Positions 1-33,457 of a DNA stretch of 33,457 bases are shown piece after piece. The notes below the pieces were generated by a model. The model was not told where the DNA came from. It searched no databases and saw only the letters and a program-made list of their open reading frames with translations. The DNA comes from an uncultured Oscillospiraceae bacterium. Its GTDB lineage: Bacteria > Bacillota > Clostridia > Oscillospirales > Acutalibacteraceae. The stretch covers positions 1 through 33,457 of the forward strand of contig CASDTR010000027.1 of NCBI GenBank assembly GCA_949283785.1. Reading direction: 5' to 3'. Within the stretch, counting starts at the first letter, position 1. Every line of letters starts with the position of its first letter. The translations under genes and the position numbers were made by a program.

Positions 1-99
1 TCCTTTCTTTTTATACTGAGGCTTGAACATTCTCTAGTATATCAGAATCGATGTTTCTTTGCTTAAGCCTTAATCTCACCCGCATAGCGGGCGGTTGTT

Positions 100-123
100 A
101 AGTTCTCGTCATGACGAGAACTT
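100..123. repeat. perfect 24-bp palindrome in noncoding DNA
   Basis: The 24 bases are identical to their own reverse complement, centred on CATG. The palindrome sits in a gene-free stretch (1-248) with a small CCCGC/GCGGG hairpin just before it and two terminator-like hairpins after it. It could be an operator for a dimeric repressor or a hairpin of an RNA whose gene lies left of the window. There is no long T-run next to it, so a simple terminator is less likely. I cannot assign a partner protein. Confidence 0.6.
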
Positions 124-142
124 TTCCGCTAAAGCATTAATC

Positions 143-177
143 AAAACAGCGCATTGAGTAGATGCGCTGTTTTTTTC
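143..177 (+). terminator. probable rho-independent terminator
   Basis: A stem ACAGCGCAT/ATGCGCTGT with a 7-nt loop is followed by a run of T on the plus strand. It would end a plus-strand transcript entering from left of the window; no such gene is visible inside the window. Confidence 0.5.
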
Positions 178-191
178 TCTATGAAACGGCA

Positions 192-223
192 AAAAACCGG
201 AAAGCTTATGCTTTCCGGTTTTT
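192..223 (-). terminator. bidirectional terminator after khpA
   Basis: A 14-bp perfect stem (192-205 with 210-223, loop TTAT) is flanked by A-runs on the left and T-runs on the right, so it works on either strand. It lies 26 bases beyond the khpA stop and closes the ylxM-ffh-rpsP-khpA operon. Confidence 0.85.
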
Positions 224-248
224 ACATATTTCTGTTTATTTAAGGCGA

Positions 249-482
249 TCAGTCTATCTCCACAGAGATCTTGTCTCCCGTACGGCTTGCGGCCGCGCGC
301 ATAACAACTCGGATTGCCTTGGCTATTCTGCCCTGGCGGCCGATAACTCTGCCCATTTCCTCCTGGGAAACATGAAGATGATAAACCGTTACGCCCTCTT
401 CGTTGGGCTCATCAACATCTACGCTGACAGCCTCGGGATTTTCCACGAGACCCTGCGCCACTTTTACAAGTAACTCTTTCAT
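249..482 (-). CDS. khpA: KhpA-type KH-domain RNA-binding protein
   Basis: This is a 77-residue single KH-domain protein (YlqC/UPF0109 family) that binds RNA, usually as a complex with KhpB (Jag), and affects cell elongation and envelope homeostasis in Gram-positive bacteria. The KH signature loop GRQG is at residues 48-51, within VIGRQGRIAKAIR. The open frame extends six codons further upstream, but the start at 482 is preferred. AAGGAG lies nine bases before it and would be inside the coding region if the longer start were used, and family members begin with MKELL. It is last in the operon after rpsP. In many Firmicutes rimM and trmD follow, but here a terminator comes next. Confidence 0.93.
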   Translation of the reverse strand: MKELLVKVAQGLVENPEAVSVDVDEPNEEGVTVYHLHVSQEEMGRVIGRQGRIAKAIRVVMRAAASRTGDKISVEID

Positions 483-502
483 TACAAACGGCTCCTTCAA
501 AC

Positions 503-748
503 TTATTTAATAATGCCGTTCTTCTTGAAGAGATCCTTAACCGTATCGGTGGGCTGTGCGCCGTTGGCGATCCACTTTGCAGCCTTTTCAGCGTCGATTT
601 TTACAACTGCGGGGTTCTCCATGGGATCATAATAACCGATTTCCTCGATGAAACGTCCGTCGCGGGGATATCTTGAATCCGCTACAACTACACGATAGAA
701 AGGTGCCTTCTTTGCGCCCATACGGCGAAGTCTGATTTTTACTGCCAT
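503..748 (-). CDS. rpsP: 30S ribosomal protein bS16
   Basis: This 81-residue protein is a full-length bS16, a structural protein of the small ribosomal subunit needed for 30S assembly. It has the family N-terminus [10 protein letters not shown] followed by the [15 protein letters not shown] block. The longer reading frame to 817 is rejected, because GGAGGA lies eight bases before the ATG at 748 and all family members start there. It sits between ffh and khpA, the usual Firmicutes order. A gap of 20 bases separates it from khpA and about 90 bases separate it from ffh. Confidence 0.96.
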
Positions 749-841
749 GATTAAATTCCTCCAAATTATTTTATATGTTTTTATTTTATCATCACGCTGT
801 GGATGGATTTTTACCATTGCTTTGCGTGTTGAAATCTTAAA

Positions 842-2197
842 TTAAAATCCCGGGAAGCCGCCGGGCATTCCTCCCGGCATGCCCATACGGCGCATCTTGC
901 GCTTGCTGCCCTTGCCTGAGAACTGCTTGAACATCTTCTGCATCTGACGGTGCTGGGCAAGGAGCTTGTTTACATCCTCAACCTGCATTCCGCAGCCCGC
1001 TGCGATTCTGCGCTTTCTCGAAGGGTTTATTATCTCGGGCTTCTCCCTCTCTGCGGGAGTCATGGAAAGGATGATAGCTCTCGTCCTGTCAAACTGCTTT
1101 TCATCTATATCCACATTGTCGAGCTTTTTGCCCATACCGGGAATCATACCGAGAATATCCTTTATGGAACCCATTTTCTTGACCTGCTGAAGCTGGTCGA
1201 GAAGGTCGTTCATATCGAACTTATTTTTTCTGAGCTTTTCCTCAAGCTCCGCCGCCTTCTTTTCGTCAAGTGACTGCTCCGCTTTCTCGATGAGGGAAAG
1301 CACATCGCCCATGCCGAGGATTCTCGAAGCCATACGCTCCGGGTGAAAAACATCGAGATCGCCGAGCTTTTCGCCGACGCCCACAAACTTTATGGGTTTG
1401 CCCGTTACGGCTCTGGCCGAAAGGGCCGCGCCGCCTCTGGTATCGCCGTCAAGCTTTGTGAGGATAAGTCCGTCTATACCCAGGGCTTCGTCGAAGGAAG
1501 CCGCAACGTTTACCGCATCCTGACCCGTCATTGAGTCAACCACCAGGAGGATTTCGTGAGGCTTTACCTCGCTCTTTATATTTTTAAGCTCAGTCATGAG
1601 CTCCTCGTCGATGTGAAGGCGTCCCGCCGTATCGAGGAATACATAATCGTAGCCCTTATCCTTGGCGAGCTTCACAGCTTCCTTTGCTATGGCAACGGGG
1701 TCGATCTGACCCATTTCAAAAACGGGAACCCCCGCCTTTTCGCCCACTACCTGAAGCTGTTTTATGGCTGCGGGACGGTAGACGTCGCAGGCGACGAGCA
1801 GCGGCCTGTTGCCCTGATTTTTCAGCATGAGGGCAAGCTTCGCGCTGTGAGTTGTTTTACCCGAACCCTGAAGGCCGCACATCATGACGATGGTGGGCGG
1901 GTGAGGAGCACTGGCAAGCCTTGCACGGGTGCCGCCCATGAGCTGGGTTAGCTCTTCGTTAACAATTTTTATCACCATCTGCGCCGGAGTAAGGCTCTCC
2001 ATAACCTGGGCGCCGATAGCTCTCTCAGTTACCTTATTTGTGAAATCCTTTGCCACCTTATAGCTGACATCGGCCTCCAGAAGGGCAAGGCGCACCTCCC
2101 TCATGGCCTCTTTAACGTCCGCCTCGGTAAGCTTTCCCTTTGAACGCAGCTTTTTAAAGGCCGCTTCAAGCTTGTCGGAAAGACCTTCAAATGCCAA
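842..2197 (-). CDS. ffh: signal recognition particle GTPase Ffh
   Basis: Ffh is the protein part of the signal recognition particle. It binds 4.5S/scRNA and hydrophobic signal sequences and delivers ribosomes to FtsY at the membrane. The 451-residue sequence has the helical N domain, a G domain with GLQGSGKTT at about 108-116, DTAGR at 189-193 and TKLD at 247-250, and a Met-rich M domain ending in a Gly/Met/Pro tail. The start codon is TTG, with AAGGA about ten bases upstream. It lies 20 bases after ylxM, its usual operon partner. The scRNA gene itself was not seen in the window. Confidence 0.97.
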
Positions 2198-2217
2198 ATC
2201 TAATCAGTCCTTACTGC

Positions 2218-2580
2218 TTATTCGCACAGTGCCTGTGCCGTAGCTTTGATTTTTACCGTTGTATCGTTAATCTCTCTCGAAAGGCCGCAGCGCATATTAC
2301 ACTCGCTTATTTCGTCGGCATATCTGATAATATCGTTAAGTCCTCTGCGCACCTGTTCAAAACGCTTGGCAAAGGCCAGCTTTTCTTCCATCTCAAGCAG
2401 CTGAGCCTCGGCGCGCTTTATGGAATCGCGCACGCCCTGACGAGTTATACCCTCGTTCTCCGCAATTTCGGAAAGGGAAAGATCGTCGTTATAGTAGTAA
2501 CCGAGAAAATCACGCTGCTTTTCAGTAAGCATATCCCCGTAAAAATCGAGAAGCATTATTATCTCAAGATTTTTAGCCAC
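2218..2580 (-). CDS. ylxM: YlxM-family helix-turn-helix protein
   Basis: This is a predicted small HTH protein of the YlxM/p13 (UPF0122) family, encoded next to ffh across Firmicutes and reported to act as an accessory of the SRP pathway. Visible family features are LLDFYGDMLTEKQ near the N-terminus and the sigma-4-like HTH segment LSLSEIAENEGITRQGVRDSI, followed by a charged helical tail. A GTG start at 2580 (120 residues) is preferred over an upstream TTG because AAGGA lies about ten bases before it. It is the first gene after the strong promoter at 2638-2666. Confidence 0.88.
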   Translation of the reverse strand: MAKNLEIIMLLDFYGDMLTEKQRDFLGYYYNDDLSLSEIAENEGITRQGVRDSIKRAEAQLLEMEEKLAFAKRFEQVRRGLNDIIRYADEISECNMRCGLSREINDTTVKIKATAQALCE

Positions 2581-2637
2581 AGTTACCACTTCCTTTCCCC
2601 TCAAGGTGTGTAAAGAACAATTACTTTACAGTGGCAT

Positions 2638-2666
2638 ATTATACTAAAAAAACAGGCGGGTGTCAA
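2638..2666 (-). promoter_or_regulatory. perfect consensus sigma-A promoter of ylxM-ffh-rpsP-khpA
   Basis: Read on the minus strand, TTGACA (2661-2666) is followed by a 17-base spacer and TATAAT (2638-2643). Both hexamers match the housekeeping consensus exactly and the spacing is optimal. It lies about 60 bases before the ylxM start. Unusually, the spacer contains the 3' arm and T-run of the terminator-like inverted repeat 2648-2698. Confidence 0.88.
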
Positions 2667-2698
2667 GGGCTTGAACGCACCTTTTTTCGCCTGTTTTT
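2648..2698 (-). terminator. terminator-like inverted repeat downstream of mutS2
   Basis: AAAAACAGGCG (2648-2658) pairs with CGCCTGTTTTT (2688-2698), and GGTG/CACC can extend the stem inward. Read on the minus strand the second arm runs into Ts, so it can end transcripts coming from mutS2. The loop holds the -35 box of the next promoter. The loop is long (about 29 bases), so efficiency is uncertain. Confidence 0.6.
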
Positions 2699-2912
2699 CA
2701 ACACCTGATTGTGGAATGTGGAAAACTTTCTTCGGCAAATCAACTGCTGGTACAGCTTGCCTTTAAAAAGCACAAGATGTCCGCCGACTGCCTGAAAATC
2801 CGACATGCACAGGGTGGAAAAATTTTTTTCACGGGTATTTTCAGCATAAGTTTTTAACATAAATATTTATATTAAATAAATTGATTCACCGCTGAAAGCC
2901 ACCCGCAAAAAA
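2667..2912. other. gene-free interval between mutS2 and the ylxM promoter
   Basis: No convincing gene lies between mutS2 and ylxM. A 65-codon minus frame (2663-2860) has no ribosome binding site and ends inside the terminator. The stretch has several TTTTCCACA-like 9-mers (for example 2717-2725) that resemble DnaA boxes with one mismatch. They are too few and too weak to call an origin. Confidence 0.5.
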
Positions 2913-5312
2913 CTATTTCAAAGTGACTATGGTAACTCCGTTTTCGCCCTCGCCGTAAACTCCCAGACGGAAAGTCTTTATCTGAGGGTGGCTTCTCAGG
3001 TGGGTCTGAACGGCGCTGCGCAGCGCTCCCGTTCCCTTGCCGTGGATTACCGTAAATTCGTTTATGCCCGACATTACGGCGCTGTCTATAAACATATCCA
3101 GCTCCATTAATGCCTCGTCTACGGTCTTGCCCCTTAAATCACAGCTTGTATTGACCTTCGCCGTGGCTCTGCTCTCAGTGCCTCTGACAGTTCTTGTAAG
3201 GGGGATTTTCGGCTTTCCGCTGTCCTTTTTATCGGTAAGGCGCAAGGTCTCCTGCTTTACCCTGGTTTTCATTAGTCCCGCCTGAATGAGTACGTTGCCG
3301 TTTTTATCAGGGGGCTCTATTACCGTTGCGGCGGTGCCCATTCCCGCAATTATAACGCTGTCCCCCGCTCTGAGAGGCCTTTCGGGCACATAGCTCTCGT
3401 CCTCTTCAATGTGAAGGGAAGAGCCCGTCGTCTCCTGAAGCTTTCCGAGGCCCCGCCTCATCTGCTGCTTTGCCCTTCTGGCAAGGTCGTTTGCGTCGGC
3501 GGTGTTTTTGCTCTCCTTTTTAAGCTTCTCTATTTCAAGCATCAGTGAAGCCGCTTCCCTCTTTGCCCTTTCGACTATTCTGAGAGCTTCGCCTCTGGCT
3601 TTTTCCAATTCCTTTTCACGGAGAGTTTCAATCTCCTCTTTTTTCGCTTCGGCCTGCTGTTTTTCCCTGTCCGCCTGAGCTCTCAAAGCGCGCACATCCT
3701 CACGCTCACGCTCAATGCCCCTGCGGCTTTCCTCAAGGCTTGCAACAACATTTTCAAACCTTGAATTCTCCGTTGAGACAAGCTCTCTGGCCCGCTCAAT
3801 GACCCTTTCCTCCATGCCTATGCGAAGAGAAATGGCGAAGGCGTTGGAGCGTCCGGGAACGCCGATCAGAAGTCTGTAAGTGGGACGGAGAGTAGCCACG
3901 TCAAATTCACAGGAGCCGTTTTCCACTCTCGGAGTCTGCAAAGCATAGGCTTTAAGCTCCGCATAATGGGTCGTAGCGCCGATTTTAGCTCCCTTTTCGT
4001 TGAGGCGTTCAAGTATGGCCATGGCAAGAGCCGCGCCCTCTACGGGGTCCGTACCCGCTCCCAGCTCATCAATGAGCACGAGGCTTCTGTCGTCGGCTTT
4101 TTTCATTATATCTATTATGTTCGTCATGTGGGCGGAGAAAGTGGAAAGGGACTGCTCTATGCTCTGCTCGTCGCCTATATCAGCAAGGACGTTTCTGAAA
4201 ACGGAGACCTCGCTTTCATCGGCGGCGGGAATCATAAGACCGCACATTGCCATAAGGGTAAAAAGTCCTATTGTCTTTATGGATACGGTCTTGCCGCCCG
4301 TATTGGGTCCCGTTATCACGAGGGTATCAAAATCTTTGCCCAAGAAAATATCCGTGGCGACTACCCTTTTCGGGTCGATAAGGGGATGCCTCGCCCTTCT
4401 GAGCGCTATTATTCCCTTATCGTTAAGTATGGGCTTCGAGGCCTTCATCTTATAGGCAAGCTGAGCTTTTGCGAAAATGAGATCCAGCTCGAGCGCGTTT
4501 TCGTAGCCAGACTTTATGGCCTCGGCAAAACCTCCCGCCTCGACGGAAAGCTCATAGATTATTCTGTCTATTTCGTCCCGCTCTTTGCTTTGCAGCACCT
4601 TTATGGCGTTGTTGGCCTCCACTACCGCTATGGGCTCCACAAACACTGTGGCGCCGCTGGATGAGGTATCGTGTACAAGACCCGGGACCTCGCTCCTGTG
4701 CTCGTTTCTCACGGGCACTACAAATCTTCCGTTTCGCATAGTGACAATGGGGTCCTGAAGATATTTCTGATACTGTGGTGAGCGTATCATCCTGTCAAGC
4801 TTTTCACGGACCGACGATGACGCCGCCCTTATTTTTCTCCTGATATTTGCAAGCTCCGTAGAGGCGTTATCGGACATCTCCTCCTCTGAGATAATGGCGG
4901 AGGTTATTCTGTCCTCAAGGTATCTGTTGGGGGTAAGGGCGCTGAAATATCCGTCAATTGAGGTTTTAAGCCCCTCCCCGTGCTCCCGCCAGCGTATAAG
5001 CCCTCTTATGGTGCTGAGAACACCCGCGATTTTAAGCAGCTCGCCCATGGTGAGCGTTCCCCCCGCCTCGGCGCGGCTGAGGGAATTGTTTACGTTTACA
5101 AGTCCCCCGAAAGAGGGCCCTCCGAATTTTGCAAGGAGCATGTGGGCGTCAACGGTCTGGTCTATAAGAGTCTGAGCGCCGTCAAGAGTTGTGCAGGGCA
5201 TTATTTCAAGGGCTCGCTCCCCCGCCTCGTCGCTCGCCGTAAAGTCCGAAAGCTTCTCCAAAATCTTATCAAGCTCCAAAGAGCTATAATGTCTGTTTTC
5301 TTTTGCTGTCAT
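2913..5312 (-). CDS. mutS2: MutS2 family DNA/ribosome-acting ATPase with Smr domain
   Basis: MutS2 proteins suppress homologous recombination and, in Bacillus, split collided ribosomes. The 799 residues show the MutS2 core, a Walker A GPNTGGKT at about 334-341, a Walker B/signature segment LVLIDELGAGTDP, a long charged coiled coil in the 500-620 region, and a C-terminal Smr nuclease domain with CDLRG and HGKGTGALR. It has no mismatch-recognition domain, which separates it from MutS1. GAGGAG lies eight bases before the ATG. It follows recO by 30 bases, suggesting one transcript for recombination functions. Confidence 0.95.
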   Translation of the reverse strand: MTAKENRHYSSLELDKILEKLSDFTASDEAGERALEIMPCTTLDGAQTLIDQTVDAHMLLAKFGGPSFGGLVNVNNSLSRAEAGGTLTMGELLKIAGVLSTIRGLIRWREHGEGLKTSIDGYFSALTPNRYLEDRITSAIISEEEMSDNASTELANIRRKIRAASSSVREKLDRMIRSPQYQKYLQDPIVTMRNGRFVVPVRNEHRSEVPGLVHDTSSSGATVFVEPIAVVEANNAIKVLQSKERDEIDRIIYELSVEAGGFAEAIKSGYENALELDLIFAKAQLAYKMKASKPILNDKGIIALRRARHPLIDPKRVVATDIFLGKDFDTLVITGPNTGGKTVSIKTIGLFTLMAMCGLMIPAADESEVSVFRNVLADIGDEQSIEQSLSTFSAHMTNIIDIMKKADDRSLVLIDELGAGTDPVEGAALAMAILERLNEKGAKIGATTHYAELKAYALQTPRVENGSCEFDVATLRPTYRLLIGVPGRSNAFAISLRIGMEERVIERARELVSTENSRFENVVASLEESRRGIEREREDVRALRAQADREKQQAEAKKEEIETLREKELEKARGEALRIVERAKREAASLMLEIEKLKKESKNTADANDLARRAKQQMRRGLGKLQETTGSSLHIEEDESYVPERPLRAGDSVIIAGMGTAATVIEPPDKNGNVLIQAGLMKTRVKQETLRLTDKKDSGKPKIPLTRTVRGTESRATAKVNTSCDLRGKTVDEALMELDMFIDSAVMSGINEFTVIHGKGTGALRSAVQTHLRSHPQIKTFRLGVYGEGENGVTIVTLK

Positions 5313-5342
5313 GATTTTCTCCTCGTTATATGTACATATAAG

Positions 5343-6086
5343 CTAAATGTCAGAAGTTATTGAGTTATAAAACTCCAGAGTGTAAAATCTTCTTCTCACT
5401 CTCGTGAGCAGATATTCCTCCACCGTGGCCGAAAGCACCCGCAAACTCTCCTCGGGCATGGAAAAATTGAATATCTTTTCCGTCTCACTGTAACAGATAT
5501 GTCGCATGGCCGTTATGACACCGAGACTTACGTTTTTTCCAAGTCCCGCTCCGCAGTTTTGGCAGTAAAGGGCGGGCTTTCGGCAGTCAAAATACATGGT
5601 GGGAGTCTCAAAAGCTCCGCACTTTTCGCAGCAGACAAGGCCGGGCATATATCCCGCGGCGCACAGGAGCCGTAACTCCGTCACCGCTTTTATCTGCTTT
5701 TGGGGCTTCTTCCCTTTACAGAGAAGGTAGAGGGCGTTGAGAACCGTTCTGAGAATTTCCTCAGCCTCGTCCTCACGGGGAGCAAGGGCGTCGCTGAGCT
5801 CGGCAAAATACTGTCCCAGTGTCAGAGCCTCCACGCTTTTGCGCAGGTCGAAAAACACGTTTATGGGCTCCGCCTCGTCAATTACGTTTTTCTCCTTTCC
5901 CATGTAGACCGAAAAACGCGAATAGCAAAGGAGCTGAGTTGCACTCGCATAAGTGCTTTTAATACGCCTTGCACCTCGTACAAAGGCTCTGACCACTCCC
6001 TTCTGACGAGTCAAAAGCGTAATGAGCCTGTCCGATTCACCGATATTCTGTTCCCTGATAACCAGCCCGTCGGCCTCCAGACGCAT
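5343..6086 (-). CDS. recO: DNA repair protein RecO
   Basis: RecO promotes RecA loading on SSB-coated single-stranded DNA in the RecFOR pathway. The 247-residue protein has the N-terminal OB-fold (LEADGLVIREQNIGESDRL ...) and a four-cysteine zinc site, C153-x2-C156 and C175-x2-C178, typical of the Gram-positive form. GGGGGAG lies close before the ATG. The preceding yqzL frame overlaps its start by about 50 bases, and mutS2 follows after 30 bases. Confidence 0.95.
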   Translation of the reverse strand: MRLEADGLVIREQNIGESDRLITLLTRQKGVVRAFVRGARRIKSTYASATQLLCYSRFSVYMGKEKNVIDEAEPINVFFDLRKSVEALTLGQYFAELSDALAPREDEAEEILRTVLNALYLLCKGKKPQKQIKAVTELRLLCAAGYMPGLVCCEKCGAFETPTMYFDCRKPALYCQNCGAGLGKNVSLGVITAMRHICYSETEKIFNFSMPEESLRVLSATVEEYLLTRVRRRFYTLEFYNSITSDI

Positions 6087-6207
6087 TTTTCTCCCCCCTG
6101 ACGGAATTTATGCTGTTTTCCGCCCTGAACGCTCTGCGATATGTGATATAGTCCTGTGCCTTCCCGCTCTGAGCAAATTTTCTCCATGCATTATCCGCAG
6201 TATTCAT
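6037..6207 (-). CDS. yqzL: YqzL-like small protein
   Basis: This is a 56-residue frame beginning MNTADNAWRKFAQSGKAQDY. The pattern W-x2-F-x-x-(S/T)-G ... D-Y-x-x-Y matches the short YqzL family, and the position between era and recO is the one it occupies in Bacillus. AAGGG lies about eight bases before the ATG at 6207. A longer in-frame start at 6312 has less support. The C-terminal part is unlike known YqzL and overlaps recO by about 50 bases, so the 3' end may have drifted. The function of the family is unknown. Confidence 0.7.
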   Translation of the reverse strand: MNTADNAWRKFAQSGKAQDYITYRRAFRAENSINSVRGEKNASGGRRAGYQGTEYR

Positions 6208-6220
6208 AAAATCATCCCTT

Positions 6221-6248
6221 AATTTAAAATCAGGTTTGATTTTAAATT
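6221..6248. repeat. perfect AT-rich hairpin just upstream of the yqzL RBS
   Basis: A 12-bp stem (6221-6232 with 6237-6248) with a GGTT loop lies immediately before the AAGGG ribosome binding site of yqzL as read on the minus strand. It could modulate ribosome access or be the processed 3' end of the era transcript. No T-run follows. Confidence 0.55.
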
Positions 6249-6353
6249 GCCACGACCTCATTTTTTTATGAGAGGTAAAAAATTGCTGCGCCGAAAAAGC
6301 AAGCAGAATCAAGGGCAGGTAAATTCTGCCGTTTGTTTTAAAGTGTAATTTTA

Positions 6354-7250
6354 TCAGTCAAGTCCGAAATTGTGGATAAGCCCCTCGCGGTTTCTCCAGT
6401 CCTCCTTGACCTTTACCCAGCACTGGAGATTTATCTTGCAGTCGAAAAATCTCTCCATATCCTCGCGGGCATAAGTGGATATCTTTTTAAGCATGGCGCC
6501 CTTCTTGCCTATTACAATGCCCTTGTGGCTCTCTTTTTCACAGTAAATAATGGCTTCAACGTCAAGGAGTGTTTCGCCTTTGGCGTTTTCGCGCTCGCGC
6601 ATTTTTTCAATGCTTACGGCAATTCCGTGGGGGATTTCTTTATCCAGAAGGCGAAGCATTTTTTCCCTTATAATCTCGGAGGCCAGCACTCTTTCGGGCT
6701 GATCCGTTAAAGTGTCGTCGGGGAAAAAGTGCATGGACTCGAAGGAAAGCTTCTCAAGCTCCTCAATGAGCTCATCTACGCCGTCACCCTTTACCGCTGA
6801 AACGGGAACCACCGCCTCAAACTCATACATTGAGGCAAGGGACGCTATTTTCACCATAAGGTCCGTCTTCTGCTTTACGGTATCGGTTTTGTTTACCGCC
6901 AGTACGACGGGCATTTTTTCTTTTTTGAATTTCTCAATAAGCTCCTTTTCGCCGGGCTTGAGCTCTCCATCCGCCTCTACAACGAAAAGGCACGCGTCAA
7001 CTCCCGAAATGCTGTCGCCTACGGCCTGCACCATTTTTTCGCCGAGCTTATTTTTCGGGCGATGGAAGCCGGGAGTATCCGTAAACACAAGCTGGACCTC
7101 TCCCCTTGTAAGCACGCCCATTATCTTAGTTCTCGTAGTCTGAGGCTTATTTGAGACAATGGCGATTTTCTGACCGAGCATAACGTTCAGAAGAGAGGAT
7201 TTGCCCACATTGGGACATCCGACAATGGCAATAAACGCTGTTCTTTCCAT
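6354..7250 (-). CDS. era: GTPase Era, ribosome assembly factor
   Basis: Era is an essential GTPase that binds the 3' end of 16S rRNA during 30S maturation. The 298-residue protein has G1 GCPNVGKS at 11-18, the PQTTR switch at about 36-40, G3 DTPG at 58-61, G4 NKTD at 120-123, and a C-terminal KH domain with IVIGKKGAMLKKI. The start at 7250 is chosen because AAGGTG lies eight bases before it; the extra upstream frame begins with a TTG inside a hairpin. It lies in the usual order before yqzL-recO. Confidence 0.95.
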   Translation of the reverse strand: MERTAFIAIVGCPNVGKSSLLNVMLGQKIAIVSNKPQTTRTKIMGVLTRGEVQLVFTDTPGFHRPKNKLGEKMVQAVGDSISGVDACLFVVEADGELKPGEKELIEKFKKEKMPVVLAVNKTDTVKQKTDLMVKIASLASMYEFEAVVPVSAVKGDGVDELIEELEKLSFESMHFFPDDTLTDQPERVLASEIIREKMLRLLDKEIPHGIAVSIEKMRERENAKGETLLDVEAIIYCEKESHKGIVIGKKGAMLKKISTYAREDMERFFDCKINLQCWVKVKEDWRNREGLIHNFGLD

Positions 7251-7265
7251 ATATTTCACCTTGAA

Positions 7266-7287
7266 GGGAAAGCCTTTAGGCTTTCCC
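7266..7287. repeat. leader hairpin in front of era
   Basis: GGGAAAGCC/GGCTTTCCC form a perfect 9-bp stem with loop TTTA, ending a few bases before the AAGGTG ribosome binding site of era on the minus strand. There is no T-run on that strand, so it is more likely a 5'-UTR structure than a terminator. Confidence 0.5.
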
Positions 7288-7320
7288 AAACCTTTCTTTT
7301 TTCATATTTTACATCTTTAA

Positions 7321-7349
7321 ACTATATCATACAACAGCGAAGAGGGCAA
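7321..7349 (-). promoter_or_regulatory. putative sigma-A promoter of era
   Basis: TTGCCC (7344-7349) and TATAGT (7321-7326) are separated by 17 bases on the minus strand, about 70 bases before era and just after the dgkA terminator. Each hexamer departs from consensus, so confidence is moderate. Confidence 0.5.
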
Positions 7350-7385
7350 ATTTTGCCTTTAAACATAAATTTCCCCTGCCGCAGT

Positions 7386-7410
7386 AAAAAAGGGGGAACC
7401 CTGTTCCCCC
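7386..7410 (-). terminator. terminator of the phoH-ybeY-dgkA operon
   Basis: A perfect 8-bp GC-rich stem (7392-7399 with 7403-7410) with a 3-base loop is followed on the minus strand by six Ts. It lies about 60 bases after the dgkA stop. Confidence 0.88.
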
Positions 7411-7470
7411 GAAAACGCACCTTATATCAGCGCCTGCATTTTAAATTGAACTGCGGAAAATAAAGCCGCA

Positions 7471-7962
7471 TCATTCCCCAGAGGAAGCCTCCGCTCCGCG
7501 CTTTTTCCTTCCCGGAAGAAAAATAAAGCATCCCGACGGAATAAGGCTCAGAAGAAGCACTAGAAGCATAAGGGGATTATTTATATAGTAATCCAAAAGC
7601 GCTCCCATATACTCTCCCTTGCCGAGCACCGCGATGCCTACCGCAACGGCGAACACGGCGCAAATAAGCACGGCTCCGGCCGCAGCATCCTTTGCCCTTT
7701 TGGCGAGAGGACGGTATTCCCGAGTCACTAAATCAACGCATCTTTCCAAAGCCGTATTGAAGCATTCCGCCGAAAGGACCATAGCGCTTGCAAGGAGGGT
7801 GACGGCGATTTCCGCCCTTGTAAGGGGGAAAAAGTCGTATATCCCTATGTAGCAGTACATATAGATAAGGACAGTGATATGGATACGCATATTGCGGCCC
7901 GTCTTTACCGCGTGCCAGATGCCTTTAAAGGCGTATCCGAAGCTTTTAACAAGACCCTTCAT
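7471..7962 (-). CDS. dgkA: DgkA-family diacylglycerol/undecaprenol kinase
   Basis: This is a small integral membrane lipid kinase; Gram-positive members mainly phosphorylate undecaprenol for recycling of the cell-wall lipid carrier. The catalytic segment AECFNTALERCVD (about residues 65-77), followed by AKRAKDAAAGAVL, matches the family. Three membrane helices fit the usual enzyme. The protein is 163 residues, longer than the usual 120-130, because a fourth hydrophobic segment (about 130-152) and a basic tail are added. Its ATG shares one base with the ybeY stop (TAATG), so the two are translationally coupled. Confidence 0.88.
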   Translation of the reverse strand: MKGLVKSFGYAFKGIWHAVKTGRNMRIHITVLIYMYCYIGIYDFFPLTRAEIAVTLLASAMVLSAECFNTALERCVDLVTREYRPLAKRAKDAAAGAVLICAVFAVAVGIAVLGKGEYMGALLDYYINNPLMLLVLLLSLIPSGCFIFLPGRKKRGAEASSGE

Positions 7963-8471
7963 TATTCCTCATCCATGTAGTAACTGTTGTTTCTCTTGAG
8001 GCCCAGCTGAGTGAGGACAGTCTCTTCCTTTTCTCTCATCCTCACGGATTCGATTCCGCCGCCTTCATGGTCATAGCCTAAAAGGTGGAGCATTGAGTGG
8101 ACCGTGAGGAAGCCTATCTCACGCTGAAGGGAGTGGCCGTAACGGTCCGCCTGCTCAACGGCGTGTTCCATGGAGATAACAATGTCTCCCAGCATATTCG
8201 CTCCCGTGGCTGGGTTTACATCGTAAACTCCGTTTTCACCCAGGGGGAAAGAGAGGACGTCTGTGCTGCGGTCAATATTCCTGTATTTCTTGTTGAGCTC
8301 CTGTATTTCTTCGTCGTTTACAAACTTTACGCTTATTTCAGCGGGACCCTGAAACTGCTCGTAGGTGAGCACCGCAGTACAGCAGCGGCGGATAAGCATT
8401 CGTATTCCCGTAGGCACCTTTACGTTTTTCTGCGCGTTTGTAATTATTACCTTAACCCTGTTTTCTGTCAT
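7962..8471 (-). CDS. ybeY: endoribonuclease YbeY
   Basis: YbeY is a zinc-dependent endoribonuclease for 16S rRNA 3'-end maturation and ribosome quality control. The 169-residue product carries the H-x3-H-x5-H metal site in HSMLHLLGYDH (His125, His129, His135). The start at 8471 is preferred to a frame start at 8501 because AGGAGG lies about 12 bases before it and would otherwise be coding. It overlaps the end of phoH by 20 bases. The usual neighbour pgpH (yqfF), found between phoH and ybeY in many Firmicutes, is absent. Confidence 0.93.
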   Translation of the reverse strand: MTENRVKVIITNAQKNVKVPTGIRMLIRRCCTAVLTYEQFQGPAEISVKFVNDEEIQELNKKYRNIDRSTDVLSFPLGENGVYDVNPATGANMLGDIVISMEHAVEQADRYGHSLQREIGFLTVHSMLHLLGYDHEGGGIESVRMREKEETVLTQLGLKRNNSYYMDEE

Positions 8472-9432
8472 TTCTCTTTCTGACCTCCTCATATTTTTCA
8501 TAGGCTTTGATTATATCCTGAACAAGCTTATGCCTTACAACGTCCCGCTCCGTAAAGCGGACGGTTTCGACGTCTTCAACGTGACGGAGCACCTTCATGG
8601 CCTCCACAAGTCCTGACCGCTTTCCGTCGGGCAAATCCATCTGGGTTATGTCGCCTGTGACCACTATTTTTGAATTAAAGCCCAGACGGGTCAAAAACAT
8701 CTTCATCTGCTCGGGGGTCGTGTTCTGGGCCTCATCGAGAATAATGAAGCTGTCGTCAAGGGTACGGCCTCTCATATAGGCAAGAGGCGCCACCTCGATA
8801 TTTCCGCGCTCCTGATACTTCTGAAAGTTTTCGGCCCCCAGCATATCGAAAAGGGCGTCGTAGAGGGGCCTCAGATAAGGATCGACCTTCTGCTGAAGAT
8901 CTCCAGGGAGAAAGCCCAGCTTTTCTCCCGCTTCCACCGCGGGACGGGTGAGGATGATTCTGTTGATCTCCTTGGCGCGGAAGGCACTTACGGCCATGGC
9001 AACGGCAAGATACGTCTTTCCCGTACCTGCGGGGCCGACTCCAAGCACAACGGTGTTTTCCTTGATGGACTCAATATATTTTTTCTGGCCCAGGGTTTTC
9101 GCCTTTACGGGCTTTCCCTTGGCGGTTATGCATATGCAGTCGTCAGACATGCGGCTTAGCTTATTCTCACTGCCCTCGCGGACAAGGGAGATGACATAGC
9201 GTACATTCTGCTCGCTAAGCGCTTCGCCTTTATTTATAAGGGTTAGCAGACCGTTTACGGCTCTCGCGGCAGCGGAGACGTTTTCGGGCTCTCCAGTAAT
9301 TTTAAGATCCGAACCCCTGCTTACAACCGATACCGAAAACTCCTTTTCCACAAGCTTTATGTTTTCATCAAAGCTTCCGAAAAGGCTCACCGCCTGCTCC
9401 ATTCTGTCTATATTGATAATCTGCTCGAACAT
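8452..9432 (-). CDS. phoH: PhoH-like ATPase
   Basis: This PhoH family member (YqfE/YbeZ type) is a predicted RNA-associated ATPase that works with YbeY. The 326-residue sequence has an N-terminal KH-like region and a helicase-like ATPase with Walker A GPAGTGKT at 133-140 and Walker B FIILDEAQN at about 229-237, followed by TGDITQ. The ATG at 9432 has only a modest AGG-rich upstream sequence. It is the first gene of a phoH-ybeY-dgkA operon driven by the promoter at 9472-9500. Confidence 0.94.
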   Translation of the reverse strand: MFEQIINIDRMEQAVSLFGSFDENIKLVEKEFSVSVVSRGSDLKITGEPENVSAAARAVNGLLTLINKGEALSEQNVRYVISLVREGSENKLSRMSDDCICITAKGKPVKAKTLGQKKYIESIKENTVVLGVGPAGTGKTYLAVAMAVSAFRAKEINRIILTRPAVEAGEKLGFLPGDLQQKVDPYLRPLYDALFDMLGAENFQKYQERGNIEVAPLAYMRGRTLDDSFIILDEAQNTTPEQMKMFLTRLGFNSKIVVTGDITQMDLPDGKRSGLVEAMKVLRHVEDVETVRFTERDVVRHKLVQDIIKAYEKYEEVRKRNDRKQG

Positions 9433-9471
9433 TACATCGCCTGACCTTTGTTTTCTCTTTTATTTTGTTAG

Positions 9472-9500
9472 ATTATAACATAATTTATTTTAAAAGTCAT
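9472..9500 (-). promoter_or_regulatory. putative sigma-A promoter of phoH
   Basis: On the minus strand, ATGACT (9495-9500) and a perfect TATAAT (9472-9477) are spaced by 17 bases, 40 bases upstream of phoH. The surrounding DNA is very AT-rich. Confidence 0.55.
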
Positions 9501-9605
9501 TAATATTGAATAAAAATCAAGAAAAATTTACAATATTTTCACAGTCTCCCGTTGTGCAAAATATCAAAAGAAGGCATTTATAAACTAATTCTAAAAAACA
9601 ATAAT

Positions 9606-10796
9606 CTATTCGTTTTCCTGAAAAATTTCTATTTTTTCTTCAAGAGAAATATTTTCCTCGCAGACAAATGTGCCTTTTATCCTCCAGCCCGCATCATATT
9701 CCCCGCTTTCAATGTTCTCCGAAAGGATTTTCACCTTTGACTTAAGCTCTTCATACTGATTGCTGAATTCCATCACCGCAAAATTTCCGGCCTCGGCGGA
9801 CGTTATTTCCCTTTCGGTCTCTTCGGTAACGGTAACGGTGGTTTTTATTATGCCCAGAGGCAGCTTTGTTTCTCCCGCGTAGGCATATGTTTTTTTGATC
9901 TCCTCCTCATATTCGCCCTGAGGGTATTCGGCTTTTTTGATCGGTATTTCAAAGCCGAAAAAGTAAAAGGTATATCCGCAGGATTTATAGTCCGTGTACC
10001 TTCTGCATTTTATTCGGGAGGGTATTGTCACTTCTATCTCCCTGACGGTTTTCGCAATTACCTTGCCTGACGCATGGTGAAAAACGGGTGTCCCGTCTCC
10101 GTTTTCCGTTATGCCGTTTATAAGAAGGTCTCCCTTTGCCACGGCAGTGCCCGCCTTTACCTCGCCTTTGCCTTCATACACCTCTATCGAAATGACCTGC
10201 CCACCATAGGCCGCCGTTATGTTGCATGCGGTCGTATCGTCGGCTATTTCGGGCACGGGCACCTTTTCCCTGACTTCTATTCGCGCCGTGCTCCCGTCAA
10301 GATTGACGGCAACCCACGAAAAATCAGGAAGCTCCGTATAGGCCCTGAGCTGTATGGCGGAGGTATCTATATCATCTTTTCGTTTCCCGACAGAAACTCC
10401 CATAGCGTCAAATACCTCAATTATTGAATCGGATGAAAAGCGCTCGTTGCCGACTACCTCCACATACCATATCCTCGTAGATAGAAAGGACAGCATCATC
10501 ACAAAAAACACGGCACCCACTGCCATACCCCAGCGGTATTTATATCTGCTTATAAAAAACGGAATTCCCTTTCTCTGCCTGATTCTCAGGCGCACTCCCG
10601 AACGCCTTGCCGCGCTCCTTATGCTCTTATAGCCCTTTATGGTTGTGCAGGCGCAAAAGCCGTCGGGGTCACTTCTCAAATCCCAAAGAGGTATCCCGTC
10701 GCGCGAGCAGAGGTTAATAAATCTCTCCGTAAAGCCTTCTCTGCCGAAAAAGGTAACGTATCCCGTTAAAAAGCGTATCAATGACACAAAAAACAT
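9606..10796 (-). CDS. yqfD: sporulation protein YqfD
   Basis: YqfD is a conserved Firmicutes sporulation membrane protein of the SpoYqfD family, expressed in the mother cell and needed for efficient spore formation in Bacillus; its biochemistry is unknown. The 396 residues comprise a cytoplasmic N-terminal domain, one membrane helix at about 90-110, and a long extracytoplasmic part beginning WYVEVVGNERF, a POTRA-like start. AGGAG lies eight bases before the ATG. It is 30 bases after yqfC, its constant partner. phoH follows but has its own promoter. Confidence 0.92.
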   Translation of the reverse strand: MFFVSLIRFLTGYVTFFGREGFTERFINLCSRDGIPLWDLRSDPDGFCACTTIKGYKSIRSAARRSGVRLRIRQRKGIPFFISRYKYRWGMAVGAVFFVMMLSFLSTRIWYVEVVGNERFSSDSIIEVFDAMGVSVGKRKDDIDTSAIQLRAYTELPDFSWVAVNLDGSTARIEVREKVPVPEIADDTTACNITAAYGGQVISIEVYEGKGEVKAGTAVAKGDLLINGITENGDGTPVFHHASGKVIAKTVREIEVTIPSRIKCRRYTDYKSCGYTFYFFGFEIPIKKAEYPQGEYEEEIKKTYAYAGETKLPLGIIKTTVTVTEETEREITSAEAGNFAVMEFSNQYEELKSKVKILSENIESGEYDAGWRIKGTFVCEENISLEEKIEIFQENE

Positions 10797-10826
10797 TTTC
10801 TCCGCTCCTATCCTTTAAAATTTGGA

Positions 10827-11099
10827 TTACGATGAAAATTCAACGGACGCTATGCTTCCCGTCACCGTAGTTTGCTCAGCCGCCATTGATGGAATGGTCA
10901 GCCCCGCCCCAGTGATTTTTATTATCATATTGCCGAGATTGAGCCGCACCACACCTTCGTTGTACTCTAAAATTCCGCGGCAGCCGTCCACGCTGATTTC
11001 CCTGTTGCCCGTAAGCTCTATTTTTGCAAGCCCCACTTCTGCAATAGCAGAAATTTCTCCCGCATCGTCAGGTGAAATGTTAAAAAGTTTTTTCGCCAT
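10827..11099 (-). CDS. yqfC: sporulation protein YqfC
   Basis: YqfC is a small sporulation protein found just before yqfD in endospore formers. The 90-residue sequence shows the family pattern KIELTGNREISVDGCRGILEY ... VRLNLGNMIIKITGAGL. The start at 11099 is chosen because AAGGA lies eight bases before it; the frame could start ten codons earlier. Mother-cell sigma-E control is expected from the family, but I saw no clear sigma-E promoter. Confidence 0.88.
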   Translation of the reverse strand: MAKKLFNISPDDAGEISAIAEVGLAKIELTGNREISVDGCRGILEYNEGVVRLNLGNMIIKITGAGLTIPSMAAEQTTVTGSIASVEFSS

Positions 11100-11238
11100 A
11101 GTGTTCGTCCTTTTTCTCCCCTTTGACATAACTCATCATCCTTTCAAAAAAGAATATGCCGTTTTTGATTTAAAAATTACACGGACGCATATACATTAAA
11201 GGCGGTGTGAAAATTTTAGGGAAACGGGGTGTGTTCCT

Positions 11239-12321
11239 TTGAAAATAACCATCATTAAATCGAAAGCTGTCCGCATCTTTAAATATATCCCCGCCGCTGC
11301 GGGAAGCTGCCTTATGGCATCACTTCTGCTCCTGATGCCCGAAAAAGCCGCCGAAGGGGTACGCAAAGGCCTAGATATCTGCGGGGCTTCCGTTATTCCT
11401 TCGCTGTTTCCCTTCATGGCTCTTTCGTCATTTCTCATACATTCGCGGCTGTGCCTTTGGCGGGGACGTCTGGCCAATACAGTCGGCAAAAAGCTTTTTT
11501 CCCTCCCCGGAAGCGCCCTTTCAGCAATTTTTATGAGCCTTATAGGCGGCTTTCCCGTAGGCGCATCCATGACGGCTAAGCTTCTGGAAAAAGGAGAAAT
11601 CACAAAAAATCAGGCCCAGAGAATGATGCTCTTCTGCGTAAACGCAGGACCCGCCTTCATAATAGGCACCGTAGGCGTCTCCATGCTCTCGAGTATAACG
11701 GCGGGAACGGTGATATTGGTCTCACTTCTGATTTCGTCCATAACTATGGGCTTTTTCTCAAACCTCATTTCCGACGGAGAATACACTGTCCACGACGAAC
11801 GGGAAAAAGAGTTGCCGCCGGATTTTTCATCGGCTTTTACACACAGCGTCGCCGATGCGGCAGCATCCATGTTTTCCGTATGCGCATGGGTGATACTCTT
11901 TTCCTGCATAAACGGTTTTACGGACCTTCTGTCAATAAGCGACAGCGGAAAGATTTTCATAAAAGCGGTACTGGAAGTCACCACCGGTTCCTTTGCAGCG
12001 GCAGGCCAGGTGCCTCTTCCCATAATGTGCCTGATTATAGGCTTCGCCGGCACCTGCGTACACTGCCAGGTGATGAGCTGCGCCATTCAGACGGGAATAA
12101 AACCCTCACTTTTCGTTGCTGCACGGATAATGAACGGTGCCATAGCCGCAACCGTCTGCGCCGTGATACTTAATTTTTTTCCGATTTCGGCCGAAGTCAT
12201 GTCTAATGCGGTGGAGAGCGTTCCTCAGGCTTACTCCGCCTCACTGCCCGCCGCAGCAGGGCTGCTCATTATGGGCGGCCTTCTTATTTTAGAGCTTGAT
12301 AGCAAACGCAAAATATGCTAA
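11239..12321 (+). CDS. ylbJ: sporulation integral membrane protein YlbJ
   Basis: YlbJ is a polytopic membrane protein of the nucleoside-recognition (Gate) family, made in the mother cell during sporulation and important for spore cortex formation in Bacillus. The 360 residues contain about eight hydrophobic segments and the conserved FMSLIGGFPVGASM and NAGPAFIIGTVG motifs. The start codon is TTG, with GGGGTG upstream. It is divergent from yqfC-yqfD, placing two sporulation units back to back. Its last codons run 25 bases before the next gene. Confidence 0.88.
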   Translation: MKITIIKSKAVRIFKYIPAAAGSCLMASLLLLMPEKAAEGVRKGLDICGASVIPSLFPFMALSSFLIHSRLCLWRGRLANTVGKKLFSLPGSALSAIFMSLIGGFPVGASMTAKLLEKGEITKNQAQRMMLFCVNAGPAFIIGTVGVSMLSSITAGTVILVSLLISSITMGFFSNLISDGEYTVHDEREKELPPDFSSAFTHSVADAAASMFSVCAWVILFSCINGFTDLLSISDSGKIFIKAVLEVTTGSFAAAGQVPLPIMCLIIGFAGTCVHCQVMSCAIQTGIKPSLFVAARIMNGAIAATVCAVILNFFPISAEVMSNAVESVPQAYSASLPAAAGLLIMGGLLILELDSKRKIC

Positions 12322-12346
12322 AATTCCCTTAATGGGAGGCGGCGTT

Positions 12347-12556
12347 ATGAAGCTTTACGGAAAAAATATAGACAGTGCCTGCGAATACTGCCGATACGGC
12401 AAACGTTCCTCGGAAAAGGACGTGGTGCTGTGCGTAAAAAAAGGCATCGTTTCCACAGGCTTTTCATGCAGCAAATTCAATTATGACCCTTTAAAGAGAG
12501 TTCCGAAACGCAGGCCGCCCATACCTAAATATTCTCCCGAAGATTTCGAGCTGTAA
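12347..12556 (+). CDS. small cysteine-containing protein, possible zinc binder
   Basis: This is a 69-residue protein of unknown function. Four cysteines are arranged as C-x2-C near residue 12 (CEYCRYG), then CVKKG and SCSKFNYDPLKRVP, followed by a proline-rich basic tail. The pattern suggests a small zinc-binding module. GGAGG lies seven bases before the ATG at 12347, which is why the longer frame from 12296 is not used. It follows ylbJ by 25 bases and precedes the YdhG-like gene by 20 bases, so the three are probably one transcript. Confidence 0.75.
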   Translation: MKLYGKNIDSACEYCRYGKRSSEKDVVLCVKKGIVSTGFSCSKFNYDPLKRVPKRRPPIPKYSPEDFEL

Positions 12557-12576
12557 AGCCGTTAAAGGTGAAGGAT

Positions 12577-12945
12577 ATGCCATCAAAAGAAATCTGCAAA
12601 TATTTAAATTCAGTGGACGAGAATGCACAGAAAAAAGTACTTCCCGTAATTGAATATATCGAATTCCGCTACTCCGAAGCAATTTTCGATACTGAGTATT
12701 CCGAAAAAAGCAAAATCCCCACATATCGCCTTGGAGAAAACTTTGTGGGCATCGGCTGCAGACGAAATTGCATCAGCCTGTATTTCAGCAGCGAAAATCC
12801 CGTAAAAGTCATAGGCAGCCTTACGAAAAGAGTGAGATGCAACAAAAATTCCGTCAATATCAGCTACCGAGGCAAAACCGACTATGAAGCCCTGTTCAAA
12901 GGCGTAGACGAAAAATTTAACAGTATGGTAAAAAGTGAAAATTGA
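12577..12945 (+). CDS. YdhG/DUF1801-like small protein (tentative)
   Basis: This is a 122-residue soluble protein. The opening (KEICKYLNSVDENAQKKVLPVIEYIEFRYSE) and the central segment, in which a strand pair around IPTYRLGENFVGIGC leads to CISLYF, resemble the YdhG/DUF1801 (YjbR-CyaY-like) fold, but I recognise it only by general pattern. The ATG at 12577 has AAGGTG upstream; a GTG three codons earlier is less likely. It ends the plus-strand group before a strong shared terminator. Function unknown. Confidence 0.6.
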   Translation: MPSKEICKYLNSVDENAQKKVLPVIEYIEFRYSEAIFDTEYSEKSKIPTYRLGENFVGIGCRRNCISLYFSSENPVKVIGSLTKRVRCNKNSVNISYRGKTDYEALFKGVDEKFNSMVKSEN

Positions 12946-12962
12946 ATACTGATCGCATAAAC

Positions 12963-12992
12963 AAAAATCCGATCTGAGACGATCGGATTTTT
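12963..12992. terminator. bidirectional terminator between the ylbJ group and dpaB
   Basis: A perfect 12-bp stem (12963-12974 with 12981-12992) with loop TGAGAC has A-runs on the left arm and T-runs on the right. It serves the plus-strand ylbJ group and the minus-strand dpaA-dpaB operon, which converge here. Confidence 0.9.
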
Positions 12993-13007
12993 ATTTTATT
13001 CCCTTTA

Positions 13008-13580
13008 TTACAATATTACAGGCTGAAGCTGCTGGCCCTTCAACGCTGCCTCTACGGCGTTTGCCGTGAGTGAAAAATCCGCCACTATGGAGTTGGGCTT
13101 ATTTATATAGTCATCCTGACCCATGGGCACAAAGAACACATTTTTATAGTTCATAAGCTGACCTATATTTTTGGCAGCCGCCCCCAAAGCGTCGTTTGTG
13201 GAAACCGCAATGAGCAGGGGCCTGCCGTTTCTCAGATGCGCCTTCGCCGCAAGAGTCACGGTGGTATCCGTTATTCCGTTTGCGAGCTTTCCGAGAGTGT
13301 TTCCCGTACATGGCTCTATCAAAAGTATGTCTAAAAGCTTTTTCGGACCTATGGGTTCCGCCTGAGTGAGTCCCGTCATTACACCTCTGCCGCATATCGT
13401 CTCTATCCTATTTCGGAAATCCTCGGCATCTCCGAATCTCGTATCGGTGTAATAAGCGTTTTCGCTCATTATGGGTATAACTTCAAATTTCAGCTTTACG
13501 AGATTTTCTATCTGCTCAAGGGCCTTCGCAAAGGTGCAGAAAGAACCGCACAGTGCAAAGCCTATCCTTATTCCCTCCAT
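13008..13580 (-). CDS. dpaB: dipicolinate synthase subunit B
   Basis: DpaB (SpoVFB) is the flavoprotein-like subunit of dipicolinate synthase, which oxidises dihydrodipicolinate to dipicolinic acid, the spore-core chelator of calcium. The 190 residues show the family N-terminus IRIGFALCGSFCTF, the central DILLIEPCTGNTLGKLANGITD, and the C-terminal FVPMGQDD. Its start lies inside the end of dpaA (13-base overlap), which fits a two-subunit enzyme made from one message. This gene pair is strong evidence that the organism makes endospores. Confidence 0.95.
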   Translation of the reverse strand: MEGIRIGFALCGSFCTFAKALEQIENLVKLKFEVIPIMSENAYYTDTRFGDAEDFRNRIETICGRGVMTGLTQAEPIGPKKLLDILLIEPCTGNTLGKLANGITDTTVTLAAKAHLRNGRPLLIAVSTNDALGAAAKNIGQLMNYKNVFFVPMGQDDYINKPNSIVADFSLTANAVEAALKGQQLQPVIL

Positions 13581-14437
13581 CGGCTATCCTCCTTCAAAAT
13601 ATTTATTATTGTTTCGGCTATTATCTCTCCCGCAGTTTCGGGAGCTGTTTTCCCGGGAAGCCCCGAGGCAGGCACGACTTTTACTCCGAGCTCCCGCGCC
13701 CTCTCAAGGTCGGCGCCGTAGGGAGCTGAGGCCGCCTCCGCGTAAACGGTACCCTTCATCTGCATCAGGTGCTTTTCCGCTACTATCCTTTCGGGAACCG
13801 TATTTACCGTCATCCTGACCCCTTCGGGAAAATTGAAAGCCTTTCCTATATCGAGAACATCAAAGCCCTCCTCTTTTGCTTTTTCCAATACCTCCGCTCT
13901 TCTCGCTCCCACGACAACATCGGCCCCCATTGCCTTCAGAAGCCTTCCTATGGCTTTGCCCGTCCTGCCGAAGCCCAAAACGAAAATTTTAGTTCCCTTT
14001 ACCGTAACGGGCAGCTCCCGAACGGCGATTTCGGCAATTCCCTCTGCTGTGGGAAGGGCATTCATAAGCTGAAAATCCTCGCGGGAATAGCAGTCGCAGA
14101 CCTTGTTCTCCGAAAAAAGCTTTGAAAGTTCCTCGGTCATTTTTCCGCCGAAAATCAATTTGCCTTTGCCGATAAATTCCGCAAGGGAAGCTATGCTGAT
14201 TTCCCCCTCGGCAAAAGGCGCGTTTATGTTTATCCCGTCCCTTGTCAAAGGAAGAGGAAGTACTACGGCGTCATAAAGATGTGCGTTCTCCGCCCTTTCG
14301 CTTTTACGGGGAACACTGCCTCGATATTTTTCAAAGCCTGCCGCCGCAGTCTCATATCCCTCTTTTTTCAGCTTGTCTGCCCCGTAGAGCTGTCTTTCGT
14401 CTCCTCCCGCAAAAAGGAAGCTGTTTATATCCTTCAT
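13568..14437 (-). CDS. dpaA: dipicolinate synthase subunit A
   Basis: DpaA (SpoVFA) is the NAD(P)-binding subunit of dipicolinate synthase, acting in the mother cell late in sporulation. The 289-residue protein has the DpaA N-terminal domain (FLFAGGDERQLY) and a Rossmann fold with VLGFGRTGKAIG (glycines at about 155-160), followed by NTVPERIV and the ASGLPGKTAPETAG C-terminus. GGAGG lies eight bases before the ATG at 14437. It is transcribed away from murC; a late mother-cell promoter is expected but not recognisable. Confidence 0.95.
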   Translation of the reverse strand: MKDINSFLFAGGDERQLYGADKLKKEGYETAAAGFEKYRGSVPRKSERAENAHLYDAVVLPLPLTRDGININAPFAEGEISIASLAEFIGKGKLIFGGKMTEELSKLFSENKVCDCYSREDFQLMNALPTAEGIAEIAVRELPVTVKGTKIFVLGFGRTGKAIGRLLKAMGADVVVGARRAEVLEKAKEEGFDVLDIGKAFNFPEGVRMTVNTVPERIVAEKHLMQMKGTVYAEAASAPYGADLERARELGVKVVPASGLPGKTAPETAGEIIAETIINILKEDSRWRE

Positions 14438-14591
14438 AAGCCTTTCCTCCAAATCGGCCTGCCTGATTATGAAAACAGCTGTGCCGCGGGCAGGTCATTA
14501 CCATAATATGGAATTACGTCTTCAAAGTGCATGATTTTAATTTTATTCCTTCAATTCTCAAAAAGCTGTTTATTTATTTACCGTTTTGCAA

Positions 14592-14597
14592 TATAAT
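14592..14597 (+). promoter_or_regulatory. putative -10 box of murC
   Basis: A perfect TATAAT lies 30 bases before the murC start. The -35 at 17 bases' distance (TTTATT, 14569-14574) is poor, so only the -10 is called. Confidence 0.4.
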
Positions 14598-14626
14598 GTA
14601 TATATTAAAAAGAAGAGGTGACAGCT

Positions 14627-16006
14627 TTGTACGATGTAGATAATTTACTTAAATCCGTAAAAAGGGTCCATTTCATAGGCATCGGCGGCTCGGGAATGTG
14701 CCCCCTTGCTGAGATACTCATTTCCGAGGGATATAAGATTTCCGGTTCCGACAACAACGAAAGCGACAACCTTGTAAAGCTGCGCTCACTGGGCGTTCCC
14801 GTATACATGGGACAAAAAGCAGAGAATATAGAAGGGGCCGAATTGATAGTATTTACCGCGGCCCTCCTTCCCGACAATCCTGAGCTTGTAGCGGCAAAGG
14901 CAAGCGGTATCCCCACCATTGAGCGCTCGAAACTCTTCGGCGCTATCAGCCGCCTTTACCCCGACTGCATAGGCGTCTGCGGCACCCACGGCAAAACTAC
15001 CGTCACTTCGATGCTCACTCAAATTTACATCACCTGCGGAAAAGACCCGTCGGCAGTCATAGGCGGCACCCTTCCTCTCATAGGCAGCCACGGCAGAGTG
15101 GGAAAGAGCGATACTCTCATCTGCGAAGCCTGTGAATTTGTAGACACCTTCCTTGACCTCTCCCCCGACACGGCGGTCATACTCAACATCGACGAGGATC
15201 ACCTCGATTACTTTAAGACCCTCGATAACCTTATCCTTTCTTTCCGCAAGTTCGCCTCCATGGCCACAAAGGCGGTCATATATAACGGCGACGATGCAAA
15301 CACCCTGAAAGCAGTTAAGGACTGCGGAGAAAAGGACAAAATCACTTTCGGATTTGAAAAGACCAACGATTTCTACCCCGAAAACATTACCATGACGAGA
15401 GGGGCCTTCCCGAAGTTTACCGCCATGCATAAAGGCGAGGTCTTAGGCGAAGTCCAGCTGGGAGTTCCGGGTACCCACAACGTCTTAAACGCTCTTGCTG
15501 CCATTGCCGTTTCACTGTACGGAGGCATTGAGGCAAAGGACGCCATAAAGGCAATTGAGCAGTTCAGAGGAGCCGGCAGAAGATTTGAGTTCCTTGCAGA
15601 AGAGAAGGGCATTACAATCGCCGACGACTACGCCCATCATCCCGCAGAACTCAAAGTTACCCTTGAAGCGGCCATGGCAATGGATTTCAATGAAGTCTGG
15701 GCGGTGTTCCAGCCCTTCACTTATTCTAGGACCTATACTTTAATGGACGACTTTGCCGAGGTTCTGAAAATCCCTCAGCACACGGTCATGACTGAGATCA
15801 TGGGTTCCCGCGAAAAGAACACATACAACGTATATACCTCTCAGCTAGCAGAAAAAATTCCCGGCAGCGTATGGTTCAATACCTTTGAAGAGGTTGCCGA
15901 CTATGTAGTAAGCCACGCAAAGCCGGGCGATCTCGTAATAACCCTCGGCTGCGGCGATATATACAAGGCGGCAAAAATGATGATCAAAAAGCTCAAAGAA
16001 AGTTAA
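14627..16006 (+). CDS. murC: UDP-N-acetylmuramate-L-alanine ligase
   Basis: MurC adds L-alanine to UDP-MurNAc, the first peptide step of peptidoglycan precursor synthesis in the cytoplasm. The 459 residues show the UDP-binding GIGGSG (about 18-23), the ATP loop GTHGKTT (about 119-125), the EACEF and NIDEDHLDYF catalytic segments, and a C-terminal ligase domain with DDYAHHP. A TTG start at 14627 is preferred, since AGAGGTG is six bases before it; a GTG three codons earlier would sit on top of that site. It is monocistronic and divergent from dpaA. Confidence 0.95.
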   Translation: MYDVDNLLKSVKRVHFIGIGGSGMCPLAEILISEGYKISGSDNNESDNLVKLRSLGVPVYMGQKAENIEGAELIVFTAALLPDNPELVAAKASGIPTIERSKLFGAISRLYPDCIGVCGTHGKTTVTSMLTQIYITCGKDPSAVIGGTLPLIGSHGRVGKSDTLICEACEFVDTFLDLSPDTAVILNIDEDHLDYFKTLDNLILSFRKFASMATKAVIYNGDDANTLKAVKDCGEKDKITFGFEKTNDFYPENITMTRGAFPKFTAMHKGEVLGEVQLGVPGTHNVLNALAAIAVSLYGGIEAKDAIKAIEQFRGAGRRFEFLAEEKGITIADDYAHHPAELKVTLEAAMAMDFNEVWAVFQPFTYSRTYTLMDDFAEVLKIPQHTVMTEIMGSREKNTYNVYTSQLAEKIPGSVWFNTFEEVADYVVSHAKPGDLVITLGCGDIYKAAKMMIKKLKES

Positions 16007-16013
16007 AGAGTAA

Positions 16014-16049
16014 AAACAAACGGGACAGTTTTCACTGTCCCGTTTGTTT
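16014..16049 (+). terminator. murC terminator
   Basis: A 16-bp perfect stem (16014-16029 with 16034-16049) with loop TTTC ends in a T-rich right arm eight bases past the murC stop. A near copy of the hairpin recurs at 16379-16404. Confidence 0.9.
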
Positions 16050-16413
16050 GTCGATAAAGTTGTTTTTACTCTTAAACAATTTCAGAGTTGCTGTTTTGCA
16101 CGATCATGGGAAAACTCGATGCGGCGCAGAAAGCAGCGCAGTATCGAGTTTTCTTCATATACAATCCCTCTGTCAAAACTGCGTTTTGACATCTCCCTTT
16201 ACACAAGGGAGACAGGGGTGTGCGCTGAATTTCGGTTTTAACCGCTAAATAAAGCATACAAGGGCGAATACAGTCAGTTTTTACCGCAATTCTGTGCGCA
16301 AATCGAGTGCAGGCTCAGCCTGCTTTGCACAAGGGAGACAAGGGTGTGTGCTGATTTTTGGCTTTCCAACAGTCTCAACGGGGCAGTGAAAACTGTCCCG
16401 CTTGTTTTAAGCT
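16050..16413. repeat. gene-free block of hairpins and direct repeats (REP-like)
   Basis: No gene is visible. The block holds an imperfect long hairpin (16111-16152), a GTCAAAAC/GTTTTGAC hairpin (16172-16190), a CTCCCTT/AAGGGAG hairpin (16193-16211), a GCAGGCT/AGCCTGC hairpin (16309-16323) and a direct repeat of about 36 bases with few differences (16202-16237 and 16328-16363). It ends with a second copy of the murC terminator hairpin (16379-16400). The pattern resembles the dispersed palindromic repeats common between genes of Oscillospiraceae-type genomes. Whether it is transcribed is unknown. Confidence 0.65.
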
Positions 16414-17595
16414 TTATAACGTTTCCGTTGCGATATAGGATATTTCCTGCTGTTCCCTGAGTTTTAAAATATCCTCTTTCTGAGCTGCCACAAAAAATCC
16501 GTAAATGTTTAAGCCGTCCTTTTCGACACTTTCGATTATGCTGTCAAAGTCAACATCGCCTGTGTTCATCATCTTCACAATATCGTCGTTATCCCTGAGA
16601 TAGGAGAGCATGGAAATAAAATGAGTTTTCATAATTTCGCCGTTGCCTGTATCCTCAACAACGCCGTCAAGATCGGTCAGTGACAAATACGGATATTTTT
16701 CCTTATCCCATCTGAAACAAGTTCCTCCAGGCATAATATTAAAGCCCATGTTTGGAGAAATTATCATTCCTTCATCATTGCAGGCTCCCACAGCACACCA
16801 CAAGTAATATCCGGAAATGTCAGCCTCTTCATACCAGCTGTAAAATTTTTCATATTCCATCATATCTTTAAAAGTTACATAAACTTTGTAATACTTTGAT
16901 TCATCAAGCTCTTCAATTGCTTTATCTGCCTGCGCTTTTGTACCGTTTAATCCCAGCAGTTCGCCCGTTTCTCCGTCCACAGCTAAACTGTTCATTCTTT
17001 CTCTTCCCGGAACAAAAATATTAAAATTCGGCAGTTTTAGAGAATCTGAATCATAAAGAATAAGCCTATTTCTTTCAATAATTCCGTCCACATTTTCAAA
17101 TTTTCCGTCAACAAACTGATGCTGCCAAATTTTTATCCTGTACTTTCCGTAACCTAAATCTTCCGCAATTACCGCATCTCTGTAATTTCCCGGCATAAAC
17201 ATATCCGTATACACCGCCATATCAAGGGTCATCTGATTTATGCTGTATTCTTCCTCTATAATTTTTGCAGGTGAATAGTAAAACAGCGACACAAAATCGG
17301 GAAGTACAAATATAACAAGCAAAACTACTGCGAGAACTGCCGTTCCCGTAATGATACCCGCTTTGATAAAAGCTCTGCGTATGGATTTCTGCACATAGGA
17401 AATAAATTTTTCATGGGCTTCGGTTTCCGAGGCGGTTTCTGCTTCGTCCAATTCATCCAGCAGCGGAATTTTTGACTCCTCAAAAAGATATTCGCTTATG
17501 GCGTCCTGCTTTTCGATTTCCGATTCTACTTCCTTTCTGCGATTTTCGTCAAGTTTTCCCTCTTTGTATAGTTCGAGCAACTTACGGTATGTCAT
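16414..17595 (-). CDS. membrane anti-sigma factor partner of the ECF sigma
   Basis: This 393-residue single-pass membrane protein has a cytoplasmic part at about 1-75 (TYRKLLELYKEGKL ... SEYLFEES), a membrane helix at about 77-100, and a large extracytoplasmic domain of roughly 290 residues. This layout matches the sigma-regulator N/C-terminal family of anti-sigma factors. Its ATG overlaps the sigma stop (ATGA), with GGAGGGAG before it. It presumably holds the sigma factor inactive until an envelope signal is sensed. The signal and protease are unknown. Confidence 0.8.
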   Translation of the reverse strand: MTYRKLLELYKEGKLDENRRKEVESEIEKQDAISEYLFEESKIPLLDELDEAETASETEAHEKFISYVQKSIRRAFIKAGIITGTAVLAVVLLVIFVLPDFVSLFYYSPAKIIEEEYSINQMTLDMAVYTDMFMPGNYRDAVIAEDLGYGKYRIKIWQHQFVDGKFENVDGIIERNRLILYDSDSLKLPNFNIFVPGRERMNSLAVDGETGELLGLNGTKAQADKAIEELDESKYYKVYVTFKDMMEYEKFYSWYEEADISGYYLWCAVGACNDEGMIISPNMGFNIMPGGTCFRWDKEKYPYLSLTDLDGVVEDTGNGEIMKTHFISMLSYLRDNDDIVKMMNTGDVDFDSIIESVEKDGLNIYGFFVAAQKEDILKLREQQEISYIATETL

Positions 17596-18083
17596 AATTC
17601 TCCCTCCAAATAAGATTTAAGTTCTCTCCTCGCCCTGTATGAAATCACACGGACATTTTCGGGAGTAAGATGCAGAATTGCTGCAATCTCCTTTTGCGAT
17701 AGATTTCCGAAATACTGCATCTGAACCACTTCCCGCTTTCTTTTATCCAGCTTTCCCATCGCTTTATAAAGGGCCCTGCATTTCTCATCAGCGACCAGCC
17801 GTTCCAAAATCCCGCTCTCGCCGCTTTCCTGCGTTTCCTTTATTTGTTCCAGCGATATTTTTCTTTTCTCTTTTTTTAACGCGTTGAAATACAGATTCCG
17901 CGCCACCGTATAAAGCCATGCTCTCACGTTCGCATGGCCGTCGGGCAGGGAGAGCAAAGCTTTCAGAAATGTCTCCTGAAGCAGATCCTCGGAAATAGTC
18001 AAATCGCCGCTCAGTGAATAAAGATAGAGGTAAATTTCCCTGCCGTATCTCCCGTAAAAAATATTCAGCATTTCTCTGTCCAC
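17592..18083 (-). CDS. ECF-type RNA polymerase sigma factor
   Basis: This 163-residue sigma-70 family member has only region 2 (about 5-75, with DLLQETFLKALLSL and WLYTVARNLYFN) and region 4 (about 110-160, with LSQKEIAAILHLTPENVRVISYRARREL), the hallmark of extracytoplasmic-function sigmas. The start codon is GTG with GGGAGG just upstream. It is translationally coupled to the membrane anti-sigma gene. A TGTAAC-type promoter in front suggests that it drives its own operon. Confidence 0.9.
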   Translation of the reverse strand: MDREMLNIFYGRYGREIYLYLYSLSGDLTISEDLLQETFLKALLSLPDGHANVRAWLYTVARNLYFNALKKEKRKISLEQIKETQESGESGILERLVADEKCRALYKAMGKLDKRKREVVQMQYFGNLSQKEIAAILHLTPENVRVISYRARRELKSYLEGEL

Positions 18084-18132
18084 ATTCCGCTCCCTCCCCT
18101 TTTATAAGCTTTCCTTGATGCACCTTCACCGT

Positions 18133-18161
18133 TATAACATCCCAAACGCCGAAATGTTACA
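18133..18161 (-). promoter_or_regulatory. candidate autoregulated ECF promoter
   Basis: On the minus strand, TGTAACAT (18154-18161) is a good ECF -35 element, and GTTATAAC follows about 17 bases later as the -10 region, 50 bases before the sigma gene. TGTAACAT and ATGTTATA also form a near-perfect inverted repeat. Confidence 0.55.
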
Positions 18162-18173
18162 GATTTTAAAGAA

Positions 18174-18210
18174 AAAACGCAGAAACATCTTTTAAAGAAT
18201 TTCTGCGTTT
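18174..18210 (-). terminator. terminator after the proA-linked membrane protein gene
   Basis: An 11-bp stem AAACGCAGAAA/TTTCTGCGTTT (18175-18185 with 18200-18210) is followed by T-rich sequence on both strands. It separates the proBA operon from the ECF sigma promoter. Confidence 0.8.
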
Positions 18211-18274
18211 AAGTTTTTTTAAAATATTCAGTTCATTCGCCGTATCCGTCTTTTTCAGCGGAATCGGAGTATGT

Positions 18275-19105
18275 TTATTCTGCCGCTTCCTCCGCAGCTT
18301 CCGTTTCATCAGAAGCAGCTTCGGTGGGCTCTGTGAAAGGCTCAGCGTAAATCTCCGAAGGCTCTGCCTCCTCCGAGGTATCCGCATTCGGCGCCTCGGT
18401 TGTGGTGGGCGTTGTTTCGGTCTCAGGCGCATTGGTGGATCTGATAGCGCTTACATAGTATCCGTCGGAGCTTTCACGGAGAATTACCGTTACATATTTA
18501 TCGGGTTCCGGCTCGACCATATCGCCGTTTTCGGCCTGTGACCACTGGCTGCTGCCGAGATAGCCCACAAGAAGCTCGATGGTATTGCCCTTCTTTGAAA
18601 TCTCAAACACACGGGGAGTATAAATAGGCTCAACACCCGTGATGGGAACTATGTATACCTGCTTTGCGCTGTCATAGCTGAATTCATAACCCAGACCCGT
18701 TACGCTTGTATGCTCCGGCTTCGCCTCGGGTCCGAAGAGCTTTGAGAAGTATTTTTCAACATCCTTCTGGGGTATGGAAAGATTTCCGTCATCAGTAGCG
18801 TAAACGGAAGTGTCAAGGTCGCTTTTAAGCAGCGCCCAGATCGCAGCATTGATAAGCTGATCCTGCTTGCCCTTTGTAACGTCGTCAAAGGGATCGGGGT
18901 CAAACATTATTACAGGTGTTATAAATGACTCGTATTCAGCTTTTTTCGCCGACTGGTCGGTCAATTTGCCGACGCCGAAAACAATGCCCGCTATTACAGC
19001 CGCAAGGCCTATAACCGCAAAAACTATAACGATAATTCCCACGGGCATTGCCGCTTTGTTTCTCTTGTGCTTTCTTGCTGAAACAATTTTCTTTGATTTT
19101 TCCAT
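18275..19105 (-). CDS. membrane-anchored extracytoplasmic protein of unknown function
   Basis: This 276-residue protein has a basic cytoplasmic N-terminus (KSKKIVSARKHKRNK), one membrane helix at about 20-45, and an extracytoplasmic domain of roughly 170 residues. That domain is followed by a low-complexity Thr/Glu/Ala-rich tail (about 225-276). I do not recognise the domain; its length and the strand-rich text (YEFSYDSAKQVYIVPI, VTVILRESSDGYYVSAI) suggest a small beta-rich fold. AGGAG lies six bases before the ATG. It is 30 bases behind proA, probably in the same transcript, but no link to proline synthesis is evident. Confidence 0.75.
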   Translation of the reverse strand: MEKSKKIVSARKHKRNKAAMPVGIIVIVFAVIGLAAVIAGIVFGVGKLTDQSAKKAEYESFITPVIMFDPDPFDDVTKGKQDQLINAAIWALLKSDLDTSVYATDDGNLSIPQKDVEKYFSKLFGPEAKPEHTSVTGLGYEFSYDSAKQVYIVPITGVEPIYTPRVFEISKKGNTIELLVGYLGSSQWSQAENGDMVEPEPDKYVTVILRESSDGYYVSAIRSTNAPETETTPTTTEAPNADTSEEAEPSEIYAEPFTEPTEAASDETEAAEEAAE

Positions 19106-19135
19106 AAGTCGCTCCTGTTCTGCCCTAAAGGCTTG

Positions 19136-20380
19136 TCAGCGAATTTGTCCGCTGCCGCTGATTATATATTTCTGGCTCGTAAGCTCGCTTAAGCCGAGAG
19201 GTCCTCTGGCGTGAAGTTTCTGGGTGGAAATTCCTATTTCCGCGCCGAAGCCGAATTCTCCGCCGTCTGTAAACCTTGTTGAAGCGTTTACATATACCGC
19301 CGCAGAGTCAACCTGCTGCTGGAACTTCATGGCCGAGGCGAAGTCGCTTGTTATTATGCTCTCGCTGTGACCTGTTGAATAACGGTTTATGTGCTCAACA
19401 GCTTCTTCAACGCTGTCCACGGTTTTAACCGAAATTATATAGTCAAGGTACTCTTTGCCCCAGTCCTCTTCGGTGGCGGGAATGATTCCCTCAACAGCTT
19501 CGGCCGCTCTTTCGTCGCCTCTTACTTCAACATTCTTTGTCCTGAGCTTTTCACATACTAAAGGCAGAACCCGCTCAAGGGCTCCCGAATGTATTACAAG
19601 GCTTTCGCAGGCGTTGCACACGGAGGGTCTCGAGGTCTTTGCGTTAAATACGATATCCGCCGCCATCTGAGCGTCAGCCGTCTCATCAATATAAATGTGG
19701 CAGTTGCCCGCTCCCGTCTCGATTACGGGCACGCTGGAATTTTCCACAACGCTTTTAATGAGTCCCGCTCCGCCTCTGGGAATAAGCACATCCACATATC
19801 CGTTGAGCCTCATAAGCTCCTTAGCGCCCTCTCTGGAGGTATCCTCAACAAAGCAGATGACGTCCTCGGGAAGACCCGCATTTTTAACGGCCTCGCGCAT
19901 CACTCCCGCAATGACAAGGTTTGAGTTAATAGCCTCCTTGCCGCCTCTGAGAATAACCGCGTTTCCGCTCTTTATGCACAGAGCCGCGGCATCCGCCGTG
20001 ACGTTGGGCCTCGCCTCATATATTACGCCGATAACTCCGAGAGGAACGCTTACCTTTTCGATTCTCAGACCGTTGGGCCTTGTGGCTCCTCCTACGGCTC
20101 TGCCGATAGGATCGTCAAGGGCGATTATATCCTCTGCACCCTTGGCCATTCCCTCTATTCTGCCTTCGTCGAGGCTCAGCCTGTCGATAAGGGAAGGGGT
20201 GAGTCCGTTTTCCCGGCCTTTTTCAACGTCTTTACGGTTTGCCTCTATTATTTTTTCCGCGTTCTCTCTGAGAGCTTTGGCGATTTCTGAAAGCGCTCTG
20301 TTCCTCGTCTCTCCCGAGGAGCTCGCAAGTACGCCTTTGGCTTTCTTTGCCCTTTCTCCCAGTTCGGAAATATATGACAT
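19136..20380 (-). CDS. proA: gamma-glutamyl phosphate reductase
   Basis: ProA reduces glutamyl-5-phosphate to glutamate-5-semialdehyde with NADPH, the second step of proline synthesis. The 414-residue sequence is full length for the family, with GVIGVIYEARPNVT, the nucleotide-binding ILRGGKEAINSN, the catalytic cysteine in SVCNACE, and FGFGAEIGISTQKLHARGP near the C-terminus. It starts one base after the proB stop, with GGGAGG inside the end of proB, so the two are coupled. The stop codon is TGA. Confidence 0.97.
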   Translation of the reverse strand: MSYISELGERAKKAKGVLASSSGETRNRALSEIAKALRENAEKIIEANRKDVEKGRENGLTPSLIDRLSLDEGRIEGMAKGAEDIIALDDPIGRAVGGATRPNGLRIEKVSVPLGVIGVIYEARPNVTADAAALCIKSGNAVILRGGKEAINSNLVIAGVMREAVKNAGLPEDVICFVEDTSREGAKELMRLNGYVDVLIPRGGAGLIKSVVENSSVPVIETGAGNCHIYIDETADAQMAADIVFNAKTSRPSVCNACESLVIHSGALERVLPLVCEKLRTKNVEVRGDERAAEAVEGIIPATEEDWGKEYLDYIISVKTVDSVEEAVEHINRYSTGHSESIITSDFASAMKFQQQVDSAAVYVNASTRFTDGGEFGFGAEIGISTQKLHARGPLGLSELTSQKYIISGSGQIR

Positions 20381-20381
20381 A

Positions 20382-21170
20382 TTATTTCCTCCCTTTAAAT
20401 ATAGTGCCTGTCTGTCGGCCTTCTATAAGCTTATATATATCCTGGGGGTGAGATCCGTTCATAACTACCGTATCAATGCCGTGCTCAGCGGCTATCTGAG
20501 CGGCTTTGAGCTTCGTCACCATTCCTCCGGTTCCCCGCTTGCTGCCCGCTCCTCCCGCAAGAGCTATTACCCTTTCGTCGATTTCGTCTACAACGGGTAT
20601 GAGCCTTGCGTCAGGGTCCGTATGTGGGTCACTGCTGAAAAGTCCGTCTATATCGCTGAGGATTATCAGCGCGTCCGCCTCTACAAGGGCGGCCACCGTT
20701 GCCGACAGGCTGTCGTTATCTCCGTAAACTATCTCTTCTACGGCGACGCTGTCGTTTTCGTTTACAATGGGTACTGCGCCGTATTCAAAAAGGTGCTTAA
20801 ATGTATTTGAAAGATTCTCTCTGCGCTCTTTGTCCTCAAAGTCGCTTCTTGTCACAAGAAGCTGGGCTATGGTGTGGCCGTACTCACTGAAAAACTTATC
20901 GTACATGAACATGAGCTCACACTGTCCCACTGCGGCGGCGGCCTGTCTGCCCGGAGTATCCTTAGGGCGTTCTTTCAGCCCCAGTTTCCCTACTCCCACA
21001 CCTATGGCGCCTGAGGTCACAAGGACGACCTCAATGCCCGAATTCACAAGGTCCGAAAGCACGCTGGCAAGCTTTGCCATCCTTCTGATATTTGTCTTAC
21101 CTGTTTCATATGTAAGAGTGGAGGTTCCAACCTTTACCACTATCCTGTTTAAGTTTTTTAATACAGCCAT
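20382..21170 (-). CDS. proB: glutamate 5-kinase, short form without PUA domain
   Basis: ProB phosphorylates glutamate to start proline synthesis and is normally the feedback-controlled step. The 262 residues cover only the amino-acid kinase domain: KVGTSTLTYETGK, VTSGAIGVGVG, VNENDSVAVEEI, SDIDGLF, GTGGMVTKLKAAQIA. The C-terminal PUA domain of the 367-residue enterobacterial enzyme is missing, as in several Clostridia. It is the first gene of the operon. A GAGGAAGAG ribosome binding site precedes the ATG. Confidence 0.95.
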   Translation of the reverse strand: MAVLKNLNRIVVKVGTSTLTYETGKTNIRRMAKLASVLSDLVNSGIEVVLVTSGAIGVGVGKLGLKERPKDTPGRQAAAAVGQCELMFMYDKFFSEYGHTIAQLLVTRSDFEDKERRENLSNTFKHLFEYGAVPIVNENDSVAVEEIVYGDNDSLSATVAALVEADALIILSDIDGLFSSDPHTDPDARLIPVVDEIDERVIALAGGAGSKRGTGGMVTKLKAAQIAAEHGIDTVVMNGSHPQDIYKLIEGRQTGTIFKGRK

Positions 21171-21219
21171 ACTCTTCCTCTATATACGACGGAAAAATCT
21201 CCGTATGATTTACCTTAAA

Positions 21220-21228
21220 ATTATACCA
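21220..21228 (-). promoter_or_regulatory. extended -10 promoter of proB
   Basis: TGGTATAAT on the minus strand gives a perfect -10 hexamer with the extended TGn motif, 50 bases before proB. No good -35 exists at 17 bases, which the extended element can compensate for. Confidence 0.55.
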
Positions 21229-21271
21229 CAAAACAATCCCTATTGTATAGCGAAAAAACAAATTTAAATAA

Positions 21272-21314
21272 AAGAATACAGCCCGCTGCAAGAAAAACAG
21301 CGGGCATTATTCTT
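21272..21314 (-). terminator. ptsH terminator
   Basis: GCCCGCTG/CAGCGGGC (21281-21288 with 21298-21305) is extended by AAGAATA/TATTCTT flanks. It lies 25 bases after the HPr stop, and the minus strand continues into T-rich sequence. Confidence 0.8.
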
Positions 21315-21338
21315 AAAAAGTATTCTGTTTAAAATAAA

Positions 21339-21602
21339 TTACTCGGCAAAACCTGACTCAACAAGCTTTACGAGAGCATCGACAGCCTCTTCCTCATCGG
21401 AACCGCCTGCGATGATGCGAATCTGTGTGCCGCCCATAATACCCAGTGAAAGCACACCGAGAAGGCTCTTTGCGTTTACGCGGCGCTCCTCTTTCTCAAC
21501 CCAAATTGAAGACTTGAATTCATTTGCCTTCTGTATAAAAAAGGTAGCAGGACGAGCATGTAAACCAACCTTATTCTGAACAGTTACATCTTTTACGTAC
21601 AT
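21339..21602 (-). CDS. ptsH: phosphocarrier protein HPr
   Basis: HPr is the small cytoplasmic phosphocarrier of the sugar phosphotransferase system. Its 87 residues include the active histidine in VGLHARPA (about 15) and the regulatory serine in NAKSLLGVLSLGI (about 46). It is therefore a true HPr, able to act in transport and in CcpA-mediated catabolite control, rather than Crh, which lacks the histidine. The ATG at 21602 is preferred over a GTG two codons earlier, because AGGAG is then ten bases away. ptsI is not adjacent, so this is a solo ptsH. Confidence 0.94.
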   Translation of the reverse strand: MYVKDVTVQNKVGLHARPATFFIQKANEFKSSIWVEKEERRVNAKSLLGVLSLGIMGGTQIRIIAGGSDEEEAVDALVKLVESGFAE

Positions 21603-21655
21603 AGTCACATTACTCCTACAAAATAAATTTGCTTTTTGTTTTTTCGCTGTTACAT

Positions 21656-21683
21656 ATTATAGCACAAAACTTTATCTCGTCAA
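21656..21683 (-). promoter_or_regulatory. sigma-A promoter of ptsH
   Basis: TTGACG (21678-21683) and TATAAT (21656-21661), with a 16-base spacer and an extended TGC before the -10, lie about 50 bases upstream of ptsH on the minus strand. This is near consensus and probably strong. Confidence 0.75.
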
Positions 21684-21761
21684 TCAAAATCCGCCGACTT
21701 ATTCCCCTTTTTCCAATAATTCGGCCTGTCTGCTAAACATGCCTGCTTTAAAAACGTTTGG

Positions 21762-21798
21762 TTTGTACATTTTGTCCATGATTTTTTGTACACTTTGT
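21762..21798. repeat. direct repeat of TTTGTACA(T/C)TTTGT
   Basis: Two 14-mers (21762-21775 and 21785-21798) differ at one base and are 23 bases apart start to start. Each contains the palindrome TGTACA. They lie between the deacetylase stop and the ptsH promoter. They may be paired operators, but no protein can be named. Confidence 0.5.
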
Positions 21799-21844
21799 TT
21801 ATATAAATTTGCGAATTCTGACACATATTGACGATGGCTACGGT

Positions 21845-22888
21845 TTAATTGGCTATTTTGTGATGAACAGGTGAAACCTTTTCGGTCAAAACACCGAAGG
21901 AGTAACCTTTTGACTTAAAATACTCTATGATCTGCGGCAAAGCCTTGGGAGTAGTAGACTTGTTTCCGGCATCATGCATGAGCACTATTACCCTGTCGGT
22001 ACCGGGATTACTTATCTTTATATTCTCAACGAGCTTTGAAACAGGCACATTGTTCCCCGCAGCGTCTCCGCTGTCACAGTTCCAGTCAAAATACTCATAT
22101 CCCATATTATGCACTTTCCGAGCGGCTGTACTTATTATTCCTCTGCAATATTTTCTGCTTACCGTATTGCTGCTTCCTCCCGGAAAACGTATTATCCTGC
22201 TGTTAACGCCCGTCTCCGACTTGACTATTTCAGCTATATTGGAGAGATCCTTTAAATATGCACCTAAAGACGAATATATATTTTTATAATCGTGGGTTTC
22301 GGAATGAAGGCCTATGGCATGTCCTTCATCTACTATATTTTTCATGTATTTATTATAGCCCTTGCCGTCTATTACGAAAAACGTGGCTTTGACATTGTAC
22401 TTTCTCAAAACCTCAAGCACCTTCGGAGTGTTTTTGGACGGCCCGTCGTCAAAGGTAAGGTATACAACCTTGCCCGAGGAGACGGAACCGTCCTCGGGTA
22501 CATTGGGCTGAGGAGCCGCAGCGGGCTCCCGTGAATCTTTTTTTTCCGTGCTTTCCGCTTTCTCAGATGATTTTTCTTTTTCCTTTTTCATCTCTCTGAG
22601 CTTCTCGTTTTCACTTTCCAGCTCTTCTATTTTTTTCTTATCCTCATCCTTCTCTTTTTCCAGCTCATTAAGCCTGCTTTCGAGTTCTTCGATCTTCTCC
22701 TGCGCCCTTTCCTTTCCTCCGCTTGCCCTCTCGGACAGGTCCGAAACCGAGCTGCTCATCCTTGACATTTCCTCGTAAAGCTTTGTTTTATCTATGTAAA
22801 GCTTTATCCCCACTGCCGAAATGATGCATATTATGATAAGGCCCAGAGCCGTTATTCTGCGTAATTTTTTAGCGTAAATGGATTTCAT
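21845..22888 (-). CDS. membrane-anchored coiled-coil polysaccharide deacetylase
   Basis: This is a NodB-fold carbohydrate esterase (CE4), probably acting on cell-wall glycans outside the membrane. Its 347 residues comprise a basic start, a membrane helix at about 12-31, a long Glu/Lys coiled coil (about 35-120), a short Pro/Ala linker and the catalytic domain. Motifs are TFDDG (145-149), HSETH (195-199), RFPGG (234-238), DWNCDS (268-273) and LMHD (303-306), so the metal site and catalytic residues look intact. GGAGG lies seven bases before the ATG at 22888. A phased TTGTA array lies just upstream of its promoter and suggests WalR-type control. Confidence 0.9.
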   Translation of the reverse strand: MKSIYAKKLRRITALGLIIICIISAVGIKLYIDKTKLYEEMSRMSSSVSDLSERASGGKERAQEKIEELESRLNELEKEKDEDKKKIEELESENEKLREMKKEKEKSSEKAESTEKKDSREPAAAPQPNVPEDGSVSSGKVVYLTFDDGPSKNTPKVLEVLRKYNVKATFFVIDGKGYNKYMKNIVDEGHAIGLHSETHDYKNIYSSLGAYLKDLSNIAEIVKSETGVNSRIIRFPGGSSNTVSRKYCRGIISTAARKVHNMGYEYFDWNCDSGDAAGNNVPVSKLVENIKISNPGTDRVIVLMHDAGNKSTTPKALPQIIEYFKSKGYSFGVLTEKVSPVHHKIAN

Positions 22889-22919
22889 GGCACTGCCTCC
22901 CAATGTTTTTTCCTGCATC

Positions 22920-22948
22920 ATTCTACCATCTTCGACAGCGAAATCCAA
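22920..22948 (-). promoter_or_regulatory. putative promoter of the deacetylase gene
   Basis: TTGGAT (22943-22948) and TAGAAT (22920-22925), 17 bases apart on the minus strand, lie about 30 bases before the ATG. Both are imperfect, as expected for a promoter that needs an activator. The TTGTA array begins two bases upstream of the -35. Confidence 0.5.
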
Positions 22949-22949
22949 T

Positions 22950-23007
22950 TACAATACCGCTACAATAAAGTACAATTAGGCTACAATCAGTTACAACTTA
23001 TTACAAA
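22950..23007 (-). promoter_or_regulatory. six-unit helically phased TTGTA array, WalR-box-like
   Basis: Six copies of TTGTA (TACAA on the plus strand, starting at 22950, 22961, 22971, 22982, 22992 and 23002) recur every 10 or 11 bases, so all face one side of the helix. The known WalR (YycF) site is TGTWAH-N5-TGTWAH with an 11-base period; three units match TGTWAH fully and three differ at one position. The array abuts the -35 of the deacetylase gene. In Bacillus, WalR controls cell-wall genes including the deacetylase pdaC. The protein assignment is inference. Confidence 0.65.
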
Positions 23008-23105
23008 AATAATAAATATACGACTGTATACAGATTCTGCCTCACGGCGCAAAAGAGGTATGCCTCCATTACGCCCCATAAGCTTAGCACAGATTTAAAG
23101 CAAAA

Positions 23106-23141
23106 ATCACCCGAAATCGGACGGAGCCGATCACGGGTGAT
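23106..23141 (-). terminator. terminator downstream of the mazF remnant
   Basis: Nested stems ATCACCCG/CGGGTGAT and ATCGG/CCGAT (23106-23141) are followed by TTTTTG on the minus strand, about 60 bases after the mazF stop. Confidence 0.8.
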
Positions 23142-23183
23142 AAGCGATAAAACAAAACGCATTGTATAATAATGCACGCGGCC

Positions 23184-23210
23184 GAGAATACATAAGATTT
23201 ATGTATTCTC
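23184..23210. repeat. perfect 12-bp hairpin spanning the mazF stop codon
   Basis: GAGAATACATAA (23184-23195) pairs perfectly with 23199-23210 across a GAT loop. The stem includes the last codons and stop of the mazF frame and no T-run follows. The minus-strand RNA carries UACAU, the cleavage pentamer known for MazF of Bacillus and Staphylococcus. Confidence 0.55.
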
Positions 23211-23552
23211 TCCCAATCCGAAGCTTACGGACAAGGCCTTGTTGACGCGAAGCATATCCTCGCTGTCAAGATTTCCCATCTTTTCCTTGAGCCTTCTTTT
23301 GTCGAGGGTGCGCACCTGTTCAAGAAGCACTATGGAATCCCTGGCAAGTCCACATTCGTCGGCGTGTACCTGAATATGGGTAGGAAGATTTGTCTTGTAC
23401 TTCTGGCTGGTTATGGCAGCCGCTATAACCGTGGGACTGAACTTGTTCCCCACATCGTTCTGAACTATGAGCACGGGACGCAGTCAGCCCTGCTCCGAAC
23501 CCACAACGGGACTTAAATCAGCGTAGTATATATCTCCCCTTTTGACAGTCAT
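23199..23552 (-). pseudogene. mazF: MazF/NdoA-type endoribonuclease toxin, interrupted by UGA
   Basis: The frame from the ATG at 23552 reads MTVKRGDIYYADLSPVVGSEQG, then TGA at 23484-23486, then LRPVLIVQNDVGNKFSPTVIAAAITSQ and on to a normal end. In intact homologues the conserved run is EQGG-x-RPV, so the stop replaces the second glycine (GGA to TGA would do it). The total length of 117 codons and the rest of the sequence are normal. UGA is a true stop in neighbouring genes. No antitoxin gene (ndoAI) precedes it. It may be a recent null mutation or a sequencing error; reading through UGA-C is a remote alternative. Confidence 0.82.
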
Positions 23553-23672
23553 CAAAAATCACTCTCCGAAGTTATAAGTTTCAGCACCTTTATTTTGTGC
23601 AGCTGTGGCTCCGGTTAATCAAAAAAAATAATTTTCGGGGAGAAAACTTAAATTCAAAACGGAGCCTGTTCC

Positions 23673-23701
23673 ATTATATGCTTTTAACCGAAGAGTGACA
23701 G
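23673..23701 (-). promoter_or_regulatory. putative promoter of the mazF remnant
   Basis: CTGTCA (23696-23701) and a perfect TATAAT (23673-23678) with a 17-base spacer lie about 120 bases upstream of the mazF start on the minus strand, right after the lipoprotein stop. Confidence 0.5.
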
Positions 23702-23705
23702 ACGG

Positions 23706-24254
23706 CTATGTCTCCTTTATCTCTTTGAAATTCTCAAATTTCAGGGATATTTCCATTTCAGGTATCTCGAGGGCTTCAAAGGCCCCCGTCTGCGAATCCT
23801 GTACAAGGCGGAATGAGCCGGAATTTATTTCCCCTTTGTAGACCCACTTATCCCCGTCCTTAGCCACCGTAAAGGACTCCACATCCACCAGCTTATCGAA
23901 AACGGCAAGAGCCGCCTTTCCGAAAAAGCCCTCGGGCAGCTTGTCGAGATGCAATGTATAGGAAAGATTGTTATAGGTGAGAATACACTCGTCTTTCTGC
24001 CAAACTGCGGACAGGCCCTGCAGGCTTTCGGGAGAGGTGAAATTCAGAACACAGCTTCCCAATCCGTGATAGCTGAGATGAGCCGTGATTTCATCCTCCC
24101 CTGCAGTAAGCAAAACGTCCGTTTCAAATCTTTCGGGAGGCTTTGGAGGATAATTCCCGCCCGACGCGCCTTTGCCGCAGCCCGAAAACAAAATCATTCC
24201 CAAAGCCGAGGCAAAGAATGCCAATGTCAATAATACCTTTTTTATACTTCTCAC
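23706..24254 (-). CDS. lipoprotein of unknown function
   Basis: This 182-residue protein has a lipoprotein signal: basic start RSIKK, a hydrophobic stretch and the lipobox FSGC with the modified cysteine at about 26. The mature part is strand-rich (VLLTAGEDEITAHLSYHG ... WVYKGEINSGSFRLVQD) and vaguely like LolA/YdcC-type lipoproteins. In Bacillus, ydcC lies between acpS and alr-ndoAI-ndoA, so the order acpS ... lipoprotein-mazF here fits that. The start is GTG at 24254, with an unclear ribosome binding site inside a hairpin, so the start is uncertain. Confidence 0.75.
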   Translation of the reverse strand: MRSIKKVLLTLAFFASALGMILFSGCGKGASGGNYPPKPPERFETDVLLTAGEDEITAHLSYHGLGSCVLNFTSPESLQGLSAVWQKDECILTYNNLSYTLHLDKLPEGFFGKAALAVFDKLVDVESFTVAKDGDKWVYKGEINSGSFRLVQDSQTGAFEALEIPEMEISLKFENFKEIKET

Positions 24255-24284
24255 CTGCCGCCATGACGGCAGGAAACGCCGTCA
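24254..24284 (-). promoter_or_regulatory. two mutually exclusive hairpins at the nnr-lipoprotein junction
   Basis: CCTGCCG/CGGCAGG (24254-24260 with 24267-24273) would cover the lipoprotein start, while TGACGGC/GCCGTCA (24264-24270 with 24278-24284) covers the nnr stop. They share the same central bases, so only one can form, which could couple translation of the two genes. Confidence 0.4.
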
Positions 24285-25829
24285 TTCAAATTTTGAAAGC
24301 AGCAGCGCCAGTTCCGTCGCCATATCGCTGGGAGTCATGCCGTGTTTTGAATACCTTTTTGCGGCGGCGTCTCCCGCAGCGGAATGGACGTATACGGCGG
24401 TCACGGCGGCGTCAAGAGGGCTCATGCCCTGAGCGACGTGAGAGGCGGTTATTCCCGCAAGGAGATCGCCGCAGCCTCCCTTTGCCATGCCGTCGTTTCC
24501 GGTTCTGTTTATATATATTTTCCCTCTGCCGTCGGTGACAAGGGTGTTCGCGCTTTTGAGAACCACAACGGCGGAATACTCCCGCGCGAAGTTTTCGGCG
24601 TATTCATATCTGTGTGCCGATACATCCTTTACGGTGGTTTTCAGCAGCCTTGCCATCTCGCCGGGATGAGGCGTCAAAATTACGGGCGCTGCCGCCTCTT
24701 TCAATACATTTATATTATCTGAGACGGCATTTATACCATCGGCATCAATAATTACGGGACAGGAGGAGCTTTTGATAATCTCATAAACAAGGGCGTCGGA
24801 CTCGGGACTTCTGCCGAGTCCGCAGCCTATAAGTATCGCGGAAGTCTTTTTCATATTCTCCCGTAAGGCATCTAAATCTTCTATGCTCACACGTTTCCTC
24901 TTTTCGTCTCCCAAGGGCAGGAGCAGCGGCTCCGTAAGGTGGGGGGCTATGGCGTTATAGGCCCCCGAGGGGAAAGCGGCGGTGACGAGTCCCGCCCCCG
25001 CTCTAACGGCTCCCGTAACCGAAAGCACTGCGGCTCCCGGCATATTCCTGCTGCCGCAGATACACAGCACATGGCCGAAATCGTTTTTATGAGCGAGGGT
25101 ATTGCGCCTTAAAAAACTTGACGCTATTTCGTCCTCGCCCTCACACAGGAGCTTCGGTTCCACACAGTCCATGCTCTCCTGAGATATACCGATTTTCACA
25201 ACGGTCACTCTGCCGCAGTACTCCGCCGCAGGTTTCAGCACATGGGCGGGCTTAAGGCAGGTTATGGCTATGGTCTCGTCGGCTCTGACACAGACCCCCG
25301 CCACATCCCCCGTATCGGTCTCCGCTCCGCTGGGAATATCCACCGATACCTTGTATCCCATGCTTTCGGAAACGGCGCCGAACACCTCGGACAAAACGGG
25401 GTTCGCCTCGCCGTAAAAGCCTATTCCGAAAATGCAGTCCACAACGGCGTCGGCATCGGAAATGGCTTTCAAAGCCTCAGGTTTATCAAAACCGTATTTA
25501 AGGGTTTTTATATTAAATGTATCGAGCCTGCCGAACATGGTAACCGCGTCCCCCGCAGCAGGCATACCCGCCGCTAAAACCACCGTCACCTTTGCCCCGC
25601 TCTGATGAAGCTTCCTCGCTATTACAAATCCGTCGCCGCCGTTTTTGCCCTTTCCGCAAACAACGCACACCTTCCTGCCTTCGACCGCTCCGTATTTTTC
25701 CTTTATCCTGTCTCCTATGGTCTTGGCGCAGGCCGAGCCTGCATTCTCCATCAGGCGCAGAAAATCTATGCCGTTCTTCGCCTCATACTCCTCGACCTTT
25801 CTTATCTCATCAGCAGTAAGTATTATCAT
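24282..25829 (-). CDS. nnr: bifunctional NAD(P)H-hydrate epimerase/dehydratase
   Basis: This enzyme repairs hydrated NADH/NADPH. The N-terminal YjeF domain epimerises R- to S-NAD(P)HX, with GKGKNGGDG at about 59-67. The C-terminal ribokinase-like domain dehydrates the S form using ADP, with GCGLGRSPESD, ILTPHPGEMARL and GNDGMAKGGCGD at about 444-455. The full length of 515 residues keeps both halves. AAGGAG lies seven bases before the ATG, and the gene overlaps acpS by ATGA, a very common pairing. Confidence 0.95.
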   Translation of the reverse strand: MIILTADEIRKVEEYEAKNGIDFLRLMENAGSACAKTIGDRIKEKYGAVEGRKVCVVCGKGKNGGDGFVIARKLHQSGAKVTVVLAAGMPAAGDAVTMFGRLDTFNIKTLKYGFDKPEALKAISDADAVVDCIFGIGFYGEANPVLSEVFGAVSESMGYKVSVDIPSGAETDTGDVAGVCVRADETIAITCLKPAHVLKPAAEYCGRVTVVKIGISQESMDCVEPKLLCEGEDEIASSFLRRNTLAHKNDFGHVLCICGSRNMPGAAVLSVTGAVRAGAGLVTAAFPSGAYNAIAPHLTEPLLLPLGDEKRKRVSIEDLDALRENMKKTSAILIGCGLGRSPESDALVYEIIKSSSCPVIIDADGINAVSDNINVLKEAAAPVILTPHPGEMARLLKTTVKDVSAHRYEYAENFAREYSAVVVLKSANTLVTDGRGKIYINRTGNDGMAKGGCGDLLAGITASHVAQGMSPLDAAVTAVYVHSAAGDAAAKRYSKHGMTPSDMATELALLLSKFE

Positions 25830-26209
25830 TTTTCTTCTCCTTCCGTGCTTTCCTTAAAAGCTATGACCACAGCAGCCGCCGCGGTATCGGTATGGGTAAG
25901 GCTCACGTCAAAGCTAAGGCCGCTTTCCCTGACAATTTCGGCCGCCTTTCCCGAAAATCTCAGCAAAGGCTTTCCCTCTTCGTCATGGACGACGTAAACC
26001 TCGCAGGGCGAAAATCCCCTGAAGCCGCTGCCCACAGCCTTCGCAAAGGCCTCCTTTGCTGCAAAAAATGCGGCAAGACTCTCGGCGGCGTTTTTCTTTT
26101 TAAAGGCGTATTCACGCTCCTGAGGCGAGAAAACCCTATTAAGAAAGCTTCCATTTTCGGCTGATTTTTTTATTCTCTCTATCTCCGCAATGTCGATGCC
26201 TACTCTCAC
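25826..26209 (-). CDS. acpS: holo-[acyl-carrier-protein] synthase
   Basis: AcpS transfers 4'-phosphopantetheine from CoA to acyl carrier protein. The 127-residue sequence has the metal-binding aspartate in VGIDIAEIERI and the catalytic AAFFAAKEAFAKA, with the VSLTHTDTAAAAVVIA C-terminus. The start codon is GTG with AAGGA nine bases upstream. It heads an operon with nnr and the lipoprotein gene. Confidence 0.95.
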   Translation of the reverse strand: MRVGIDIAEIERIKKSAENGSFLNRVFSPQEREYAFKKKNAAESLAAFFAAKEAFAKAVGSGFRGFSPCEVYVVHDEEGKPLLRFSGKAAEIVRESGLSFDVSLTHTDTAAAAVVIAFKESTEGEEK

Positions 26210-26273
26210 CTGACCGCATCCTTTCTCTTCATTTTTATTGGGATGATAATACGGTTTTTAATTTTACGCAATA

Positions 26274-26302
26274 ATTATATCACAGGGAAAATCCCCTGAA
26301 AA
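26274..26302 (-). promoter_or_regulatory. promoter of the acpS-nnr operon
   Basis: On the minus strand TTTTCA (26297-26302) and TATAAT (26274-26279) are 17 bases apart, with an extended TGA before the -10. Its -35 lies four bases from the -35 of the divergent pheS promoter. Confidence 0.65.
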
Positions 26303-26306
26303 GGTA

Positions 26307-26335
26307 TTGCAAAAGCCGTTTTTTCATGTTATATT
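26307..26335 (+). promoter_or_regulatory. promoter of the pheST T-box transcript
   Basis: TTGCAA (26307-26312) and TATATT (26330-26335) are spaced by 17 bases, placing the RNA start just before the T-box leader. It is back to back with the acpS promoter. Confidence 0.7.
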
Positions 26336-26337
26336 TG

Positions 26338-26593
26338 TAAAAGATAACGCTGTGACGAAGAAAAGTAGTTTCATTTGCGCCGCCAGAGAGAGGTTCCCGC
26401 GGCTGAAAGGAATCTCAGGATTGCAGATGAATACGAAGTTCCCTTCCGAGCGGTGCCGCTCAAGCTCAGGTTGTAGGCGGCAACGGGTTTGTCTCCGTTA
26501 AAGGACGCAGAGTGTTTGCTCTTACAAGGCAAAAATCAGGGTGGTACCACGGAGGATATTCCTTCGTCCCTTATTCGGGACGAAGGTTTTTTT
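26338..26593 (+). promoter_or_regulatory. T-box riboswitch leader of pheST
   Basis: The signature AGGGTGGTACCACGG is at 26538-26552. It is followed by a strong terminator, a 10-bp stem (26561-26570 with 26577-26586) and seven Ts. AGGG of the T-box can pair with CCCT in the left terminator arm (26568-26571) to form the antiterminator. Uncharged phenylalanyl-tRNA would stabilise readthrough. The specifier should be UUC; TTC at 26439-26441 or 26444-26446 is in the right region, but the stem I fold must be modelled to decide. Confidence 0.92.
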
Positions 26594-26644
26594 ATTTTTC
26601 CGTCCCACACAAAATATTCATCCAAGAGGAAAGGAAGTTTTAAG

Positions 26645-27664
26645 ATGAAATCACAGCTTGAGGCCATTCGCGCCGCAGCTACCGAAGAAATCGCCAAGGT
26701 TTCTTCAAAAACCGACCTAGACGCCCTTAAAGTAAAATTCCTCGGAAAGAAGGGCGAGCTTACGGCAATTCTTAAACAGATGGGTAAGCTTTCACCCGAG
26801 GAGCGTCCCGTAATGGGCCAGCTTGCCAACGAGGTTAGAAGCTTTATCGAAGCGAAAATAGAGGAGCGTTCGGCGGAAATCAAAGTCCTCGAGACGGCTC
26901 AGAAGCTCAAGGACGAGACTATCGACGTCACAATGCCCGGAAAGGTGAAGCCTCTCGGCCACAAGCATCCCCTTTCAATCGTCCTCGACGAGGTCAAGGA
27001 AATATTCATGGGCATGGGCTTTAACATCGCCACAGGCCCCGAGGTTGAATGGGATTACTACAACTTTGAGGCCCTCAACATCCCCAAGGGACACCCCGCA
27101 AGAGACACTCAGGACACTTTCTACATCACTGAGAACATGCTCCTTCGCACCCAGACCTCTCCCGTTCAGATAAGGGTTATGGAGAATAATCAGCCTCCTA
27201 TCCGCGTTATCGCCCCCGGCAGAGTTTACCGCTCAGACGCCGTTGACGCCACCCACTCCCCCCTGTTCCATCAGATCGAGGGACTTGTCGTTGACAAGGG
27301 CATCACCATGGGCGACCTCAAAGGCAACCTTGAGGCCTTCGCAAAGAGGCTTTACGGCAACGACACAAAAATCCGCCTGCGTCCCCACCACTTCCCCTTC
27401 ACAGAACCTTCCTGCGAAATCGACGTAAGCTGCTTCCGCTGCGGCGGCAAGGGCTGCCCCATGTGCAAGGGCGAAGGCTGGATTGAAATTCTCGGCGGCG
27501 GAATGGTACATCCCAAGGTACTTAAAAACGGCGGCGTCGATCCCGAAATTTACAGCGGCTACGCCTTCGGCGTAGGTCTTGAAAGACTCGTAATGTTCCG
27601 CTTCAACATTGACGACATGCGTCTGCTCTACGAGAACGATATGAGATTTCTCGGTCAGTTTTAA
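26645..27664 (+). CDS. pheS: phenylalanyl-tRNA synthetase alpha subunit
   Basis: PheS is the catalytic subunit of the alpha2-beta2 synthetase that charges tRNA-Phe. The 339 residues include an N-terminal coiled coil, class II motif 2 around [22 protein letters not shown], a [14 protein letters not shown] cysteine cluster common in Firmicutes PheS, the GGMVHPKVL segment, and motif 3 [13 protein letters not shown]. The ATG at 26645 follows AAGGAAG; the upstream open frame runs through the T-box and is not coding. pheT follows after 12 bases. Confidence 0.97.
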
Positions 27665-27676
27665 GGAGGTAGCAAT

Positions 27677-30058
27677 ATGAATTTATCCAAAAGATGGCTT
27701 CTCGACTACGTTGACCTCGATGTAACCGATAAGGAATTCAGCGACGCCATGACCATTTCAGGCTCTAAAGTAGAGAGCTACGAACACGAGGGCGCCGACC
27801 TTACAAATATAGTTGTGGGAAAAATCCTTTCCCTCACCCGTCACCCCGACTCGGACCACCTGTGGGTCTGCTCCGTTGACGTGGGAGCCGACGCTCCCCT
27901 TCAGATAGTCACAGGCGCTCAGAATCTCAAGGAAGGCGACTGTGTGCCCACGGCTCTCGATAACTCCACGGTCCACGGCGGAAAAGAAATAAAAAGCGGC
28001 AAGCTCAGAGGCGTTGAAAGCTGCGGCATGCTCTGCTCTCTCGGCGAGCTGGGCCTCACTCTTCACGATTTCCCCTATGCCATTGAGGACGGCATCTTCG
28101 TTTTGGGCGACGACTGCGACAGAACTCCCGGCGCGGACATCCACGAGGCTATCGGCCTTGACGACACCGTCACGGAATTTGAAATCACCTCAAACCGCGC
28201 CGACTGCCTTTCGGTTATCGGCCTTGCCCGTGAAGCGGCGGCAACCTTCGGCAAGACTCTGAACGTTAAAACTCCCGAGGTAAAGCCGGGACACGGCGAC
28301 GTTAAGGATATTCTTTCAGTTGAAATCAAAGACAGCGAAAAATGCTACCGCTATGTGGGCGCAGTGGTAGAGAATGTCCGCATTAAGCCCTCCCCTCGCT
28401 GGATGAGAGAGAGACTTCGCGCCAGCGGCGTGCGTCCTATAAATAACATCGTCGATATCACAAACTACGTCATGCTCGAGTACGGCCAGCCCATGCACGC
28501 TTTCGACCTGCGTTATCTCAAGGGCAACAGCGTAATCGTGCGCTGCGCCGAAGAGGGCGAAAAAATCACGACCCTTGACGGTCAGGATCGTGAGCTTCAA
28601 AGCGATATGCTCGTAATCGCCGACAAGGAAGGCCCTGTTGCAGTTGCAGGCGTTATGGGCGGCGAATACAGTGGAATCATGGACGATACGACTACTATCG
28701 TCTTTGAGTCGGCAATGTTCAACGGCTTCAGCGTTCGCTCAACGGCAAAGCGTCTGGGCATGAGAACGGAGGCCTCCTCACGTTATGAGAAAGAGCTCAA
28801 CCCCGAAAGCTGCCTCATCTGCCTCAACAGAGCTCTTGAGCTTGTGCAGCTTCTCGACGCGGGCGACGTTGTAAACGGCGTTGTGGACTGCTTCCCCAAG
28901 TCAAAGGACCTTGTAACTCTCCCCTTCGACTGGCAGTGGGTAAATAATTTCATCGGCATCGACGTTTCCGCCCACGAGCAGAAAAAGATTCTCGAAAGCA
29001 TCGGCTTCACAGTCGAAAACGATACGATCACGGCTCCCTGGTACAGAAACGACATTGAGCACCTTGCCGATATTTCCGAGGAAATCGCAAGATTCTACGG
29101 TTACGGCAATATCCCCAACAGAGAGCTCAGCGGCGAAGCAAACGGAAGGCTCACTCCCGTTCAGCAGCTCCAGCGCCTTGTAAACGAGACGATGCTCGCC
29201 TTAGGTGTTACGGAAATCGCCACCTTCTCCTTTGTAAGCCCCAAGGTTTACGATAAAATCTGCCTCCCCGCAGACAGCGCTCTTCGTAAGTGCGTTGTAA
29301 TCTCCAATCCTCTCGGTGAGGATACAAGCGTAATGCGTACAACAGCCATTCCCAGCGTTCTCGATGTTCTCGCAAGAAACTACAAAAACCGCAATCCCGA
29401 GGCATGGGTATTTGAGCCCGCCACAATCTACATCCCCCAGGGAGAAGATACCCTTCCCATAGAGGCTCAGCGAATCACCGCAGGTCTCTACGGCGCAGGC
29501 GCCGATTTCTTCACCCTCAAAGGAATTGTTGAAGAGCTGTTCAAAAAGTGCGGCGTAAAGGGATATGACGTTGCGGCAGTCAAGGACGACCCCACCTTCC
29601 ACCCCGGACGTACCGCCGAGTTTACGGTAAACGGCGAGAGAATCGCCATTCTGGGCGAAATTCATCCTCAGGTTGCCGAAAACTACGGAATCGGCGCAAA
29701 GACATACGTTGCCGATATCGACTTCGACAAGATTTTTGAAGTCCGCGACGCAGTGGTTCAGTACAAGCCCCTGCCCAAATTCCCCGCAATCACCCGTGAC
29801 CTTTCCTTCGTATGCGATAAGGACATCCCCGTCCTGACCCTCGAAAAGGTAATCGGCGAAGCGGTGGGCGAAAACCTCGAAAACATCGCGCTCTTCGACG
29901 TTTACGAGGGCGAACAAATAGAAAAGGGCAAAAAGAGCGTGGCTTTCAGCGTGCGTATGCGTTCTTCCGAAAAGACCCTCACCGACGAAGAAGCCGACGC
30001 GGCAATGAAGCGTGCGGTCAATGCTCTGGGAGAACTGGGCATTTCCCTGCGTTCATAA
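27677..30058 (+). CDS. pheT: phenylalanyl-tRNA synthetase beta subunit
   Basis: PheT is the large subunit that binds and edits tRNA-Phe. Its 793 residues show the N-terminal tRNA-binding EMAP-like domain (IVVGKILSLTRHPDSDHLWVC), the B3/B4 editing region, the B5 domain, a catalytic-like core with RNDIEHLADISEEIARFYGY, and the C-terminal ferredoxin-fold anticodon-binding domain (PAITRDLSFVCD ... DVYEGEQIEKGKKS). AAGGAGG lies before the ATG. It is co-transcribed with pheS under the T-box. Confidence 0.97.
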   Translation: MNLSKRWLLDYVDLDVTDKEFSDAMTISGSKVESYEHEGADLTNIVVGKILSLTRHPDSDHLWVCSVDVGADAPLQIVTGAQNLKEGDCVPTALDNSTVHGGKEIKSGKLRGVESCGMLCSLGELGLTLHDFPYAIEDGIFVLGDDCDRTPGADIHEAIGLDDTVTEFEITSNRADCLSVIGLAREAAATFGKTLNVKTPEVKPGHGDVKDILSVEIKDSEKCYRYVGAVVENVRIKPSPRWMRERLRASGVRPINNIVDITNYVMLEYGQPMHAFDLRYLKGNSVIVRCAEEGEKITTLDGQDRELQSDMLVIADKEGPVAVAGVMGGEYSGIMDDTTTIVFESAMFNGFSVRSTAKRLGMRTEASSRYEKELNPESCLICLNRALELVQLLDAGDVVNGVVDCFPKSKDLVTLPFDWQWVNNFIGIDVSAHEQKKILESIGFTVENDTITAPWYRNDIEHLADISEEIARFYGYGNIPNRELSGEANGRLTPVQQLQRLVNETMLALGVTEIATFSFVSPKVYDKICLPADSALRKCVVISNPLGEDTSVMRTTAIPSVLDVLARNYKNRNPEAWVFEPATIYIPQGEDTLPIEAQRITAGLYGAGADFFTLKGIVEELFKKCGVKGYDVAAVKDDPTFHPGRTAEFTVNGERIAILGEIHPQVAENYGIGAKTYVADIDFDKIFEVRDAVVQYKPLPKFPAITRDLSFVCDKDIPVLTLEKVIGEAVGENLENIALFDVYEGEQIEKGKKSVAFSVRMRSSEKTLTDEEADAAMKRAVNALGELGISLRS

Positions 30059-30088
30059 TTCAATAACAAAAATTATGCTTATAATCTA

Positions 30089-30117
30089 TTGTTTTTATCA
30101 AAGAATAGGTATATAAT
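30089..30117 (+). promoter_or_regulatory. putative promoter of ireB
   Basis: TTGTTT (30089-30094) and a perfect TATAAT (30112-30117) are 17 bases apart, 34 bases before the ireB start, between pheT and ireB. Confidence 0.55.
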
Positions 30118-30150
30118 GACATCGAGTTTTGAAACGGAGGTGGAGTCTTA

Positions 30151-30402
30151 ATGACAGATAAGACGATTCAGTTTTCAATTAAGGATGAACATGAGGAGGA
30201 AATGAAAAAAACTCTTCAGTGCGTATATGACGCCCTTAAAGAAAAGGGCTACAATCCCATAAGCCAGATTGTAGGCTACATTTTGTCCGAGGACCCCACA
30301 TACATCACCACACACAACAACGCGAGAAATCTTGTAAGAAAGCTGGACAGAGACGAGCTCCTCCAGGCGCTTCTCAAAAATTATCTCGGCCTCGCAAAAT
30401 AA
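30151..30402 (+). CDS. ireB: IreB-family regulatory protein (UPF0297)
   Basis: This 83-residue member of the YrzL/UPF0297 family has the core [38 protein letters not shown] conserved nearly throughout. In Enterococcus the homologue IreB is a substrate of the Ser/Thr kinase IreK and affects cephalosporin resistance. In most Firmicutes it sits between alaS and ruvX; here it stands alone after pheT with its own promoter and terminator. ACGGAGGTG lies before the ATG. Confidence 0.93.
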
Positions 30403-30417
30403 CTGCATAAAGCGCAG

Positions 30418-30448
30418 CAGCTCCGGTGTTAAACCGGAGCTGTTTTTT
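30418..30448 (+). terminator. ireB terminator
   Basis: A 10-bp GC-rich stem CAGCTCCGGT/ACCGGAGCTG with a 5-base loop is followed by six Ts, 16 bases after the ireB stop. Confidence 0.92.
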
Positions 30449-30471
30449 GTGACAGTTTATAGTCTGTCACA
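30448..30471. repeat. inverted repeat TGTGACAG...CTGTCACA
   Basis: 8-bp arms are separated by eight bases, immediately after the ireB terminator. The half-sites match those of the longer palindrome at 30593-30619, suggesting two sites for the same dimeric protein. Confidence 0.5.
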
Positions 30472-30555
30472 TATTGCAGCGCTAAACAGTATATCAGCAG
30501 TATAATACACATTGCGTATGAACTGTGATTTTTTAAATATAATTTTATAAATATA

Positions 30556-30588
30556 AAAGCGAAGCCAAGCTCCTTCGCTTTAATTTTT
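30556..30588. terminator. second terminator-like hairpin after ireB
   Basis: AAAGCGAAG/CTTCGCTTT (30556-30564 with 30573-30581) is followed by AATTTTT on the plus strand and by T-rich sequence on the minus strand. It may back up the ireB terminator or insulate the next gene. Confidence 0.6.
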
Positions 30589-30592
30589 CCCT

Positions 30593-30619
30593 GTATATGT
30601 GACAAATTGTCACATATAC
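30593..30619. repeat. 27-bp perfect palindrome (13-bp arms)
   Basis: GTATATGTGACAA, a central A, then the exact complement. It lies about 60-90 bases before the membrane protein gene at 30681. TGTGA...TCACA resembles CRP/FNR-type sites, but the inner spacing is seven, not six, and the regulator is unknown. Confidence 0.6.
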
Positions 30620-30680
30620 GCATTTTTCATCGTTTTTATTTAAGAAGAAAGCAATACTGACGAATGATGAGGTAAACATT

Positions 30681-31328
30681 ATGAAACATAATTCCGACAA
30701 GAAAAGCGATAAAAACGGAAATGAAAATTTATGCATCAGCAAAGAGGGGTCCGAAAATCCAAAACCTCCTTTCTATCAGCAGAACCCGTTTATACTTTTA
30801 GCCCTTTTCTTTTTTGCCCCCGTCGGCATTTTCCTTTTATACCGATTCGGAAAATGGAATAAATTTTTAAAGGCTGCCGCAGCCATTTTTTCTCTCGTAT
30901 GGTTCCTGTTTGTGGTTTTTGCGGAATATCCCCCTGCCGCCTCCGAAACCCTATCTCCCGATACCGATTCTCAGTATATCGAAAGCCAAACCGAGAAAGA
31001 TGCTCAGGAGTATTCCCTGTCAGAAAGTTACACATCATTTGAAGAGGAAACCGAAAAGGTTACTTCCGAAGCGGCATATAGCAACGAAACCTCTGGGCCG
31101 ACGGCATCGAAAGCCGAAAACAGCTCCGAAGCTCTGCCGTCCTCTGAAAAATCCACCTTGCTCCAGACCCTGCCCTCATCCATAGGCAACGAATATGTCC
31201 TCAACACCAACACAAAGGTCTATCACTGTCCCGGCTGCCGTTACACCAAAACCATTAAAGCAGAAAATTATTTGCTGTCTTCCACGGTGCCCTCAGGTTA
31301 CAGGCCCTGCAAGGTATGTAATCCTTAA
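30681..31328 (+). CDS. membrane protein with C-terminal Ada-like zinc-binding motif
   Basis: This 215-residue protein has a polar N-terminus, two hydrophobic segments (about 36-55 and 62-82), a long Ser/Glu/Thr-rich linker (about 85-165) and a compact C-terminal module of about 45 residues. The module YVLNTNTKVYHCPGCRYTKTI ... GYRPCKVCNP has the Y-H-x2-x-C ... C-x2-C pattern of the small zinc domain seen in Ada-like and thermonuclease-tail proteins. The module should face outside if both helices span the membrane. AGGT lies seven bases before the ATG. Function unknown. Confidence 0.72.
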   Translation: MKHNSDKKSDKNGNENLCISKEGSENPKPPFYQQNPFILLALFFFAPVGIFLLYRFGKWNKFLKAAAAIFSLVWFLFVVFAEYPPAASETLSPDTDSQYIESQTEKDAQEYSLSESYTSFEEETEKVTSEAAYSNETSGPTASKAENSSEALPSSEKSTLLQTLPSSIGNEYVLNTNTKVYHCPGCRYTKTIKAENYLLSSTVPSGYRPCKVCNP

Positions 31329-31345
31329 ACTCTTTTCGACAAGAC

Positions 31346-31374
31346 TTGACAATATCATGCTAAGGATATAATAT
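31346..31374 (+). promoter_or_regulatory. promoter of the first NEAT-like gene
   Basis: A perfect TTGACA (31346-31351) is followed by TATAAT at 31367-31372 (15-base spacer) or the overlapping TAATAT at 31369-31374 (17 bases). The block TTGACA-N12-GGATATAA recurs before the paralogue at 32359. Confidence 0.65.
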
Positions 31375-31433
31375 TATCTCGCGAAAACGAATAAGCTATC
31401 ATGTTCGCAAAAATAATATGAGAGGGTTTTTTT

Positions 31434-32258
31434 ATGAAAAAATTTCTGATATCCCTTGCGTTGGCAGTCGTACTGGTTTTATCGTCCGCAACATGCGCTT
31501 TTGCCGCCGTCCCTTCTAAAGACGGCATCTATCAGGTGCCCATTCAGATACGCAGCGCCGACAGCGATTCTCAGGCGGAACAAGGCGACTATTTTTACAA
31601 TGCTGCCCTTTTGGAAATAAACGGATCTGAGAAATATCTCACTATGGCATCCATTTCCTCAATAGCCGGATTTACTCTCTATTATTACACGGACGGCTCC
31701 GTAACGGGTTCTACTCAGACAGCCGAGAAAGTTAGAAATATAGAAATAGGCAGCCGCACTTATCCTTCCGGATACAGAATTCCTCTCAAGGGAAGCGGTC
31801 AACTTGTCGGCATAGTATTTGAAATTCCATTTACCAGCGTCAGTGTTTCTGCGAGAATATTCATTGATTATGATAACTGCAAGTATATTTCCGACATAGA
31901 GACCTCCGCTCCTTCCACATCCGCTTCATCCTCAATCGAGCCGACTGCTTCTTCAGGCAATACATATACATATTCTTATCCGTATGCGCTCAAGCAGCCC
32001 ACGTCTTCAACCGGCAGCGGCTCAGCCGGCATGGATTACGGCAACACCGACGACTCCTCTCTTTCCGATGAAACGTCATCTGAAAAAACGAACAGCAAAA
32101 ATGATAATGATAAAAAGGAAGTCACCACTTCCGCAAGCCGCTCGGAAAGTGACAACGGAAATACAGGCGTTATAATCGGCGGAATCGTACTGGGAGTCAT
32201 TATCCTCGGACTGGCAGCGTGGGCGATAATAGTCAAAACCAAAGAGGGAAAAAGATAA
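31434..32258 (+). CDS. secreted, membrane-anchored NEAT-like domain protein 1
   Basis: This 274-residue surface protein has a signal peptide at about 1-25 (ending CAFAA), one NEAT-like beta domain at about 28-155 (DGIYQVPIQIR ... ALLEINGSEKYLTM ... FTLYYYTDGS ... ARIFIDY), a Ser/Thr-rich linker, a C-terminal membrane helix at about 247-267 and a short basic tail. NEAT domains bind haem or haemoproteins in Gram-positive iron uptake. The usual Y-x3-Y haem pair on the last strand is not evident here, so haem binding is unproven. There is no LPxTG sortase motif. It is a tandem paralogue of the next gene. Confidence 0.72.
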   Translation: MKKFLISLALAVVLVLSSATCAFAAVPSKDGIYQVPIQIRSADSDSQAEQGDYFYNAALLEINGSEKYLTMASISSIAGFTLYYYTDGSVTGSTQTAEKVRNIEIGSRTYPSGYRIPLKGSGQLVGIVFEIPFTSVSVSARIFIDYDNCKYISDIETSAPSTSASSSIEPTASSGNTYTYSYPYALKQPTSSTGSGSAGMDYGNTDDSSLSDETSSEKTNSKNDNDKKEVTTSASRSESDNGNTGVIIGGIVLGVIILGLAAWAIIVKTKEGKR

Positions 32259-32290
32259 AATCAGCTCAAATTTAAAATGAATCTTTTTTC

Positions 32291-32320
32291 AGCAGCCGCT
32301 TTTTATTGCGGCTGCTTTTT
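32291..32320 (+). terminator. terminator of the first NEAT-like gene
   Basis: AGCAGCCGC/GCGGCTGCT (32291-32299 with 32308-32316) is followed by a run of Ts, about 30 bases beyond the stop. Confidence 0.88.
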
Positions 32321-32358
32321 CTGTGCCTGAAGAATTTTTGAAAATTAATACTCTCCTA

Positions 32359-32387
32359 TTGACAAAAAGCAAAAAGGGATATAAGAT
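32359..32387 (+). promoter_or_regulatory. promoter of the second NEAT-like gene
   Basis: A perfect TTGACA (32359-32364) is followed by TATAAG (32380-32385) at 15 bases or TAAGAT (32382-32387) at 17. It shares the TTGACA-N12-GGATATAA layout with the promoter of the paralogue. The iron-box-like sequence starts four bases later. Confidence 0.6.
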
Positions 32388-32390
32388 TGT

Positions 32391-32423
32391 GTTAGTTAAG
32401 GCTAACGCATGCCGGCTAGTTAG
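32391..32423 (+). promoter_or_regulatory. DtxR/IdeR-like iron box plus extra half-site
   Basis: Starting at 32392, 14 of 19 bases match the classical DtxR/IdeR consensus TTAGGTTAGSCTAACCTAA. GTTAG (32391-32395) and CTAAC (32402-32406) form the dyad, and a further GTTAG lies at 32419-32423. The site covers the expected transcription start, where an iron-bound repressor would block the gene. The protein assignment is inference; no dtxR gene is in the window. Confidence 0.5.
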
Positions 32424-32464
32424 TCCACGCAAACTTCATGAACATGAAAGGAATATGACATATA

Positions 32465-33295
32465 ATGAAAAAATTTATTGCAATTATGACACTGATCTGT
32501 GCGCTGATCGGTTCGGCCGTATTTTCATCTTCCGCCGCAGGACCTGACAAAAACGGAGTTTACGAGGTTCCGATTCAGCTTAGGCACGCCGAAAAGGATA
32601 CCGCATCCATGGGCGACAGCTATATAATTCATACAGCTTTGCTTGAAATTGAAGACGGAGTAAAATATATAACAATAGTATCCGATTCATCAGTTATGAA
32701 CCTTGAATTTTCCTACTATACCGACGGTTCAGTTACGGGAAATACCGCATCAGCCGAAAAAGTTAAAAACGTCGAGATAGACGGTAAGACCTATTCCGTC
32801 GGATACAGATTCCCCCTTAAAGGAAGCGGTCAGCTTGCAGGAGTCAAATTCAAAGCCTCGATCATGCCCGTAAGTCCCTCGGCAAGGGTTTACATTGATT
32901 ACGAAAAAAGCGTTATGGTATCATCATACGAAGAAACCACCGCCGCTGTAACCGCATCGATCCCAAGTACATCGGTTTCGGAAGCAAATCCCGCCGAAAC
33001 CCAAGGCACTCAAGCTTCTTTATCATCTTCGGTCAATGCTGAAATAACAGAAAAAAGCAACACGGCTCTAACAGAAAGTCAAATTGATTCCGAATCAAAA
33101 TTTGTGAATAAAAGCACAGAACAGATTGCAGGCGAAATATCACAGTCCGAGGAAAGCACCTCGCCCGCCTTAGGTCAGCAGGAAAACACAAATAAAGGAT
33201 TGGCGGCAGGTATAACCATAGCCGCAGTCATAATCGCAGGAGCCTGCGTCGGAATAATAATCAAAGCTAAAATAAAAAAGTACAATTATTCATAA
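32465..33295 (+). CDS. secreted, membrane-anchored NEAT-like domain protein 2
   Basis: This 276-residue paralogue of the preceding protein has a signal peptide at about 1-24, a NEAT-like domain at about 28-152 (NGVYEVPIQLRHAE ... ALLEIEDGVKYITI ... FSYYTDGSVTG ... ARVYIDYE), a long Ser/Thr/Glu-rich linker, a membrane helix at about 247-268 and a Lys-rich tail. The segment SMGDSY resembles the S-x4-Y helix of haem-binding NEAT domains, but a clear Y-x3-Y is absent. A DtxR-like box before this gene supports iron-responsive expression. Confidence 0.72.
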   Translation: MKKFIAIMTLICALIGSAVFSSSAAGPDKNGVYEVPIQLRHAEKDTASMGDSYIIHTALLEIEDGVKYITIVSDSSVMNLEFSYYTDGSVTGNTASAEKVKNVEIDGKTYSVGYRFPLKGSGQLAGVKFKASIMPVSPSARVYIDYEKSVMVSSYEETTAAVTASIPSTSVSEANPAETQGTQASLSSSVNAEITEKSNTALTESQIDSESKFVNKSTEQIAGEISQSEESTSPALGQQENTNKGLAAGITIAAVIIAGACVGIIIKAKIKKYNYS

Positions 33296-33321
33296 AACCG
33301 AAAGAACCGCAGATTTAAAAT

Positions 33322-33457
33322 GGTTCTATGTCAAATGTTGGGGTAGCCAATAAATAAAGGAGCAGGGGAGCAGGCGAAAGTCGGAGACTTTTGCCTGCTC
33401 AATTTATGTTAAGCGGCGTCGGCAAACATAAAAAGTATTCTTTTTCTGAAGCGGTCA
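33322..33457. mobile_element. possible end of an ISL3-family insertion sequence, cut by the window edge
   Basis: The sequence from 33322 begins GGTTCTATGTCAAATGTTGG. From memory, this resembles ISL3-type terminal repeats (GGCTCTTTGTCAA...). The AT-rich octamer TTTAAAAT just before it would be the expected kind of 8-base target duplication. No transposase frame is visible before the window ends. A 15-bp hairpin (33368-33382 with 33386-33400) lies inside. If the other end and a transposase are not found downstream, this call fails. Confidence 0.4.
33368..33400. repeat. 15-bp stem hairpin near the window end
   Basis: GAGCAGGCGAAAGTC pairs with GACTTTTGCCTGCTC across a GGA loop, with one G-T pair. 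It is followed by AATTTATG, so the T-run is weak. It may be a terminator for the second NEAT-like gene or part of the insertion element. Confidence 0.5.

Follow-up and report, generated by a model that had tools for sequence, protein, structure and literature searches.

A phased six-unit TTGTA array before a cell wall deacetylase gene in an uncultured Oscillospiraceae bacterium: a conserved, unusually long operator, probably for a WalR-type regulator

Six TTGTA units, arranged as direct repeats one helical turn apart and ending against the weak promoter of a polysaccharide deacetylase gene, form a real and conserved operator in an uncultured Oscillospiraceae bacterium; its kind is known, its length unusual. 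What is new is its length, the mixture of 10- and 11-bp steps between its units, and a difference of exactly one turn between sister species. The array lies in a stretch of 33,457 nucleotides (the window). This stretch makes up contig 27 of a genome that totals 2.4 Mb over 71 contigs. In the interpretation favored here, which is moderately probable, the array serves as the operator of a WalR-type regulator of the OmpR family that would bind head to tail and cooperatively and activate the deacetylase gene.

On the minus strand between 22950 and 23006, all six copies of TTGTA are exact and follow one another at steps of 10, 10, 11, 10, and 11 (Table 1), just as the initial annotation of this DNA had described; the mean step of 10.4 bp places them on one face of the DNA. 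That annotation also counted three full matches to the WalR half-site TGTWAH and three with one mismatch. These prove to be units 1, 2, and 6 and units 3, 4, and 5, respectively, so that the fit is better at the ends of the array than in its middle. The array does end near a weak −35 hexamer, with one base between them rather than the two first given. The two hexamers with their 17-base spacer can be read as the deacetylase promoter, and a consensus promoter scan listed no minus-strand promoter at the array. Between the hexamers stands TGTCGAA (22931-22937, minus strand), also kept in G001, the congeneric genome of the sister species, which we take to resemble a Spo0A box.

Table 1. Features of the array, its promoter, and the adjoining gene, in positions of the window
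Feature	Position	Strand	Remarks
Terminator-like hairpin + T-run	23102..23141	-	between mazF-like gene and array
Unit 1, TTGTA	23002..23006	-	TGTAAT, TGTWAH fully matched
Unit 2, TTGTA	22992..22996	-	TGTAAC, TGTWAH fully matched; step 10
Unit 3, TTGTA	22982..22986	-	TGTAGC, one mismatch to TGTWAH; step 10
Unit 4, TTGTA	22971..22975	-	TGTACT, one mismatch to TGTWAH; step 11
Unit 5, TTGTA	22961..22965	-	TGTAGC, one mismatch to TGTWAH; step 10
Unit 6, TTGTA	22950..22954	-	TGTAAT, TGTWAH fully matched; step 11; one base from −35
Weak −35 hexamer, TTGGAT	22943..22948	-	read from sequence; also in G001
Good −10 hexamer, TAGAAT	22920..22925	-	read from sequence; 17-base spacer; also in G001
Likely RBS, GGGAGG	22896..22901	-	
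NodB polysaccharide deacetylase	21845..22888	-	PF01522, 1.5e-28

The translation of the deacetylase gene begins with a hydrophobic N-terminal segment and also contains a charged stretch of coil-like character. Its likely start is the ATG at 22888; a TTG at 22948, listed as an alternative start, falls within the promoter region that it overlaps. Upstream of the array, a profile search finds a MazF-like gene. Just behind the mazF-like gene is an inverted repeat without a T-run, GAGAATACATAA-atc-TTATGTATTCTC (23184-23210, minus strand), and G001 has a similar repeat at the same place.

A chance origin of the array is ruled out by controls on 5-mers, word frequency, and reversed patterns. Among the 5-mers of the window at 10/11-bp steps, more than two copies are reached only by TTGTA/TACAA and the overlapping ATTGT/ACAAT, and the frequency of TTGTA predicts about 6e-12 six-unit runs in the window if independence is assumed. 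A three-unit pattern finds in the same genome only the array and one other locus, with none for the reversed control, and is present in 22 of 98 genomes, this one included, compared with 5 of 98 for the control. A four-unit pattern with its last step fixed at 10 matches a single genome among 394 from the order, that of the window itself, and its reversed control one other genome at two places; this pattern cannot match the array of G001, in which the later steps are 11. Shorter patterns are less informative. The exact two-unit TTGTA word occurs at 19 places in the genome against 3 for the control, including places at ftsZ and a P-type ATPase gene, but because matches also fall inside genes, single TTGTA pairs are not counted as sites. 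The genome scan for TGTWAH pairs at a 10–11-bp period that had been proposed as a check gives, as TGTAAH-N4/5-TGTWAH, 16 places where the control gives 8, and single pairs therefore say little.

Conservation upstream of orthologous deacetylase genes, the other check proposed at the outset, is found in the sister species and is lacking in most other relatives. In G001, whose deacetylase is 79% identical, five units precede the gene at steps of 10, 10, 11, and 11. The alignment with the window requires a single 10-base gap, placed between units 4 and 6; all 25 aligned unit bases are kept as against 12 of 22 spacer bases, and the −35 and −10 hexamers are identical and enclose 17 bases of which 14 are shared. 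In a third genome of the genus (G002), the deacetylase is only 41% identical and the three-unit pattern is not matched. The 30 best relatives of the deacetylase, from 92 genomes with a match and with the gene itself and that of G001 included, were compared over at most 470 upstream bases each: on the strand of the gene, at least two tandem units occur in 7 and at least three in 3, with none on the opposite strand, and 23 lack two exact tandem units, a result that tells in part against the original proposal, as the initial annotation had foreseen.

The only other three-unit locus of the genome (L093) lies upstream of the gene for a DUF348-G5-3D protein, presumably YabE/YocH-like from its domains, and contains the exact WalR site TGTAAT-N5-TGTAAC; three units likewise precede the 3D-domain gene of G001. 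Among the 30 best relatives of this gene (from 89 genomes with a match, this genome and G001 included), tandem TGTAA at 10/11 bp is present with at least two units in 14 and at least three in 8, compared with shuffle means of 0.1 and 0 and with 3 and 0 on the opposite strand. The distance between paired TGTAA words is 10 in 10 sequences, 11 in 11, 9 in 3, and 12 in 1. Two loci before 3D-domain genes (L119 and L144) carry the inverted form GTTACAATTTTGTAAC instead of direct repeats, which is unexpected under strict head-to-tail binding and is counted against the favored interpretation. At three others (L120, L127, and L135), a second recurring element, TGTGCA-N4/5-TGCACA, separates the tandem units from the gene; it is possibly the palindrome of another regulator.

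A pattern of paired units chosen without regard to genes, TTGTAAC-N3/4-TTGTAAC, has 88 places spread over 52 of 98 genomes, compared with 7 places for its reversed control. Merging overlaps and dropping one place with flanks identical to those of another leaves 82 sites. The pattern misses the array of the window, the units of which are too varied, so that these sites represent its relatives, with the array of G001 among them. Two units are present in 64 sites, three in 16, and five in 2. One of these two is the array of G001; the other belongs to a genome of another family (G095, L209 2620-2672; steps 10, 11, 10, and 11) and has no clear gene behind it. The first step is 11 in 59 sites and 10 in 23. 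No common spacing between the last unit and a −10 hexamer emerges over the 82 sites, and the geometry of the deacetylase promoter is therefore not general.

Genes behind these sites are biased in content. Downstream proteins were scanned at 48 of the 82 sites, the other 34 being dropped for lack of a plausible downstream frame or for a longer frame on the other strand. The families found include G5 (20), 3D (14), DUF348 (12), Peptidase_M23 (7), LysM (6), NlpC/P60 (2), SLH (2), and NodB (1). As a control, upstream frames were taken at 38 of these 48 sites from stop to stop, some of which may not be real genes; among the 25 of their 26 families that are listed, G5, 3D, M23, NlpC/P60, CHAP, and NodB are absent, and SH3_3 appears in one. 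For G5 alone, 20 of 48 downstream against 0 of 38 upstream gives a Fisher probability of 1e-6. Among the 25 of 43 downstream families listed, none is a phosphate-transport family. Assigned by similarity, the 82 sites include 27 with wall-active genes (G5/3D/M23/NlpC-P60/CHAP/NodB), 2 with SLH proteins, 1 with a P-type ATPase, and 2 with argininosuccinate lyase, and 50 match none of the ten query gene types; as the query proteins came mostly from the sites themselves, some of these matches are self-matches. Judged from these gene contents, the TTGTAAC-pair sites mark a wider regulon of wall enzymes with the content of a WalR regulon, the targets being secreted peptidoglycan-active proteins as in that regulon. 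No description of a wall gene regulon with TTGTAAC pairs was found in the open-licence literature, as far as the available excerpts extend.

Sites beside other kinds of genes were also seen. In the genome of the window, TTGTATTTTTATTGTA (L107, C29:22266-22281) lies about 100 bases upstream of ftsZ and adjoins TATAAT; ftsAZ is linked to WalR in Bacillus. Tandem units stand before P-type cation ATPase genes in three genomes (L108, L025, and L173 in G000, G027, and G047). One genus of another family (G086 and G062, L233-L241) has many sites like TTGTAACTATTTTGTAAC, two of them before argininosuccinate lyase, and these perhaps belong to a different regulon with a similar word.

How the array compares with published systems is considered here from excerpts of the papers cited. 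The WalR (YycF/VicR) box of Bacillus, Staphylococcus, and Streptococcus shares with it TGTAA half-sites in direct repeat close to the promoter, and the WalR regulon shares wall enzyme targets that include deacetylases (pdaC and pgdA). The proposal that the array is an extended WalR-like site thus holds for the half-sites and the targets, but not for the exact box: TGTWAH-N5-TGTWAH does not occur in the array, where the adjacent good units TGTAAT and TGTAAC are 10 bp apart instead of 11 and the pair of units 5 and 6 misses one base. Across 157,791 bases (the window and 13 further stretches, 2 kb being counted twice), the exact box occurs once, at the array of the 3D-domain gene, and its 10-bp version only in that array and the array of the window; reversed controls gave three matches, two of them inside the array of the window. 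Published accounts have WalR occupying two half-sites as a dimer, as against six units at mixed steps here. In B. subtilis its spacing is reported to be strict, one base added to the yocH spacer having abolished binding (quoted in PMC4168254); the array, by contrast, is one base short. The parallel drawn earlier with Bacillus pdaC is right in that WalR acts on this gene, but it does so by repression (PMC4478028), the opposite of the sign expected here. The pgdA gene of Clostridioides difficile, which is induced, directly or indirectly, on WalR overexpression (PMC9210968), is the closer parallel.

The six-unit architecture, which the initial annotation had set beyond known boxes, exceeds those of WalR but is already known in the OmpR family: Streptomyces PhoP occupies four core and two ancillary 11-nt units at pitH2, covering 64 nt (PMC7866108), and PhoP of B. 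subtilis reportedly assembles into many multimers when on DNA (PMC4415409). The Streptomyces operators resemble the array in having six direct-repeat units of unequal strength and an OmpR-family binder, predicted in the present case, and the overlap of their units with the −35 region at glpQ1 and glpQ2 is counted as a further likeness. They differ in a GTTCACC-like unit, an 11-nt step, and phosphate genes as targets, a type absent from the families listed behind the sites. In the HLR1 element of RpaB, (G/T)TTACA(T/A)(T/A) in two repeats with 2 nt between them (PMC9241938), an OmpR-type regulator reads the same half-site (TTACA, that is, TGTAA) at a 10-bp step, with two units only, in cyanobacteria, and at other genes. 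Helically phased direct repeats beside a promoter, as in the array, would on sequence grounds place it among the tandem operators of the OmpR family.

The genome encodes 11 OmpR-family regulators, seven of which were scanned with NCBIfam models. One, on contig C51, has YycF as its best model (258.5 bits, cut-off 340), with MtrA nearly equal at 257.1. It stands in the order regulator-kinase-HtrA, the kinase having WalK as its best model (274.5 bits against a cut-off of 725) and the HtrA-like protein being a protease of trypsin-PDZ type. Another, on contig C46, also has YycF as its best model (227.4, cut-off 340) and is paired with a kinase best matched by WalK (217.7, cut-off 725); the genes preceding this pair are presumably cdaA/ybbR-like. 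Both regulators and both kinases thus fall below the YycF and WalK cut-offs. Among solved structures, that nearest to the DNA-binding domain of the C51 regulator is SaeR, with VicR and WalR further down, and that nearest to the domain of the C46 regulator is WalR. A third regulator, on C26, has PhoB as its best model (215.1, cut-off 296.2), and the frames beside it read as pst and phoU. Of 98 genomes, 79 have an orthologue of the C51-type kinase and 81 one of the C46-type kinase (E ≤ 1e-60), and each of the 23 genomes whose sites are tied to wall genes has both; the corresponding chances of 0.003 and 0.006 hold only for independent genomes, which these, sharing descent, are not. Around the candidate regulators, the scanned stretches contain no WalR or 10-step site, and autoregulation is thus not seen. 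Among genomes with just one of the two kinases, TGTAAC/T is found upstream of the best 3D-gene match in 7 of 12 that lack the C51-type kinase (12 of the 15 genomes had the region), compared with 0 of 10 (10 of 13) in those lacking the C46-type kinase. Naming the C46 regulator as the binder from this co-occurrence (Fisher 0.005) was set aside; the groups are mostly different families and some matches may be non-orthologous. Because of the half-site and the gene content, a WalR-type regulator likely binds the array, with the C51 and C46 proteins as the two candidates. The core of the original proposal, phased tandem half-sites beside a promoter that are kept in G001, belong to a wall enzyme regulon, and occur in a genome with WalR-like systems, is upheld.

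Other origins and other binders explain less of this evidence. That the array is a functionless simple repeat produced by slippage would fit the difference of exactly one 10-bp unit between the sister species, but the stretches between the units are not copies of one another, the units are retained while the spacers diverge, and the tandem word before wall genes is far above controls; this origin is extremely improbable. It is quite unlikely that the repeats are coated, head to tail, by a filament of a small BldC-like (HTH_17) protein. BldC of Streptomyces does form cooperative multimers on head-to-tail direct repeats, the number of which varies (PMC5859096), and HTH_17 frames are present in the genome, three above the cut-off (79-85 aa) and three below it (71-100 aa); however, the units of this MerR-like protein are AT-rich and 9 bp long (AATTNNNNC), differing from TGTAA at 10–11 bp, and the half-site of the array fits WalR or RpaB. 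A more serious alternative, still improbable, is that an OmpR-family regulator not of WalR type, such as the PhoB/PhoP-like protein of C26 or a VanR-like one, binds with the same architecture in response to another signal. The number of such regulators in the genome, the precedent of PhoP on six tandem units, and the resemblance of the C51 domain to SaeR favor it; the wall enzyme genes behind the sites and the match of the C46 domain to WalR oppose it. PhoP itself was rejected as the binder, the pst region examined having no WalR-type or 10-step pair.

The sign of control is a separate issue. Under the favored interpretation, one protomer of the WalR-type regulator would occupy each TTGTA(A) half-site, head to tail along one DNA face; once phosphorylated, the regulator would fill the good end sites and then, through contacts between neighbors, the weaker ones in the middle. 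On unit 6, the protomer would abut the weak −35 and help sigma there, so that activity of the wall-sensing kinase would turn the gene on steeply. Activation is preferred because WalR sites that lie upstream of the −35 are linked to activation in S. aureus (PMC10746227); as B. subtilis pdaC is repressed, the sign could differ. Binding as proposed but with repression of the deacetylase gene, a version that departs from the favored one in sign only, is a minority prospect. The WalR-repressed genes pdaC and iseA have the highest WalR occupancy in B. subtilis (PMC4478028), and a protein bound at unit 6, against the −35, could block RNA polymerase; the S. aureus rule, the weakness of the −35, and the induction of C. 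difficile pgdA speak against repression. Also weighing on the favored interpretation are the missing N5 box, the scores of both regulator-kinase pairs below the cut-offs, the deacetylase relatives without two exact units, the 50 sites matching no query, the predominance of two-unit sites, the lack of a common spacing to a −10, and the autoregulation that is not seen, together with control frames that are partly uncertain and the position of the array of the window outside the pair pattern.

The array would then be the longest operator seen of an order-wide regulon of secreted wall enzymes. More tentatively, WalR-type regulators of this order may read TGTAA at mixed 10/11-bp steps and polymerize along the DNA, unlike the two-site WalR of Bacilli, with whole turns gained or lost to tune the steepness of wall gene switches and with the six-unit operator as the extreme case. 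Because arrays with two, three, five, and six units occur naturally, they offer a handle on how unit number relates to the steepness of a wall homeostasis switch, and TTGTAAC at 10–11 bp provides a usable word by which wall regulons of uncultured Oscillospiraceae and their relatives could be predicted.
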